A DNA stretch of 64,000 bases from an uncultured archaeon (GTDB lineage Archaea > Thermoplasmatota > Thermoplasmata > Thermoplasmatales > Thermoplasmataceae), in assembly GCA_000965745.1 (NCBI GenBank), contig CP009479.1:62001-126000 (forward strand), given 5' to 3'. Shown piece by piece: positions 1 to 64,000 of the stretch (the first letter of the stretch is position 1; every line of letters starts with the position of its first letter). Under the pieces are notes generated by a model. The model saw only the letters and a list, made by a program, of their open reading frames with translations, had not been told where the DNA came from and made no database searches. The position numbers and the translations under genes were made by a program.

Positions 1-661
1 CCATTCTCCTCAGCTTGTATGTGAAGTCGACGTACTTGATCACCATTGTGACGAAGTATCCCACCACCATAACCGCTAGGAAGTAGATGATGATCCAGTA
101 GTATATGTATGCGTAGAAATGCGTGTTCAGGTTAACGTTCCAGTTCCACGGGAATGCAACTATTGCGTATGGCAGGTTTGCAATGAATGAGAACAGCCAT
201 ATGAATATGAGGTAGGTCACCACACTGAATATCATCAGGGGCTTCATGGTGTTCATTGAGACCTGCTGCTGCTCCATTGTCACGTCCATCTGCATCTTCC
301 TCAGCTTCTGGATCCTGTCCTTCTGGCCACTCTTGTAAGCTTCCCTCATTGTCTTGCTGAAAGCCTTCATCCTGTTCTGGGCCTTTCCCATCTTCAGCCA
401 GTCCGTGAAGAAGTACCTGGGAATTGAGGTCACGACCCCTATAAGTATTCCTGCAAGTAGCAGAGTAAGGACAGGCAGGTCGAAGTTGAACCCTATGAGG
501 GGCGAGAAAACTACATCCAGGGCATTGCCTATGGCAGTCCTCAGTGTAGTGTTGGACAATATAATGATATATACAAAGAAACTCAGCATGTAAAGCATCT
601 GGGTCTGGAGGCCTTTTTTCATGCCTTCCTGCGGAGTTTTAGTCTTGTTCTGTTCAGTCAT
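1..661 (-). CDS. EMC3/TMCO1-like (DUF106) membrane insertase-family protein, C-terminus cut by window edge
   Basis: The frame is open from an ATG at 661 to the left edge, giving 220 residues without a stop. The hydropathy shows a segment at about residues 20-40, a second at 60-80, a long charged K/Q/R/M-rich coiled-coil stretch (about 85-140), then segments at about 143-165 and 185-208. This is the layout of archaeal DUF106 proteins, which belong to the Oxa1/YidC/EMC3 superfamily and are thought to help insert membrane proteins. Its position directly after secY and adk is the usual archaeal location. The start codon overlaps the end of the adenylate kinase gene by 8 nt, which suggests translational coupling. 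Family assignment rests on topology plus context; no single diagnostic residue is visible. Confidence 0.85.
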   Translation of the reverse strand, partial: MTEQNKTKTPQEGMKKGLQTQMLYMLSFFVYIIILSNTTLRTAIGNALDVVFSPLIGFNFDLPVLTLLLAGILIGVVTSIPRYFFTDWLKMGKAQNRMKAFSKTMREAYKSGQKDRIQKLRKMQMDVTMEQQQVSMNTMKPLMIFSVVTYLIFIWLFSFIANLPYAIVAFPWNWNVNLNTHFYAYIYYWIIIYFLAVMVVGYFVTMVIKYVDFTYKLRRM

Positions 662-1220
662 CTGTCCTCAGCCTTGATATGATAGTATTCGCTGCTATGT
701 TAGGTTTTCCCTCGGGATTTTCTATTATGTTCACCGTGGCTCCCGTGAAAACAGAATATGCAGCGGCATAGTACCTGTTTATCTCCTGGTCCATTCTTAT
801 GTCATTTTCAGTGGCTGCGTCCCTGTCTCTCGTGCTGTCGGTTGCCCTCCTGCTCAGTACGAGTGATGGGTCAGCCTCTATGACGAAGTATGCTCCGACC
901 TTGAGTTCCCTGATGACCCACTCAGGCAATCCGGGGAGATAGCCACCGTGAGATTTTATTGACATGTGGGTGTCGATTATTACTGAATCCATCTTCCCAA
1001 TGGCTGCGGAGGCTTTCTTCTGCAGGTTGATCTGCGTGTCTACAGAAAGCTTCCTCAGTCCGTCTCTGTTCTCCACAAGGCCGATGTCCTTGGCCATTTC
1101 AAACATGAGGGTACCGAAGTTTATGATATCATAATTAGTCCCCTTCTTGACCAGATCCAGAACTGTCGATTTACCGACACCCGCGACTCCCGAAATTACG
1201 ACTCTCAATTTATCCACCAA
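654..1220 (-). CDS. adkA: Archaeal-type adenylate kinase
   Basis: The 188-residue protein starts with a P-loop, GVAGVGKST (about residues 11-19), and has the length of archaeal AdkA, which interconverts ATP + AMP and 2 ADP in the cytoplasm. Archaeal AdkA is a distinct, trimeric branch that lacks the bacterial lid domain, and an Arg/Asp-rich stretch around residues 125-140 (RRATDSTRDRDAATEND) is in the expected place for nucleotide-binding arginines. The gene overlaps the end of secY by 11 nt and the following membrane protein by 8 nt, the standard secY-adk-DUF106 order in Euryarchaeota. Start ATG at 1220 puts the P-loop at the normal distance from the N-terminus. Confidence 0.95.
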   Translation of the reverse strand: MVDKLRVVISGVAGVGKSTVLDLVKKGTNYDIINFGTLMFEMAKDIGLVENRDGLRKLSVDTQINLQKKASAAIGKMDSVIIDTHMSIKSHGGYLPGLPEWVIRELKVGAYFVIEADPSLVLSRRATDSTRDRDAATENDIRMDQEINRYYAAAYSVFTGATVNIIENPEGKPNIAANTIISRLRTDD

Positions 1221-2970
1221 CGAAAAACTGCCTAATGACCGGGTGCATCTCCATAAGCTGCTCCTTGCCCATCGCCTCGTAGAACTGGATCACTATGCCC
1301 ACCGCCAGCAGCAGGCCGGTTCCGCTTGTATTCCCCACCGTCCCTATGAGGTTTGCGCCGGCCGCAAGGAGACCGACAGCTGCACCACTGAATACTGTTA
1401 TCACTGGAATGTACTTGTTAAGCACCCGTTCCATGACCTTTGGGTCTCTTCTGAAACCCGGTATCTGCATACCGCTGGACTGTATCTGCTTGGCAACCGA
1501 GGCGGCACCCATGTTCGTAGTTTCGATCCAGAACTTCGCGAATATCACGCTCGCGATTGTCATGAACCCGACAAATGAGATTATATGTGCCGCTTCCTGA
1601 AAGCTGGAGTGGCCCAGGAGAATCGACTGGTACCCTGCAGGGCTGATTATGGGAAACAGCCAGTCCGACAGGCCGTTGGGAGAGAAGAGGTAGAACGCCA
1701 GGCCGCTGGTCGGCGTAGTCTTAGATATGCCAAGCTGTGTAATCTGCTGTGCCGTTGGATAAGCTCCCAGAAGAGCATTATGTCCGAGCAGTGGAACGTG
1801 GCTCAGCACGGGCGACGACCAGAACAGCAGTGTCCACATTGAGATGTTTGCAAGCAGTGCTGTTGCGAGTATGACCGGTATGTTTGAAGCGTAGAAAAGC
1901 TGGAGCGGGTATCTTCCCCTGGCACCCCTCACCCTTTCATGGGCTATGGGGAGCTCAATCTTGCTGCTCTGGAAGTATGCGACGATGAAGAATATGAGCA
2001 GTGTCCCTATCAGGGCAATCATGGGGTTCGGCTGCTGAAAGAGTATCTGCACTATGCCCTGGGAGTTGATGTAACCGCTGCTGGATGTCCCTATGATGTA
2101 TAGCATCTTGGGAATAGCTCCGGCGGGAGGGTTTGCAAGAGACAGTGCAACGCCCACTTTGGCCGGAAGCCAGTTCAGTGTTCCTGTGACTAGCTGCTGC
2201 GATACTCCGGCCGCAATGAAGAGCGAAATACCGGATCCTATCCCGTATTTGGACACCACCTCATCCATCAGGAAGACCAGATATGAACCGAAGAACAGCT
2301 GTAGGACAATTATGGATTCGGCGAGAAAATTTCCGTATCCCGGCACCAGGCCGTTGAGGTTGTTGATAAGGAGCTGGTCCGGGACAAGATAGCCGAATGC
2401 CTGTGGTATTGCTTCGACGAATATCATGATGATTACCAGGAGTTTCTGGGTCCCCTGGTACATTGCCTTGTCCTTTGAGTTCTGCAGGTCTATGTTGAAA
2501 ATCTTTGCACCTGCGAAAAGCTGCATGACGATGCTTGCAGTTACGATCGGCCCTATTCCCAGTGCCATCAGGGATCCCTGGGCACCTGCGAATATGGCCC
2601 TGAATGATGCGAACACATCAACGCTCTGCTGTGTGTTAAGCCCGTAAATATAAACGTTTGTGAGAGCGAAGTAGAGTATAACGACGAGGGCGGTCCATAT
2701 CATTTTCCACTTGAACTGGACATGGCCGGATGCCTTCTTTATGGCGGGAAGCTTGGAAGTCAGTGTTTCCAAACCGTAAAGCTTGCTTTTCTCGGGCCCG
2801 ACATAACTCGCCACCAGATAAATCAGGTAGAATATCGGCGACGTCAGCAGTCCGGTCACCATGAGATGAGATACCCCAAGGTGCCCGAAGTACCAGAAGC
2901 CCGTGAGCATTAATGCGAAAACTACCAGAACTGGTAGTATGACCCCTCTATTCCTGTGAATTTCCGCCAT
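1210..2970 (-). CDS. secY: Preprotein translocase subunit SecY
   Basis: This is the pore-forming subunit of the Sec61/SecY channel for protein export and membrane insertion. The 586-residue product has about ten hydrophobic segments; the stretch reading FASFRAIFAGAQGSLMALGI is the plug/TM2 region, and GFRRDPKVMERVLNKYIP near the C-terminus is the conserved C5 cytoplasmic region. It is longer than many archaeal SecY proteins because of an extended loop (about residues 300-410 before the C-terminal helices). I chose ATG 2970; an upstream in-frame ATG at 3036 would extend well into the L15 gene with a basic tail and is less likely. The chosen start overlaps rpl15 by 23 nt. Confidence 0.95.
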   Translation of the reverse strand: MAEIHRNRGVILPVLVVFALMLTGFWYFGHLGVSHLMVTGLLTSPIFYLIYLVASYVGPEKSKLYGLETLTSKLPAIKKASGHVQFKWKMIWTALVVILYFALTNVYIYGLNTQQSVDVFASFRAIFAGAQGSLMALGIGPIVTASIVMQLFAGAKIFNIDLQNSKDKAMYQGTQKLLVIIMIFVEAIPQAFGYLVPDQLLINNLNGLVPGYGNFLAESIIVLQLFFGSYLVFLMDEVVSKYGIGSGISLFIAAGVSQQLVTGTLNWLPAKVGVALSLANPPAGAIPKMLYIIGTSSSGYINSQGIVQILFQQPNPMIALIGTLLIFFIVAYFQSSKIELPIAHERVRGARGRYPLQLFYASNIPVILATALLANISMWTLLFWSSPVLSHVPLLGHNALLGAYPTAQQITQLGISKTTPTSGLAFYLFSPNGLSDWLFPIISPAGYQSILLGHSSFQEAAHIISFVGFMTIASVIFAKFWIETTNMGAASVAKQIQSSGMQIPGFRRDPKVMERVLNKYIPVITVFSGAAVGLLAAGANLIGTVGNTSGTGLLLAVGIVIQFYEAMGKEQLMEMHPVIRQFFVGG

Positions 2971-3388
2971 TGGTTTCGACCGTGATACCGTTAGAGGAAA
3001 GCTTCTTAATGGTTTTTTCTGTGGCTTTGCCGACAACTATCCTGCTTTTTACCCTGAATTCACCTGTAGCCAGCAGTTTTGTGTAACCCGCGCTGGTAAG
3101 GTCTATTACCTTCTCCCCTTCCTTTCCTGAGACGAAGCCTTTCTGCTCGAATGCCGGATAGCACTCAGCCAGCTCTTTCAACGTGATTGGAACCTCAGGG
3201 ACAGACGGGTGATGGCTTGTAAACCCGTGGACGCCGAAGTGGTCCGGGTCGTACTTGAGCGTCCATATCCACTTGTGCTTGAGGAGGCCCGCGTTTCCTT
3301 TTCCTCCTCTCTTGCCCTTGCCTCTTCCGGATTTCATTCCACGGCCGTAATGGCCACCTCTAAGTTTCTTGGTCCTAGTTCGAACCAT
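2948..3388 (-). CDS. rpl15: Ribosomal protein uL15
   Basis: 146 residues with the typical very basic, glycine-rich N-terminus ([20 protein letters not shown]), which threads into the large subunit rRNA, followed by the compact C-terminal domain. Order L30-L15-SecY is the conserved archaeal spc layout. The start overlaps the end of rpl30 by 14 nt and the stop lies inside secY, so the three are probably translated in a coupled way. Confidence 0.97.
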
Positions 3389-3866
3389 TCAGATCAACTC
3401 CCGGTAATACCATTCTCTTTATCAGCTCGTTTATTTTCTCTCCCCTGTAGCCTGAGGAACCTCCATTCTGGAATGATTTCCTGACTGCCTCATAGCCTCT
3501 CTTGGGAGGGTTGAGCCTGAACAGGGGCACGATTCCCTCGATATCCCTGTATTTGATTTTCCCTTTGATTAGTGATTTCGCGAGTTCGGAGAAGTCCTTT
3601 GAACCTGTTATCTCCTTAAGCTGCTCCTCTTCAAGCTTCTTTCTGCCTGCAAGCATTGCTCTGTGTTCCAGGACAGCTTCGAGAGTTGCCTCGTCGATTT
3701 CTCCCCAGGTAAGGTAGTCCCTTGCCCTGTTGAGCATTCCCCTGGTGACGTCGTTGTCTTCCAGAATAACCATGTGATTTATCCTGTTCAGCCTGAGAAG
3801 CTCGGCCGTCTTCTTTGCAGCCGGCTTTAATCCTGTCCTTCCCCTAATCCTTATTACTGCTAACAT
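3375..3866 (-). CDS. rpl30: Ribosomal protein uL30
   Basis: The protein begins [15 protein letters not shown], the canonical L30 N-terminus, followed by the long archaeal/eukaryotic C-terminal extension (163 residues; bacterial L30 is about 60). An in-frame upstream start at 3884 would add six residues (MWEVLP) with no family match, so ATG 3866 is preferred. It overlaps the end of rps5 by 23 nt. Confidence 0.96.
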
Positions 3867-4509
3867 TGGCAACACTTCCCACATATATAGGTGTACTAAG
3901 CTGTATGGCCGGATTTATCTTCACTTTGGCGGTCTGGACCATGGCACTGTAGGCCGCAAGGGCGTAGTTCACTGTTGTTTTAGTGTGTCCGCTTGCAAAT
4001 CCCCACGCATCATCAATTCCAGCCATGGAAAGGATTGTCTTTGCCACGTCCCCTACTGCCCTTCCTACTCCTCTTGGGGCAGGCTTCATAGTGACAACCA
4101 CTGATCCTGATTTTCCCACTACCTGGAACGGGAGCGAGTGTGCTCTGCCGCATCCGCACTCCCAGGACCCGCAGCCTCTCCTGACTTCAATGACATGCAG
4201 CTTGGCGTTGTTGATTGCTTTCCTGATTGCGGGTGCAGCCTCCTTGGCCTTTCCCATCCCTACTCCCACGAAACCGTCACCGTTTCCGACGGCCGCAGTG
4301 ATTGAGTAGTTCATCCTTCTTCCTGAATCGGTCATCCTCTGGGCCCTCTCGACGTTTATGATCTCGTCGCTGAGTTCCGGCAACAGATAATCGACAATCT
4401 GGTATTCCCTCAGTGGAAGCTTTGTCCTGAGAGCTTCTGACATGGTTTTTATCTCGCCCGTTGCGACTAATTTTCCCAGTTGTGTCCTGGGAGTCCATTC
4501 CTCACTCAT
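3844..4509 (-). CDS. rps5: Ribosomal protein uS5
   Basis: 221 residues with the S5 double-stranded RNA-binding-like domain ([20 protein letters not shown]) and the C-terminal RPS5 fold with [14 protein letters not shown]. It sits on the back of the small subunit head/body junction and contributes to decoding accuracy. The N-terminus ([18 protein letters not shown]) matches the archaeal/eukaryotic S2/S5 form. It overlaps rpl18 by 4 nt (ATGA). Confidence 0.97.
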
Positions 4510-4994
4510 AGTGATTCCTCCAATTTGCTCTTAGCTTCTTCAATGTTAATCACGGATTTCTTGAGATGTTCTCCCTTGATTCTCGACTCATCAGGGAATA
4601 TCTTCTCATCATACGGGATCTCTATCCCTGCATCCACGAACCCCTTGAGGGCAGCAGATATTCTCCCGCCTGTGGTTATGTTGTACCTGCCTGTATCGAG
4701 TATGGCACTCCCGACGTTCTGTTTCTTTGCCTTGAGGCCGGTTGCATAGCCAACCAGGTATGATATGGGCGTGTTGTTCCCCAGTGTTTCGAGCCCAAGC
4801 TTCTTCAGGCTCCTGTCAGTTACTGTCGATATGACCCTGTCGCCTTCCGGGCTGAATGATATAACCTGTGCGCTTATTCCCCTGTGGGTTGGCCTTACAA
4901 CGAACCTTGGTGTCTCGGATGATACCATCTTTAGCCTCTTGTGATAGTTGGTCTGCCCTGATCTCCTTCTCTTTAGGACTCTCGGTGTCTTCAT
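4506..4994 (-). CDS. rpl18: Ribosomal protein uL18
   Basis: 162 residues. The N-terminal KRRRSGQTNYHKRLKMV and VRPTHRGISAQVISF segments are typical of archaeal L18, the 5S rRNA-binding protein of the central protuberance. It overlaps rpl19e by 4 nt and rps5 by 4 nt. Confidence 0.97.
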   Translation of the reverse strand: MKTPRVLKRRRSGQTNYHKRLKMVSSETPRFVVRPTHRGISAQVISFSPEGDRVISTVTDRSLKKLGLETLGNNTPISYLVGYATGLKAKKQNVGSAILDTGRYNITTGGRISAALKGFVDAGIEIPYDEKIFPDESRIKGEHLKKSVINIEEAKSKLEESL

Positions 4995-5446
4995 TGTTCA
5001 CCACCCATTTCGCCAGTTGACTTAAGATGGCTCTGGAGCTGTGCCCTTGATTTTATTGAGCCGCCCTTGATTACCCTGTACATTTTCCTGTATGTCTTTG
5101 CGTCTATCTTTTCCTCGGACTTGAGTTTCCTGAGCTCGTCCCTGAGTGGCCTGATGGTCTTGATCCACCTCTGTTTCCTTGGGAATCTTGCATATTTCTT
5201 CCCCTTTATGGAACCAGGGCCTCTCCTTCTTTCCTTGGACCTCTGTCTGATCCTTTTCTTCAGCCTGTAATTTGAATTTCCTTTCTTCTGCCTGATCTGG
5301 ATAACATTTCTCCTGATGAGGTACCTGATGTCCTCCCTGGAGGCTGCCTCAGCAACTTCCTCAACGCTGTTAGTGTCTATCCAGACTCTTGAGATTCCGG
5401 ACTTGAACTCATCAGCTGCTATCCTTCGTGCTGTCTCAATCTTCAT
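4991..5446 (-). CDS. rpl19e: Ribosomal protein eL19
   Basis: Archaeal/eukaryote-specific L19e. The protein starts [20 protein letters not shown], then shows the highly basic central helix with [19 protein letters not shown]. An in-frame start at 5485 would add 13 residues not seen in the family, so ATG 5446 is preferred; it overlaps rpl32e by 11 nt. Length 151 residues fits the family. Confidence 0.96.
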
Positions 5447-5852
5447 TTCTGACACCTCTGTTAAGCACCCTGACACCAAGCTCATCGGCTACTTCAAGCA
5501 TATCTTCCCTTTTTCTATCCCCAACTTTGGAAGATATTCTTGCTGCCTCAAGCTTCGGGTCAAGTGCCTCAAGGTCTTTCTCGTTGAATACCAGTACTTC
5601 CTTGAAACCTGAGGGATGCAGTCCCCTGACCAATTTGGGCGTCCTGTATCCTGCATCCACCATGGGGGGCTTTTTCTTCAAGTGCTCCCTCTGCTTTGAG
5701 TGCTTTCCCCTCGGCTTTCTCCAGGAATCTCCAAGCTTCTTGTACCTGAACCATTCCTGCCTGTGGAATTCCACTCTTTTCTTTGCCTGTTCGTTCTTGA
5801 TCTTGAGGAGCCTTTTCTGTTCCTTTGAAAGATGGGGTTTGCCTATTGACAA
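5436..5852 (-). CDS. rpl32e: Ribosomal protein eL32
   Basis: 138 residues. The eL32 core is visible as [21 protein letters not shown] and [15 protein letters not shown]. The N-terminal ~20 residues form a short charged Lys-rich helix. One base separates it from rpl6, consistent with co-transcription. Confidence 0.95.
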
Positions 5853-5853
5853 T

Positions 5854-6399
5854 CTACTCGCCTCCCTTTAGCAGGTAGATTCCATCCTGGAATATTCTCG
5901 GATCAAATCTCCTGATCTTTGTTGCTCTCTCTATGTTTGCCGAAGTCTCACCGATCTCTCTCTTGTCTATGCCTTCAATGGTAAGCCTGTCTCCCTTGAC
6001 GTTGACTTTCGTGTTTCCGATTATGTTTGCTATCCTTGCGGACCTCTCACCGAGGAAATTTTCCACCACTACGGCGTTCCCCCTCACGGAAACCCTCATG
6101 GGAAAGTGAGTGTAATCTATCTTCATGTGGTATTCGAAACCGCTCGTAACACCGTTTATCATGCTCTTGAGCTCTGAAGTCCAGGTGCCAAGGATACCGT
6201 TGTTCCTGCGGTTCTTCTTGCTCATGGTTATTTTTATCTTGCTGCCTTCGATCGAAATTCTGAGATAGTTGTCCGGGAGATTCCTCTTTACCTCTCCCTT
6301 CGGGCCCTTAACTGTAATCACAGTACCTGCCTGATTGGCAGTAACTCCCTCAGGAATATCGATCTCTGCTGCTTCTTCCCATTTCACCACTTGTATCAC
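5854..6399 (-). CDS. rpl6: Ribosomal protein uL6
   Basis: 181 residues with two L6 repeats; the segment [20 protein letters not shown] and the C-terminal [12 protein letters not shown] are typical of archaeal L6 near the GTPase centre. The start is a GTG at 6399 directly abutting the TAG stop of rps8, so initiation probably depends on termination of the upstream gene. Confidence 0.96.
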
Positions 6400-6789
6400 C
6401 TAATAGACGTATGCTATGAGTCTTCCCCCGAGACCCATCTTCCTTGCTTCGATATGGCTCATCACTCCCTTCGTTGTTGAAAGGATGAGTATGCCGAAAT
6501 CCTGGGCAGGAAGATACCTGGCTTCATACTTGTCCAGGTTTGCCCTTTTCACTGGCAGCCTGGGCTTGATAACACCACAGTTGTTTATGGTGTTGCTGAG
6601 CACTATCTTGAATTTTCCGCCTCTGCTGTCGTCCATCACTTCAAAGCTCTTCAGGTAGTTGTATTCCTGCATTACCTTCAGAACCCTGCCGATGAGCCTC
6701 GCAGCCGGCTCGGTTTCAATCTCTTTTCTGCCGATCCTTGATGCGTTCTTTATCACGTTGATTATATCATTTAACGGGTCGTGTTTCAT
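6400..6789 (-). CDS. rps8: Ribosomal protein uS8
   Basis: 129 residues starting MKHDPLNDIINVIKNASRIG, the classic S8 N-terminus. The C-terminus ILSTTKGVMSHIEARKMGLG is the S8 signature region that contacts the central domain of 16S rRNA. The gene follows rps14 with a 9-nt gap that contains a short GGTGA-type ribosome binding site. Confidence 0.97.
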   Translation of the reverse strand: MKHDPLNDIINVIKNASRIGRKEIETEPAARLIGRVLKVMQEYNYLKSFEVMDDSRGGKFKIVLSNTINNCGVIKPRLPVKRANLDKYEARYLPAQDFGILILSTTKGVMSHIEARKMGLGGRLIAYVY

Positions 6790-6798
6790 TTGTTCACC

Positions 6799-6960
6799 TC
6801 AGCTGTATTTCCTGAATCCCAGTACGGGTGCAGTATCCCTGAAACACTGCCTGCACAGGCGAAGACCGTATCTCCTGACTAGGCCTCTTTTGCGCCCGCA
6901 TCGCTGGCACCCGTCCTTGCGTCCGAATTTTTTCTTAGGTTCAAGTTTGATTTGACTCAT
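6799..6960 (-). CDS. rps14: Ribosomal protein uS14 (zinc-binding form)
   Basis: A short gene of 53 residues read from ATG 6960 to TGA 6799. It contains two Cys pairs, CQRC (residues 18-21) and CRQC (36-39), which form the zinc site of the archaeal/type Z S14 protein, and a basic C-terminus ending FRKYS. It lies in the invariant slot between rpl5 and rps8. Confidence 0.96.
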
Positions 6961-6964
6961 TGAT

Positions 6965-7480
6965 TCACCTTACCACCACGAGGCCGTACTTGCTGGTCAG
7001 GAATTCCATGGCCTCCTCCCTTTTTACCCTGATTTTTGAGGGCACCTTCTTTGCGCCTATCTTCCTCTTGTGGAGCCTGAAGCCTCCTTTCCTCTTGATT
7101 ACAACTGCAACGTCCATGCCGAATATTCCGATATTTGGATCGTACTTCATTCCCTTGAAATCAGTGTAATCGGCAACTCCGAAGTATGCGTTGCCCTGCT
7201 TGTCGAATGAATAGTGGGGAACCTTGTATTCCCTTGCATACAGAGCCCTCTGGAGGAATTCCTCAGCGTCTTTTCCCCTCAGCGTTACCTTTGTGCCTAT
7301 TGTCAGGCCCTGTCTTATGTTGAAGTCTCTCACTGTCTTCTTTGAGGTAGTGGTGACAGGAGTGTGCTTGGTTAGCATCTCAAGCACCTTCGTTGCCTTT
7401 GTGAGCCTTTCGCCCGCCTGGCCTACTCCTATATTCACAACTACCTTGTCGATAGTGATCTCTTCCATTGGGTTACTCAT
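6965..7480 (-). CDS. rpl5: Ribosomal protein uL5
   Basis: 171 residues. The N-terminal [12 protein letters not shown]-like segment (here [13 protein letters not shown]) and [14 protein letters not shown] are the conserved L5 motifs; the protein binds 5S rRNA and the P-site tRNA. It overlaps the end of rps4e by 8 nt. Confidence 0.97.
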
Positions 7481-8195
7481 AGACTGCTACACCCCCTATC
7501 TTGGGTATCTCATACGAATACTTCGCCCCGCCTACGACAAAAGCGTAATCGGTGATTGTTGAGTATCCTTCCTCGAAGTGTATCAGGTTCTTGTGCGATG
7601 ATTCCTTGATCTCGATCTTCTTGATTGTGGCAACATTGCCGGCGTGCGATCCGCCTGTGAGGAATACCTTGTTTCCCGGCTGGAGCTTCATTACTTCCTG
7701 TATCTTCTTGCCGGGGATTGTCACCAGTGCTACATCGCCGGGTTTTACTTCCTTGTTGTCAGATACCACGATCTGCCCGTCATGGAAGCTGAGCTGGATT
7801 TTCCCGCCCTTTATTGTTGACTTGTCCATCACTTTCATGAGTTTCTTGTCGGAGTTATCCTTGCTCTCCTCTCCGAGAACGAGGCCGCCTTTCCTGTCGT
7901 ACAGGACCCGGAAGCTCTTTCCAACCTGGTCTATGGTAATGAGATCCATGAAGCCTACAGGATATCTCCTGTCTTTCACTATTTTTCCATCCACCTTTAC
8001 AAGGCCGTTTACCAGGATCCTTGTGATCTCCCTTTCCTTGTCTCCTATCTTGAGATAATCCCTGAGTGCCGTGAGGAGTGCCATTGAATCCTTTCTGTTG
8101 TGTTTGCCCGGCCTCGGGCTTGCTCCCCAGAAGAAGGTCTTCCTTGGTATCTTGACGGACCTTGATATCATCAGTCTCTTTGTCTTGTTGATCAT
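7473..8195 (-). CDS. rps4e: Ribosomal protein eS4
   Basis: 240 residues with an N-terminal region containing ASPRPGKHNRKDSMALLTAL, an S4-like RNA-binding domain around residues 40-100 (GDKEREITRILVNGLVKVDG) and a C-terminal KOW-like segment. The gene is archaeal/eukaryote specific. ATG 8195 overlaps the TGA of rpl24 by 4 nt. Confidence 0.95.
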   Translation of the reverse strand: MINKTKRLMISRSVKIPRKTFFWGASPRPGKHNRKDSMALLTALRDYLKIGDKEREITRILVNGLVKVDGKIVKDRRYPVGFMDLITIDQVGKSFRVLYDRKGGLVLGEESKDNSDKKLMKVMDKSTIKGGKIQLSFHDGQIVVSDNKEVKPGDVALVTIPGKKIQEVMKLQPGNKVFLTGGSHAGNVATIKKIEIKESSHKNLIHFEEGYSTITDYAFVVGGAKYSYEIPKIGGVAVYE

Positions 8196-8710
8196 TCTTT
8201 TTCCACCTCTTCTTCTGTTTCCTCTTCAGTTTCATCAGATTCTTCTTCAGGCTCTGCTTCCATTACCTCAGGTTCCTCTCCTTCCCCGGCCTGCTCTTCC
8301 ACCGGTTCTTCAGGTGTCTCGGCTTCCGCCTCCCCCTCTTCTGCCTCTTCGGCAGGTTCAGGCTCCGGCTCAGGTTCGGGGACTTCCTCCACTACGATAT
8401 TCTTCCTGGCGGCAAGATCCTTTATCTTCTGGAGCCTCCCTGGAGACGAAAGCTCAAGCCTTGTTATTCTGAGTATATTGGAAGGCAGCAGGTATTCCTC
8501 CTGCTTGCCGTCCGATTTTGATATTGTGATTCCATCAATGGAGACTCTGGAGCTCTTGTGGTTTACCTTCATGACCTTTCCTCCTTCCCCTTTCCTGGAA
8601 CCTGTCTTGATTGTTACCACATCGCCGGATGCGATTGGAAATGACCTTATGCCGTATTTTTTCCTCAAATCCTTGCTCAATGCTACTCTTACCTTGTTTT
8701 CCATATCCAA
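8192..8710 (-). CDS. rpl24: Ribosomal protein uL24 with long acidic C-terminal tail
   Basis: The first ~110 residues are a normal archaeal L24 with the KOW motif (SGDVVTIKTGSRKGEGGKVM), which begins early large-subunit assembly. After about residue 112 the sequence turns into a ~60-residue tail almost wholly Glu/Pro/Ala/Thr (PEPEPEPEPAEEAEEGEAEA and similar), ending VEKE. Such a strongly acidic tail is unusual for L24 and opposite in charge to typical rRNA-binding tails. A second possible start (MENK, 8704) lies two codons downstream. It lies 6 nt downstream of rpl14 and overlaps rps4e by 4 nt. Confidence 0.93.
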   Translation of the reverse strand: MDMENKVRVALSKDLRKKYGIRSFPIASGDVVTIKTGSRKGEGGKVMKVNHKSSRVSIDGITISKSDGKQEEYLLPSNILRITRLELSSPGRLQKIKDLAARKNIVVEEVPEPEPEPEPAEEAEEGEAEAETPEEPVEEQAGEGEEPEVMEAEPEEESDETEEETEEEVEKE

Positions 8711-8716
8711 CCGACC

Positions 8717-9115
8717 TCACACTATTGTGGAGGCTACCGAGGCAATCCTTGGCCATCTCTCTGCAGCCTCTCTTGCTACGGGGCCTTTGATTTCGGAGCC
8801 TCTTACCTCTCCTTCTGGAGTGACAAGAACTGCTGCATTGTCATCAAATTCCACCATTGTGCCGTCCGATCGCCTGTAGGGCCTTCTCTGCCTCACTACG
8901 ACCGCGTATACGACTTTGCTCCTCATTTCGGGAGTTCCCTTCTTCACGCTTGCTATGAACATGTCACCTATACCGGCGGCAGGTATTCTCCTTGCAACGC
9001 CATGGTATGCCTTCACGCCAATGAGGCTGATTATTTTCGCACCGCTGTTGTCTGCACAGGGTACCACAGCTCCAAGCGGGAGCCCTCTTTGCTGCCTTCC
9101 AGCAATGCCTTTCAT
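8717..9115 (-). CDS. rpl14: Ribosomal protein uL14
   Basis: 132 residues with the L14 core: [20 protein letters not shown] and the surface strand [20 protein letters not shown]14 sits at the subunit interface near the factor-binding site. The start overlaps rps17 by 4 nt. Confidence 0.97.
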
Positions 9116-9447
9116 GGGTTCACCTTTTCAACTACCACGAAGGAAACCGTCTTTGCAAGTTTCCTGCACTCTGCTATCTTGACCGTGTCGCCCGGCTTAA
9201 CCTGGATGCATTCAGGAACGTGCGCATGATACTTTGAGAAGAGCGTCAGCTTTCTCTCGTATTTTGGAAGGTACCTCTGATGGGTACGCTTTATCACTGC
9301 GCTTCCATTCATCGCGGGAGACTCGACTATTCCGCCGATGATCTGCCCCCTTATTGAAAGAGTTCCGTGAAAGGGACACTTCTGATCGTTGCATTCCTGT
9401 TCCGGAAGCTTTACATCTAATCCTATGTTTCTGGCCACCTTAATCAC
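9112..9447 (-). CDS. rps17: Ribosomal protein uS17
   Basis: 111 residues. The archaeal S17 form is recognisable from the N-terminal [18 protein letters not shown] and the OB-fold segment [20 protein letters not shown]. It binds 16S rRNA helix 11/20 during early assembly. It overlaps the end of the RNase P subunit gene by 8 nt. Confidence 0.97.
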
Positions 9448-9748
9448 CGTTTATTATACCGTTTCTCAACATTTTCCCAATTCTTCTTCGTTCCTTGATG
9501 CGATCTTCTGGTCTGAATACCGCGTAACTTCCATTGATTGTGAATTTTTCCTCTGTTGTGGCGAGTTCGAAGACCCTGCCACTTTTGACGATCCTCTTTA
9601 CCCCGTTTTCCTTTCTGAGTTCTACAGTGTTTTTTGTTTCATTGCACAGGGTTCCGGCTATACCGTTCTCTGCCGGATTCGGTGAACTAATCACCTTCGC
9701 ATTCAATCCTATCCATTCGTGGAAATACACATTATCCTTGGTAATCAA
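9440..9748 (-). CDS. rnp1: Ribonuclease P protein component 1 (Rpp29/Pop4)
   Basis: The 102-residue protein matches archaeal Rpp29: an N-terminal EWIGLNAKVISSPNPAENGI, a Sm-like beta barrel with GTLCNETKNTVELR, and a C-terminal RPEDRIKERRRIG helix. It binds the specificity domain of RNase P RNA in pre-tRNA 5' maturation. The start is a TTG at 9748 that immediately follows the TAA of the eIF1-like gene. Its place between SUI1 and rps17 is conserved in Euryarchaeota. Confidence 0.94.
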   Translation of the reverse strand: MITKDNVYFHEWIGLNAKVISSPNPAENGIAGTLCNETKNTVELRKENGVKRIVKSGRVFELATTEEKFTINGSYAVFRPEDRIKERRRIGKMLRNGIINGD

Positions 9749-10048
9749 TTAAATCAGCTCTGCCCTGAATCCCATGCTTTCAAGCTGTTTCTTGACAGTA
9801 TCTCTATGGTCTCCCTGGAGTTCTATTGTTCTCCCGTCCTTTACAGTTCCACCCGAAGCAACCTTTTTCTTCAGCAGTTTGGCTATCTCGTCGATGTTCT
9901 CGCTCTTGGGGTCGATCCCCTCGATTATTGTCACATTTTTCCCGTATCTTCTTTTGTCCACGCTTATCCTCACTGCCTGAGTATCTCTTGTAAACCCTTC
10001 CCAAGGTTGCAATTCCTTGGGTATTCCTGTGAAGTTCTTATCCTTCAT
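9749..10048 (-). CDS. Translation initiation factor aIF1 (SUI1 family)
   Basis: 99 residues with the SUI1 fold: an ISVDKRRYGKNVTIIEGID segment, KKKVASGGTVKDGRTIELQG and the C-terminal LESMGFRAELI. It binds near the P site of the small subunit and monitors start-codon selection. Its location inside the ribosomal operon after rpl29 is the standard archaeal arrangement. It overlaps rpl29 by 4 nt. Confidence 0.95.
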   Translation of the reverse strand: MKDKNFTGIPKELQPWEGFTRDTQAVRISVDKRRYGKNVTIIEGIDPKSENIDEIAKLLKKKVASGGTVKDGRTIELQGDHRDTVKKQLESMGFRAELI

Positions 10049-10248
10049 TCCTTTTGATCCTCCGAACCCATAACGGTCTTTATTCTGGCTATTTGTCTCC
10101 TTATTGACTTGATTTTCCCGGGATTCGAAGGCTGGCCTCCAAGAGCCACGGTAGCCCTCTCATGGAGGAGGGATTCTCTAAGCTGATCCAGAGCCTTTTC
10201 CCTCTCTTCACTGCCCATCTGTTTCAGTTGTTTCGCTCTTAGCTCCAT
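10045..10248 (-). CDS. rpl29: Ribosomal protein uL29
   Basis: 67 residues forming the helical hairpin of L29 near the peptide exit: an N-terminal [11 protein letters not shown], then [20 protein letters not shown] and [18 protein letters not shown]. The N-terminus needs ATG 10248, so the first 41 nt are also read in another frame as the last codons of rps3. This overlap is long for the operon and comes from the S3 extension. Confidence 0.95.
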
Positions 10249-11374
10249 TTTCCTCTACCCTACCTTCATCTTTCTTTACTTCCTCGGCCGCTTCCGGCTT
10301 TGGCTCTTCTGATTCCTTCTTTTCTGCCTTTTTCTCTGATTTCTTCTCAGTTTTTTTGGTAGTTTTCCTGGGAGCTGGTTTTTCCTTTACGGCTTCCTTT
10401 GGCTCTTCAGCTGGCTTCTCTTCCACAGGTTTTGTACCTTCCGCCTTTGCTTCAGGCTCCTTCACTTCAGGTTTTGCCTCTACTTTCTTCTCCTCAGCCT
10501 GGGGCTTTACCTCTTCAGCCTTTACTTCGGCTTCAGGTTCCTTCACTTCAGGTTTTGCCTCTACTTTCTTCGCTTCGGCTTGAGGACTTACCTTTTCCTT
10601 GGCCTTTTCAGCCTCTGGCGTGGGCTTTGCTTTTCTTTCAGCCGGCCTGGCCTGCCTTTCTTCAGGCTTCCTCGGCCTTCTTCCCCTGGCACCGGGCCTC
10701 TCTCTCTGCCCCTCAGGCTTCTTTGCCACTGCCTCTGCCTTTTGGTCCCCTTCCTGTATCAGCTGTGGGGTTGAAACTCCAAGCTTTTCAGATACGACAT
10801 AGTCGTCAGGGAGCTTGTAGTCGCTCTTGAGTATTCCTACTTTGACTCCAATCACGCCAAGCTTGAGCTTGGCAATTGAGAACCCTCTCTCCATTCCTTC
10901 CCTCGCGGGCTCTCCGGAGTACTTCACGGAACCGCTCATGAATTTCTGCATCCTTCCCCTCTCTCCTGAGAGCTTTCCGGATACTGAAATTATGACGCCT
11001 CTTGCACCGTTCTCAACGATTCTCCTCAGAGAAGTGTTTCCTGCCTTCCTGTACGCCCAGCCTTTTTCCAGTGAAAGGGCGATCTTCTTTGATACAACCT
11101 GTGGATTCAGGTCGGGATTGTCGATCTCCTTGACTTCAATCTGCGGTGATTCGATCTGGTACTTCTTTTCGAGATTCTCTGTGATCTGCTGGACCTTGGA
11201 GCCATGCCTTCCAATGACAAGGCCAGGCTTGTTTACGTGAAGTGTTATGTTGGTTCCGAATGGTGTCCTCTTCATCTCCATCCCTCCGAAACCGGCGTTC
11301 TCAGTCTCCTTTCTTATGTATTCAGAGACCAGCAGTTTCTTCACTGCCTCGTTGATAAACTTCCTCTCGTTCAT
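10208..11374 (-). CDS. rps3: Ribosomal protein uS3 with ~175-residue Lys/Glu/Pro/Ala C-terminal extension
   Basis: The first ~210 residues are a normal S3: KH-2 domain with [20 protein letters not shown] and the C-terminal domain with [20 protein letters not shown] and [12 protein letters not shown]. From about residue 215 the protein continues as a low-complexity, highly charged tail of Lys, Glu, Pro and Ala, giving 388 residues where archaeal S3 is usually 200-260. The tail includes two near-identical 27-residue repeats (see repeat entry). S3 lines the mRNA entry tunnel and has helicase activity in bacteria; the tail would project from the head of the small subunit (inference). Confidence 0.95.
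10451..10571 (-). repeat. Tandem in-gene repeat (81-bp period) in rps3 tail
   Basis: Positions 10451-10490 and 10532-10571 are identical at 39 of 40 bases, offset by 81 bp (27 codons). They encode two copies of [14 protein letters not shown]. The near identity at the DNA level, not just protein level, points to a recent duplication or slippage event within the extension. Confidence 0.9.
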
Positions 11375-11820
11375 TCTTCTACCTCTTCAAGTACTATTTC
11401 AAGATTTATCAGGTCCTTGAAATTTGCTCCCGCTCTTCCATAGGCCTTTGGTGTGTATTTCTTAATCATTCTTCCCTTGGATGCTGCTATGTGCTTTACC
11501 ACGAGGGCATCCATGTTCAGGCTCTTGAATTCTGCATTGGCCTCTGCGTTGTCTATCAGTTCCCTGAATGCCTTTGCCGCTTTGACCGGGTACCTCCCCG
11601 GGCCCATTCCCCTTTTGTGTGAGACGGAATCGAGGTATCGGAAATAGGGGACAGGTGTCTTCTTTTCTATTACTCCGTCTATCAGATCCCTGACGCGCTC
11701 TAGCTTCTTTCCCCTGAGGAAATGGGCTATGTTGACCGCGTCCTTGAGGGATATGTCTGTCTCCTTTACCCTCGCAATGGCACTTTTTTCAGGTATTTCA
11801 GTTATTGAGTATCCTTTCAT
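11371..11820 (-). CDS. rpl22: Ribosomal protein uL22
   Basis: 149 residues. The archaeal L22 core includes [20 protein letters not shown], the [20 protein letters not shown] loop that reaches into the exit tunnel, and [20 protein letters not shown] near the end. It overlaps rps3 by 4 nt. Confidence 0.97.
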
Positions 11821-11824
11821 ATGA

Positions 11825-12280
11825 TCACTTCAGCGGCATGAACTTGGAGGACCTTGTAGCACCTACTCCCGGCCCGGAGTGCTTGACATCCTTCCTTGTA
11901 GGAGCAAATTCCCCAAGGTAGTGGCCTATCATTTCCGGCCTGATCTCAAACTTGACGTATTGATTGCCGTTGTATACCTCGAGAACTTTCCCAACGTATT
12001 TGGGAAGTATAACGAAACTCCTTACATGCGTCTTGATGTTTGCCTCTGATCCTTCCATCTTCTCTTTCAGCTTGGCCTGCTCGTAATTGAAATCCCTCGT
12101 AAGGGACCTCCTTATTCTTGCAGGTAGTATTTCCAGCAGTTTTTCAAATTCGAGCGCCTGAAGTTCTTCAATGGTAAGCCCCTTGTATCTGAACTCCTTG
12201 GATCTTCCTGCCGCTACCTTCTGTGACTTTCGTGACCTTCTCTTTATGGATTTTACAGATGCCTGCTTTTTGACCGGCAT
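11825..12280 (-). CDS. rps19: Ribosomal protein uS19
   Basis: 151 residues with a basic N-terminal extension typical of archaeal/eukaryotic S15/S19 and the conserved C-terminal VRSFVILPKYVGKVLEVYNG and GHYLGEFAPTRKDVKHSGPG. It binds the head of the small subunit with S13. The A of its start codon is the last base of the rpl2 stop codon. Confidence 0.97.
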   Translation of the reverse strand: MPVKKQASVKSIKRRSRKSQKVAAGRSKEFRYKGLTIEELQALEFEKLLEILPARIRRSLTRDFNYEQAKLKEKMEGSEANIKTHVRSFVILPKYVGKVLEVYNGNQYVKFEIRPEMIGHYLGEFAPTRKDVKHSGPGVGATRSSKFMPLK

Positions 12281-12975
12281 TAACTCTTCCTCCTCTTCTT
12301 GGGTGAAAGCCTGCCCACCTTTCTTCCGGGTGGTGTGCCTCTTCCTACCGTGCTCGGGCGGCCCACATGCTGGTGGTTACCTCCTCCATGCGGATGTTTA
12401 ACGGCATTCATTGCCACACCTCTCACGGAGTATGCTTTTTTCGCCCTGCTCTGATAATAGTGAACCTTTCTTCCTGACTTGAGTATCGGTATATCCTTCG
12501 CCCCTGTTCCTGCTATTGTCCCCATGCTTGCCTTGCAGCCTGGATGGAACTGCTTTGTCTTTCCCGACGGAAGCTTTATCGTGACGTTTACGCCATGGCT
12601 TATCACCAGTGCGCCTGTCCCTGCAGTCCTGCAGAACTTGCCTCCATCTCCGGGGATGCTCTCGATGTTGTAAACGGTTGTTCCATCAGGGATTCTTCCA
12701 AGTGGAACAGTGTTTCCCATAGTGACCTGGTCCGATTGGCCGATGTTGATTTTCTGGCCGACGTGTGCGCCGACGAATGCTATCTGGTAGTGTTTCTTTC
12801 CGGTTTCATCCTGCAGCACCAGCACGGGGGAGCTTCTCCCCGGTGACTGCCTGATGTCAACCACTGTGTATGCTCCTTCAGAAGGGTGCCTGATGTCTGC
12901 TACGTGCCTGTGGCTTGGGCTTCTGTATACTATGCCCCCTTTACCCCTTCTCTGAGCCGTTATTAATTTACCCAT
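12280..12975 (-). CDS. rpl2: Ribosomal protein uL2
   Basis: 231 residues with the OB and SH3-like domains and the highly conserved C-terminal [20 protein letters not shown] stretch at the peptidyl transferase centre. The basic N-terminus ([20 protein letters not shown]) is the archaeal form. Confidence 0.98.
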
Positions 12976-12984
12976 TCATACACC

Positions 12985-13233
12985 TCAGAATATACCCATC
13001 CTACCTGCGACTTCGTCTGCAGAGTAGTCTTTTGTGAGTTTCACGATGGCTTTCTTTCCGTTCTTAGTAATCATGATGTTAACCTTTTCAACTTTTACGT
13101 CAAACCTTGCTTCGACTTCTTTTATGATGTCTTCTCTCCTGGCTTTTCTGTTCACCAGGAATGTGATCTTGTTTTCCTTTTCTGTCTGAAGGGTTGTTTT
13201 TTCTGTTGCGACGGGAGATATGATGATTTCCAT
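12985..13233 (-). CDS. rpl23: Ribosomal protein uL23
   Basis: 82 residues. The N-terminal IISPVATEKTTLQTEKENKI and the strand VEARFDVKVEKVNIMITKNG are the L23 ferredoxin-like fold, a docking site for SRP at the tunnel exit. ATG 13233 directly abuts the rpl4 stop at 13234. Confidence 0.97.
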   Translation of the reverse strand: MEIIISPVATEKTTLQTEKENKITFLVNRKARREDIIKEVEARFDVKVEKVNIMITKNGKKAIVKLTKDYSADEVAGRMGIF

Positions 13234-13998
13234 TTACTGTACCCCCTTGCCCACCTGCTTAAGTGCACTTTCCGTAAACACGACGAGTCTTCCTGCCTGG
13301 CCTCCGGGAGCAAGCTTCCTGATACTCAGGCTGTCCGGGGTTGCCACCTCGACACCTGGAAGGGACCTGTATGCCTTTAGCGAGTCTGCTGAAGTGCTGA
13401 CGAAGAGAATGCTTTTCGGCTGCTTGTACCTTCTTCCCCTCATAGTTCCTCTTCCAGCCCTGACTTTCTTTCCTTCCTTTGCCCTGATCAGGTCGTCAAG
13501 CAGTCCCACTGATTCAAGGAAATTTTCTACGTCCTTAGTCTTAGTGATCTTGGCAGCTGCGTCCTCAACTATAACTGGAAGGGTGATGCCTTCTGGAATC
13601 CTGTGCCCTCTCCTGGAAACTGCCTCATTTGATGCTGTCATTGCAAGGGCGCTCATTCTTGCAAGCTTCCTCTCTTTCTCGTTTATCTTCTTCGTGAGGA
13701 TTTTGGTGGTCCTTGGTGAGTGAGCGCTCTTTCCGCCCACCATTGATGCGAGTATTACACCCCTGGATGAACCTGATGTTCTTGGTATTCTCGACACGCC
13801 TCTTCCGGGCCCTGAGTTGTGGCCTACTCGCCTCATTCCTGCCCTTGGTGAGGACCCGTATGGGCTCCTGAGGGAAAGGGTAACTGCCCTGAAAGCCTTC
13901 CTGATGAGGTCTTCCCTTGGAGCAGTGTTGAACACTTCCGGAAGTTCGATCTTCTTTACCTTTTCTCCTTCAATTGAGTATAGATTTGATTTCAACAT
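13234..13998 (-). CDS. rpl4: Ribosomal protein uL4
   Basis: 254 residues, with the globular domain (KAFRAVTLSLRSPYGSSPRA) and the archaeal Arg/Gly-rich loop (RRVGHNSGPGRGVSRIPRTS) that lines the exit tunnel. It overlaps rpl3 by one base. Confidence 0.97.
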   Translation of the reverse strand: MLKSNLYSIEGEKVKKIELPEVFNTAPREDLIRKAFRAVTLSLRSPYGSSPRAGMRRVGHNSGPGRGVSRIPRTSGSSRGVILASMVGGKSAHSPRTTKILTKKINEKERKLARMSALAMTASNEAVSRRGHRIPEGITLPVIVEDAAAKITKTKDVENFLESVGLLDDLIRAKEGKKVRAGRGTMRGRRYKQPKSILFVSTSADSLKAYRSLPGVEVATPDSLSIRKLAPGGQAGRLVVFTESALKQVGKGVQ

Positions 13999-14987
13999 TA
14001 ATCACCCTGCTTTGATTCCCTTGAAACATAGCTCAGTGTAAGCGAGTCCACTGAAGCAACTCTCTGCCTTGCCGGGTCTCTGAATTTGACAAGTCTCTTT
14101 GAAGGCCCCGGAACCGATCCGTGTATGAGGACGTAGTCGCTTCTGACTAGCCCGTATCCGGGGAAGCCTCCCTTGACATTGATATCATCCCCGTTGTCCT
14201 TTGGGGAATATCTTAGAACTCTCATGTTGTGGAACGTTCTCTGGTGTGTACCCATCTGGCCCGCCTGGGGCACAGTGTTTCTTACCCAGTCCGGGTGCCA
14301 TGGTCCCAGTGTTCCTATCATTCTTCTGTGCTTGCTGTTGTGTATATTCAATAGCTTTACACCGAATCTCTCGACATGGCCGGTGAAGCCTTTTCCTTTC
14401 GTGATTCCCGTGACGTCAACAAATTTTCCCTCGCCTGAAAATTCAGAGAAGCTGATTGACTTTCCAAGCTTTTCCTGGGCATACTTCAATTTTTCATCGT
14501 TTGTTGCGCCTGAGACGTTAATTTCAAAAATTTCCGGTGTTTTTGACGGAACACCCGTAACAACCTTCGGGTTTGTGCTTACTATGAGCCTTACACTGGA
14601 GAAGTCCTTCGGAACCTCCTTCTTCTTGTGTTCCTTTGCCTGTGGCTTTCTTCGTGCCAGGGACTTGTCCGGATTATCTGCCCACTGTTCATAAGCTACC
14701 TTCAGTCCTTCATAATCTTCCTTGTAGAGCCTTATGCCTACAACTGCAAGGGGAGGCACCTCTACGACTGTAACCGGAGCAACTATGCTCTGGCCTGCAG
14801 TAACGCTGGACTTCCTGTAGTCGACCATTTCAACATGGGTCATGCCTACCTTGTAACCGGCAAAGGCCTGTACCTTTGCCGGCCCTTCGGCTACCGGCCA
14901 GCTTCTTATGTCTCCCTGCATTCTCTTTGTGCGTACTCTGGGATAGTATCCTTTAGATCCTCTTCTAGGATGATGGGGCGTTGCCAT
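13998..14987 (-). CDS. rpl3: Ribosomal protein uL3
   Basis: First gene of the supercluster. 329 residues, with the archaeal N-terminus (PHHPRRGSKGYYPRVRTKRM), the central FVDVTGITKGKGFTGHVERF and the tip loop KHRRMIGTLGPWHPDWV close to the peptidyl transferase centre. A GGTGAT ribosome-binding sequence lies 8-13 nt upstream of ATG 14987, so unlike many genes in this window the mRNA has a leader. Confidence 0.97.
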   Translation of the reverse strand: MATPHHPRRGSKGYYPRVRTKRMQGDIRSWPVAEGPAKVQAFAGYKVGMTHVEMVDYRKSSVTAGQSIVAPVTVVEVPPLAVVGIRLYKEDYEGLKVAYEQWADNPDKSLARRKPQAKEHKKKEVPKDFSSVRLIVSTNPKVVTGVPSKTPEIFEINVSGATNDEKLKYAQEKLGKSISFSEFSGEGKFVDVTGITKGKGFTGHVERFGVKLLNIHNSKHRRMIGTLGPWHPDWVRNTVPQAGQMGTHQRTFHNMRVLRYSPKDNGDDINVKGGFPGYGLVRSDYVLIHGSVPGPSKRLVKFRDPARQRVASVDSLTLSYVSRESKQGD

Positions 14988-15112
14988 TACGTATCACCTG
15001 CAAACCGTTACACCTGTTTCTGGCAATGAGAAAGACATTGCCGAACAAGGGATGCCACATTATGCATTGCCCTGAGTGTATGGTGTTGCCTGAAAAGGAT
15101 AACTTACCACTC

Positions 15113-15130
15113 TATTTAAAGATTTATAAC
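15113..15130 (-). promoter_or_regulatory. TATA box of the ribosomal supercluster promoter
   Basis: On the minus strand this reads TTATAAATC followed by TTTAAATA, two overlapping archaeal TATA-like elements. Transcription would begin around 15090-15100, giving a leader of roughly 100-110 nt before rpl3. The sequence is seen; the start site is inferred from the usual 24-27 nt spacing. Confidence 0.6.
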
Positions 15131-15201
15131 TGCACTTTCCGCCGGGATAGGCGGTACGATGGAATATTGGATATCCCTCTGATTGGTATGCTGGAAGGAG
15201 T

Positions 15202-16416
15202 TCATCCTTTTCCTCCCGCCGGCATAACTTCCCCTTTTTTCATGGCTGGACCTACTTTCCTTATTGTGGTCGACAAGTAGAGTATAACCGAGACGAAACC
15301 AGGGGCTGTGACCGTAGTCCATATGAGGAACGGATTCAGGGTCGCAGTTATTACTATGCCCCCGATGAGAGGGCCTATGGAGTATCCGACTGAGTTGAAC
15401 GAGTTGTAAACGCCCATGTTGGCTCCAATCCGCTTTTTGGCAGATATTCCTGACACAATTGCAGATCCGCTCGGATCGAGGAAGTCTTCACCTAATGTTA
15501 TGATTGCCTCTGAAACGATGAACTGTGGAACAGTTGAGTCGAAAGCAAATGAGAAAACTCCAATCGAGAAAAACAGTAGTCCGAGCAGGTATCCCCTTGC
15601 AACACCTATCCTCCCTATTGCCTTAGTCACAGGGTATTGCATCAGGACCACGAGGATTCCATTGGATGTGAACACCAGACCAATCTGTGCAGTCGTGAGA
15701 TTCCTTACAATTGACGCATAGTTCGGAAGAGTCACGGTGTCCTGTGCAAGCAGTATTGTGAGCAGAAGGCTTGAGAACGAGAGCATGATTATCGTCCTGT
15801 TCACTGTACGGAAACGGAATTTGCGTTGTGGTTCCTCTTCGCCTGTTTCAGTAGGATGATCTCCTACAGGCTTGAAGATCAGGGATAGTACCAGCCCTGC
15901 AAGAATCGAGAGGAATGCCGAAAGGTAAATCACGGGATAGCCGAATCCGAGTATCAGGAATCCTGCAACAGCGGGGCCTATTGCTGTTCCTACGTTCAGG
16001 GCCACTCTTGTGATCGTGAAGCCGACAACCCTGTCACGGGTCGATGTTGCGACAAGCGCACCAAATGAAGGGAAGCTTCCCCAAAGCGAGGCAGCGAGGA
16101 TCAGAAACAGGAGAGAGAAAATGACTACGTTGTGCACTGAATGTGCAACATAATAGAGACCGATGAGGGATGCGGCTCCAATTGAATACATCGTTACAAG
16201 TACAGGTTTGTGGCCTATCCTGTCTCCAAGCCTTCCTGTGTAGATCTGGAGTACGGCGCCTGAGAGGTTTGAGAGCGTAAACACAACGCCAATCAGGGTG
16301 AAATCCAACTTGAATTCTGCGTGCATAAATAATGAAGTGAATGACTCTACCGAGTACAGTGCAAAACCGAAAAACCCCAGGATAAGGGAGAGGGTGATTA
16401 TCCTTGGCAGAGCCAT
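15202..16416 (-). CDS. MFS-type membrane transporter
   Basis: 404 residues with about twelve hydrophobic segments and the MFS loop 2-3 signature GRLGDRIGHKPVLVTMY (about residues 61-77). The central cytoplasmic loop (PVGDHPTETGEEEPQRKFRF) divides two six-helix halves. The substrate cannot be read from sequence; the family covers drug/metabolite efflux and sugar uptake. A TATA-like TAAAATAG lies at 16438-16446 on the minus strand, about 26 nt before ATG 16416, so the transcript is probably leaderless. It stands alone, divergent from tRNA-Lys. Confidence 0.88.
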   Translation of the reverse strand: MALPRIITLSLILGFFGFALYSVESFTSLFMHAEFKLDFTLIGVVFTLSNLSGAVLQIYTGRLGDRIGHKPVLVTMYSIGAASLIGLYYVAHSVHNVVIFSLLFLILAASLWGSFPSFGALVATSTRDRVVGFTITRVALNVGTAIGPAVAGFLILGFGYPVIYLSAFLSILAGLVLSLIFKPVGDHPTETGEEEPQRKFRFRTVNRTIIMLSFSSLLLTILLAQDTVTLPNYASIVRNLTTAQIGLVFTSNGILVVLMQYPVTKAIGRIGVARGYLLGLLFFSIGVFSFAFDSTVPQFIVSEAIITLGEDFLDPSGSAIVSGISAKKRIGANMGVYNSFNSVGYSIGPLIGGIVITATLNPFLIWTTVTAPGFVSVILYLSTTIRKVGPAMKKGEVMPAGGKG

Positions 16417-16578
16417 CTACCCATATACTGTACTGCCTATTTTAGTCGATTGGCTAAACTTTCCCGATCGAGAGATCGTGTTTTGGTTTGGACTCGGTGT
16501 TTCCTGGACACCAACTGGTTGAGAATTTAAATGATTTTCTTCAATAAACATGAAATGTGTTATGAACCGACTGCAATA

Positions 16579-16590
16579 ATTATAAATTAG
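16579..16590 (+). promoter_or_regulatory. TATA box for tRNA-Lys
   Basis: The sequence ATTATAAATTAG lies about 25 nt before the first base of the tRNA, the expected spacing for an archaeal promoter. Confidence 0.6.
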
Positions 16591-16609
16591 TAAGGTATTT
16601 AGGGGCAGT

Positions 16610-16683
16610 GGGTCCGTAGCTTAGCCAGGTAGAGCGATGGACTCTTAATCCATAGGTCGGGGGTTCGAACCCCCTCGGACCCG
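16610..16683 (+). tRNA. tRNA-Lys (anticodon CTT)
   Basis: A complete cloverleaf can be drawn: acceptor GGGTCCG/CGGACCC, D arm with GCTTAGCC..GGTAGAGC, anticodon stem ATGGA/TCCAT enclosing loop CTCTTAA (anticodon CTT), T arm GGGGGTTCGAACCCCC, discriminator G. CCA is not encoded. I see no intron in the anticodon loop. Confidence 0.97.
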
Positions 16684-16965
16684 CTTGACTCCTGCTTACT
16701 TCCGTGAACATGTTAAATTGCTGATTTATGTTGAAAATGGGGAATTATTCTATCTTTCACTTTTATCATAAGATAAACTTGAATTAACATAGGATTGTTG
16801 AAGTTGTGTTAATGGCTTAAACAAAATCAAATAAAGTGGCAAGGTAAATTTCCGATGTGACTTCAGACTGGTTCATCCAATAATCGTCAAAAATTGCTCT
16901 GACAAATTTTTGAAAGAAATTTTAGTCAAAATGAGTTAATTTCTCCATTACAATACTATTTTTGG
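16684..16965 (+). other. Intergenic region, A+T-rich
   Basis: About 280 nt of A+T-rich sequence between tRNA-Lys and the membrane-linked regulator, with no gene visible. It contains a perfect inverted repeat listed separately. Confidence 0.6.
16887..16913. promoter_or_regulatory. Inverted repeat, candidate operator of the following regulator
   Basis: Perfect 9-bp palindromic arms TCAAAAATT and AATTTTTGA are separated by 9 bp. The repeat ends 52 nt before the winged-helix gene start at 16966. A dyad of this size upstream of an ArsR-like gene is a common autoregulatory layout; binding is inferred only. Confidence 0.35.
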
Positions 16966-17625
16966 ATGACAGAATTGCCTCTTTACAGAATCCTGAAGGA
17001 CCTAACCAGACAGAAGATCCTAAGGCTGATCGGGGAGAAGGGGAACGCATCATACACAGACATACTTACACATCTTAATGTCAGCACTGGCAAGCTTAAT
17101 TATCATCTAAAAGTACTGGCTCCTTTCCTTCTCAAAAGCAGCGAAGGGTATTCATTGAATGAGACAGGGGAAAATGCATATTCTGTCCTAATGAAGTTCC
17201 AAAAAGTCCAGAATGGTAATGACAAGTTTTACAGGCCCCTGCCATGGGTGCTTGTTTCTTTGTCATTAGTGTTCTTGTTGATGCCAAATATTCATGTTCA
17301 AATTGTTGGGGTGGCTGCATTGTTTATGGGAATATTTTTCTTTTACAACTCTGGTATTACAAGAATGAGAACTTGGGAACTTCTGGCTGTTTTATCCATA
17401 GCACTGGTAGCAGGGTCCTATGGTGCGCTGCCTCAGTTACTGGTGTACTGTCCAAGTAGATTCAGTTTTGGAGTGCTTTATTCACCTTTGCTACCCATTA
17501 TATATTCCACTGTTCTTTTTGCCACTTTGTTGTCAACAACCCATGGGGAATGGATGCAGAAAGAATGGCGTGCTTTTGCTGAAGACGAAGAGGCGAAAGC
17601 AGAAGCAGCCGAAAAAGCATCATGA
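16966..17625 (+). CDS. Winged-helix (ArsR-like) protein fused to membrane segments
   Basis: 219 residues. Residues 1-75 form a winged-helix DNA-binding domain: LTRQKILRLIGEKGNASYTD, then the recognition helix LNVSTGKLNYHLKVLAPFL and a wing with SSEGYSLNETG. From about residue 87 the protein has four or five hydrophobic segments (PWVLVSLSLVFLLMP, VGVAALFMGIFFFYNSG, LLAVLSIALVAGSYG, YSTVLFATLLS), then an acidic/Ala tail. It therefore looks like a membrane-tethered transcription factor, a design recurring in Thermoplasmata. Ligand and targets are unknown. A dyad at 16887-16913 could be its own operator. Confidence 0.8.
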   Translation: MTELPLYRILKDLTRQKILRLIGEKGNASYTDILTHLNVSTGKLNYHLKVLAPFLLKSSEGYSLNETGENAYSVLMKFQKVQNGNDKFYRPLPWVLVSLSLVFLLMPNIHVQIVGVAALFMGIFFFYNSGITRMRTWELLAVLSIALVAGSYGALPQLLVYCPSRFSFGVLYSPLLPIIYSTVLFATLLSTTHGEWMQKEWRAFAEDEEAKAEAAEKAS

Positions 17626-17715
17626 AACTGAACAATTTGACCTGGCAAATCAAGTTTCACCCATATCATGTTTAAATAGAATAGTTTTAAGCCAGCGGGT
17701 TTTATATACATTGCG

Positions 17716-17988
17716 ATGTATAATATTGCGGTCCTTATATCAGGGGTCTCAATTGCCGTTTCCATATTTCTCTTAATAGTAACATTCGCGACCAAAAGGC
17801 GAATAAGAGCAAAAATTCTTTCATACATAGGTGGAGTCTTCGTAGTAGTTCTTATATCAAACGTGGTGTACGTGCTTCAAACATTCTCATTATTTCCCGG
17901 CACCGGACATCAGGTGGAATTTTTTCTTGCTGTAGAGCTGATCATACTTCTGTTATTCTACGCAGGTATCGCGAGGGGAATAGGATAA
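17716..17988 (+). CDS. Small three-helix membrane protein paired with wHTH regulator
   Basis: 90 residues, with hydrophobic segments at about 3-24, 36-58 and 68-87 and a basic loop TKRRIRAK between the first two. No family is recognised. Its TAA is followed without a gap by the GTG start of the winged-helix gene, so the two are almost certainly a translationally coupled pair; the membrane protein may sense a signal for the regulator (inference), parallel to the single-chain version just upstream. Confidence 0.75.
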   Translation: MYNIAVLISGVSIAVSIFLLIVTFATKRRIRAKILSYIGGVFVVVLISNVVYVLQTFSLFPGTGHQVEFFLAVELIILLLFYAGIARGIG

Positions 17989-18504
17989 GTGAGTGAACAG
18001 CTGTCCACAAGGGATTCAATAATCAACATAATTGTTGAAAACCCGGGAATTCATTTCCGGGGGATACAGAGGAGGTCAGGCCTTGCCGTCGGGCAACTTG
18101 AATATCACCTCTATCAACTCGAGAAAGACGCAAATATTTCCATCCGTGAGGACGGAAACGTGAAAAGGTACTTCCACGCAAACAGCGGGAGCTACCTGGA
18201 AAGGCAGATACTTTTTTATATCAGGAGCAACGTTGGCAGGGATGTTCTTCAGAAACTGTCTAGATCAGAGTTTATCCCTCTCCAGACTCTATTGAAGGCA
18301 AGCAAGGCAAAACAGGAGAGGAGGAAGAATATCATAGGGGATATGGAGAAAGAGGGGATAATAGAGATTTTCAAAAATCTGGGAGTGACCCAGGTGAGAT
18401 TAAAAGATAAGCCAAAACTGGTTGAACTAGCCAGGAAATATCGCGAGAGTATCCTAGGTTCGCTATCTGAGAACTTCATTTCCATCCTCGATGAGGATCT
18501 CTGA
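17989..18504 (+). CDS. Winged-helix transcriptional regulator
   Basis: 171 residues from GTG 17989. The N-terminal winged helix is clear: STRDSIINIIVENPGIHFRG, IQRRSGLAVGQLEYHLYQLE and a wing IREDGNVKRYFHAN. A second helix-turn-helix-like region occupies about residues 80-135 (LQTLLKASKAKQERRKNIIG). This double layout is common in archaeal regulators that bind as monomers or dimers on tandem sites. It is coupled to the small membrane protein upstream. Targets are unknown. Confidence 0.82.
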   Translation: MSEQLSTRDSIINIIVENPGIHFRGIQRRSGLAVGQLEYHLYQLEKDANISIREDGNVKRYFHANSGSYLERQILFYIRSNVGRDVLQKLSRSEFIPLQTLLKASKAKQERRKNIIGDMEKEGIIEIFKNLGVTQVRLKDKPKLVELARKYRESILGSLSENFISILDEDL

Positions 18505-19605
18505 TCAGAAACGGCGCTTACGGTAGACTGAGTACACAGCGCTGCCTATCAGGACTGAGCCAAATGCAATCCCGGTGGATAAGGACTCAATGTTGATCAT
18601 CACATAATTGACTATCGCACCTTCGACCTTTTTCACTATCGGGTTCTTGAATATCGGAGCCCCGGAAATTCCTATGTACGGGTCCTGGTAAACGCTCTTA
18701 AGCGAAGTGCTGTTGTTAAAGGCAAAGTCGAACATAATGTAAATGCCCCCATCTGATAAGGCAACAGTTGAAGAGAGATTCTGCTTTACGCCATTCAGGT
18801 CGAAAATGCTGTTCCACCAGTAGAATGCATTGACCGTGCCATTGCCCGAGTTATTATGCCCTGTTGGTATCTGAATGCCCTGGCTGTTATCGTGGAGCTT
18901 TTTGGAATTGTCGTGTACAATACTTCCGAAATAGTACCTATCAGCACTGTTGGTTTCGTTTGAAGACTTGATCAGCTGAACAAGTTCCAGATTTCCCGGC
19001 CCTTTCACCGGATTCTGGAACGTCACTGAAATGGTTATTTCGAGCATAGAATACTGAGGAAACGAGAAATTCTGGGATTCCGCTGAGGAATTTCTTACGC
19101 TCATGTTCGAGAGCGAATAATTTAGTGCCTTCAGGTTGATAACAACATTCGCATCAGTAGTGTTATGTGTGATGCCCTCAGGAGGGCTTCCCCCGTGCGA
19201 GCCGTGAGTGGAATTCAGTGGTGGGTTACCGCTTGAGGAATTATTGCCACTCCCATTCTTTCCTTGGGCCCCTCCGTTTCCCTGTGAGTATATTGAGACA
19301 CCGGGAAGTCCCTGTGAGTTGTCAGGCAGGAACCTGACGTCGGAAGCATAGCTGTATGTTCCGTTGTTGCCGGTGGTAAAATTCCACTTTTCATGGTTGA
19401 AGGTGGCCACGTATGAGCCATTGGGTGTTTTGAGAATGAGGCCTATATAAGAGAGGTTGTAATAGACACCACCCGACATGTTCAGCGTAATGCTGGGAAA
19501 AGGTTGAGCCTCAACATGAGATGTCTGGTCTTCAGCAGCGGCAACCCCCGAAGAAAAAGCCATCAACATTACCGCTGCTACCAGCGCCGCCGGGAGTATC
19601 TTCAC
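18505..19605 (-). CDS. Exported, C-terminally membrane-anchored surface protein
   Basis: With GTG 19605 as start, the protein begins with a classical signal peptide (KILPAALVAAVMLMAF, cleavage near VAAA). The body is rich in Asn, Ser, Gly and Thr, with many N-glycosylation-type N-x-S/T sites and a Gly/Asn/Ser linker near residues 120-150, and it ends with one hydrophobic helix followed by YRKRRF. This is the topology of a surface protein anchored by its C-terminus. A longer frame begins at ATG 19656, but it would put 17 mixed residues before the signal peptide. A TATA-like TTTATGTA lies 20-28 nt before GTG 19605, which supports a leaderless GTG start. No enzyme domain is recognised. Confidence 0.7.
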   Translation of the reverse strand: MKILPAALVAAVMLMAFSSGVAAAEDQTSHVEAQPFPSITLNMSGGVYYNLSYIGLILKTPNGSYVATFNHEKWNFTTGNNGTYSYASDVRFLPDNSQGLPGVSIYSQGNGGAQGKNGSGNNSSSGNPPLNSTHGSHGGSPPEGITHNTTDANVVINLKALNYSLSNMSVRNSSAESQNFSFPQYSMLEITISVTFQNPVKGPGNLELVQLIKSSNETNSADRYYFGSIVHDNSKKLHDNSQGIQIPTGHNNSGNGTVNAFYWWNSIFDLNGVKQNLSSTVALSDGGIYIMFDFAFNNSTSLKSVYQDPYIGISGAPIFKNPIVKKVEGAIVNYVMINIESLSTGIAFGSVLIGSAVYSVYRKRRF

Positions 19606-19909
19606 CAAAAAACAATCATTGAATACATAAAACATTATTGGTACATATTCAGGCAAAAGTTACGTTGAACCTTTTAAATTAGGCATCCGAGGATTCATCG
19701 CTTCTTGGAGTCTGGAGATCTGGTCACCCAGCATTGTCTATGTTACAAGCTATAATGTGAAGAAAGTCAGCATTGTGGTTGACCGCCATGAAACCCCTCC
19801 GTACGCGTATTAGGCTCCACATTCTCCCCTGGCTTGAGGCGGATAGAAAACTGGAAAGATATGATCAGGATCAGTAACTGCGAACTGTGCTGAGAAATAA
19901 TTGCGGGAA
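19606..19909. other. Intergenic region with no convincing gene
   Basis: About 300 nt. It holds the promoter of the exported protein on the minus strand and a short plus-strand open stretch near 19732-19812, without a start codon, ending DRHETPPYAY. That could be a gene remnant, but I recognise no family. Confidence 0.4.
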
Positions 19910-20317
19910 TCAGGCCATATCAGGGGAAGAATGAAGTAAAATGTTCCCGGTAGAAGATGCTTTGTAGCTGACATCATTGGCTACGCCTCTTATCAGGTTA
20001 GCCCTTTCAGGACCGAAGAGGTCAAGAAGTTCCTTGTCTGTAAACATGGAAAGAGCTTTCAACAGCCTTGAATGTGTTTTTCTAACAGCCGAACTGAATA
20101 CGACTTCTTCAGGAGACACTGAGATTCCCTCTGACCACACATCCGTGACCCTTAGGGCAAGAGAGAGCCAACTCTTGAAGTGCTGAAGGTCCTCGGGCTG
20201 CAACAATGAATCCGGAGTGTCAGGATCAATTTTTTCCACCTTTTCCTTGCCACGAGGTTTTTTTGTAAGGCCCTTTATCCAGTCTTCTATTATTCCAACG
20301 AAGATTTGTCCTTCCAT
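19910..20317 (-). CDS. Small helical protein, member A of a three-paralogue family of unknown function
   Basis: 135 residues, no known family recognised. Its middle and C-terminal half align with two other proteins in this window (54685-55068 and 55688-56062): a Trp-containing helix (HFKSWLSLALRVTDVW), a VSPEEVV segment, and a helix ending ELLDLFGPE. Its N-terminal FVGIIEDWIKG is also shared in pattern. No signal peptide or membrane segment. On the minus strand a TATA-like element (TATAGTTTACAT) is about 25 nt before ATG 20317, suggesting a leaderless transcript. Confidence 0.7.
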   Translation of the reverse strand: MEGQIFVGIIEDWIKGLTKKPRGKEKVEKIDPDTPDSLLQPEDLQHFKSWLSLALRVTDVWSEGISVSPEEVVFSSAVRKTHSRLLKALSMFTDKELLDLFGPERANLIRGVANDVSYKASSTGNILLHSSPDMA

Positions 20318-20497
20318 TAACTGTGTTACATGTAAACTATACTATACGTTTATGGTACAAGTTTGGACAATTTGCTTGGATATGCCTTAAAATAGGTTAT
20401 TATTACATTTTAAGAATTATTTTATTCTTATGGACACACTGCCTGACAGGAATTTCCCGTTTCAAAAAAGTGCGTTCTCAAATAAGATCAGCCTCCC

Positions 20498-21160
20498 TCA
20501 CCTCTTGCCCTCAAGATGCACAACTTTTTTTCCCCTCTTGTCCCAAGAAGGCTTTTCCACCAACACCACTCTTATCGGGACATAGCGTGCAATGATGGCT
20601 AAAATCAGGTAAAACAAGAACCAGATTACCACATCATACGCCAATTTCATCGCCTCGAGTGAATAGCCCCCAGTGGACGGCGAATAAAAGTTATCAAAGA
20701 AACTGAATCCAAAGATCAGATAATGATACGGAGCACCCATCCCCACAATAGCCGTGCTTCCATGGGAGTTAAGGAAGATGTTGGACACCACCGACAAAGT
20801 AGCCGCTGTGAATATACCCGAAAATGCTATGGATAATGCAGCAAGCCCCTTCAGGCTCAACCTTCTTGAGAGCCTTGCCATCCAAACAACTGTTGTTATC
20901 CCTGCGAGCCAGAAAATTGTTTCAGTGAGGTACAGCTGCACTTTGTACCAGGCATCTGGCATTAACGGGTAAAGGAAGCGCATAAAAGGATGAGCAAGAT
21001 AGAAATAATATTCAAAAACAAGAGTCAGATTGTCGAGGAAAGTTATAATAGCTGCAGCTGCCAATGAAAAGACGACTATAGCCAATCTCGGATGAGAATG
21101 GATAAATGATCTAAGAACCATTTGTGTTTGATTTGTTTTTTGGACGCCCATATGGATCAT
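20498..21160 (-). CDS. Unknown membrane protein beside HNH nuclease
   Basis: 220 residues with four hydrophobic segments at about 27-50, 80-100, 108-130 and 180-200, and a basic C-terminus (KPSWDKRGKKVVHLEGKR). No family is recognised. Its start overlaps the stop of the HNH nuclease gene by 4 nt, so the two are a unit. It may be a membrane partner of the defence genes nearby, but this is inference from position only. Confidence 0.65.
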   Translation of the reverse strand: MIHMGVQKTNQTQMVLRSFIHSHPRLAIVVFSLAAAAIITFLDNLTLVFEYYFYLAHPFMRFLYPLMPDAWYKVQLYLTETIFWLAGITTVVWMARLSRRLSLKGLAALSIAFSGIFTAATLSVVSNIFLNSHGSTAIVGMGAPYHYLIFGFSFFDNFYSPSTGGYSLEAMKLAYDVVIWFLFYLILAIIARYVPIRVVLVEKPSWDKRGKKVVHLEGKR

Positions 21161-21654
21161 TTCCTCTTGGCAGGTATGAAAGGCTTAAGATCTGTTACAT
21201 TATTTGCCAGATTATCCAGAGAATCTCGCATCTTATGCCAGTCATAGCTGTATTTGAGATAGATCCCAATGGGAATTCTTGGTAGCGAACTTTCGTCCCT
21301 TCCAAGAATGTTTATCCACCAGTCTACAAGATCATTATCCTTCTTTGACGAATTGCAGTGTTTGCAGGATCTAACGACGTTCTGCATGCGGTCTGGACCG
21401 TCATAGTTTCTCGGAATAACATGATCGTTACTGTCTGCTTGCCCGCCGCAATATACGCATTCGGGGGTTGTTCGCATCTGAACCCTTATCTCACCATCCC
21501 GATCTGCCATGTGGATTTTCCCAGCCTTCAGGAGATTATATCTTTGAATTATGAACCCCCATTGGTCCATTTTTCCAGCTGCTCGTGCGATAACCAACCA
21601 TGCATAATAGTAGTATATAACGTCCGATATCGTTTTCACATTCCTGGGAGGCAT
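21157..21654 (-). CDS. HNH endonuclease
   Basis: 165 residues. The HNH core is complete: C66-V-Y-C69, then D77-H78 with VIPRNYDG, then C97-K-H-C100-N101 followed by SSKKDNDLVDWW. The two Cys pairs would bind zinc, and Asp-His is the catalytic metal-binding element. The N-terminal ~60 residues are a helical region of unknown role. The gene is divergent from the PLD-helicase and overlaps the membrane protein gene by 4 nt. A TATA element (AATTTATATTTAC on the minus strand) lies at 21686-21698. Confidence 0.85.
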   Translation of the reverse strand: MPPRNVKTISDVIYYYYAWLVIARAAGKMDQWGFIIQRYNLLKAGKIHMADRDGEIRVQMRTTPECVYCGGQADSNDHVIPRNYDGPDRMQNVVRSCKHCNSSKKDNDLVDWWINILGRDESSLPRIPIGIYLKYSYDWHKMRDSLDNLANNVTDLKPFIPAKRK

Positions 21655-21820
21655 TACATATCGTCACAATAAAGTAAACATAGTAAATATAAATTTTTCT
21701 AAATGGAAATCGAGGTACCATAGAAAGAGGTTCATTGACGGTTGGATGACCGCACAGAAGAACTATATGACAGATAATGACAAAATTATTACTTGTTCAT
21801 GTATGCTATCAAGTATCTGA

Positions 21821-24800
21821 ATGTTAAGGCCAGGTATATATGAACAGATCATTAACAGGATACTGCAACGGGAGTTGCACTCTTCAAATGGTCTAGTAAA
21901 GCACAAAGAGGCCATAGAAAAAGACGAATCATCACGTATTCTATCCAGATACCTGGCAGAGATTTTAGAACGCGTCTTGGTCAGAATAAGAGATGAAAAA
22001 GAAGGTGTTTTCAAGCAGGTAGATTTGGTGAATAAACTGGTCGAGCTTATTGGGAATGAAATTCCTGAAACCTCCTCTGATCCGTTATTCATAGATACGC
22101 CCTTAGAAAAGCTTCTCGCGTTATTTGATTCCTCGAATAATGGGTCACAATTTGGTCCAGAGTATAGCCACCGAAGGCCTGAGACTTCTATATCGCAAAC
22201 TTCATTGTTTACATCCTCCGAAGACGAGCCTAACATGGTTGATGAGCTGAGGAGTGAGATACTCTCTTCCGACAGAATAGATATGCTAGTCTCGTTCATC
22301 AAATGGAGTGGAATGAGGCTCCTTGTGGAACAACTGAAAACCTTTACTGAGAATGGGGGACGACTTAGAGTAATTACGACTTCGTACTTGGGAGCAACGG
22401 ATTCAAAGGCCATTGAAGAGCTAACCAAACTGAACAACACCGAGATAAAAATCTCCTACGATACAAAAAGGACAAGGCTGCACGCAAAGGCCTACATTTT
22501 CCAAAGGAATACGGGATTTTCGACCGCGTATGTGGGATCGTCTAACCTATCCAATATTGCTATTTCCAGTGGGCTTGAATGGAACGTGAAGATTGCTTCT
22601 AAGGAACTTCCTGACACCATGAGCAAGATTAATGCGACTTTCGATAGTTACTGGAATTCTAACGAGTTTGAGACCTATAGGATCGAGGAAAAGGGTCGTC
22701 TAATTGAGGCGCTTAATTTCGAGAATACCAAGGGAAAGAGAGATAGTTTCCCATATCTCTTTGATATAAGGCCATATCCGTTTCAACAAGAAATACTAGA
22801 TAAATTGGAGGCTGAAAGAACCGTTCTAAACAAAAAAAAGAATCTGATAGTAGCTGCGACTGGGACTGGGAAGACTGTCATTTCTGCATTCGACTACAAA
22901 CGCTTCTGCGTTGAGAACCGTGGTAAACCGAACAGATTACTCTTCATAGCCCATAGGGAAGAGATACTGAAACAGAGCATCGTCACGTTTAGAGGAGTGT
23001 TGAAAGATTACAATTTTGGAGACCTTTCTGTAGGAAACTATAAGGCAAACGGATGGGACCATCTTTTTGTCTCAATTCAAACATTTAACTCCCAAAGAAT
23101 TGATGAGAAGACAACACCAGATCACTATGATTTTATTGTGATTGATGAGTTCCATCATGCTGCCGCAAAATCGTACAAGAAACTTATATCATACTATAAC
23201 CCAAAAGTGTTGCTTGGTCTTACGGCAACTCCCGAAAGAAGTGATGGAATAAGCGTTACAAGGTACTTTGAGGACAGAATATCAGCGGAAATAAGACTGC
23301 ATGAGGCGATAGACAGGAAACTGCTTTCCCCCTTCCAGTACTTTGGTGTAACTGACTCAGTTGACCTGAAGGATGTTACCTGGAAACGTGAGGGTTACGA
23401 TGAGGCAGAGTTGACAAAGCTGTACGCCCTCGACCAGAGTGTTGCGCAAAAGCGTGCTTCGCAAATTGTCGCATCCCTACACAAGTATCTTACCGACCTG
23501 GAATCAGTAAAAGGGTTGGGATTCTGCGTTTCTGTAAAACACGCAGAGTTCATGGCTAACTTCTTCAACAGTATAGGTGTTGAATCAATCTTCCTTACGG
23601 GTGAGTCCCCCGAAGATGAGAGAAAAGCAGCCAAGAAGAAAGTCGTTGAAGGAGAAATCAAATTCATCTTTGTTGTTGATATCTATAACGAAGGGGTGGA
23701 TATACCTGAGATAAATACCATCCTTTTCTTGAGGCCAACACAGAGCCTTACTGTTTTTCTTCAGCAGCTTGGAAGGGGTTTACGCCTAGCAGAAGGTAAG
23801 GAGTGTCTAACAGTCTTAGACTTCGTTGGGCAGGCGAACAAAAAATATGACTTTGAGGAAAAATTTGCGGCTCTTGTATCCAAGTCGAACAGAAGTATTC
23901 AGAAACAGGTGAAAGACGGATTTACGCATCTTCCAAGAGGAAGCTATATCCAACTTGAACGTAAAGCGAAGGAATACATCTTGGACAACATCAGAAGATC
24001 ATTTGGTGTGAAGTCGGGTCTTGTATCAAGAATAGCAAGTTTTGAGGAAGATACAGGGCTAGAGCTAACCCTTGAAAACTTCCTGATTCATTACCACCTG
24101 GAACCACTGGACATCTACTCGAAGGGCTCTTTTTCAAGGCTTTGCGTTGACGCCAAGATTATGGAAGATTTTAACGATCCTGAAGAATCGACCATTGCCA
24201 AAGCCCTTCAGCGTGTATCGGCCATAGATTCAAGGAGGTGGATCCGGTTCATGGTCGAGTCACTCAGAAAACTTGAGGAGATTAATTCATCCGATCTTTC
24301 CAACGAAGAGAATAGAATGTTGTCCATGTTTCACTATACTATTTGGCAAAGACCGCTCTTAGAGAGTGGTTTCACCAACCTAAAAGAAAGCATGTTGAGG
24401 CTTAAGCGATGTGGACCCTTATTCGAGGAAATAATTGAGCTCTTAGAATACAATCTTACCAGAATAGATTTCCTGGATGAGCCTGTAGACTTAGGGTTTG
24501 ACTGTCCACTCGACTTGCATTGCAGTTATACTAGAGATCAGATACTCATTGCCATGGACTACATGAAACCCGGGACAATTAGAGAGGGGGTGAAATTCTT
24601 CCCCGATAAGATGTTGGATTTACTATTCATAACGCTTAACAAATCCGACAAAGACTATTCACCTACAACGATGTACAATGATTACTCAATAAACAACAAA
24701 TTGTTCCACTGGCAAAGTCAAAGCACGACTTCAGAAACCTCTGAAACCGGGCAACGTTACATTAATCATGTTGAAATGGGTTCGAAAGTTCTATTGTTCG

Positions 24801-24970
24801 TCAGGGAATACAAAAGAACATCGGCGGGAGGAGGAGCTCCATACACATTCTTGGGATTAGGGAACTATGTAAAGCATGAGGGCAGTAATCCCATGAACAT
24901 CGTTTGGGAGCTTGAAAGACCAATCCCAGCAAAATACGTCAAGAAGACGAACAAGCTGTATGCCGTCTAA
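21821..24970 (+). CDS. PLD nuclease-like / SF2 helicase / DUF3427 protein (defence-type)
   Basis: 1049 residues in three parts. Residues about 130-300 form a phospholipase D-like domain with HAKAYIFQRNTGFSTAY (about 221) and GSSNLSN; the usual Asp of HxK(x)4D is Gln, as seen in this subfamily of restriction-type PLDs. Residues about 320-690 are an SF2 helicase: Walker A AATGTGKT (about 345), DEFHH box (about 441), TATPERSDG (about 468) and QQLGRGLRLAEGK (about 648). The remainder is a DUF3427-like C-terminal region. Proteins of this architecture are DNA-restriction enzymes in defence islands. Base composition is visibly richer in A+T than the ribosomal region, suggesting transfer. HNH genes flank both sides. 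Confidence 0.9.
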   Translation: MLRPGIYEQIINRILQRELHSSNGLVKHKEAIEKDESSRILSRYLAEILERVLVRIRDEKEGVFKQVDLVNKLVELIGNEIPETSSDPLFIDTPLEKLLALFDSSNNGSQFGPEYSHRRPETSISQTSLFTSSEDEPNMVDELRSEILSSDRIDMLVSFIKWSGMRLLVEQLKTFTENGGRLRVITTSYLGATDSKAIEELTKLNNTEIKISYDTKRTRLHAKAYIFQRNTGFSTAYVGSSNLSNIAISSGLEWNVKIASKELPDTMSKINATFDSYWNSNEFETYRIEEKGRLIEALNFENTKGKRDSFPYLFDIRPYPFQQEILDKLEAERTVLNKKKNLIVAATGTGKTVISAFDYKRFCVENRGKPNRLLFIAHREEILKQSIVTFRGVLKDYNFGDLSVGNYKANGWDHLFVSIQTFNSQRIDEKTTPDHYDFIVIDEFHHAAAKSYKKLISYYNPKVLLGLTATPERSDGISVTRYFEDRISAEIRLHEAIDRKLLSPFQYFGVTDSVDLKDVTWKREGYDEAELTKLYALDQSVAQKRASQIVASLHKYLTDLESVKGLGFCVSVKHAEFMANFFNSIGVESIFLTGESPEDERKAAKKKVVEGEIKFIFVVDIYNEGVDIPEINTILFLRPTQSLTVFLQQLGRGLRLAEGKECLTVLDFVGQANKKYDFEEKFAALVSKSNRSIQKQVKDGFTHLPRGSYIQLERKAKEYILDNIRRSFGVKSGLVSRIASFEEDTGLELTLENFLIHYHLEPLDIYSKGSFSRLCVDAKIMEDFNDPEESTIAKALQRVSAIDSRRWIRFMVESLRKLEEINSSDLSNEENRMLSMFHYTIWQRPLLESGFTNLKESMLRLKRCGPLFEEIIELLEYNLTRIDFLDEPVDLGFDCPLDLHCSYTRDQILIAMDYMKPGTIREGVKFFPDKMLDLLFITLNKSDKDYSPTTMYNDYSINNKLFHWQSQSTTSETSETGQRYINHVEMGSKVLLFVREYKRTSAGGGAPYTFLGLGNYVKHEGSNPMNIVWELERPIPAKYVKKTNKLYAV

Positions 24971-25063
24971 TGGAGTTATTAGGGAACACCTAGTAAGAGC
25001 CCATTAGTTGCATTAGAGTTTTCACACCGGCAATAATATAAATTCCCCGGATAATAACTCAAT

Positions 25064-25417
25064 GTGACTACTTGTGGCAAAGGACACAGTAACTGGGGGA
25101 CCTGGGTATCTTCAGATGGTAGTGAGCATAGATATTGTAAAACTTGCAGGCAACTAAGGGCTAGATCTTACAACAGCAGGAAGAAGAATGCTGCCGGAAG
25201 TCACACAAGGAAAGAGTTTTTTGATAAGCTGAGTACGTACGAAAGGTGCCCCGGGTGCAATAGGAGGTGGGAGGATATTCCACCATCAAAAGGCCCCGCT
25301 GGTTACAAAATTACTGAGGATCATATCAAACCCCTAATCGATGGTGGGAAGGATTCAATAGATAACATTCAACCTCTATGTTACCAGTGCAACTTTAAAA
25401 AGGGACACTCCAACTGA
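25064..25417 (+). CDS. HNH endonuclease with N-terminal zinc ribbon
   Basis: 117 residues from GTG 25064. N-terminal cysteines (C4, C25-x-x-C28) look like a small zinc ribbon; the HNH core has C62-P-G-C65, D86-H87 in TEDHIKPL, N101, and C106-Y-Q-C109-N110. Similar small HNH proteins are common in phages and mobile islands. A TATA-like AATATAAATT at 25034-25043 sits about 26 nt before the GTG, so it probably has its own leaderless transcript rather than being read only from the helicase gene 93 nt upstream. Confidence 0.85.
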   Translation: MTTCGKGHSNWGTWVSSDGSEHRYCKTCRQLRARSYNSRKKNAAGSHTRKEFFDKLSTYERCPGCNRRWEDIPPSKGPAGYKITEDHIKPLIDGGKDSIDNIQPLCYQCNFKKGHSN

Positions 25418-25484
25418 TTTCAATAGTTTTCTTTCTAATCTAAGAGTGCAAAAATGTACAGATCTTGACAAAATATCCCGTGGA

Positions 25485-27373
25485 CTAGATATCCTCTTTT
25501 CTCATGATTCTTGTCTTGAAAAACCTCTCAGTGTCTTTATCCATGAAGTAAACAAAGCAGCCCTCTATACCCCTTGAAAGCAAGACTCTGTAGGTGTTCT
25601 TTACGAATTGGGTGAAACGGTCTTTTGGCTTGTTTTGCTTCGCTTCCCAGGAGTTATCGGGATGCCCTTCCCATGATTGAGAATCAAGATTGTAAACCAG
25701 ATCCTTTCCGAATATCACTCCAACATAATCGAACTCGAAACCCTGCGCGGTATAGACGCAACCCACCTGGTTCATGCCTCCGGGGTCATTCGCCCACAGG
25801 TTTGAAACCGGTATGCCCTTTGCAAGTTTCTTACTGCCTGGTTTAGCATTCCAGGGTCGTTTATAGTCCCCTATAACAACATCATCAACAAGAGTTCCAT
25901 CTTCCCTGGGATTTGACCAAGGCCAGCAGAAACCCGCAACCATCCTTCCTTTCTTGCCTTCTTCCAGTTTCTCTCTGATTGCCTCTTCCACGGCTTCCGG
26001 GGATTCCATGATACTGAAATCGAAATCCTCTTCTCCCGTCCACATGACATTGGCGTTCCGTTCTATTCCCAAGGTGTTGTTTATCCAGTTTACAAAGGCA
26101 TCGGAGCCCTTGCATCTGAATTGTGTTTCGAGCTCATAAGTGTATACGTTGCATCCATTGTTTCTTGCGTGCTCTTCAATATACTGGGTCGAACCAACCT
26201 CCTGAGGCCTTATGACCTGCCTGTCATCGACGAAGAACACCAGAACCTTGGCGGCCCTCTGATCATATGGTCAATTATCGGAGTGTCAGACCTGTATTTC
26301 TTGGGTGTGAATCTGCTCATATCCTTGTGCCACAATCTATGGGCCTCATCTGCTATCAGAACATCGACCACATTGGCCTCCTCCGCCCTCACATAGTCAT
26401 TGAAGAATCTCAGCTGCGAAGTAGTTCGCTTCCCGAGAATTTCCCTCAGAGTCGAAGTGAACGCCCTCGATCCGGTTGCATAGTGTGTGTTGTATTTCAT
26501 TGAAGAAAGGTCTGCCATCAAGTTGATTGCTATGACAGATTTTCCTGTTCCAGGGCCTCCTTTCACGATTATAACGGTCTTTTTCCCGTTTGAAAAGCCT
26601 TCTCTGGCAGATGAAAGAACTTTGTCGTAAACAACAAGCTGTTCGTCCAGGAGCGTGTATTCTGGATTTCCATGGATCATCCCTGCAACGTGTTCCATGA
26701 GTTGCTTGCTTGGCCTATAGCTGCTTTTTTCAATTCTCCTGAGAACTTCGATACCTTCTCCTGAATTAAGGTTCTTCACCAGGAAATCCTTCAATTTCAC
26801 TACGTCATCTTTCGTAAACATTGGGTTTTTTTCCATTACCTCGTTGAACTTTGTCGCAAAAACAGCATCATCTCGAGCGAGAGGATAGTTGTGCAGGTAT
26901 GCACACGCGTTCAACATAACCGGGTCCACTTCATCATAAAATGCTGAATGGTAGTCCCGAAGGTACGCCTTATACTGGCCAACCTGGACTGATGGGTGCA
27001 ATATATCCCTTAACCTGCCCCCTACCCATGTCTGTACTTCGTTATCACCGTCAGATTCGCTAGACTTCTCCCACTGCTTTAACTCTATTATCACGGCATT
27101 GTCCCGGGATTCAGTGTCTCTGCCGCAAACCAGGCAGTCGAGCCTCTTGGATGACATAGGGAGCTGATACTCCAGGATAATTCCATGGTCATTCAGCTTT
27201 GAATATTCAAAGAGAGAAGACAGTGCCCTCAGCGAATTTTGCCATGAGTGAACCTCTGAGTTTCCGGGGTTATATCCAAAGTAGCTGAAGAAGGCTATTT
27301 TGAGCTTGTCTGCAATCCGATTCATTGTAGTATCCAACTGGAACTGCTCCGTTGTGCCAGAATAGAGTCTCAT
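25485..27373 (-). pseudogene. DUF2075 / Schlaflen-type helicase-nuclease, interrupted by a one-base frameshift
   Basis: The N-terminal part (27373 down to 26256) begins with MRLYSGTTEQFQ, has a PD-(D/E)xK-like pattern (E68, D79, E97-L-K99 in IIELKQW) and a P-loop GGPGTGKS at about 271. The rest is read from the next frame, continuing AAKVLVFFVDDRQV and the helicase C-terminus (FRCKGSDAF, ACVYTAQGFEFDYVGVIFG-like VYTAQGFEFDYVGV, VKNTYRVLLSRG). The join is at CCC 26255-26257 (GGG on the minus strand); adding one G restores a 629-residue protein reading MIRGAAKVLV. It may be truly broken, programmed to shift, or a sequencing error. The family occurs in defence islands. Confidence 0.85.
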
Positions 27374-27613
27374 TTTGATTGAAAAGATTATTCCAAATTC
27401 TGTTTATAAAATTATTCACATATAAAGAAAAGACTGCCAGAAATTGCCCCTTCACTTCCTCTCGAATTATGAATTTTATGAAGAAACTATATTAAAATAT
27501 AATAATGAAAATAGTTGGTCCCGCATACCCTGTGAATTGCCCCGTCTTGAAGCCAATTTTCAACATGGTACGCCCTTTAAAAGTTAAGCATCCTACGGAA
27601 AATCTGGAAGTTA

Positions 27614-28273
27614 TCAGCTCCGCAAGACAAACTCTGGCTTTTTGTTCAATATCAGATAAACCGTTGCAGACATCAATCCCACAACGGATATGAGGGCTGT
27701 AGCAATTCCGATCGTCCCCCATACTCCGCCAAAATAGGATGAGACGTACATAATCATGAGTGCTGCCGCCCACTGCGATATAACTGCCAGTTGTAACTTT
27801 ATGGTGAACGTCTTCCTCCTGTCAGTCAGTGAGCTATGAAGACCATCGAGAAATTCCTGGATTTCCGGTGGATTCTCTTCCCTTATCCTTGCGACACAAA
27901 GCAGGAAAGTGCATACTGCCACAAGAACCGGTTCGGGGGAAGTGATAAATTCCATTGTTCCGTTCCCTCGGGATATTGCGACGGGAGTGCTGTCACTTTC
28001 CCTCACTACACTCAATAGGCGGTACCCATCTCCATCTGTCAGCCGAAGGGCGAATCTCAGACCGTTGTATTCCAGAATTTCTCCAGAGACCTCAGCAAGC
28101 TTCTGGAGATTGAAGAGATGCCCGGTGAAAACTGCAAAAGTGTCCTTGCTGTAATGCTGGATTCTCATTTTCCTTCCTTTGACTTTCACACTGTAGAATC
28201 CAATTGAAAGGGAGAATGATCCTATTGACTCTTCATCCTGCAGGATCTTGTTCCCGGACAGCGAGATCCTCAT
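27614..28273 (-). CDS. Unknown protein with two C-terminal membrane segments
   Basis: 219 residues from ATG 28273. The N-terminal ~130 residues look like beta-rich soluble sequence (GFYSVKVKGRKMRIQHYSKD, LRFALRLTDGDGYRLLSVV); this is followed by LVAVCTFLLCVARI and, near the C-terminus, two clear hydrophobic segments (ISQWAAALMIMYVSSYFGG, GTIGIATALISVVGLMSATV). No family is recognised. A start five codons upstream (28288) is also in frame; a TATA-like TATTTTTATC at 28296-28305 favours 28273 as a leaderless start. Confidence 0.6.
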   Translation of the reverse strand: MRISLSGNKILQDEESIGSFSLSIGFYSVKVKGRKMRIQHYSKDTFAVFTGHLFNLQKLAEVSGEILEYNGLRFALRLTDGDGYRLLSVVRESDSTPVAISRGNGTMEFITSPEPVLVAVCTFLLCVARIREENPPEIQEFLDGLHSSLTDRRKTFTIKLQLAVISQWAAALMIMYVSSYFGGVWGTIGIATALISVVGLMSATVYLILNKKPEFVLRS

Positions 28274-28410
28274 ACAAAAGAGATACATCCTTAATGATAA
28301 AAATATTATGCACCGAATTGAGGTCTATTGCCTCTTGGCATGAAGGGAAGGAGGCCTCATTCCGAAATATTATTATGGTCGTAGATGTATCTTTATGAGA
28401 TGGTGTTGAG

Positions 28411-28893
28411 TTGGAAAATATTCTAGATGAACAGATATCCAATGCAAGAAAGGCCTCTATGAATGGTGCCGTTGTTGTCTATGACCTGACATCGGGAATT
28501 GACTTTTCAAACCCCAGGAAAACGGGAGAAGCTCTGGCAAGAGTGATTTTTGAGCAGGATGTGTCAAGATGGGTTAAAGTTGAAGGAAACAAGATCACTA
28601 TAAACCCTTCTACGAAGTTGGATATCCGCATCATGGACGACCACAACAAAGCTATAGATAAAACAATGAATGATTTCAAGAAGGACATGGAAAAAGATGA
28701 ACTCAGGGGCCACTACAGCCAGCAGATTGAAGCTGCAGCAAATTACCAGGCGGGAATTGCCTCTTACTTGTTTCTGGGGATAGGAACTTCACTCCTCCTT
28801 GAGCACATGGAAAGAAGTTCAGAGAAATCAGCATTCGTGGATGATCTCATGTACAAGCTAATGGCAAACATATCTGTCACCAGCCTGCAATAG
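28411..28893 (+). CDS. Unknown protein, paralogue of the 30473-30997 gene
   Basis: 160 residues, from TTG 28411 preceded by GGTG. The sequence aligns over most of its length with the protein at 30473-30997: VVYDLTSGIDFSNPRKTGEA against VTYDLTEGVDLSNPRNVAEA, the following IFEQD..W / FFEED..W, and YSQQIEAAANYQAGIAS against FSQQIKDTADNASKLKAGIVAS. No membrane segment except a weakly hydrophobic IASYLFLGIGTSLLL. No known family is recognised. It lies divergent from the membrane protein upstream. Confidence 0.65.
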   Translation: MENILDEQISNARKASMNGAVVVYDLTSGIDFSNPRKTGEALARVIFEQDVSRWVKVEGNKITINPSTKLDIRIMDDHNKAIDKTMNDFKKDMEKDELRGHYSQQIEAAANYQAGIASYLFLGIGTSLLLEHMERSSEKSAFVDDLMYKLMANISVTSLQ

Positions 28894-29000
28894 CATCCCA
28901 CAACAGTTATCAAGACTACAACCCTAATTTAGCCTTAGCAGTGAAGGTCTTTTCCTAAATATCTGGAGTTGGTAAGTTTTATGCATCGCAGGGCAAGAAT

Positions 29001-29813
29001 ATGGAATCAAGGAGAGACAGTGGTGTAGTCAGTTATGACGTCTTCGGGGAAGGCGATTCGACCGTCATATGCGTTCCCTCAATAGGGGACCTGAAGGAGG
29101 AGTACAGGTATCTGGTGCCAAAGCTTCGGGAATCAGGTTTCAGGGTTATCACCATGGACATTCAGGGCATGGGTGGATCCCCATCAGATTTCACTGAGTT
29201 TTCCGCCGTAGCTATAGGTTCCGACATTATCGCCCTGATCGATACTGCGTGTGGAGGCAAGCCTGCCTGGGTTGCGGGGTGTTCCCTCTCTGCATGTTCA
29301 GCAGTTTGGGCTGCTGTCGAGTCCCCGGAAAATGTGGCAGGCCTAGTCCTCATCTCTCCCGCAGTCAGGGATGAGGCAATACCGCTGGCAAACAGAATAC
29401 TTTACTGGGTCGCACTGAGGCCTCCATGGGGGCCAGGGCTATGGACAGGATTTTACAGGTCGCTCTACCGGAAGAATGAGCCCCACGACTTTGAGGTATA
29501 CCTCTCAAAGCTGAAGGAGAATCTGTCAGAAAGGGGGAGAATGCGATCTGTCCGCATAATGACATTCGCCTCGAGGGAAGAATGCACGAAGAGGCTCGAT
29601 AAGGTAAGGTGCCCGGTCATTGCAATCTACGGATCTGAAGATCCGGACTTCAAGGAGCCCGGAAAAGAGGGTGAGTGGGTCAAGAAGAAGACGGATGCGC
29701 AGGTCGAGATTTTCGAAGGTGTGGGCCATTACCCGCACATCGAAGTGCCTGATGAGGTTGCCTCAAAAATCACTTCCTATATTCATTCTCGTGATTATCC
29801 CCTATCCGGATAA
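29001..29813 (+). CDS. Alpha/beta-hydrolase fold protein
   Basis: 270 residues. The fold is indicated by the oxyanion segment VCVPSIGDLKEEYRYL-like (here VIC VPSIGDLKEEYRYL), GMGGSP, nucleophile elbow GCSLSACSA (Ser at about residue 95), acid YGSEDPDF and catalytic His in GVGHYPHIE. The elbow is G-x-S-x-S instead of G-x-S-x-G. Such enzymes hydrolyse esters, lactones or C-C bonds; the substrate is not readable. No secretion signal, so cytoplasmic. A TATA-like AAGTTTTATGC is about 24 nt before ATG 29001. Confidence 0.85.
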   Translation: MESRRDSGVVSYDVFGEGDSTVICVPSIGDLKEEYRYLVPKLRESGFRVITMDIQGMGGSPSDFTEFSAVAIGSDIIALIDTACGGKPAWVAGCSLSACSAVWAAVESPENVAGLVLISPAVRDEAIPLANRILYWVALRPPWGPGLWTGFYRSLYRKNEPHDFEVYLSKLKENLSERGRMRSVRIMTFASREECTKRLDKVRCPVIAIYGSEDPDFKEPGKEGEWVKKKTDAQVEIFEGVGHYPHIEVPDEVASKITSYIHSRDYPLSG

Positions 29814-29845
29814 TCCTTCAATTGGCTCAAAAAAGGATCATTGGC

Positions 29846-30343
29846 TTATGATAAACCCTTGGTGGAGATCTCAACTATTCTCCTCACTATCTGCTTTGAA
29901 GGCCACTTGTCCGCTATTGCATCTGCGAAATCCAGCCTGTCGAAATAGAGCCTGAGTTCCTTGACCTTGTAATCCTCATACACCAGTACCTCGGATTGCT
30001 TGGACGTTATCGCAGAACCATTCTTTGTTGTTCCATCCACTTTGAATTCCTCGAAAAATACATCGCCCTCCACCATTATAACTACAGGAGTCAACTGCAC
30101 CTTTTCGATCGCATCGAACATCCAGTTGAGCCATTTTTCCACCCCGTCTTTTCCATGGAGTGATTTGCCCAATAATTCTATCCTGCAATCGTCTGAGAAA
30201 CATGAGATTATGCTCTCAAAATCCTTCTTTTCCAATGAGTCATCAAGGAATTTTCCCATTTCCTTTATTCTTTGAGGGTCCTGAGGGCCCTTTGGCTCTT
30301 CCCCACCTGATTTGCTGTCGTTTTCAACTGTAATACTGCTCAC
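29846..30343 (-). CDS. SnoaL/NTF2-like protein
   Basis: From GTG 30343 the product has 165 residues; ATG 30385 would add 14 residues of mixed composition. The core (about 110 residues) follows the cone-shaped NTF2 fold: MGKFLDDSLEKKDFESIISC, FSDDCRIELLGKSLHGKDGV, EKWLNWMFDAIEKVQLTPVV, then strands to LRLYFDRLDFA. Members are isomerases, cyclases or binding proteins; catalytic residues cannot be assigned. The gene converges on the alpha/beta hydrolase 33 nt away. Confidence 0.75.
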   Translation of the reverse strand: MSSITVENDSKSGGEEPKGPQDPQRIKEMGKFLDDSLEKKDFESIISCFSDDCRIELLGKSLHGKDGVEKWLNWMFDAIEKVQLTPVVIMVEGDVFFEEFKVDGTTKNGSAITSKQSEVLVYEDYKVKELRLYFDRLDFADAIADKWPSKQIVRRIVEISTKGLS

Positions 30344-30472
30344 CGATCCGTGGAGAAAGCAACCCGTATGAGTATTTGTTATCACGCATGTACTGACTGT
30401 TCATGCAAGTCCGATGGCCGTCCGTAGTGTTGACGGCAAGAATAAAGGGCATTCCCTCATTGAAGATCATTA

Positions 30473-30997
30473 CTATAGGGGGAGATTCTTCCAGTCCATC
30501 AGATCCTTGTCGTTAAGAGATCTGATCTCCAGTTTTTCCAGTATGTCAAGGAACAGGTCATCCCGAATGTAGTCAGAGTACATCTTCCTGTTTGAATGCC
30601 TGAAAAACAGGTTGTTTACAGTGCTTGCAACAATGCCTGCCTTCAGTTTTGATGCATTGTCTGCAGTGTCTTTAATCTGCTGGGAAAATGCAGGGTAAAT
30701 CTCCTCCTTCTGAAGGTCTTCAAGAAAATCGTCAACGGTCTCCTCGATCCTTTTTCCGTGGTCCTCAGCCAGCACCACCCTGACTTTGTAGGTCGGGTTG
30801 AAATCCACATGATCCCCTGAGGCAGTGAACCACTTCTCTGCGTCTTCCTCGAAAAACACTGTAGCCAGTGCTTCTGCAACGTTTCTTGGGTTGGACAGAT
30901 CCACACCCTCTGTCAGATCATATGTTACAAGCGATTCATCCTGTGATACCTTCCTTGATTTCTTGATGGCTTCAACGAGCCTTTCATCTGTGGACAT
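30473..30997 (-). CDS. Unknown protein, paralogue of the 28411-28893 gene
   Basis: 174 residues from ATG 30997, chosen because the TATA box TATTTATATCG (minus strand, 31019-31030) is about 25 nt upstream; a longer in-frame ATG at 31060 would lie before that promoter. The sequence is clearly homologous to the protein at 28411-28893, sharing YDLT-GVD-SNPR, a Trp-containing segment, and SQQI followed by AGI-AS. It has a longer C-terminus (DDLFLDILEKLEIRSLNDKD). No known family; apparently soluble and acidic. Confidence 0.7.
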   Translation of the reverse strand: MSTDERLVEAIKKSRKVSQDESLVTYDLTEGVDLSNPRNVAEALATVFFEEDAEKWFTASGDHVDFNPTYKVRVVLAEDHGKRIEETVDDFLEDLQKEEIYPAFSQQIKDTADNASKLKAGIVASTVNNLFFRHSNRKMYSDYIRDDLFLDILEKLEIRSLNDKDLMDWKNLPL

Positions 30998-31483
30998 ACA
31001 ATGAAGAGCCTGAAAACGATATAAATACTTATCGTATCTCAAGAATGCCCCGCCCCTCACCCTTGAGCCTTTTAGTTCTCTTCCCCAAGAATATTGTTTA
31101 TATGGTGCGAATCATGTTGCCATAGATTGACGGATAAACAAGAACTTTTTTTGTTGTTCAGAAGCACAAGGCAACTGCCATTCATTACGACTTCAGGCTT
31201 TAAGTTGGATGTTGAGAAGGGAGTGCGCAAGGAGATCACGGACATATCGGAGGCCCATAAGGTTACATCCAGGAGCCTCGAAGAAGGGAATCTGAAATTC
31301 CGGCTCTAAGGGAGGAAGCTGCAGGGATCATTCGCGCTCGTCAGGACGAAGGGCATGGGGGTCCTTTCAGGAGATTGCCAATGAAACCGATATCTGAGCC
31401 ATTTTTGATTCGGAAAATTTCGAAGAATTGGCGAAATACATACGGGGATAAATTTATCTTAACCCGTCGCGGTCAGTGTCTAG
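30998..31483. other. Intergenic region, possible degraded gene
   Basis: About 490 nt. A plus-strand open stretch (31094-31309) ends KVTSRSLEEGNLKFRL and continues in another frame for ~80 nt, but neither part resembles a known protein and there is no clear promoter, so I do not call a gene. At 31443-31454 GGGATAAATTTATC is a TATA-like element suitable for the next gene at 31484. Confidence 0.4.
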
Positions 31484-31999
31484 ATGGAGGTCCACGGAGG
31501 CATAGACTGTGCAGCAAGAGTCGGCCGCGACGATGGACAGTCCCTGTACCATCTCATTCTTACAGAGGATTCCATCATTATCGCAAAAGTCCTGGTCAGG
31601 AAGGAGGAATTAAAGAAGGTCGAGGACCGGATCAGGACGAAAACGACTAGCGTGGTCACCTGGTCCGCAAATGCCATGGCGAAAGCAGTGCAGATGGAAT
31701 TCTTTGAAGAAGCATGGGACAGGGGAAGGAAGATAGAGAAGGATCTCGAGGCCTACATGGAATCACGGCCTGATGAAATTGAAGTCCTTGATTATTCAAG
31801 AATATCAAGGGTCGACCTGTCAAAGGGAACCATGTTTGGGCCGCCATTTCTTAAGTTCATACTCCTGAACAAGGAGATAAGGTTCAACCTCGTACACAAC
31901 ATATTCGAAAAGGCCGGAAAACTGGATGACAACGTCTACCTATATTACCTTAAGAGTCTCAAAAAGGCATTTGGAAACAAGTTGAAGATCAAAGTGTGA
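31484..31999 (+). CDS. Unknown protein, possibly PH-like C-terminal domain
   Basis: 171 residues. The N-terminal 45 residues are strand-rich (LYHLILTEDSIIIAKVLVRK), the middle is a charged helix (MEFFEEAWDRGRKIEKDLEA), and the C-terminal half (EVLDYSRISRVDLSKGTMFG ... LNKEIRFNL ... KKAFGNKLKIKV) alternates strands and a final helix in a way that resembles a PH-like fold; this is a weak resemblance. A 3' remnant of a second copy lies at 42092-42130. No membrane segment. Confidence 0.6.
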   Translation: MEVHGGIDCAARVGRDDGQSLYHLILTEDSIIIAKVLVRKEELKKVEDRIRTKTTSVVTWSANAMAKAVQMEFFEEAWDRGRKIEKDLEAYMESRPDEIEVLDYSRISRVDLSKGTMFGPPFLKFILLNKEIRFNLVHNIFEKAGKLDDNVYLYYLKSLKKAFGNKLKIKV

Positions 32000-32197
32000 A
32001 CTGTTGCAGCCCGCTTATTGCTGTTTCACCATAAAACACTGATGAGCACGGCGAATTGCCCGGTATTACATGGTTCAGCATATAATCATTATTTTTCTAA
32101 AACATCAGCATGATAAACATCATGGATCCTTACCATGAATGGCTGATCCAGGGATTCAGCAAAAGTTTATAGGTTGATTTCCCGTAGATATTATTCG

Positions 32198-34069
32198 ATG
32201 CTAAAACCCGAGAACCTTGCTGACAATATGACGGGTGAAGTTGCTTTTCTGCTGGGAAATGAGGCAGTTGCCAGAGGGCTTGTTGAGTCCGGAGTGAGAG
32301 TGGCCACAACCTATCCCGGCACCCCCTCCAGTGAAGTTGGCGATACAATTGCCAGGTTTGCCAGGAAAAGCGGAATCTACTTTCAGTATTCTGTAAACGA
32401 GAAAGTTGCCTACGAAATAGCGTATGCAGCATCCCTGTCTGGAAAGAGGTCGTTCACCTTCATGAAAGTGGTAGGTATGAATGTGGCCGCCGACTCCCTG
32501 ATGACTTCAGCCTACACCGGAGTTGAAGCGGGCCTCGTGATCATGACGGCGGATGACCCCTCAATGTTTTCGTCCCAGAATGAGCAGGATAACAGGCATT
32601 TTTCAGACCTGGCGCACATTCCACTGATTGAGCCTTCCAGCCCGCAGGAGGCAAAAGACTTCCTGAAACACGCCTTTGAGTTGAGTGAGGCTGAAAAACT
32701 GCCGGTTCTGTTCAGGACCACAACTCGGGTGAGCCACCAGAGAGCCCCGGTCACGTTCGGGGATGTCGCCAGTGGATCGGGTAAATCAACGTTCAAGCGC
32801 AATATTCCCCAATACCTCCCATTCCAGCCGTACTCTTCCAGGATGAAGAATGAACTCATGGAGAAAATGGCGAGAATTTCAAGATTTTCAGATGAGACTG
32901 TTCTCAACCAGCTCGAAAGGAAAGGGTCGGGAAAAACAGGCGTTATAGTTTCAGGTGCAGCTTATGGCCCCCTTATAGACGTTGTTAATGAGCATGATCT
33001 GGACGTATCAATCCTGAAACTCGGCTTGGTGAACCCGCTGCCGGAAAAACTCGTTCTGGAATTCCTTGGGAACCATAAGGAAGTGGTTGTTGTTGAAGAG
33101 CTTGACCCATTCGTTGAGACCAAAATACGGTCTCTTGCACAGATGAATGGCATCACAACCTCAATTACCGGAAAACTCGACGGAGTGTTTCCTTCAAGCT
33201 TCGAGTATACCCAGAACGTAATTGCGGGGTCGCTTTCAAAGATTCTCCCCGTGGACGCCGAACATGTCGATGCGAAACCGCATACAGAGATTCCTTCCCG
33301 CCCACCCGTTATGTGCCCGGGCTGTCCGCACAGGGGGACATATTATGCAGTAAAGAGGGCAGTAGGAATGTCAAAGATCGAGAACGTGATCTATCCCTCC
33401 GATATAGGATGCTACTCTCTGGGTGTGTTTGAGCCATTTGAAATGTCGGATGTTCTGCTCAGCATGGGTTCTTCAATCGGCACTGCACAGGGGTTCGCCC
33501 TCTCGGCCGGACAGACGGTAATTTCTTTCATCGGAGACTCCACATTTTTCCATGCAGGAATGCCGTCGCTGGTGAATGCTGTTCACAACGGGGCAAAAAT
33601 GATACTGGTGATCCTTGACAATGCAGTGACTGCAATGACAGGGCAGCAGCCCAATCCCGGGTCTTCCATGGGCAGTCTCGGGGATCCTGCCCCGTATGCA
33701 AGGATCGAAGATCTGGTGGCTTCAGCGGGAGTGGAGAAGATAAGCATCGTGGACCCGTTTGACATAAAGTCCACCATGAGAGCGGTTACCGAGGGGTTGC
33801 ATTTTGACGGGTTGTCCGTCATAATAGCCAGGAGGGAGTGTGCAATTTATGCGGACCAGAAAAAGAAGAAGATTGCGCCACTTGTTCCGTATTATGTTGA
33901 TAAGGACAAGTGCACATCATGCAGAAACTGTGTTGAGAAATTCTCATGCCCGGCCATATCCGTGGATTCTGGAACCGTGAGCATTGACCCGAAGCTCTGC
34001 GACGGTTGCGGCTTATGTTCTGAAATATACGTTTGCCCGTTCAGGGCAATAAAAAGTGTGGAGGCCTGA
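32198..34069 (+). CDS. iorA: Indolepyruvate:ferredoxin oxidoreductase alpha subunit
   Basis: 623 residues from ATG 32198 (an upstream ATG at 32174 is less likely because a TATA-like AGTTTATAG lies at 32164-32172). The N-terminal pyruvate-oxidoreductase domain has ATTYPGTPSSEVGD and YSVNEKVAYEIAYAAS; the C-terminal half has MCPGCPHRGTYYAVKR and the thiamine-diphosphate motif GDSTFFHAG..N..LDN; the last 60 residues hold two [4Fe-4S] motifs (CTSCRNCVEKFSCP and CDGCGLCSEIYVCP). The enzyme oxidatively decarboxylates aryl pyruvates to aryl-acetyl-CoA with ferredoxin as acceptor. iorB follows directly. Confidence 0.95.
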   Translation: MLKPENLADNMTGEVAFLLGNEAVARGLVESGVRVATTYPGTPSSEVGDTIARFARKSGIYFQYSVNEKVAYEIAYAASLSGKRSFTFMKVVGMNVAADSLMTSAYTGVEAGLVIMTADDPSMFSSQNEQDNRHFSDLAHIPLIEPSSPQEAKDFLKHAFELSEAEKLPVLFRTTTRVSHQRAPVTFGDVASGSGKSTFKRNIPQYLPFQPYSSRMKNELMEKMARISRFSDETVLNQLERKGSGKTGVIVSGAAYGPLIDVVNEHDLDVSILKLGLVNPLPEKLVLEFLGNHKEVVVVEELDPFVETKIRSLAQMNGITTSITGKLDGVFPSSFEYTQNVIAGSLSKILPVDAEHVDAKPHTEIPSRPPVMCPGCPHRGTYYAVKRAVGMSKIENVIYPSDIGCYSLGVFEPFEMSDVLLSMGSSIGTAQGFALSAGQTVISFIGDSTFFHAGMPSLVNAVHNGAKMILVILDNAVTAMTGQQPNPGSSMGSLGDPAPYARIEDLVASAGVEKISIVDPFDIKSTMRAVTEGLHFDGLSVIIARRECAIYADQKKKKIAPLVPYYVDKDKCTSCRNCVEKFSCPAISVDSGTVSIDPKLCDGCGLCSEIYVCPFRAIKSVEA

Positions 34070-34074
34070 TTTAA

Positions 34075-34659
34075 GTGATAGTGAACCTGAAAATATGCGG
34101 CGTGGGAGGGCAGGGCGTGATAACCACCGGCATAATTGCATCGGAAGCGGGAATTTCCAGGGGTCTGAATGTGGTCATGTCCGAAATACATGGTCTTGCA
34201 CAGAGAGGGGGCGCTGTCTCGGTAGATATCAGATTCGGAGATGCACTGGGGTCGATGATTCCCGAAAATAGATGCGACATTCTCGTTGCACTTGAACCCG
34301 TTGAAGCCTTGAGAAATGTTTCCAGGATTAAGGAAGGTGGACTGGCATTGATAGGTGCGGAAAGGATTCCCCCGATATCGCTGGGAATCTCGGGGAAAGA
34401 ATATCCGGATGTTGAAAGCGTGTTGAAGGAAAATTATCCCGGTATGCGATACTTGATGGTGAACTCGGATGAGATCGCCAAACAGGCTGGCAATCCCAGG
34501 ACTTCCAATACTGTCATTCTCGGAGCTGCGATCGCAACAGGAGTATTGCCTGTTGATCTGCAGGACGTCATGAGAGCTCTTGACAGCAGGTTCACCGGAG
34601 AGATGCTTGAATCAAACAAAAAAGCGCTAGGCCTTGGGGCCAAACTCGTCACGGTTTAG
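34075..34659 (+). CDS. iorB: Indolepyruvate:ferredoxin oxidoreductase beta subunit
   Basis: 194 residues from GTG 34075, five nt after iorA. The gamma-type oxidoreductase domain is recognised by ICGVGGQGVITTGIIASEAG, SEIHGLAQRGGAVSVDIRFG and NTVILGAAIATGVLP. It pairs with IorA for aryl-pyruvate oxidation in aromatic amino acid fermentation or assimilation. Confidence 0.95.
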   Translation: MIVNLKICGVGGQGVITTGIIASEAGISRGLNVVMSEIHGLAQRGGAVSVDIRFGDALGSMIPENRCDILVALEPVEALRNVSRIKEGGLALIGAERIPPISLGISGKEYPDVESVLKENYPGMRYLMVNSDEIAKQAGNPRTSNTVILGAAIATGVLPVDLQDVMRALDSRFTGEMLESNKKALGLGAKLVTV

Positions 34660-34718
34660 ATCCGGGCCGTAACTCATGATGATAATACAGGGCAGCCAGG
34701 TCGGCACCCGAAAAAGGG

Positions 34719-35861
34719 TCAGGGAGAGAGGGTGTTCATGTATTCCTCAAACCGGTCCAGGCCCTCTTCCAGCGTCTCAAGGTTTCCTGAGAACGATATC
34801 CTGACATGTTTCTCTCCGCGGTCCCCGAATGCCACACCAGGCAGCACCGCAACGCTCTTTTTTTCAAGGAGATTATTGGCCAGCTCGCTTGATCCGATGT
34901 TCTTCTCATATCTTGGAAACGCATAGAAAGCGCCTTCAACCGGACTGCTGATTATGCCGTCAATTTCGTTGAGCCGTTTCTCGACGAAATCACGTTTTTC
35001 CCTGAACTCACCCTGGAATTTTCTTATGAACCCGTCGCCGTTCCGGAGAGCATAAGCGGAAGCCTTCTGCACGAACGGAGGATAACAGGAGAAACTGTGA
35101 TCCATTACTTTTGCCATATTGTTCACTATCGATTCCGCGGCGATAGTATAACCTGCCCTCCAGCCGGTCATGGAATAGCTCTTGGACAGTGTGAAAATGC
35201 TGATGACCCTGTCTGGAGCATCCTCCATGGATCCCACAGAGACATGTTTCTTTTCATACACGAGGTCCTCGTAGGCCTCATCGCTTATGATACTCAGGTC
35301 ATGCTCCACCGCCAGTTCAAGTATTTCTTTGAGAACATTTCTGTCCGCAACCCTTCCGGTCGGATTTGATGGTGTATTCAGGAATATCGCAGTTGTTTTG
35401 TCGCTAATACCGTCTTCTATCATTGAAACGTCCAGAGAATTGTCATCAGAAAGATGGTAGGGCACTGGATCGAAACCCGCAAGCCTGGCGGGATTTGTGT
35501 AGAAGTATCCCGGGTCTGGTACCAGTACCTCTCCCTTCCTGTTTCCAAGCGCAAGAAGCGTTGTGTATATGGCATGCCTTGAACTCATGAATATTGCATT
35601 TCTCAACTCCGCGTTAATTGAATTTTGCCGGGATACCTTGCCGATTATTGCATCCCTGACATCATCTGTCCCGAGTGAGGAAGTGTAGTGCGTGTCCCCG
35701 TTGAACATATCCTCACTTGCAATGTCCATAATCTCCCTGGGGGTGTCGTATAACGGTTCCCCGATTGCCAGGGAGAAGATCTTTTCCCCCCTTGCGAGTC
35801 TTTCCAGCACTGTCCTTATAACGCCAAAAGAAGTGGAAGCTTCAATGTCCCCTACCCACAT
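34719..35861 (-). CDS. PLP-dependent aminotransferase, class I/II
   Basis: 380 residues from ATG 35861 (a TTG two codons upstream is also possible). Fold type I markers are visible: LAIGEPLYDTP, LVPDPGYFYTNPARLAG, NTPSNPTGRV, SDEAYEDLVYE, and the PLP-binding lysine in TLSKSYSMTGWRAGY; the C-terminal Arg in HVRISFSG binds the substrate carboxylate. A TATA-like GTTTAAAAG lies at 35882-35890. Converging on iorAB, it is a good candidate for making the aryl-pyruvate substrate of that enzyme, though aspartate or other specificities cannot be excluded. Confidence 0.88.
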   Translation of the reverse strand: MWVGDIEASTSFGVIRTVLERLARGEKIFSLAIGEPLYDTPREIMDIASEDMFNGDTHYTSSLGTDDVRDAIIGKVSRQNSINAELRNAIFMSSRHAIYTTLLALGNRKGEVLVPDPGYFYTNPARLAGFDPVPYHLSDDNSLDVSMIEDGISDKTTAIFLNTPSNPTGRVADRNVLKEILELAVEHDLSIISDEAYEDLVYEKKHVSVGSMEDAPDRVISIFTLSKSYSMTGWRAGYTIAAESIVNNMAKVMDHSFSCYPPFVQKASAYALRNGDGFIRKFQGEFREKRDFVEKRLNEIDGIISSPVEGAFYAFPRYEKNIGSSELANNLLEKKSVAVLPGVAFGDRGEKHVRISFSGNLETLEEGLDRFEEYMNTLSP

Positions 35862-35968
35862 AAACAAAGCAATGCCGAGTGAGCTTTTAAACGTAGTGTG
35901 ACATTAATAAACCGGTTTAGAAAAGATCCATGGTCTAACCCGGAATCATGGGATCAGCAGCCTGGTTT

Positions 35969-37615
35969 TCAGTCAAGCTTTCCCACTATCTCTTTTGCCC
36001 TCTCCATGGCTGTGCCCGGAATTGTAGGTGTCGCAAGTGCTTTCCTGTCAGCCTTTATGGTGATCTTTTTCCCGCCAGTCACTATATCATCGCCGGGCCT
36101 GGTCCTGGTGGCCACAGCCCATCCCACCTCTGTTTCGTCCGCGATGTCCGTATGCCAGGGGACTACGACATTTACAGTTGCATTCTCAACGGGGGCGTGT
36201 GAAATGACTACCGATGACCCTTTGAGCATTATAGTCCTGATATCACCCTCTATGCTGTCTGACACTTTCCCGGTGTACTCATCAGAGATCAGGATGATCT
36301 TGTCGTTTGTTCCACTCTCACGGATGACAGGATCGGAACTGATGATGTAGTTGTCGCGAATCAGAATGCTGGAGAATCTATTGGCGGAGAGGCTGTAAGC
36401 AATGTTTACCAGCGCCTCAATAAGAGTAAGGCCCGACCGGCCCCTTGTTACGGACACAATTTTTGCCCAGAGCGGGTCCAGGGCCATGAGTGAAAGACCG
36501 AGCTGTTTTTCAATACCTGATCTCGCATTCCCTATTTGCGCGAGGGCGAGAAACCTGGCAGCGTAAGTGGGCCACTCCACGCTGTAATTGAACCCTTTTG
36601 GCAGGGAATTCCGGAGCGTGTCCATAATTACCGACGACCTGGGAATGGAGAATAGGTTGACATGCTCGTGTGAATTTGAGGGCTGAATATCGTAAAATAT
36701 AGGGTCATGGCGCCTCATGACGGACTTGACCTTTGCGAGATTTCTTGTTGAGTCCATTCCAAGATAGCCGGTGTACTCTGCAAATGGCCCTTCGTCATAC
36801 ACCTCCCCTTCTGCCAGCTCCGCCTCCAGGACAATTTCTGCGTTTGCAGGAACCTGGAGGGAATTTTTTACTCCGCGTGTGAAGCTCGTGCTTATGACCC
36901 TTGCAGCTTTGGCGTATTCATTGTCTGTAAATGAGGCAGCAAGGATGTAAAGGGCCGGATGTGCACCGATTATTACTGAAATCTGCAGTTTTTCCCCAGA
37001 TTCGGTGGCATCATTCACCGACTTCCAGAAGTGCCCATGGCTGCCTACATCAAATGCATATGTATTCCTGTCTATGAGCTGCATCCTGGAATAGCTGAGA
37101 TTGTAAATGCCACTTTCCCTGTCCCTCGTGACGGCAAGACCTGACGTTATGTACCTTCCTTTGTTTGTTCTTGAACCATCCTCGACGTAATGCCATGGGG
37201 CAGGTATGTCCAGGATGTTGACATCCTTTCCAGTGTGTACAATTTCCTTCACAGGAGCACGGGAAACGAGGGATGCATCGGGCAGGAGGTCGTTCCCGTT
37301 CACGATGCCATGCCATTTTTCGAGCACGGATTCCATGGTGCCTGAGCCAGCAGCCAGGGCCATACGGTTTCTGCTTCCGAGTACATTAGTGACAATTCTG
37401 TAATCGGGAAATCCCCTTATGTTATTGAACAGTATTACCGGGTTCCTCTTCTCCAGAGCCCGGTAGACAGCGGTGGTTTCAAAGAGAATTTCAATCTCTT
37501 CATCCACCTCCTGAATGTCCCTCCCATCAGGTTCCCGTACAGTTTTTAGAAAATCTCTCATTGAACAGCCTAATCCCCGGGACTCGTCAGATTCCGCCAA
37601 TAACTTCGCCTCCAT
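35969..37615 (-). CDS. UbiD-family prenyl-FMN-dependent decarboxylase
   Basis: 548 residues. UbiD features include the N-terminal MRDFLKTVREPD, AAGSGTMESVLEKW, and the central EGPFAEYTGYLGMD stretch that holds catalytic acid residues; the length and layout are those of the UbiD superfamily. Members reversibly decarboxylate aromatic or alpha,beta-unsaturated acids using prenylated FMN, so a UbiX-like flavin prenyltransferase must exist elsewhere (none in this window). About 30 residues upstream of MRDFL are unusual; MRDFL itself (37561) is an alternative start. Substrate is unknown, but context suggests aromatic acids. Confidence 0.87.
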   Translation of the reverse strand: MEAKLLAESDESRGLGCSMRDFLKTVREPDGRDIQEVDEEIEILFETTAVYRALEKRNPVILFNNIRGFPDYRIVTNVLGSRNRMALAAGSGTMESVLEKWHGIVNGNDLLPDASLVSRAPVKEIVHTGKDVNILDIPAPWHYVEDGSRTNKGRYITSGLAVTRDRESGIYNLSYSRMQLIDRNTYAFDVGSHGHFWKSVNDATESGEKLQISVIIGAHPALYILAASFTDNEYAKAARVISTSFTRGVKNSLQVPANAEIVLEAELAEGEVYDEGPFAEYTGYLGMDSTRNLAKVKSVMRRHDPIFYDIQPSNSHEHVNLFSIPRSSVIMDTLRNSLPKGFNYSVEWPTYAARFLALAQIGNARSGIEKQLGLSLMALDPLWAKIVSVTRGRSGLTLIEALVNIAYSLSANRFSSILIRDNYIISSDPVIRESGTNDKIILISDEYTGKVSDSIEGDIRTIMLKGSSVVISHAPVENATVNVVVPWHTDIADETEVGWAVATRTRPGDDIVTGGKKITIKADRKALATPTIPGTAMERAKEIVGKLD

Positions 37616-37784
37616 TTTACAATGTATTCTACACCCGTTGATCTACAATAAAGGTTGCTGGAAGTCTGGGGAAGTGTGGGCGGCACTTAATGCTGCACCA
37701 TTGCCTGTCACCCGCATTCCCGTTCTGCAGTAAATGAGCCGCCGGAATTTTCCGCCATTCATTGCTCCGTTCACCCGTTCCGTC

Positions 37785-39089
37785 TCAGTAATTCACGCTC
37801 ATCCTCGATGTTTCCTTTGAAATTATGAAGGCGATCAGGGTGACTATTGTTCCGGCAAGAACCAGAAATGTCGGTGCAAGGTTATAGTGGGTCGAGTAGA
37901 TGAGAAATGTAGCTATGAAGGGCGTGGTGCCACCGAAGATTGCAGTTGACAGCTGGTAATCCAGGGACATGCCTGTGTACCTTACCTTTGCAGGGTACAT
38001 TTCCGACAGCATCGTGACGAACGGTCCGGTCTGGAGGGCAATACACCCGTAAAATATGATCTGCGCAATGAGTATGAGGATTGCATTTCCCGTCGACACC
38101 ATCACGAAATACGGGTAGATGAATACAGCTATGAGGACTGCACCTGCTATCATAATTGGCTTTCTTCCTACCCGGTCTGAAGCTGCACCTGCCCCGATAT
38201 TGATCAATGCACCGGCTGCCAGTCCGCCCAGCAACGTGTAGATTATCGTCGTAAATGGTACCTTCACTATGCTGCTGAGGTATGAGATTATGAAGACGCT
38301 TCCCGCATACTCAGCGATAGTTGAGCTGATAAGGAAACCGAGGCCGAGGAGGACAATTTTCCAGTACTTCCTCAATGTCAGGAGGAGAGGAACCTTTTCT
38401 CCTTTCGAAGGGTTTTCAACTATCTTCTTGAATATCTCAGACTCCCTTATTTTTAGCCTTATCACGAGACCAACCACAGCTATGAGCACTCCTATGAAAT
38501 ATAGTATGCGCCAGCCGTAGACTGAAAACGCTGAACCTGTAAGATTCTCCATCAGGAGAACCATGCTTAGGGCGAAAAGAGGCCCGATATTGGACATCTG
38601 GGCTATGGAGACATAAAGTCCCCTGTGTCTGGGTGGTGCCGTCTCTGCAGTAAGAGTGATTGCTCCACCGTATTCCCCGCCTACAGAGAAACCCTGTACC
38701 AGCCTGAGGATCGTGAGAAGCACAGGTGCAAGAACCCCGATTTGCGCGTATGTCGGCAGAAGTCCTGTCAGCAGGGAGGCGATGCCCATTATGCCGATTG
38801 TGAAAATCAGCGTGTAACGCCTTCCTATTCTATCGCCAAGGTGCCCGAACACGATTCCACCGATAGGTCTTGCTGCAAACCCTATGGCGAACACGGCAAA
38901 TGTCAGAAGCAGTGAGATTAGGAAGGTGTTTGAGGGAAAGAACAACTTCGCAAGGACCGAAGACACGAACCCGTATATCAGGAAGTCGTAGAACTCGAGT
39001 ATCACCCCAAACCCTGAAGCAACTGATGTTTTCAGTGCGGTGCGGTGAGAGAACTCCGGCCCCGATGTATCCGTGTTAGCATTTTCCAT
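37785..39089 (-). CDS. MFS transporter, metabolite:H+ symporter type
   Basis: 434 residues with twelve hydrophobic segments. The N-terminal half has FGHLGDRIGRRYTLIFTIGI and the MHS-subfamily marker VQGFSVGGEYGGAITLTAET; the second half begins GAASDRVGRKPIMIAGA. This subfamily takes up organic acids, betaine or sugars with protons. Next to UbiD and iorAB it may import an aromatic or other carboxylic acid (inference). Confidence 0.88.
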   Translation of the reverse strand: MENANTDTSGPEFSHRTALKTSVASGFGVILEFYDFLIYGFVSSVLAKLFFPSNTFLISLLLTFAVFAIGFAARPIGGIVFGHLGDRIGRRYTLIFTIGIMGIASLLTGLLPTYAQIGVLAPVLLTILRLVQGFSVGGEYGGAITLTAETAPPRHRGLYVSIAQMSNIGPLFALSMVLLMENLTGSAFSVYGWRILYFIGVLIAVVGLVIRLKIRESEIFKKIVENPSKGEKVPLLLTLRKYWKIVLLGLGFLISSTIAEYAGSVFIISYLSSIVKVPFTTIIYTLLGGLAAGALINIGAGAASDRVGRKPIMIAGAVLIAVFIYPYFVMVSTGNAILILIAQIIFYGCIALQTGPFVTMLSEMYPAKVRYTGMSLDYQLSTAIFGGTTPFIATFLIYSTHYNLAPTFLVLAGTIVTLIAFIISKETSRMSVNY

Positions 39090-39248
39090 GCCGGAAATAT
39101 ATATGTGTTTATATTTAAATGTATGTAAGCCTCTAACTATAAAATATGATGAATAAACCAGTACGGAGAAATGCCCCAGTGACCATGTGGAGAATTATGT
39201 CCGGCCGTAGACCGAAGTTTCACTTGAATGGGTTTGGGCCCGGGATAA

Positions 39249-40709
39249 TCAGGGCTTGATGTTGTGGTTTACCCTGAAGAAGTTGTCTGGATCATACTTC
39301 CTCTTTATTTCAGACAACCTGCCGGAATTCTTGCCGTATGCTGCGCTGATTTCCAGTTTATCGTTGTCTCCGGGCTGAAAATTTATGTAACCTGTTTCCT
39401 CTTTTTCCGGGTAGAGATCCCTTATCTTTTTCTTCAGGCCCCTGCCCCAGCCTATCTGCTGCCTGTCATTTTCTTTGCCGCTCCAGCCCAGATCAATGAC
39501 AATCATGTACTGGTTGTCCCTCGCTGCATATGCAGTTTCCGATGATTCAACCCTGCTGATGGCCCCGCCGGTATGCCATATTCCCGTAACCCCGACCTCG
39601 TCCAGATCCACTTTGGAATATTCCTCAACCATCAGTTCCAGCAGTTCATCTTTCAATTCCTGGACCATTATCCCGGTTGAGTAATACCTGATCCCATTCG
39701 GTACTGTATTGTCGGTATAGGTCTGAATATCCACATAGCTCCGTGGGCCGCTTGAATCGTACAGGGACGTTCCAAGGTGTCTCAGAAATTCCATTTCCTC
39801 CTTTCCCTTTTTCACGGGGCCTGCATGCACTGCCCTCATGACTACTACCCTCTCCCCTCTCATTTCCATAGGGTAGAACCTTGTATCGGGTATCTTTGCC
39901 AGCTGAAACTCGGCGGATACATCATCAGAGACCTCATCTGCCAGAAACTTTCTTCCGCGTTTAAGGACCCCGATGCCTTCGGAAAGGGGGTAGGCCGTGT
40001 AGACCTGATAGAGCATGGGGCCGACACTGTGCAGCTTGTATTCGAACTCGGTGACAATTCCAAAATTGCCTCCCCCGCCTTTGACCGCCCAAAGCAGGTC
40101 CTGGTTCTGAGTTTCATCTGCATGGGTCACGCTGCCGTCGGCTTTGACCAGTTCCACTGACAACAAATTGTCTATTGTCAGCCCATATTTCCTTCTGAGA
40201 TGCCCGTAGCCGCCACCAAGAGTGAGTCCGGCAATTCCGGTCTTGGATACAACTCCAAAAGGAGTTGCGAGGCCGTATAACTGGGTCAGCCTGTCGACAT
40301 CTTCCAGGAGTGCCCCTCCCTGGGCTTTGACAGACATTTTCTCCTGGTTTACACTTACCTTGTTCATGTAGGTCAAATCGATCGTGAGTCCTCCGTCACA
40401 CAACGAGTTTCCGGCAACATGATGCCCCCCTGACCTTACGGATGTAAGCAGCCCGTGTCTTCGTGCAAGCTTTACCGCTTTTGCGACGTCTGCCGTTTCC
40501 TTGCAATATGCAATGGCTGCAGGCTTCTTCTGAAACATTCCGTTCCATATCCTCACTGAGCTTTCATATTCCTGTGATCCCGGAAAGAACAAGCTGCCTT
40601 TCATGGATTGGGAGGCTTCCCGAAGTTCTGTTCCACTGATCTTAACGTTGCCGCCGGATAATGTTACAAAATCAGTTTCTAAAAAAGGGGGGCCTGCTGC
40701 ACGATTCAT
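39249..40709 (-). CDS. FAD-dependent oxidoreductase, berberine-bridge (PCMH) type
   Basis: 486 residues. The PCMH FAD-binding domain has SVRSGGHHVAGNSLCDGGLT with His96 as the likely covalent FAD ligand, GLTLGGGYGHLRRKYGL, and AVKGGGGNFGIVTEFEY. The extreme C-terminus has the BBE segment (YINFQPGD, and KRKYDPDNFFRVNHNI). Members oxidise alcohols, sugars or alkaloid-like substrates with O2. A minus-strand TATA element GCATATATC at 40732-40740 lies 20-30 nt before ATG 40709. The family is more common in bacteria and fungi, so transfer is likely. Confidence 0.9.
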   Translation of the reverse strand: MNRAAGPPFLETDFVTLSGGNVKISGTELREASQSMKGSLFFPGSQEYESSVRIWNGMFQKKPAAIAYCKETADVAKAVKLARRHGLLTSVRSGGHHVAGNSLCDGGLTIDLTYMNKVSVNQEKMSVKAQGGALLEDVDRLTQLYGLATPFGVVSKTGIAGLTLGGGYGHLRRKYGLTIDNLLSVELVKADGSVTHADETQNQDLLWAVKGGGGNFGIVTEFEYKLHSVGPMLYQVYTAYPLSEGIGVLKRGRKFLADEVSDDVSAEFQLAKIPDTRFYPMEMRGERVVVMRAVHAGPVKKGKEEMEFLRHLGTSLYDSSGPRSYVDIQTYTDNTVPNGIRYYSTGIMVQELKDELLELMVEEYSKVDLDEVGVTGIWHTGGAISRVESSETAYAARDNQYMIVIDLGWSGKENDRQQIGWGRGLKKKIRDLYPEKEETGYINFQPGDNDKLEISAAYGKNSGRLSEIKRKYDPDNFFRVNHNIKP

Positions 40710-40925
40710 TGAAGCACTTCATACAATTCCAGATATATGCTTTTTTCCCTTACGATACATTGTCGCTTCACAATGGAATTATATCAATTCTATTGGAATT
40801 CTATTCCCAATTTCTGTAAGTGGCAGAGAAGGAATCGGGTTTGAACGCAGCTTGAAACCGCCAAATATGTACATCCTCCCTATACGGCACCTAGTTGGAA
40901 AAAATGGGAAATAGGTTAAGGAATA

Positions 40926-41927
40926 TTACCGGCTCTTAAAGTAAGATATGACTTCCTTTCCTATTCTTTCGATCGATTCCACAGGGTTTTCCCCGAATGG
41001 CCCGCCGATAGATATGCTTGTTGCCCCCTTCTTCAGGAGGACCTCGATTCTCTTTATGCAGTCCTCCGTAGTTCCGTAGACGGCCAGATCAAGCATCTTG
41101 TCTGGAACCGCTTTTGCAGCACCTTCGTAGTCCCTCTTCCCAAGGAATTCGGCAATTGCCCTGACCTCATCTCTTGTTACCCCGACCATCGAGACCATTT
41201 CTTCCTCCAGGTACGGGATGAAATATGCGATGATCCTTTTCAGGGACATCTTGTCCACATTACCCTCAGGGGAATGATATATCCATATAAGGCCAACATA
41301 ATCAAAATCGTCATTTTCCCTGCCGGCACGCTTCATGCCTTCCTTTATGTATTTCATCGGGTAATCGAACGACTCCGGCGGAGTAGCCATCGGCAGGCTG
41401 CCATCTCCAATCTCACCGGAAAGTTCGAACATTTCCTTCCCGATCCCCGGAACATAGATAGGAATTTTACGCCTTAGAGGCTTGAATCTCATGTATGCTT
41501 CATTAGACCAGTGAAATACCTTTCCGTTATACTCCATAATTTTTCCGTCGAGAAGCCCCCGGACGAGTTCCACGGATTCCCTTGTGAGGTCCAGAAGGTT
41601 CTGGTGCAGGCCTATCCAGTCATTGAACATTGTTTCAGTGTGTGAGCCGAGAGCCACAACTGCACGCCCTCTTGAAAAATCATCCAACTGTGTTGCAAAC
41701 GTAGCAATCTCAGACGGATCAATGGTGTACGGCTTGATATTGAAGCCTATAGATATCTTGTTTGTGACAGAAGCTACCGCGACTGAACTTACCCAGGAAT
41801 TGGGCTGGAATGGATCATGCGCAAACCAGCATGCATCAAACCCGTTCTTTTCAGCTGAAGAGCCAAGTTTCTGCAGCATCTCTACATTTCCAAGTGTTCC
41901 AAGAAGTCGTATGCCAAATTTTACCAT
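40926..41927 (-). CDS. LLM-class (F420-dependent type) flavin oxidoreductase
   Basis: 333 residues from ATG 41927, which is preceded by GGTGGGG (41933-41939) as ribosome-binding site; a GTG at 41954 is in frame but has no such site. The TIM-barrel luciferase-like fold is indicated by SAEKNGFDACWFAHDPF, SIGFNIKPYTIDPSEIATFA, RAVVALGSHTETMF and KKGATSISIGGPFGEN. Closest in pattern to methylene-tetrahydromethanopterin reductase-like (Mer/F420) enzymes. Substrate is unknown. A TATA TTTTAAATA lies at 41968-41976. Confidence 0.88.
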   Translation of the reverse strand: MVKFGIRLLGTLGNVEMLQKLGSSAEKNGFDACWFAHDPFQPNSWVSSVAVASVTNKISIGFNIKPYTIDPSEIATFATQLDDFSRGRAVVALGSHTETMFNDWIGLHQNLLDLTRESVELVRGLLDGKIMEYNGKVFHWSNEAYMRFKPLRRKIPIYVPGIGKEMFELSGEIGDGSLPMATPPESFDYPMKYIKEGMKRAGRENDDFDYVGLIWIYHSPEGNVDKMSLKRIIAYFIPYLEEEMVSMVGVTRDEVRAIAEFLGKRDYEGAAKAVPDKMLDLAVYGTTEDCIKRIEVLLKKGATSISIGGPFGENPVESIERIGKEVISYFKSR

Positions 41928-42091
41928 AATTTCCCCACCGGTTGAAGCATGCACCCCACGGTATTTAAAATTAGTTTTGGTAATGTGGAGCAGGTTCGCT
42001 TTTCAAGCACTTTACCGGAAATGTGGTTATCTCAGAAAGATGCCTTACGTCTTGAAAAGTTCTTGTAAATAAGGAAATGCCTGAAGACCCA

Positions 42092-42130
42092 AAAAAGGCA
42101 TTTGGAAATAAGTTGAAGATCAAGGTATAG
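42092..42130 (+). pseudogene. 3' remnant of a copy of the 31484-31999 gene
   Basis: These bases encode KKAFGNKLKIKV plus a stop, exactly the last 12 residues of the protein at 31484-31999, with only a few third-base differences. The sequence just upstream (42079-42091) also resembles that gene but with a missing base, and the similarity fades before that. This is what is left of a deleted second copy. Confidence 0.75.
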
Positions 42131-42187
42131 GGATCCAACAGCAAGTTTATCGTTTTTGAGAAATTCGAATGCTTTTTTGAACACACC

Positions 42188-43339
42188 ATGGTCTCCTCTT
42201 GGCAACCGGATACAAAAAACGATTATCATTCAAGTGCATTGCATTTCATGAATTTAGAAGACAGCACAGCGCTCCAGTTCGATACACCTTACATGGTTAT
42301 TGATTTCAACCAGTCACTGAAGAACATGAAGAAAGTGCAGAGCTTCGCAGACCAGCACGGTAAAACCCTGAGACCCCATTCGAAAACCCACAAGATCCCC
42401 CTGTTTTCCAAGCGCCAGATTTCCCTCGGCGCCGTAGGAGTGTGTGTCCAGAAGGTGAGTGAGGCAGAGGTGATGTTTGATGGAGGCGTAGAAGACATCC
42501 TGATCAGCAATGAAGTTGTCACAGGGATAAAGACCGACAGGATAGCTGATCTCGCGTCACGCGGATGCAGAATAAAAGTTGCCGTGGACAGCGAAGTGGG
42601 CATGAGCAGCCTGAATGAGTCAGCCAGAGAAGTTGGGAAGGAGATTGATGTCATAATAGATGTTGACCTTGGAATGGACAGGTGCGGCATTCTTCCGGAT
42701 GATTTTCCCGGTTTCCTGAAAAAATCATCAGGTTACAGCAACCTGACCGTATACGGCATAATGGCTTACGACGGAAACGTGGCAGATGAATCCCGGAGCG
42801 AAAGGAGCAGGAAAGTGGCTTCAGAAGTTGAAACTCTCACGAAACTGTGCAAGGACTATGAGCGAATTAATGGTGAGCCTCAGACTGTCAGTGTCGGTGC
42901 CACATCAACATACGACCTGTGGGCGGAGTATGACATTATAACAGAGCTGCAGCCCGGTACATACGTGTACTACGACAGAAGAACGACCGAGTATGGGGCG
43001 TCAACCATGGACGAGATCGCAATGGGAGTTGTAGGGACTGTAATGAGCAAGACCCACTCAAATCACGCGGTTATTGATGCGGGATACAAGTCCACGTCCA
43101 TAGATAATGGCAGGTACCCCATCCTGATTATGCCATCCGGAGATACAGCCCCCGTAACTTCCATGTCCGAAGAACACACTGTCTGCTCTGATGCGAATCA
43201 GCTGAAAATAGGGGACAGGGTCCTGCTATTGCCTTCCCATGCCTGCACGACTACAGATCAATGGGATAAAGCGGCTATTTTCGGATTGAATGAAAAACCT
43301 GGAACTATTGAAATTAAGGGCAGGGGTATGAGAGAGTGA
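42188..43339 (+). CDS. D-threonine aldolase / DSD1-like PLP enzyme (alanine racemase fold)
   Basis: 383 residues from ATG 42188; ATG 42248 (MNLEDSTALQFDTPYMVIDF) gives 363 residues and may be the true start. Fold type III features: RPHSKTHKIPLF with the PLP lysine, DVDLGMDRCGILP, and at the C-terminus the metal site LPSHACTTTDQWDKA (His and Cys ligands). Enzymes of this family cleave D-threonine or D-serine-type beta-hydroxy amino acids to glycine and an aldehyde, or dehydrate them. Context gives no further hint. Confidence 0.88.
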   Translation: MVSSWQPDTKNDYHSSALHFMNLEDSTALQFDTPYMVIDFNQSLKNMKKVQSFADQHGKTLRPHSKTHKIPLFSKRQISLGAVGVCVQKVSEAEVMFDGGVEDILISNEVVTGIKTDRIADLASRGCRIKVAVDSEVGMSSLNESAREVGKEIDVIIDVDLGMDRCGILPDDFPGFLKKSSGYSNLTVYGIMAYDGNVADESRSERSRKVASEVETLTKLCKDYERINGEPQTVSVGATSTYDLWAEYDIITELQPGTYVYYDRRTTEYGASTMDEIAMGVVGTVMSKTHSNHAVIDAGYKSTSIDNGRYPILIMPSGDTAPVTSMSEEHTVCSDANQLKIGDRVLLLPSHACTTTDQWDKAAIFGLNEKPGTIEIKGRGMRE

Positions 43340-43515
43340 TTTATTTCCCCTCTGCCTGTAAAGCTCAAGCGGGAGATATTGCATTGAGTTGTGTAACTGC
43401 ACTTGATTACGGTGCGAAGTAAAGCACTGAGTGTGGTGAAACAAGAGAATCTGGATCTGGGCCAAGACGAGGACCAAGGGTCCGTCAGGAGCGCCGGTAT
43501 TAGGAATACGGCGGT

Positions 43516-43796
43516 ATGGGGTTACCAGGTATGTTCCAGATTGCCATCAACGCGGGAACCGCTGCCTTCCCGGACTTTCCCGCCGCATCATTTTCAACGA
43601 TCATAATGGCAGTATCACTTATTATCCATCATTCTTGCAATTCTATTCATAATTGGTTTGAGTGCGGCTTGGAACCTTATGGTCATTGGTGCAATTCTCG
43701 ATAATTATCACGGTCGGCGTAATATTCCAGGGCATAATTCTGCATTGTTGCCTTGCAAGACCCGGAGCAGGGCCTGCTTCAAGCAGCGGGGATTGA
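43516..43796 (+). pseudogene. Decayed membrane-protein gene with two frame changes
   Basis: Three hydrophobic segments follow one another in three different frames: FSTIIMAVSLII (frame of 43516), IILAILFIIGLSAAWNLMVI (43628 onward, next frame), and FSIIITVGVIFQGIILHCCL (43695 onward), ending at TGA 43794. Read together they make a typical three-helix small membrane protein. Unlike the other interrupted genes here, no homopolymer explains the shifts, so this looks like real decay. Upstream open sequence from 43403 may be its N-terminus. Confidence 0.5.
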
Positions 43797-44171
43797 AAGG
43801 AGCAGTTGACCGGAAAGGCATCGAAACCTCATGAATTTTTAAACGGGCCCACCCGTTTCATTTTTCATTCGTTGAGTTATAATCTAGCGGCAATGAGATA
43901 ATTACTATGCAATATTGACAGGCACTTCGCACATTTTAAACTTAAAACTAAAAGCATAATGCCAGTTTCTATACAACATAGCGATAGTTTTGGCTAATTG
44001 GTGGAAGAACTAAGTTTGACCCTTTTTGTATATAAAAGGTACTCCTTACATTTGAAGTGCAATAAAGTATGGAACTTCGGCGGAACCGGAAACATAAGTA
44101 TCCTGATGCAGGTATAATAGATTTTTTATTTATAATTTTGAAAAGAAATTATTTAATAATACTTACATTTT
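43797..44171 (+). other. Intergenic region with strong TATA elements
   Basis: About 375 nt, A+T-rich. GTATATAAAAGG at 44028-44039 is the best TATA match in the area and would start a transcript near 44062, with ~110 nt leader before the surface protein; a second A+T-rich element lies at 44124-44139. No small gene is visible. Confidence 0.5.
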
Positions 44172-47100
44172 ATGAGCGTGAAAAATAAAATAATTTTTTC
44201 AATTATTATTACAGCACTCATGCTCCTGTCGGGGCTGAGCCTAATCGACACGGGTCTTGTTCACAACAGCTCAGGAAACAGTGCTCAAGCTAATCCATCA
44301 GTCACAAAAACCTATACCCTGACCTTCAAGGAGACGGGGTTGGAGAATTTGTTCCCCGGCTCAATGAACTGGACTTTAGTTCTCTGGAACTATTCTGGTT
44401 ACATCTACTACTTTTCCGGTACTCATGGGACTGTGAATGTAACACCCGGAACGTACAACTATCAGGCAACTGACTATTTTGGGCAGAGTACCCCCTATTC
44501 ATCTACCTTTACTGTAAGCTCGAACATGACTTTCAATGTCAGCTTCACTTCCCCGCAAAAGTTGGTCTTCAGCGGGGCTGGCTTGAGCAGCCAGTACTCC
44601 TGGGGAGTGATTCTTAAATCATTCTACGACAATGTGTATACATCCAACAGTACAGTGAAAGGAGGTTCCAACGTAGTTTACTACGGTATTCAAAGCAGCT
44701 ACTCCTACAGCTGGTACGAAGTCAAGAACGGCGTTAACACGACGATAGGAAGTTCATCAATCCAGATAGGGGCCGGAAGCACAGACTTCACCTTCAAGTT
44801 GCCCTTGAACGTTTTCAGCAACGTTACGGTCAAGTCAGGCACCCTTCCTGCAGGCACGAAGTGGTTCTTGATCCCGGTGGATTCCACTGCTTCAACTGTC
44901 TATTCAACAGGAAGTTCGGTCAATCTCACTCTGGAAAATGGCCCACACACATATGAGTATGGCTATGTGCTTCATAACGGCCAGAATATTGACATAGCAA
45001 ATGTGACGCTTGACTCCGGGGCGGTTAGCTCTTACACGCTTAAGTTCCCGTCCCTGACGAATGTTTCCTTCAAGCCGGTTTCGGCATTTCCAGCTTACAC
45101 TTACTCATGGGGAATAATGGGGAAGTTAGCATCCTCTGGGATTACCAACACATTCAATATTTCCTCCGCCACAATTCTAGAACCTTACGCTTTGCTTCCT
45201 GACGGCGCAGTAAATGTAACTCCGTACATAGTTCAGGGCAATCTGACTGGCCCCAACGGGGGAGGGTACGGAATACTTTCCTCATCCTACAATATCAACG
45301 TTTCCAGCTCCACCGCACTGCAGCAAGTGACTATCCCCAACTACAACAAGGTTACAGTCAAGGTAAACGGGATACCTTCTGGAACATATGCCACCATTTC
45401 AGGCATTCCGGGAAAACTCTTCGCTTACTCTGCCAATGTCCTTCAGGGGCAGTCATTCAGTTTCCTTGCACCCAACGGCAAGTACGCTTTCAAGTTGAGT
45501 CTCCCTAGCTACTACTATGAGGGATTCCAGTTCAATGTCACAGCAGGGGGAAGTTCGCAGACGACGAGCCTTGCATTGTACAATATCACTTTCCCCGCTC
45601 CTTACACATACACGACATTCTCTGTTGATGTGTTCGGTTATGAGCCCTATGATATTGTGTCCAGCGGAACTTCCACGCCAGGCCAACCCTTCTTCGTGTA
45701 CCTTCCAAACGGCACATACTCATACTATGACGTTGTGCAGTCTGCGGGACCTAGTGGCCTTTTTGTGCCAGATTCTGGCACGTTCAAGGTAGCAGGTTCC
45801 TCTGCCACGGTGAAACAGAATTTTCCATCCAAGTTCTACAATGTGACTGTAAAGGCCAACAACCTGCCGTCCTCGGCGAAGTGGAGTGCGTTCTTATCCT
45901 CAAGCACAAGCAACATTGAAGGAGTAACGAATACTACGTCGGGCGCAGCGTCGTGGGTATGGCTCCCCGCGGGACAGTATTACTTAAGCGTACAGTCCGC
46001 CCAGAATTCGACACAGTACTTCATGTCCAACTACAGCCTGGTCACGGTGAGTTCTTCTGGATCAAACATATTTGACCTGAATCTCACACCGAATTCCTAC
46101 ATCACCTTCTCGGAATCCGGCCTTCCGTCCGGAGCTTCCTGGTCTGTGACCTTCAACGGGAAAACCTACACCTCGAGTGCTTCAAACATAGTAACTTCGG
46201 TAGACATGGGATTCCTGACAGGGTCTTATCCCTTTGAAATCGGCAGCATCAACGGGTATTCATCAAATCCGGGATCAGGATACGTTAACCTGTCTGCAAA
46301 CTACTACCAGTCGAATTTTGAAGTGCCGGTTATCTTCACCCCGAACGGGCTTCCCGGCCAGCATGTGAGCATGAACACCTACACGCTGTCTGACCAGAAG
46401 CTCCAGACAGGCTCCTACTTCAGCACAAACCAGAAGGTTTCAGGCAATGCAATAGCATTTGACAGCGGAAGGGGAAATGTCTACATAGGGGAAACAAACC
46501 ACGGCGTTGCCGGGATAGCTGTCCTCAATTCCTCGACCTACGCCTTGAAGGATAACATTACCCTTCAGCAGGGAGGGAAGATACTCAGCATGGTTGTGGA
46601 CCAGTCCACCGGTTATCTCTACGCATCATACAGCTACAAATACTATTACCACATAGTTTCAGTGAATCTTGACACCTTTTCAGTGACGCTTACAACCGGA
46701 AATTTCGACTCTCCCGTCAGCCTGCTTGTTGATCCCGCAAACGGAGTTCTCTATGCGGCTGGCCAGAGGAACATCTATGCCCTTAACCCGTCATCTCTGG
46801 CAGTTGAGTCTGCCATACCGGTTCAGAATGATTTGTACAACAATTATTACTCGGCCTACAACCCTGAGCCTCTGTGGCTTGAGTACTCCAAAGCTACCGG
46901 GATGATTTACGCGACAGGGTACACCTTCAACAGCATACTGGAAATAAACCCGGCAACAAACACCATAGTGGGGAATTACAGTTTCGGTCCTGTGCCAAAT
47001 AGCTTTGAATACATTGGAGGCTCCCTCATTGACAGCGCCAACGGAAACATATACCTCGAGGTCACAAACACAGGTACATCCTACTCCCTTAGTTCACATC

Positions 47101-48287
47101 TTGAGGTGTTCAACCCGTCCACTGGCAAGTTCCTTGCGCCACTGTCCATACCAAACGGGACCAACTTCATGCTTGCCCAGAATCCGGCAAACGGAAACCT
47201 CATTGTGCCAATTGACAGATACCTTGTTCTTGGCTTTGCTTTCAGCGACCTTGCTGTGGGGACTCTGGCTGAGGTAAATGTCACAACAGGATCGGTTTAC
47301 AATAGCTTCCAGACTGGCCCAGACACGTACCAGGCAGCAGTAAACCCCAAAAATGGAGATGTGCTGGTTTCAAACATGGGTTCCGATGCCATAAACGTGA
47401 TATCGGCAGCTTCGGCTTACGGATATCTTAACGGGACCGTCTCGAACAAGGGTGCGACAGTAACAGTAGACGGCCTTTCCGTGCCATTGATAAACGGTGC
47501 ATTCAATGTTTCCCTTGCACCCGGGACGTATTTTGTTACCGTAAACGCCAACGGGTCAACCCCCGTGTTCAAGGAAGTGACGATAAAAGCTTACTCCACC
47601 ACGACTGTTGACATCCAGATGGCGCAGTCCACAACCTACAAGGTCTATGGCTATGTTACTCCCGGAACTGCTGCTGTTACACTCAACGGAATAAGCGCGG
47701 CAGTAAGCAAAACGGGTTACTTCACTGTGTATGCCTCCAGTGGCACCTACACGCTTTCAGCATACCTGAACGGATATTTCCCGTTCTCTGAAAACATCAA
47801 GGTTGCATCGAATGAGGAAGTGAACATCTCACTGGCAAGGGAGCCTGTACCCACAAGCGTTCTTGCCAGCACGAACGTGACTTCAGATGGGTTCAACGTC
47901 ACAGTATCCAACCTGACTGAGACTTCAAAGAACATATCTCTGGATTTCACTTCAACAGGAAACGGAACCATTACCATAGCAGTGCCGTACTCCGACCTGA
48001 AGAACCTGAACCTTTCTGAAATCCTTCACAGCAGGGTTTACATCGGTGGAACGCAGTACAGCAACTTCACGATAACAGTGAGTTCCAATTTCACGGTGAT
48101 CCTGACAGTGAAGGGGCTGGCTGGAGATCCGCACCTCGTGTGGTCTTTCTCATCAGCGCCCGTAATAGTGCCGCCACCATTGAAGGCCCCTGGCAATAGC
48201 ATGCTGATTTACGCAGGAATTGCGGCAGGAATCATCATAGTGATCGCAGGGGTAGGATACTGGTTCACGAGAAGGAAGAAACAGTAA
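44172..48287 (+). CDS. Giant cell-surface protein: ETGLP-type modules, beta-propeller, PEGA-like repeats, C-terminal anchor
   Basis: 1371 residues. Signal peptide at 1-25 (IIFSIIITALMLLSGLSLI). Several repeats of a 70-100 residue beta module begin near TLTFKETGLENLFPGSMNW and include ITFSESGLPSGASWSVTF. Around residues 745-1085 there are YVTN-like propeller repeats (VYIGETNHGVAGIAVLNSST, VLVSNMGSDAINVISAASA). Residues about 1085-1240 hold two carboxypeptidase-regulatory/PEGA-like repeats (NGAFNVSLAPGTYFVTVNAN). The protein ends with a hydrophobic helix and FTRRKKQ. Tyr, Ser and Asn are abundant, and N-x-S/T sites are many. Probable adhesion or envelope role; no catalytic site seen. Confidence 0.85.
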   Translation: MSVKNKIIFSIIITALMLLSGLSLIDTGLVHNSSGNSAQANPSVTKTYTLTFKETGLENLFPGSMNWTLVLWNYSGYIYYFSGTHGTVNVTPGTYNYQATDYFGQSTPYSSTFTVSSNMTFNVSFTSPQKLVFSGAGLSSQYSWGVILKSFYDNVYTSNSTVKGGSNVVYYGIQSSYSYSWYEVKNGVNTTIGSSSIQIGAGSTDFTFKLPLNVFSNVTVKSGTLPAGTKWFLIPVDSTASTVYSTGSSVNLTLENGPHTYEYGYVLHNGQNIDIANVTLDSGAVSSYTLKFPSLTNVSFKPVSAFPAYTYSWGIMGKLASSGITNTFNISSATILEPYALLPDGAVNVTPYIVQGNLTGPNGGGYGILSSSYNINVSSSTALQQVTIPNYNKVTVKVNGIPSGTYATISGIPGKLFAYSANVLQGQSFSFLAPNGKYAFKLSLPSYYYEGFQFNVTAGGSSQTTSLALYNITFPAPYTYTTFSVDVFGYEPYDIVSSGTSTPGQPFFVYLPNGTYSYYDVVQSAGPSGLFVPDSGTFKVAGSSATVKQNFPSKFYNVTVKANNLPSSAKWSAFLSSSTSNIEGVTNTTSGAASWVWLPAGQYYLSVQSAQNSTQYFMSNYSLVTVSSSGSNIFDLNLTPNSYITFSESGLPSGASWSVTFNGKTYTSSASNIVTSVDMGFLTGSYPFEIGSINGYSSNPGSGYVNLSANYYQSNFEVPVIFTPNGLPGQHVSMNTYTLSDQKLQTGSYFSTNQKVSGNAIAFDSGRGNVYIGETNHGVAGIAVLNSSTYALKDNITLQQGGKILSMVVDQSTGYLYASYSYKYYYHIVSVNLDTFSVTLTTGNFDSPVSLLVDPANGVLYAAGQRNIYALNPSSLAVESAIPVQNDLYNNYYSAYNPEPLWLEYSKATGMIYATGYTFNSILEINPATNTIVGNYSFGPVPNSFEYIGGSLIDSANGNIYLEVTNTGTSYSLSSHLEVFNPSTGKFLAPLSIPNGTNFMLAQNPANGNLIVPIDRYLVLGFAFSDLAVGTLAEVNVTTGSVYNSFQTGPDTYQAAVNPKNGDVLVSNMGSDAINVISAASAYGYLNGTVSNKGATVTVDGLSVPLINGAFNVSLAPGTYFVTVNANGSTPVFKEVTIKAYSTTTVDIQMAQSTTYKVYGYVTPGTAAVTLNGISAAVSKTGYFTVYASSGTYTLSAYLNGYFPFSENIKVASNEEVNISLAREPVPTSVLASTNVTSDGFNVTVSNLTETSKNISLDFTSTGNGTITIAVPYSDLKNLNLSEILHSRVYIGGTQYSNFTITVSSNFTVILTVKGLAGDPHLVWSFSSAPVIVPPPLKAPGNSMLIYAGIAAGIIIVIAGVGYWFTRRKKQ

Positions 48288-48300
48288 AGAGTTGATATTC

Positions 48301-48336
48301 GGGGCCGGCTTGTGCCCCGGCGAAATCTTTTTTTTT
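48301..48336 (+). terminator. Stem-loop plus T9 tract after the surface protein gene
   Basis: GGGGC (48301-48305) pairs with GCCCC (48314-48318), and a run of nine Ts follows at 48328-48336. Archaea terminate mainly at T tracts; the hairpin is an extra and resembles a bacterial intrinsic terminator. Confidence 0.6.
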
Positions 48337-48435
48337 CCGGTTGTTGCTGAATTTAGAACATGTTGCACGGTTCTGAATCCGTATGGAAATAATCTGTATA
48401 GTTCTTAGATATAACGAACAAGAGGAAAATCCAAA

Positions 48436-49347
48436 ATGCCTTCATTCAAGTGGGAAACTCTGGGATTTGCATTCATTGTCACAGTCTGGGGCTTGAACTA
48501 TCCGGTATCCCTGGCAGGCATGGGGTATTCATCCCCGATTTGGCTGGCCTTTTTCAGGGCGTTCTCAGCTTTCCTGGCCTTTTCAGTTGTCCTGTTCCTT
48601 TTCAGGACAAAGGAGAGGCTGGATACAAGGCAGAAGATCATAGCTGCACTCTGCGGAATACCGGGATCCGTGGTATTCTTCGGGTTCTGGCTTGTCGGCA
48701 TGCAGACTGTTGCTCCCGGCATAGCCAGCGTCCTGATCACTGCATATCCGCTCTGGATGCTGTTCATGTCTGTTCCCATTCTCGGGGAGCAGCCGGGCAG
48801 GATGAAAGCAGCTGCCGCACTGTCAGGCTTCTTCGGTGTTGCCCTCGCTTCAAATGTCATATTCGATCATTCCCAGAACAGTGTCCTCGCTGATGCAGAA
48901 CTGTTGATCTCAGGATTCGGCTTCGGCTTCATGAATATAGTCTTCAAGAAATACTTCAGGGGAAGGGAGATGCTCAGGGCTAACTTCTGGCAGCTTGGGG
49001 GCTCACTGTTGCCCCTGGTTGCATGGGCCCTTTTTACCGAGCCCTTCAGCGTCATCCAGTGGAATGCAGTGTTTGTCGGGTCCGTGTTGTGGATCGGCGT
49101 CCTTGGTACAGCAATAGCGTTCACCCTCTGGTTTATACTGCTTTCAAGGTACCATGCATCCTCAATGGGAGTGTACATGTTCATGATCATTGTTGTGGCC
49201 CTGGTAGCCTCTTTCTTCCTTTATGGTGAACGCATCAATGTCATTCAGCTTGTTGGCGTAGCCATCATAATAGTGTCGATATATGTTGTGAACAGGAGCG
49301 ATAAAACTGCTGCTGTGAAACGGGAAAAAGCAGGCTCTGCCCAATAG
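48436..49347 (+). CDS. EamA/DMT-family transporter
   Basis: 303 residues with ten hydrophobic segments in two EamA repeats. Typical motifs are GLNYPVSLAGMGYSSPIWLA at the start, GMQTVAPGIASVLITAYPLW, and LWFILLSRYHASSMGVYMFM in the second half. Members export amino acids, nucleobases or metabolites, or act in uptake; the substrate is unknown. GAGG at 48422-48425 is a likely ribosome-binding site. Confidence 0.88.
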   Translation: MPSFKWETLGFAFIVTVWGLNYPVSLAGMGYSSPIWLAFFRAFSAFLAFSVVLFLFRTKERLDTRQKIIAALCGIPGSVVFFGFWLVGMQTVAPGIASVLITAYPLWMLFMSVPILGEQPGRMKAAAALSGFFGVALASNVIFDHSQNSVLADAELLISGFGFGFMNIVFKKYFRGREMLRANFWQLGGSLLPLVAWALFTEPFSVIQWNAVFVGSVLWIGVLGTAIAFTLWFILLSRYHASSMGVYMFMIIVVALVASFFLYGERINVIQLVGVAIIIVSIYVVNRSDKTAAVKREKAGSAQ

Positions 49348-49412
49348 TTTTCCCCGGGTTAACGACAACTTGGAAATAAAAACGTTTAAGGCTCCACCAC
49401 TATTATTGATCA

Positions 49413-51992
49413 GTGTCCAAGGCCCTGCTAAAGCAACTCTGTGGCAAACATGCCATTATCATACTTGTTATAATTATGGTCATTGTTCCCTCACTGCCGG
49501 CCTCTTTTTCAAGCCAGTCAGGAAGCGCAATTGAACAGGTGAAAGGTTCAGCAATACCAGGGAATGCCAATGGCAGCAGCATTACAAATTCCAGTTTTCA
49601 TACAGACATTCTGGGGAGCAGGATCACAGGTTATGTGGCCACGGGAAACAGTACAGTTCCCATAAACAAGAAAGTGGGGAGCCTTTCAGTCGTCATAACG
49701 TTAAAGTACCAGGACCAGGCAGGGTTGAACAGCTATCTTCAGGAGCTGCAGGACCCTTCATCCCCCTTCTATCACCATTACCTTACACACCGGGAATTTG
49801 TTCAGAGATATTCCCCTCCTGCTGAGGTTTACAATTCCCTGAACAAGTATCTCGCCTCCAGGGGATTTGATACAAAAACATATTCAGACAGGGTGTCAGT
49901 CGGAGTATCTGGGTCGGCCTCACAGTTTGACAGCCTTTTCCACACATCCATAATGAATGTGAAGAAGGGTAACAGCACATTCTACGCACCGGTGAAGCCG
50001 GTAAGCTTAGGCTGGCAGTATCATGGAGCAATATCCAATGTTGCCGGGTTGAGCGATGAGCATACGGCACAGATATCGCCTCTTTTCACCGGCCCGTCCG
50101 GTTCAGAAGTGCTTTTCGGCTCGGATCTGCAGGCTGCATACCAGCTGGACAAGCTTTACCAGGCAAGGGGGTACCCCACAAACGAGACAGTTGCAACCAT
50201 ACTCTGGTCGGGGGCATACAACGGAAGTTCTGTCGCCCCCTTCGTTCCATCGGATATTTCATATTACTTCAGCCACAACCTTCCTCCCGGGGAGCCAGAA
50301 CCTGTATTCTACGGCCTTCCTGTAGGAGGTGCGCCACTCCCTGGACCTTCGGCAAAGAACGATTCCACGCGGGCGAACTATGAGAGCACACTGGATCTGG
50401 AAATGGCCGGAAGCACGGCGCCTGGAGCCACCCTCGTGGAAGTTTACGGGCCGTCGCCAACAATGAGCTACCTTGACCAGGCTTTCGCAGAGATCCTCAA
50501 CCCGAATTACAACACTACACTCGACAACGCGCTCTCCCATGTGACTGCAATATCAAACTCATGGGGAGGAGGGGACAGCTATGATTCCTCCTGGGTACAG
50601 TATGAGCAGGAATCTGCTGCCAGGGGAATAACTGTCCTGGCATCATCGGGCGACAACGGGAACACGGGGAATCCTGCCCCTGGTTTTCCAGCGACAGTAG
50701 GGTATGACTCATACGGAACCCTGGCAGTGGGTGGAACACAGACTTCCGTCGCTGGAAACGCCTCAAATGATGGTACAGGCACCACTGGAATAGCTTCACA
50801 GTCTGTCTGGTACAATTCGCCCAGTTCGGGAGACGGTTCCCAGGGAGGCGTCAGTTCAGTATATTCCGAACCATCATGGCAGCTCAACAGCCCGGATGCA
50901 AACGGCGTCATAACAGGCAACAGCACGATCACGGGCGTTCAATCCGGGAGGGGGACTCCCGATGTTGCAGCAGTGGGGGCGAACATGTGGATGTATATGT
51001 CCACGTACTCCTACGGGACTGGTTATTACGAGTTATGGGGAACCAGTGTCGCCTCGCCGCTTGATGCGGGGCTCATAGCAACGATGGACCACTACACAGG
51101 GTCCATGGAGGGGTTCATGAACCCGCTCATATACAGCCTGGGCCAGGACCAGTTCCAGGGGCTGTACAATGGGCCGCCACCATTTTACTGGATCTACAAC
51201 GGATCGAATGGTGAATTTTCCTCCGCGCGTGGATACAACCTTGTGGACGGCTGGGGAAGCATAAATGCATACAACTTAATCCTTGCCGAGCAGAGTTTTG
51301 AAAGTGTCACCTTAACCGAGTCAGGGCTTCCTTCCGGAACCAGGTGGTACGTGAACCTGACAAACGGTCAGTCATTCTCGTCAACCAGCAATTCGATCTC
51401 ATTATCCGAGCCAAGCGGTACCTACGGCTACACCGCATCGTCGGAGAACGGGAGGCTCGTGCCTTCCTCACCCGCCGGACAGTTCAGCGTCAACGGCTCA
51501 CCGGTTTCGTTGGGTGTCACGTTCCAGGGAAGGAGCTATTCTGTTGTGTTCTCTGAAACCGGGCTTCCTCCACCTTATGAATGGTATGTAAATCTCAGCA
51601 ACGGGTTGAGCTCCGGGCCAATAAGCAGTTCTTCCTACACCGCCAGCCTTCCGAACGGAACTTATTCGTATACTGTCTCGAGCGGAAATAAAAGCTATTC
51701 CCCCGGCATATCATCAGGCAGTTTCACAGTCCAGGGCGCCGCCATGACGGTACCACCTGTATCGTTCTCTGAAGTAAGATATACATTCACTTTCAATGAG
51801 ATCAACCTTAAGCCGGGAATGACGTGGTATCTCAACGTATCAGGCCAGCATTCATCAGGACCCGTTTCGTCAACGTCATATAGCCTGAAGCTGCCCAACG
51901 GGACTTATTCATACACAGCGGCTTCAACCGACAAACGATATGTTCCTTCGCCTTCATACGGAACCGCCACGGTCAATGGCGGACCAGGCTAG
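49413..51992 (+). CDS. S53-family (sedolisin/kumamolisin-type) secreted acid protease, stopped by in-frame TAG
   Basis: 859 residues from GTG 49413; a TATA-like ACGTTTAAGG lies about 26 nt upstream. Signal peptide at 12-30 (AIIILVIIMVIVPSLPAS). Residues about 65-225 are the S53 pro-domain (YLQELQDPSSPFYHHYLTHR). The catalytic domain carries Glu324 and Asp328 (YESTLDLEMAG), Asp414 in ASSGDNG and Ser545 in GTSVASP, the complete S53 set. From about 630 there are ETGLP-type beta modules (VTLTESGLPSGTRWYVNLT). The TAG at codon 860 interrupts the fourth-module join; the same frame continues to 53069. The protease part should be complete and active at low pH. Confidence 0.9.
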   Translation: MSKALLKQLCGKHAIIILVIIMVIVPSLPASFSSQSGSAIEQVKGSAIPGNANGSSITNSSFHTDILGSRITGYVATGNSTVPINKKVGSLSVVITLKYQDQAGLNSYLQELQDPSSPFYHHYLTHREFVQRYSPPAEVYNSLNKYLASRGFDTKTYSDRVSVGVSGSASQFDSLFHTSIMNVKKGNSTFYAPVKPVSLGWQYHGAISNVAGLSDEHTAQISPLFTGPSGSEVLFGSDLQAAYQLDKLYQARGYPTNETVATILWSGAYNGSSVAPFVPSDISYYFSHNLPPGEPEPVFYGLPVGGAPLPGPSAKNDSTRANYESTLDLEMAGSTAPGATLVEVYGPSPTMSYLDQAFAEILNPNYNTTLDNALSHVTAISNSWGGGDSYDSSWVQYEQESAARGITVLASSGDNGNTGNPAPGFPATVGYDSYGTLAVGGTQTSVAGNASNDGTGTTGIASQSVWYNSPSSGDGSQGGVSSVYSEPSWQLNSPDANGVITGNSTITGVQSGRGTPDVAAVGANMWMYMSTYSYGTGYYELWGTSVASPLDAGLIATMDHYTGSMEGFMNPLIYSLGQDQFQGLYNGPPPFYWIYNGSNGEFSSARGYNLVDGWGSINAYNLILAEQSFESVTLTESGLPSGTRWYVNLTNGQSFSSTSNSISLSEPSGTYGYTASSENGRLVPSSPAGQFSVNGSPVSLGVTFQGRSYSVVFSETGLPPPYEWYVNLSNGLSSGPISSSSYTASLPNGTYSYTVSSGNKSYSPGISSGSFTVQGAAMTVPPVSFSEVRYTFTFNEINLKPGMTWYLNVSGQHSSGPVSSTSYSLKLPNGTYSYTAASTDKRYVPSPSYGTATVNGGPG

Positions 51993-53069
51993 CTGGCAAT
52001 ATCCTTCTCCGAACTGGACTATTACCTTAACTTCACTGAGTCAGGGCTTCCGGCAGGCACAGTATGGTACGCCAACCTGAGCGACGGCGGCACAGCAAAG
52101 GTTTCAGGTTCTTCTGCCTCTTTCAGCGAACCGAATGGAACCTATTACTACAACATATCCCGAGTACAGGGGTACGAGGCTTCCACCTACTCAGGGCGGG
52201 CAGAAATATCAGGGTCCGCAACGACGGTGCCGATAATATGGGCCGTGGCCAGGTACAATATAACATTCACAGGGCAGAACCTGCCTGCTGGTACAGAGTG
52301 GTACATCAACGTATCGGGCGCGAACCATGTTTCCTCTACATCAGGGAACATAAGCCTTGATCTTCCAAACGGCACCTACGGCTATACCTTTGCATCGGGT
52401 TCTCCATACTTCTCCGGTGGGAATGCAACACTGGATGTTCGTGGTTCAGGCATGACGATCCCTGTCCATTTCACACCGCTCTTCGCAGTATCAGTCAATG
52501 CGGGAGCGCTTCCCGCCGGATCGCTCTGGTACATCAACTTCACTTCTCCGGGCGGTTTTTTCAGGAATGTTTCTGGAACTTCAGGTACGCTGACAGCAAT
52601 CCTCCCGAATGGAACCTATGAATACAGTGCCTGGTATCCTGCATCTGATTCTGAGAAGACCGGCAGCGTTACAGTTGACGGCAGGAACAGCACAATATCA
52701 GCGGATTTCCACCGGACCTCAGTTATTTCCTTCAGGGAGTCGGGCCTGCCGCAGGGCACCAAATGGTCAGTAAGGTTCAATGGAACACTCAAGAGCTCAA
52801 ACGGCAGTTACCTGAATTTCACAGTCAGAGATGGAAACGGGACCTTCTCTTTTGAGGTGCCGGATGTCACCGGATACACTGTAAGCCGCCCTTCCGGTAG
52901 CATTTCCATAAACGGGACTGCCAGCAGTGCCAGTGTTGCTCTCGAATTCACAGCCATGAAAGAACCGGCCAGAGCCCCGGCCAATGCATACTACATTGCC
53001 ATTGGGGCAATGGCTGCCATAACGGTAGCATCAACCGCCGGATTCTACGCCCTGAAGCGGAGGAGATGA
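51993..53069 (+). pseudogene. C-terminal part of the S53 protease gene downstream of the TAG, with membrane anchor
   Basis: The frame of the protease continues without another stop for 358 codons. It encodes further beta modules (NFTESGLPAGTVWYANLS, ITFTGQNLPAGTEWYINVSG, ISFRESGLPQGTKWSVRF) and ends in a membrane helix (YYIAIGAMAAITVASTAGFY) with a basic tail LKRRR. Translation could only reach it by read-through, or from an internal GTG at 52227 lacking a signal peptide. In aligned modules the stop position is Ser or Thr, so TCG to TAG is the simplest history. If the stop is real, the protease loses its anchor and becomes fully secreted. Confidence 0.8.
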
Positions 53070-53142
53070 CGTCAGCCTCTGCAACGGGATAGGTTCCGGC
53101 AATATCAGCAACGGTTATATACAGCTAAGTGAGTGTGTAAGT

Positions 53143-54147
53143 ATGGGTCTATTTCAGAGTGTGGCCCTGAGAACACTAAAAAGGGCGGCAAGAAGAGTTT
53201 CCGGAGAGAAGGTTCCAACGATTGCAGGGCACAAGCTGCTATACACATGCAACCTCAGATGCCATATGTGCCCTTTCTGGAGGAGGCCGGACGAAAACCT
53301 CCTTTCACTTGATGAGGAGAAAAAGATGCTTTCATCCTTAGAGGAGCTGGGCGTCTCCTTTATGGGTTTCGAAGGAGGAGAGCCATTTCTGAGGAAGGAT
53401 CTCCCACAGATACTGGAATATTCACATTCACGCTTTCACACTTCGGTTGTTACCAATGGGTGGAAGCTGAAGGAAGGGCTTTCATCGGTGAAAGACAATA
53501 TCGACTACCTGTTCGTGTCCATTGACGGCATAGGAGAGACTCATGACAGGCTCAGAGGTGTAAAGGGATCATTTGCAAAAGCAATGGAGGGAGTTGAAGC
53601 GGCAAGCAATTTCATTCCTGTTTCATTAAGCAGCACAATCACCTCAGAAAACAGTGACGAGGTGGAGGATATAGTGGAGTTTGCAAAAAAAATGGATGTT
53701 TCAGTCTCGTTCCAGGTGGCCTATGACTATTCGACTGCAGAGAACATGTCGCCATCATCCCTTAAGCTAAAAGGCGCAATAACAAAACTACTGGAAATGA
53801 AGAAGGGCGGTGCCCCGATCCTTGAGTCGAAGGAGTATTTTGAGTCTGTGATAAACTCATGGTACAACGGCATCAGCTGGAAATGCAAGCCATGGCTTAC
53901 ACTGAATATCGACCCGGAAGGCCGGGTTGTCCTCCCCTGTTATGTCCTCAATGAATACACAGGATCGGGGAAGGTCTGGGAAATGGACCTGAGGAAAGCC
54001 TGGAACTCCGTCAACTGGGAGCTGTACGAATCATGCAACAAGTGTGCCCTTTCTTGTTACCTTGAGCCATCGCTCTTCAGCTGGGGAAATCCAGGGATGG
54101 TGAAGGAGAGAATAATCGACAGCGTGGTTTCGTATCTGAGGGCTTGA
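53143..54147 (+). CDS. Radical SAM protein with SPASM domain
   Basis: 334 residues. C36-N-L-R-C40-H-M-C43 is the radical SAM [4Fe-4S] motif, followed by GFEGGEPFLR (SAM binding) and DYLFVSIDGIGETHD. The C-terminal region has Cys residues in WKCKPWLTLNIDPEGRVVLP-C and SCNKCALSC, a SPASM-type auxiliary cluster site. Such enzymes modify peptides or build cofactors (PqqE, MoaA and anSME relatives); no peptide substrate gene is recognised beside it. A TATA-like GGTTATATAC lies about 26 nt before ATG 53143, so the mRNA is probably leaderless. Confidence 0.9.
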   Translation: MGLFQSVALRTLKRAARRVSGEKVPTIAGHKLLYTCNLRCHMCPFWRRPDENLLSLDEEKKMLSSLEELGVSFMGFEGGEPFLRKDLPQILEYSHSRFHTSVVTNGWKLKEGLSSVKDNIDYLFVSIDGIGETHDRLRGVKGSFAKAMEGVEAASNFIPVSLSSTITSENSDEVEDIVEFAKKMDVSVSFQVAYDYSTAENMSPSSLKLKGAITKLLEMKKGGAPILESKEYFESVINSWYNGISWKCKPWLTLNIDPEGRVVLPCYVLNEYTGSGKVWEMDLRKAWNSVNWELYESCNKCALSCYLEPSLFSWGNPGMVKERIIDSVVSYLRA

Positions 54148-54684
54148 ACCTGCTCCTGCCCTGATTGGGCCCGGAAAGTGCCGGCCAGCTTCATCTTGGC
54201 ATGCAGGCATGAGCCTCCTGGCCATATGGAGCAAGGCTATGCCGAACAGAACTGCTCCAAAAATGTGCCCCCGCATGGATCGCAGTTAAGAGAGGTTGAA
54301 AGAAAGGAAAAGAAGGCTGAAGCTCCATCAAACACGCCTGCTGCGGCAACCAGTCTTATGATGAGGCACCTCCATCGCAGCTTCATCCTGATGGTAGGGG
54401 GGAAGAAGGAGAGATTGACCGGGACAAGGGCTCTGGAAATTATCATGAAGTGCCTGCAGTCAAGAAACACGGCAGTAAAACAGGCAGTGCTGGATGAAGG
54501 ATGCTCCTTAAGGTTTGAGTTTTGTCCAACTTGTTGGGGGCGGATTCCTGTCCTTTGTGTACAGAGGGGATTCAGGGATTATTTCTACCTGATGCCAATT
54601 GGCGCAATCTTCACATCAGCCGGTCTGCCAAACATTGATGAATGAAAGAAGAAATGAGACGGGATAATAACATGGCGGAATCCA
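54148..54684. other. Region without an intact gene
   Basis: About 540 nt between the radical SAM gene and the unknown gene at 54685. Apart from a possible broken membrane-protein gene on the minus strand (listed separately), no coding signal is convincing; a plus-strand open stretch at 54178-54645 has no recognisable protein pattern. Confidence 0.5.
54151..54386 (-). pseudogene. Possible small two-helix membrane-protein gene with a frameshift
   Basis: From ATG 54386 the frame encodes a hydrophobic segment CLIIRLVAAAGVFDGASAFF, then runs to a stop soon after. In the next frame the sequence continues HIFGAVLFGIALLHMARRLM, a second membrane helix. One extra base in the G5 run or in the T5 run near 54250-54260 would join them. 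The 3' boundary is unclear, because the second frame stays open into the radical SAM gene on the other strand. Confidence 0.3.
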
Positions 54685-55068
54685 TCAGTCGCATCCTGTC
54701 ACAGCAAAGTCCAGTTTTAGGTATTTTGCAAGAAACTCTTCACCGAAGATACTCCCTATTTCCTCACGGTTGAAAAGCCCCAGGATTTCATGGACAGTCA
54801 AGTCTGCAGGGCCAAACGGGGGCTTTTCATCCCTCTGGAGGGCATAGTACGAGAGATAACTCGCTGAGTCAACTTCGACATTGTCGTCCGTTATTATTTC
54901 AATCATGTTAAGAATAAGGATAAGCCACGCCTTGTATAGAGACATCAGCTTCTCTTCCTCATCAGTACCTTCATCGAGGTTTTCATCGGTTACCGAAATC
55001 AGGCCGAACCTCTCCTTTGCGTTCTCGAAATGGTCCTTTATAAGGAAGATAAACTCTTTTTCATTCAT
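54685..55068 (-). CDS. Small helical protein, member B of the three-paralogue family
   Basis: 127 residues from ATG 55068 (ATG 55173 would add 35 residues of basic, non-matching sequence). Pattern shared with 19910-20317 and 55688-56062: N-terminal FIFLIKDHFENAK, a Trp helix YKAWLILILNMIEII, VDSASYLSYYALQR, and a C-terminal HEILGLFNREEIGSIFGEEF. PPFGP echoes PPFKP in member C. Acidic, soluble, no known family. Followed downstream by no gene on this strand; upstream neighbour is an AbrB-like gene. Confidence 0.65.
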   Translation of the reverse strand: MNEKEFIFLIKDHFENAKERFGLISVTDENLDEGTDEEEKLMSLYKAWLILILNMIEIITDDNVEVDSASYLSYYALQRDEKPPFGPADLTVHEILGLFNREEIGSIFGEEFLAKYLKLDFAVTGCD

Positions 55069-55391
55069 TGTCTGATTCCCATACCGTATTATCTTAGTGC
55101 AAGCTGAAGGGAAACCTGCTCGATCCTGCATGGTAGAAGCTGATCGAACTTCGATGGTCAAGGGTGAATCCACCGGAGAACCTCTTCGGGATGGTCGCCA
55201 TCAGCGAAGATTGTGTTTTTGCCTGCCTGTACAGAACCTGTGAGTTGCCTGCTTTCCTCGGTCCCTTCCATGCTTCATAAATAAATCCTATATGAATTGA
55301 ACTAATGTGCATTATTGCATGATATGCCTTCGGTGCAGAAGTATAGCCTGAGGCCAGGAGGTGTTATGGCAAAGATGATAAGGGAGATTGT
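55069..55391. other. Intergenic region, no gene seen
   Basis: About 320 nt. I see only scattered short open frames on both strands and no clear promoter-gene combination. Confidence 0.5.
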
Positions 55392-55559
55392 TCAGCTCAA
55401 TTTTCTGATGAGTATGTCGCCACTTTCTGACTGGTAAAAACCTATGATGTCGCCCTCGCCAGCCTCAATCCGATCCGCAATCCTTCTGGGCAGGGACATC
55501 CTAAGACTGCTGGAATTGGACACTCTGGTTGTCTCCACGAGTGTTGCATTTTCTGTCAT
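55392..55559 (-). CDS. AbrB/SpoVT-like DNA-binding protein
   Basis: From ATG 55559 the product has 55 residues: TRVSNSSSLRMSLPRRIADR followed by a GDIIGFY strand and SGDILIRKL, the swapped-hairpin AbrB fold used by antitoxin-type and transition regulators. ATG 55580 would add seven residues. A TATA-like AATTTATAC lies at 55598-55606 on the minus strand. In archaea such proteins are often autoregulatory; no VapC/PIN toxin gene is adjacent, so a toxin-antitoxin role is not supported here. Confidence 0.75.
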   Translation of the reverse strand: MTENATLVETTRVSNSSSLRMSLPRRIADRIEAGEGDIIGFYQSESGDILIRKLS

Positions 55560-55687
55560 GTTGAAGAAATCATTATTCATTATAAAAGTTATACTAGTAT
55601 AAATTATGGACATAATTGCATTACCTGAACAAAATCCCGCCAGATGTCCGGACCCTGTATACACAGCCGCGTAATGGCGTGATTGCA

Positions 55688-56062
55688 CTACATTGCCTCT
55701 GATTCCCTTGTGAGGTATTCACCCAGGGACGGCCCGAATATTTCCATCAGTTCCTCTTCTGTGTAGAGTTTCAGTATCTTGATTATATCGGGGTATAGTG
55801 GCTTGAATGGGGGGAGCTGTGACCGCCTGGACGCTGCATAGGCAATAACGTCCTCCGGCCTCACAGGCCTGTCCCCTATCCATATGTCCGTCGCACCAAG
55901 TGCATACTTGAACCATTCTTTAAATCTGGAAACCGTTTCTTCAGGGATGTTCATCACGTAGGATTCTACCTGGCCGGGGTTGCTCCTCCACTGGCCGTTT
56001 GCCTCTGATATCATGGAACGATACTCCGTCTCAACTATCCTGATGAAAAGAGTGCTCTCCAT
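55688..56062 (-). CDS. Small helical protein, member C of the three-paralogue family
   Basis: 124 residues from ATG 56062. The start is supported by a TATA-like TTTTATTAAAG at 56083-56093 on the minus strand, about 26 nt upstream; the frame is open further upstream but would then precede the promoter. Family segments: TLFIRIVETEYRSM, RFKEWFKYALGATDIWIGDR, VRPEDVIAYAASRR and IIKILKLYTEEELMEIFGPS. Closest to member A in the TD-W and IFGP motifs. It lies upstream of the AbrB-like gene and member B on the same strand. Function unknown. Confidence 0.7.
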   Translation of the reverse strand: MESTLFIRIVETEYRSMISEANGQWRSNPGQVESYVMNIPEETVSRFKEWFKYALGATDIWIGDRPVRPEDVIAYAASRRSQLPPFKPLYPDIIKILKLYTEEELMEIFGPSLGEYLTRESEAM

Positions 56063-56231
56063 GACATCTGTGACATTATTAACTTTAATAAAATTTCTGC
56101 AATTCAATATTAAATATAATAAGTAGACTAGTTGCCATGAATGTAATGATTTCCCTGATAACCACTCAACAGTATCTTTTAGCGCCTCCGTGATGAATTG
56201 CACTCGCTGGATGGCCGTGATTCCACCCGTT

Positions 56232-56876
56232 TCAGTCCCTGAAGTGCTCTTCCGCAAAGGAGGGCATTGCCTCTTCAACCCATTCCCTTCTTACCTTGCC
56301 GTTTGTGAATACAGCAGAGAGCAAAGGGCGGTTTTCCCTGTTTATAACAGCAAAAAGGTGCGAGAGAACGAAGAGAGCCAGCATGCCGGCACCAAGAATG
56401 TGAGCTATCAGGAACATATTGCTCCCCTCAGCATCAGCTCCCGTAATTATAAGGCCGAGTCCCCCGACCCCAAGCAGTATGAGGCCTGCTACCAGGAGCA
56501 GGAATGCATACGAGGCAAGTATATTGTGCCGCCCCATGTTCTTCCTGACCCTGCCCGGAATTCCTCTGCCGAAAAAATACCTGCCAATGATGGAAAATGC
56601 TTCCTTAATCTGGACCGTTACAGGCTTGTCCAGTGGTTCAATGATTCTTATCTTGCGCCTCTTCAGTACAGCATAGCCAGCGTAGGCTATGATCACAAAC
56701 CCCCAGAGAAGGCCGATCTCCCTGTGGAGTAGAAACATGTTGAGGGAGCCTCCTCCGCCTTCATCATCAAGCCCCAGCGCACTGTATAGCAAAAAACCTG
56801 ATCCTATGATCAGAAGGATATGGAAAATCCTGAATCCTGCGCTTATCAGGGTTACACGATCATTGAACCTGTACAT
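56232..56876 (-). CDS. Cytochrome b561-like membrane protein
   Basis: 214 residues from ATG 56876, chosen because an A+T-rich TATA-like CAATTTTATTG lies about 25-35 nt upstream; longer frames up to 57011 begin with basic non-membrane sequence. Four hydrophobic segments contain His residues in positions suited to haem ligation: FRIFHILLIIGSGFLLYSAL, NMFLLHREIGLLWGFVIIAY, NMGRHNILASYAFLLLVAGL, and FLIAHILGAGMLALFVLSHL. The pattern resembles cytochrome b561 / formate-dehydrogenase gamma-type subunits that pass electrons to or from quinone. No partner oxidoreductase is adjacent. Confidence 0.7.
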   Translation of the reverse strand: MYRFNDRVTLISAGFRIFHILLIIGSGFLLYSALGLDDEGGGGSLNMFLLHREIGLLWGFVIIAYAGYAVLKRRKIRIIEPLDKPVTVQIKEAFSIIGRYFFGRGIPGRVRKNMGRHNILASYAFLLLVAGLILLGVGGLGLIITGADAEGSNMFLIAHILGAGMLALFVLSHLFAVINRENRPLLSAVFTNGKVRREWVEEAMPSFAEEHFRD

Positions 56877-57274
56877 ATGGAGCCCACGTTTTGTGGCAAT
56901 AAAATTGGCCGTACTTAACCATATTGGTACATTGTGCAGCGGCATACCTTGCCTTGCACATGCCAGGCGGTTCCTGCGTTCTGATCTTCGCATTCCACAG
57001 TATGGTCGCATTCCAGTGCGTTCATTCGATATATCTACACCGAAAAGTGTACATAGAACTTAAAAAAAGTTTTAATACTCGATAAACACTATTAATGTTA
57101 GAGGTACCTGAACATCTCTAAAAATCTCCTAAGAGCAAGTTAGCCCCATGCACTCCTGAAACGTATCAGCAAATGGTCGGCACACAGATGATCTTTACTA
57201 TGAGCGGCTGGCCTCGATCCCATTTTACCGTTGCTTGACGAGAAAACCCGGTTCAGATAATTGGAGGGAACAGT
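56877..57274. other. Intergenic region between divergent genes
   Basis: About 400 nt with A+T-rich promoter-like stretches around 57057-57100. No gene is evident. Confidence 0.5.
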
Positions 57275-57520
57275 ATGAGTATAGAGGATATTTCCGCGTT
57301 TGAGAGCAGAGAGGTTAAGATGAAGCTTTGCGAGGTATGTGTCGATACGAGAGGGCTTGATCGGGCGATAGAAGACCAGGCATGGGTTTGCAGCAAATGC
57401 AACACCCCTCTCGTTGGGGAGATCATACATCTGCAGAGGTGTTACTCACCTGATGAGTGCACATATGAACACCTTCACCACGCTTGCTACGGCCAGATGG
57501 CAACGGAAATGATTACGTGA
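57275..57520 (+). CDS. Small Cys/His-rich (zinc-binding) protein
   Basis: 81 residues from ATG 57275 with a strong ribosome-binding site GGAGG (57263-57267). Two Cys pairs, CEVC (about 19-22) and CSKC (about 39-42), plus CYSPDEC and HLHHAC, would bind zinc as a treble-clef or double zinc ribbon. No named family is recognised. It could be a nucleic-acid-binding or adaptor protein. Confidence 0.7.
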   Translation: MSIEDISAFESREVKMKLCEVCVDTRGLDRAIEDQAWVCSKCNTPLVGEIIHLQRCYSPDECTYEHLHHACYGQMATEMIT

Positions 57521-57589
57521 TTTACAAAACCTTATTTTTTCTCTCATAAAAGAGCATCGGGCCGTAAATGAATTATATCAGAGAGATAA

Positions 57590-57900
57590 ATGAAAGCTTA
57601 CGTTGAGGTTATCTACCTGGCGATCAGTCTTGTGTCAACGCTTTCAATTGTTTCCGGGATAACGGCAGTGAATATTCTTTTCAACGCTGTTCTTCCACCG
57701 AAGAATTTCAGCAGTCCACCTCCTGGATTTGTCAACAATGGCTATCCTCCGGTTAATTTCACCCCGGGGGAGAATGGTATAACTCCCTTCTGGCATTTCG
57801 GGTATATGCGTGCATCGTTATCAGAGCCAGCCTGGCTGTGATAGCCGTTATTGGCTTCATGATCGTGAAGGGGGAAAGGAGCGCTGCATCATCCACATGA
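57590..57900 (+). pseudogene. Small membrane protein gene with a one-base frameshift
   Basis: The N-terminal frame has one membrane segment (VIYLAISLVSTLSIVSGITA) and a Pro/Asn-rich loop, and would stop at 57841. The other frame continues from the loop with EWYNSLLAFRVYACIVIRAS, a second membrane helix (LAVIAVIGFMIVKG) and TGA at 57898. Adding one G to the five-G run at 57766-57770 joins them into a 103-residue, two-helix protein. Either a sequence error, phase variation or a young pseudogene. Confidence 0.55.
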
Positions 57901-58080
57901 TTTCTGGAAAACGCACATAAGCCCGGAATGGATTGGATGCGCCATTACCCGGCCATACAGCTGCAGAAGGATAGCTGATGCCTTATCGTGAGTTTCCACA
58001 GGAAAATCTATACATGCTTCCGGCAAAATCTTTAAATGTGTTCCAATGAATTCATGATTAATCCTGTCTAGCAATTTGAA

Positions 58081-58581
58081 ATGATAGTCGTAACCAGCAA
58101 TGTGTTGAAGATTTTACAGGTATATCGTGTATTCCTCGCTGCCTTGGGGCTCACGTGGGTAGCCGTAGCTATAGGGGTCATACGGTCACTCAATGTAATT
58201 CAAGCCGGCCTCAATGCCTTTCAGAACTACTATGAAGCGTTCCTGATCGTATTCCTCTTTTACCTGGTATATGCTTCATTCTACGGAGTTTACAGGCTCT
58301 CAAGGCAGATTTCGGAGTACAACACAGTGAGCACTGTAATCGTGAAGCTGCAAACTGAGACCTTCCTTGCGGTCATGATCAACGTAGGAATCTCGAGTGT
58401 GATTGTGGACCACCTTGTTGAGATGTATGGGATTCAGGTGCATGCGGTGGTTCTGATCATAATGCTGATAGCTGCCTCCAGCTTCACCAGACATCCGTTC
58501 CTGAAGAGATTTGTGAACTTCTTCAGGAGGAGGATAGTGAAGGAGTATGAAGATTACACCTTTTCACCGGAGAACAAATGA
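58081..58581 (+). CDS. Unknown four-helix membrane protein
   Basis: 166 residues with hydrophobic segments at about 17-37, 48-70, 90-112 and 117-137 and a basic C-terminal tail (FLKRFVNFFRRRIVKEYEDY). A charged loop (RLSRQISEYNTVSTVIVKLQ) divides the helix pairs. No family is recognised. A TATA-like CTTTAAATG lies at 58029-58037, giving a short leader. Confidence 0.65.
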   Translation: MIVVTSNVLKILQVYRVFLAALGLTWVAVAIGVIRSLNVIQAGLNAFQNYYEAFLIVFLFYLVYASFYGVYRLSRQISEYNTVSTVIVKLQTETFLAVMINVGISSVIVDHLVEMYGIQVHAVVLIIMLIAASSFTRHPFLKRFVNFFRRRIVKEYEDYTFSPENK

Positions 58582-58908
58582 TCGTCCTATCCGGGCTCTG
58601 CCGGTTCACCGTACCCACGGACCTTTAACATGCCTGGTTGAGTCTTGTACCATCTGTCCAGTTCCCGTCATTCCCCTGTTTGCTATCAGGTTCCTTCCAG
58701 TGTTTCGGTGAGAAAGAAAAAATGAGAAATTGCCGGAGAATCACTGTTTTGTGTGTTCTCCTTGAATTTAGGACACCAACTTGTGGAATGAACAAATAAC
58801 ATTGTGGATTAGAACAAGTGTGATTCATGACTTCTTTGACAGACTAAGATTGTAACACGGGGGGCATTTGCCTGATTTATTTAGTCAAAGCCGTATAATA
58901 AAGGAGTC
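58582..58908 (+). other. Intergenic region with possible gene remnant
   Basis: About 330 nt. An open stretch without a start at about 58756-58855 ends TSVIHDFFDRLRL, but it is broken by stops upstream and matches nothing I recognise. Confidence 0.35.
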
Positions 58909-59226
58909 ATGCTTATTTTCCTGGGTGCATTATATCGTTATGGCTCCGAAGACTTATTCTATTTGTTTTCTGGAATTAGTATGACTGTTGTCGGAGCTAT
59001 TTCCAGCATTCTTAGTGTAAGATTTGTAACGGGTAACTCTGGTTCCGCAGGCTTCTAATTGTCTTTTTACCCCGTCAAAGTTTCTTTCAATGGCAATCTG
59101 GCGGTAACTGGGATTCCTGAGATATTACTGCCCTGGTTGATAATAGGGCTGGCATTGATAGGAGTGGGCGTAATTTTCTTTTGTACGCACTTGTTAAAAC
59201 AGGCACACAATGATAAATCAGCGTGA
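58909..59226 (+). pseudogene. Small two-helix membrane-protein gene with in-frame TAA
   Basis: ATG 58909 is preceded by GGAG (58903-58906). The frame encodes one membrane segment (FSGISMTVVGAISSILSV), meets TAA at 59056-59058 (codon 50), then continues in the same frame for 55 codons with a second membrane helix (ILLPWLIIGLALIGVGVIFF) and a hydrophilic end. The continuity of frame and pattern on both sides of the stop suggests one gene of 105 residues broken by a point mutation; a 49-residue one-helix protein is the alternative. Confidence 0.45.
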
Positions 59227-59318
59227 CTCTCGGCAACATATGAACATAGAAATGTGCTATAGTAAATTATAAAACACACTGAATGAGAATCAATAATTAT
59301 ACCTTTTCAAATCAGGGT

Positions 59319-59981
59319 ATGATGGAAGAAGCATTAGTGGTAGTCAATTTCAAGAATTATTCACAGTCCACCCTTGACAACTCCAGAAGAATGCTTGACA
59401 AATTCTCTAAAATCACCGTTCCACAGAACGTCAGGCTTGCGTTTGCAATCAGCCCGGTTGATCTCTGCCTTGCCGGGAAATTCCCCGATCTGAACATATT
59501 CTCACAGCACGCGGATGAGAATGACCCGGGCGCTGCAACAGGAAAGATGACAATTGAAGGACTCACTGGGCTTGGGATAAAGGGTTCCCTCCTGAACCAT
59601 TCGGAAAACAGGGTTCCGGAGAAAAAAATAGCCGCGACCATAGGCAAAGCGGGAAAATCAGGTTTCGAAATAATCTTGTGCGTCGGGAGTCCCGAAGAGG
59701 CGGAAAAATATGCCCCCCTCCGGCCATCTTATATTGCCTATGAGCCCCCGGAGCTTATTGGAGGAGACATTTCTGTCTCTACAGCCAGGCCGGAGATAAT
59801 TTCTGATGTTGTCGCAATCTGCTCTGGATACAGTGTCCCTGTTCTGGTGGGTGCGGGCATTAAAAACTGTGCTGATCTTAGAAAATCCATTGAACTCGGT
59901 GCCAGGGGAGTACTCATAGCATCAGGAATTGTCAAGTCTGAAGATCCTGTTGCCTCGTTAACTTCATTAATATCATCATAA
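59319..59981 (+). CDS. tpiA: Triosephosphate isomerase (archaeal type)
   Basis: 220 residues, the short archaeal form. Active-site elements are all visible: NFKNY near the N-terminus (Asn-x-Lys), His in LLNHSENR, Glu in AYEPPELIG, and the phosphate loop VPVLVGAGIKNCAD then ARGVLIASGIV. It interconverts dihydroxyacetone phosphate and glyceraldehyde 3-phosphate in gluconeogenesis/glycolysis. Start at 59319 or 59322 (two adjacent ATGs); the in-frame ATG 59283 adds 12 unmatched residues. Confidence 0.93.
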   Translation: MMEEALVVVNFKNYSQSTLDNSRRMLDKFSKITVPQNVRLAFAISPVDLCLAGKFPDLNIFSQHADENDPGAATGKMTIEGLTGLGIKGSLLNHSENRVPEKKIAATIGKAGKSGFEIILCVGSPEEAEKYAPLRPSYIAYEPPELIGGDISVSTARPEIISDVVAICSGYSVPVLVGAGIKNCADLRKSIELGARGVLIASGIVKSEDPVASLTSLISS

Positions 59982-59995
59982 TAACGCAGGGTAAA

Positions 59996-60718
59996 ATGCC
60001 AAAGAAGAAAGAAGAGCCCCTCTTCGTTGAACCAGAATTCAACGAGACAGAATTTATACGTGAAGAGAGAGAAAGAGCGAAGGCAGTGGTTGCCATATTT
60101 GTTATAGGCGCAGTCATAGGCCTTCTGTCAGGATATTTTAGTTTAATCGGGCTATGGTATTTTTCAATACTGCTCATCTTCATCTTCCTGCTTTTCCTGA
60201 GGATTATCCTCAATGCGCTAGGGATGCAGCTTCCCAAGAAAACGTCACACAAGATATTCCTTGTGGGTGAATTCATACTCACCTGGCTGATATTCTGGAT
60301 TCTCTTCCTCAACCCGCCGCTGCATGTGGTATCAGGTCCCCAGATATCCGATCTTCAGATGCAGACCTCCTCCGGATGGACAAATGTTCAGGAGCCAAAA
60401 CTGGACGTTTACAATCTGCCCGTATCGGATCACAGTGTAAGGCTCTACCTCAACTACAAGTACCCGATAACATCCGTTTCTGTCACGGAAGCTCAAGCGG
60501 GAAGTACGGCTAATGCTATCAAAGTGAATAGCAATTATGTGGGAGACCACGTGTACTTCAATATTAGCGGCAATGTTGGGCTGACAAATGTCTATGAAGT
60601 CACCGCGCATAGCGCCCAGGGGTCAAACACATATAAGTTCACGGTGAACTTCGTGGCCGCAACAAGCTCTATAGCACTTGCGGTCAATCCGAATCTTTTA
60701 AAAGCAGGTGTAGTGTAG
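59996..60718 (+). CDS. Unknown membrane protein with extracytoplasmic Ig-like domain; 3' end overlaps tRNA-Gly
   Basis: 240 residues. An acidic N-terminus is followed by hydrophobic segments (VVAIFVIGAVIGLLSGYFSL, WYFSILLIFIFLLFLRIIL, VGEFILTWLIFWILFLNPP), then a ~125-residue beta-rich domain (VRLYLNYKYPITSVSVTEAQ, VTAHSAQGSNTYKFTVNF) likely outside the membrane. The last five codons (AGVV-stop) are also the first 15 bases of tRNA-Gly. It starts 14 nt after tpiA and may be co-transcribed with it and the tRNA. Confidence 0.7.
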   Translation: MPKKKEEPLFVEPEFNETEFIREERERAKAVVAIFVIGAVIGLLSGYFSLIGLWYFSILLIFIFLLFLRIILNALGMQLPKKTSHKIFLVGEFILTWLIFWILFLNPPLHVVSGPQISDLQMQTSSGWTNVQEPKLDVYNLPVSDHSVRLYLNYKYPITSVSVTEAQAGSTANAIKVNSNYVGDHVYFNISGNVGLTNVYEVTAHSAQGSNTYKFTVNFVAATSSIALAVNPNLLKAGVV

Positions 60719-60778
60719 TCTGGTCTAGCACGAGAGCCTTCCAAGCTTTCAACCCGGGTTCGAATCCCGGCACCTGCA
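60704..60778 (+). tRNA. tRNA-Gly (anticodon TCC)
   Basis: Cloverleaf: acceptor GCAGGTG/CACCTGC, D arm TGTAGTCTGGTCTAGCAC region, anticodon stem AGAGC/GCTTT with loop CTTCCAA (anticodon TCC), T arm CCCGGGTTCGAATCCCGG, discriminator A. CCA is not encoded. Its 5' end lies inside the preceding coding region; an A+T-rich TTTTAAAA abuts the tRNA and is too close to be its TATA box. Confidence 0.95.
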
Positions 60779-61138
60779 TTTCTTAATCTGTTTGGCTTTT
60801 TTGAACAGCAGAATATCATGCCTCTATCCAGGCTGGCTGATGAAGTTGTAAATATGGCCCCGGATGATTCTAGGGCGGATATAGCCGGGAATCTGCATTC
60901 CCAGACGATCAGAGAGATGTTCGGGGAAGGACCTTCCATTGAAGCTCTGGTGTGGGCAGGGGATCTCTAGAAGGCCTGGGATCGTGGGATCCAGGAAGCA
61001 TTCCAGGTTTCGTTACGGGGGACATATAAGCTTCCTACGCACCATTCCACGGAATGATCATCTGCTTGATGCATAAAAACAGCAATAAGTGCCAGAAGAG
61101 AAGGAAAATTAATAAACCATTCTTATTATAAAATTACT
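60779..61138 (+). other. Intergenic region, possible short coding remnant
   Basis: About 360 nt. A plus-strand frame at 60818-60970 (50 residues, with IREMFGEGPSIEALVWAGDL at its end) has no promoter or ribosome-binding site and no recognisable family. GAAAATTAATAAACC at 61106-61120 is a TATA-like element for the next gene. Confidence 0.4.
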
Positions 61139-61591
61139 ATGACAGGAAAAAAATCCAATTTGGGCAACCCTCCTGATGGCCATTCTACAATTACCCCATA
61201 CCTGGTAGCGCACAGGCCCCATGACCTTATCAACTTCCTGGCTGAAGCCTTTGACGCTGTTGAAAAAGCAAGATACACGGCATCAGATGGCCGGCTTGAA
61301 TACGCAGAAATGGAGATAGGCGATTCCAAAATAATGATCAGTGAGGCAACAGCTTCAAACCCTGCTACCCCGTCAAACATAAATGTGTATGTAGAGGACG
61401 TTGATGCGGTGTTCAGTCGTGCCCTGAAAGCGGGCGGAACTTCTGAAAGTGACCCACAGGACCAGCCGCATGGGGAGAGAACTGGCGTAGTAAAGGATAG
61501 CACTGGCAATAAGTGGTTGATATCCACTCAGATAGAGAAGCTCACTGTTGATGAGATAAAGGAAAGGGTAAAGAAGGCTGAAACCGACTGA
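61139..61591 (+). CDS. VOC (glyoxalase/bleomycin-resistance, PhnB-like) protein
   Basis: 150 residues. The PhnB-like VOC fold is seen from STITPYLVAHRPHDLINFLA, RLEYAEMEIGDSKIMISEAT, VYVEDVDAVFSRALKAGGTS and the C-terminal RTGVVKDSTGNKWLISTQIE. Metal-ligand positions (His15, Glu near 57, and the last-strand residue, here Trp/Leu instead of the usual metal ligand) are incomplete, so enzymatic activity is uncertain. A TATA element about 26 nt upstream indicates a leaderless transcript. Confidence 0.8.
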   Translation: MTGKKSNLGNPPDGHSTITPYLVAHRPHDLINFLAEAFDAVEKARYTASDGRLEYAEMEIGDSKIMISEATASNPATPSNINVYVEDVDAVFSRALKAGGTSESDPQDQPHGERTGVVKDSTGNKWLISTQIEKLTVDEIKERVKKAETD

Positions 61592-61741
61592 TTCCGGCTG
61601 AAAGCGTTCACTCTGCCCCGCTGGCGCTTTATCGGAGATTTATATTCCCTGTGCCTTGGTGGTTTTAGTTTCCCTGTGTATAACTAAGGGTATTATACTC
61701 AGTATACATTTTGAGAAGTCAAACAGGATTCAGGTGTTGTT

Positions 61742-63253
61742 ATGATCACGATTAATGGTGATTCCCTTACCGTAAAACAGGTGTATGATGTTGCTGTCAA
61801 CAGGGAGCAGGTTGAGCTTTCTGAAGAGGCTGTGGAGAAGATCAGAAAATCAAGGGACAGGCTGGTAGCAAAGCTGGAGGAGGGAAAACCCATCTATGGC
61901 GTTAACACAGGATTTGGAAGCCTGTTGAACGTATCAATACCCCAGGAGAAGATCATACAGCTGCAGAAGAACCTCATAAGGAGCCATTCTTCTGGAGTGG
62001 GCGAACCACTCCCCGACGAGCATGTGAGGGCCATCATGGTCGTCCGGGCCAACAACCTCTCGAAGGGATACTCCGGTGTCAGGGTTGAGCTTGTCCAGAT
62101 GGTCATCAATATGCTCAACAGAGGAATACACCCCATAGTCCCAAGATTTGGTTCTGTTGGAGCCAGCGGAGACCTGGCACCTCTCGCCCATATTGCACTC
62201 TGCATGATGGGTGAAGGGAAGGTCAAGTACAACAACAATGCAACGGAAGCGCAGGAAGTATTCACCGAACTCTCCATTGCCCCGCATGAGTTTGTAGAGA
62301 AAGAGGGCGTGGCCTTTATCAACGGAACCTCAGCGATTTCAGGGATCCTTTCGGTAGAACTGCACAGATCATACGAGATGTTCAGGAATTCAATCCTTTC
62401 TGCATCACTGTCGTTCGAAGGGCTTAAGGGAACCGACAGGGCGATCAGGGAATGGGCGATGAAGGTGAGGCCTTACAGGGGCCAGGAACTTGTTTCCAAG
62501 TCGCTGAGAGAGCTCATTAAAGACAGTGAAATCATAAGGAAATCAAGCGAACGGAAGGTGCAGGATGCATACAGCCTCAGATGCATCCCCCAGGTTTACG
62601 GGGCGGTCCTCGATACGCTCGATTATGGACGGTCTGTTCTCTCTACCGAGATAAATTCTGCAACTGACAACCCGCTGATCGGTGAGGAGGAAATAATTTC
62701 CGCAGGCAATTTCCACGGCGAGCCGGTTTCCCTGATATGTGACTTCGTTGCGATCGCATTGACAGACCTGGGCAACATCATAGAAAGAAGGATAGCGAGA
62801 ATAGTCGATGCAAGCCTGAGCGGGCTTCCGCCGTTCCTGGTTTCAAACAGCGGCTACAACTCCGGGTATATGATACCGCAATACACGGCCGCTGCATTGT
62901 GCAACAGGAACAAGACGCTTTCAATGCCTTCTACAGCAGACAACATACCCACGTCTGCAAACCAGGAGGACCATGTGAGCATGGGGGCCAACGCCGCAAT
63001 AAAACTTTCAGAGGTAGTGGCAAATCTTCAGCAGATTGTTGCCATAGAATACCTTCTCGGCGCCCAGTCACTTGAATTTGCCCTAGATTCACCTTCCCCG
63101 AATACCACCGCGATATGGAAGAAGATAAGGGAGCAGGTTCCGGCACTGGAAGAGGACAGGGCGCACTACGCGGATATTGAAAAAATTGCGGAAATGATGA
63201 GAAAGGGTGAGATCCTTTCAGAGCTCAGCTACCTGGAGAGCCTTTACTTCTAG
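61742..63253 (+). CDS. hutH: Histidine ammonia-lyase
   Basis: 503 residues, the normal length. The MIO cofactor-forming Ala141-Ser142-Gly143 lies in GSVGASGDLAPLAHIAL; Tyr52 in IYGVNTGFGSL and NPL in SATDNPLIGEE are conserved active-site elements; FHGEPVS and the C-terminal region around Glu414 follow the family. It removes ammonia from histidine to make urocanate, the first step of histidine use. No hutU/hutI genes follow in this window; thrS is next. GGTG at 61732-61735 serves as ribosome-binding site. Confidence 0.95.
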   Translation: MITINGDSLTVKQVYDVAVNREQVELSEEAVEKIRKSRDRLVAKLEEGKPIYGVNTGFGSLLNVSIPQEKIIQLQKNLIRSHSSGVGEPLPDEHVRAIMVVRANNLSKGYSGVRVELVQMVINMLNRGIHPIVPRFGSVGASGDLAPLAHIALCMMGEGKVKYNNNATEAQEVFTELSIAPHEFVEKEGVAFINGTSAISGILSVELHRSYEMFRNSILSASLSFEGLKGTDRAIREWAMKVRPYRGQELVSKSLRELIKDSEIIRKSSERKVQDAYSLRCIPQVYGAVLDTLDYGRSVLSTEINSATDNPLIGEEEIISAGNFHGEPVSLICDFVAIALTDLGNIIERRIARIVDASLSGLPPFLVSNSGYNSGYMIPQYTAAALCNRNKTLSMPSTADNIPTSANQEDHVSMGANAAIKLSEVVANLQQIVAIEYLLGAQSLEFALDSPSPNTTAIWKKIREQVPALEEDRAHYADIEKIAEMMRKGEILSELSYLESLYF

Positions 63254-63265
63254 CCGGACACGACC

Positions 63266-63279
63266 AAATTATATATATT
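63266..63279 (+). promoter_or_regulatory. TATA box of thrS
   Basis: AAATTATATATATT lies 20-33 nt before ATG 63299; the implied start site coincides with the start codon, so thrS mRNA is probably leaderless. Confidence 0.6.
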
Positions 63280-63298
63280 CATTTTAGCTGAAGGTTTA

Positions 63299-64000
63299 AT
63301 GCCAGAGACCCTTTCTAAAGCATATATAGAAGTAGAGAAGGGGGAATCCTACGCGGATGCCCTCAAGAGAAACAGGATACGCGATGCCATAGCGGTAGAA
63401 GTAGACGGCAAGCTGACAGACCTGTCCGATGTGGCAGAAACGAAAGTCGGTGCAAAGCCGGTTACCGTTGACACAAGAGAGGGTCTCACAATTCTAAGGC
63501 ACTCAGCAGCACACCTTCTGGCTAATGCCATAATGGACATTTACAAGGGGGCACTGCCAAATGCAGGCCCTCCGACTGAGGATGGCTTCTATTACGATTT
63601 CGACATGGAGCCTGTCTCCACCGATGACTTCGGAAAGATAGAGGAAAGGATGAGGGAGATAGTCAGGGAAAACAGGCCCATTGAAAAGTTGAGGCTATCG
63701 AAGGATGAACTGAAGGAACTCTTCTCAAACAATGTCTACAAGCTTGACAAGATAGACGAGAACCTCAAGGAAGGAGGGTCCTCCACGGCGTACAGGCAGG
63801 GGGACTACGTGGACTTTTGCACCGGGCCACATGTCCCGTCCACAGGCTACATAAAGAGTTACAAGCTGCTCTCACTTTCAAGCGCACATTACAAGGCTGA
63901 CGAGTCCAGGCAGAAGATGGTAAGGATATACGGAACCGCTTTTCCCAGCGAGAAACAGTTGAATCAATATCTCAGGAACAGGGAGGAGGCTGCCAGGAGG
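63299..64000 (+). CDS. thrS: Threonyl-tRNA synthetase, N-terminal part (cut by window edge)
   Basis: 234 residues are visible. An N-terminal TGS domain (about 1-60: SYADALKRNRIRDAIAVEVD) is followed by the second additional/editing domain with zinc-type motifs HSAAH (about 69-73) and CTGPH (about 177-181), which removes mischarged Ser-tRNA(Thr). This is the bacterial/eukaryotic architecture rather than the archaeal one with a D-aminoacyl-tRNA deacylase-like editing domain. The catalytic core and anticodon domain lie beyond the window. Confidence 0.93.
   Translation, partial: MPETLSKAYIEVEKGESYADALKRNRIRDAIAVEVDGKLTDLSDVAETKVGAKPVTVDTREGLTILRHSAAHLLANAIMDIYKGALPNAGPPTEDGFYYDFDMEPVSTDDFGKIEERMREIVRENRPIEKLRLSKDELKELFSNNVYKLDKIDENLKEGGSSTAYRQGDYVDFCTGPHVPSTGYIKSYKLLSLSSAHYKADESRQKMVRIYGTAFPSEKQLNQYLRNREEAARR

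Follow-up and report, generated by a model that had tools for sequence, protein, structure and literature searches.

The S53 protease gene of the archaeal genome studied here probably owes its interruption to a single recent nonsense change, the predicted acid protease having formerly been anchored in the membrane. The interruption of the frame is real and its explanation ordinary; as it stands, the locus looks like an ordinary interrupted gene and not a new way of reading genes. It lies in a window of 64,000 nucleotides (G000:C1:62001-126000), the whole stretch of DNA that was analysed, which belongs to a single-contig genome of 2,226,687 bases.

The Interrupted Reading Frame

The gene, its internal stop, and the end of the continued frame are located as follows:
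49413-51992, + strand: S53 (kumamolisin-like) protease ORF, GTG start at 49413, 859 aa, ending in TAG
51990-51992, + strand: in-frame TAG, residue 860 of the read-through frame
53067-53069, + strand: TGA closing the continued frame (ORF reading)

Between the TAG and the TGA, the same frame stays open for 358 codons, a length expected by chance with a probability of about 2e-8 in random sequence of this base composition. The coding character is maintained across the stop: codon usage amounts to 0.19 bits/codon before and 0.22 after it (genome mean 0.22 +/- 0.06), and GC3 is 0.57 and 0.56, respectively. An earlier note on this DNA, which described a split S53 gene with an open frame beyond the TAG, is upheld by these values.

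Protease Domain and Catalytic Residues

The portion of the protein preceding the repeats contains the following elements:
49452-49508 (residues 14-32), + strand: N-terminal hydrophobic segment, probable signal sequence (Kyte-Doolittle 2.67)
49683-50054 (residues 91-214), + strand: Pro-kumamolisin activation domain, PF09286 (74.9 bits, cut-off 23.5)
50382-51047, + strand: S53 catalytic residues (Glu 50382-50384, Asp 50394-50396, oxyanion Asp 50652-50654, Ser 51045-51047)

The protease aligns with solved S53 enzymes, namely, kumamolisin-As (4ne7, E 4e-21) and kumamolisin (1t1e, E 7.5e-20), and E324, D328, D414, and S545 line up with kumamolisin-As. The catalytic Glu and Asp are four residues apart, the Ser lies within a GTS motif, and the oxyanion Asp is present. 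These catalytic residues are invariant in 16 orthologues, and conservation extends to the whole domain: 3 of 132 positions that are invariant in 15 orthologues differ here, the orthologues themselves differing at 0-14. The identification as an S53 enzyme is borne out by the kumamolisin-As match, by PF09286, and by all four catalytic residues, acid activity being a prediction. Judged from these alignments, the catalytic domain is complete and lies upstream of the TAG. One further S53-like ORF occurs in the genome (G000:C1:1201838-1202578, L184); it is distant (61.3 bits) and belongs to a 1142-codon open frame.

Repeats, Membrane Anchor, and Position of the Stop

Beyond the catalytic domain, the frame continues with repeats and a terminal hydrophobic segment:
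51303-51779, + strand: repeats 1 and 2 (repeat model)
51780-52019 (residues 790-869), + strand: repeat 3, broken by the TAG in its last beta-strand (repeat model, alignment, AlphaFold2 model)
52020-52955 (residues 870-1181), + strand: repeats 4 to 7, downstream of the TAG (same frame, repeat model)
52995-53051 (residues 1195-1213), + strand: predicted C-terminal membrane helix, followed by KRRR (Kyte-Doolittle 1.62)

According to a repeat model whose seed includes the protease's own repeats, the read-through frame holds seven repeats of about 78 residues, R1-R3 at residues 631-869 and R4-R7 at residues 870-1181. Two whole repeats and most of the third precede the TAG, and four follow it. After the stop, the earlier note had placed further repeats of this type and a membrane helix at the C-terminus, and both are recovered, as repeats 4 to 7 of the model and as the hydrophobic segment at residues 1195-1213.

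The AlphaFold2 model of R3, with TAG read as Ser, is all-beta (80 residues, pLDDT 91.7). Its last strand comprises residues 70-78, and the stop is at residue 71. Foldseek matches R3 mainly to beta domains of the CnaB, transthyretin, and carboxypeptidase types, with no E value under 0.001, and any fold name given to the modelled domain is tentative. The Ser or Thr previously noticed at the TAG position in aligned repeats is found in 45 of the 64 other repeats having a residue there, as counted in a 70-row single-repeat alignment. Since the stop falls inside the last beta-strand of the modelled repeat 3, in a column that is mostly Ser/Thr in related repeats, its position is no natural domain boundary.

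Another repeat protein is encoded in the window at 44172-48287, upstream of an EamA transporter gene and of the protease. Its 1371 aa include a PEGA domain, weaker repeats of the protease's type, and a membrane helix at the C-terminus.

Comparison within the Family

Homologues of the protease are present in all 77 family genomes searched, often as repeats alone. A contig scan for S53 loci, in which near-identical genomes may be left out, returned nothing with a single protein and 49 loci with an alignment. Among 46 distinct S53 loci surveyed, some of them cut at contig ends, repeats after the stop occur at the window's locus only; a conserved stop followed by a conserved tail was not seen in any relative among them, the window's genome being the sole member of its genus in the set.

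The sister protein, from genome G004 of another genus, is uninterrupted (1440 aa), anchored, and 60% identical over the matched stretch; it corroborates the description of the window's enzyme as formerly membrane-anchored. Complete orthologues, sorted by a simple hydropathy test and not by a trained predictor, are of two forms: a terminal membrane helix is present in seven and absent from fourteen of the surveyed ones, which carry a different C-terminal domain. In a catalytic-domain tree of 28 rows, the window protein and the anchored protein of G004 form a pair (support 100/99), and the proteases without an anchor make up a separate group (support 89/99). Because of this placement, the loss of the anchor here would most simply be derived and separate from the unanchored group. 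No synteny was seen with the loci of G004, G036, and other orthologues. A repeat-family match with one TAA inside is present in a related genome (G074:C59:61829-62599).

Search for Recoding

It has been reported in a 2021 review that stop read-through in archaea is demonstrated for selenocysteine and pyrrolysine only (PMC8211752). The best PylS match in the window's genome, at 31.6 bits, falls short of the cut-off of 178, and none of the 77 family genomes contains a match over the cut-off; signal below it also appears in 12 control genomes without a match over it. Pyrrolysine decoding was rejected on these grounds, and the pyl genes to which the earlier note had drawn attention are thus not supported by PylS in the genome or the family. 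None of the 45 tRNAs found in the genome has the anticodon CTA, in a search that missed tRNA-Trp and that an unusual tRNA could therefore escape. The 100 nt after the stop fold no better than shuffled sequences (z +1.36).

Two tRNA genes with an intron after the anticodon, in L081 (about 1501-1603) and L073 (about 1500-1594), were read by eye as Tyr(GTA) and Met(CAT), respectively. ARAGORN missed the former and called the latter Tyr(ata).

Stop usage was counted with a simple gene caller in a 582 kb sample that includes the window. The 475 genes end in TGA (231), TAA (141), or TAG (103), and TAG, with a share of 22%, serves as an ordinary stop. All other long continuations in the same frame that were inspected in the sample were read, by eye, as neighbouring genes. 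General amber reassignment was therefore rejected, both on the 103 genes that end in TAG and because the long continuations inspected showed no further clear case of a TAG within a gene. The production of both protease forms through read-through, as the earlier note had suggested, finds no support in a genome with no PylS over the cut-off, no CTA tRNA among 45, no structure at the stop, and TAG as a normal stop.

A second split repeat gene was considered at L112 (315 aa) and L003 (419 aa) and was dropped, as both look like separate genes. The L112 protein (G000:C1:1228001-1244000, - strand, 10973-11920) has an N-terminal hydrophobic segment and no C-terminal anchor, and it is followed, in frame, by an apparent branched-chain aminotransferase gene. 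At L106 (G000:C1:1666001-1682000, about 5900-7500), two adjoining repeat proteins agree almost completely in the upstream stretch and in their first codons, a pattern as after tandem duplication of a 5' region.

Age of the Stop and Alternative Explanations

In simulations, the share of cases in which an unselected tail is open drops under about 10% past 0.08 substitutions per site if indels are left out, and past about 0.03-0.04 if modest indels are allowed. A drifting tail is rarely open past about 0.04-0.1 substitutions per site, according to the indel rate chosen. With the tail open as it is, three possibilities follow: a recent stop, an erroneous one, or a tail that continues to be translated. 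If the tail is unselected, the stop is young, its recency being an upper bound from simulation and not an observation. As a counterpoint, an unblemished open tail is equally expected from selected read-through or from a base error.

A sequencing or assembly error, the foremost rival explanation and one that the earlier note had raised as well, would mean that the organism has an intact gene and an anchored protease of about 1218 residues. It is unlikely, even if one differing base before an unblemished tail suits it, as does the lack of a second clear stop within a gene among those long continuations that were inspected in 582 kb: the sampled genes are intact, as are this genome's repeat proteins of the family, there is no sign of poor sequence, and nothing at the TAG base itself points to an error. 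The preference for a real nonsense change is, in this respect, a matter of judgement, whereas over functional read-through, which would yield released and anchored forms, it follows from the evidence. Undiminished codon usage and repeat scores along the open tail, a C as the base after the stop, and the occurrence of both architectures in the family accord with read-through. Nevertheless, the results for PylS (0 of 77 family genomes) and CTA tRNAs (0 of 45 found), the lack of a stable RNA fold behind the stop (z +1.36), the frequent use of TAG to end sampled genes (22%), the absence of any orthologue with repeats past its stop among the loci surveyed, and the reported restriction of demonstrated archaeal cases to selenocysteine and pyrrolysine (PMC8211752) make it quite improbable. 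Still more improbable is that a Thermoplasmatales-type archaeon reads through UAG at a useful rate without pyrrolysine and so obtains a released and a surface-anchored acid protease from one gene.

That the tail is a separate gene with its own translation is scarcely credible. A GTG at 52227 opens 280 codons, but 153 codons pass without an ATG, the continuation begins in the middle of a repeat, and a strong coding signal is present immediately behind the stop. Moreover, no signal sequence would lie ahead of it, and the strongest hydrophobic segments are at both ends of the whole frame.

In favour of the recent nonsense change are the completeness of the catalytic domain, the position of the stop within a strand, and the occurrence of repeats after the stop at this locus alone of the 46 distinct ones, as well as the uninterrupted and anchored sister, the ordinary use of TAG as a stop, and the searches described above, which gave neither PylS over the cut-off nor a CTA anticodon. 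One stop, an otherwise intact frame, and intact homologues, as expected of a gene recently interrupted by a nonsense change, are found together here.

Proposed Fate of the Protease and Its Significance

With the nonsense change, translation would stop at the TAG, and the N-terminal signal would export the truncated protease, which may process itself like other S53 enzymes. Devoid of anchor and stalk, the short product would be released from the cell surface in soluble form. The third repeat, lacking its last strand, probably misfolds or is trimmed, and protease activity may persist because the TAG leaves the catalytic domain untouched. An acid protease in soluble form would suit the way of life of these archaea, since secreted S53 and thermopsin peptidases have been reported for Cuniculiplasma (PMC5155288). 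Loss of the anchor could be tolerated, because unanchored forms in a sister group show viability in the family, or could even be useful for protein-feeding acidophiles. A real mutation would represent a natural experiment: by one base change, the only close S53 protease of the genome passes from an anchored to a soluble form. Read-through, if true, would extend archaeal stop recoding outside selenocysteine and pyrrolysine.

Comparison with Known Systems

The locus resembles the nonsense-interrupted genes and recoding candidates of archaea (PMC8211752) in its single in-frame stop and otherwise intact frame; it differs from the recoding candidates in that the searches described above found no recoding machinery or signal. 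With kumamolisin and kumamolisin-As (MEROPS S53, sedolisins; PDB 1t1e, 4ne7), the archaeal protease has in common the activation domain, the catalytic domain, and the Glu-Asp-Asp-Ser residues. Unlike these bacterial enzymes, it has a seven-repeat C-terminal stalk and a membrane helix beyond the aligned part, and the stop codon lies inside this stalk.

The unanchored S53 proteases of related genera share the catalytic domain and, like the truncated product, have no membrane anchor; however, they end in a complete C-terminal domain (e.g., NSYPDLFSVGY), whereas the window protease ends inside a repeat. In the same archaeal family, the anchored S53 proteases (G004, G044, and G070-G074 loci) have a catalytic domain and repeats as in the window protease, but their stalk is without a stop and the number of repeats is different. 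Among them, the sister G004 protein possesses, like the continued frame of the window, a terminal membrane helix with a basic tail.
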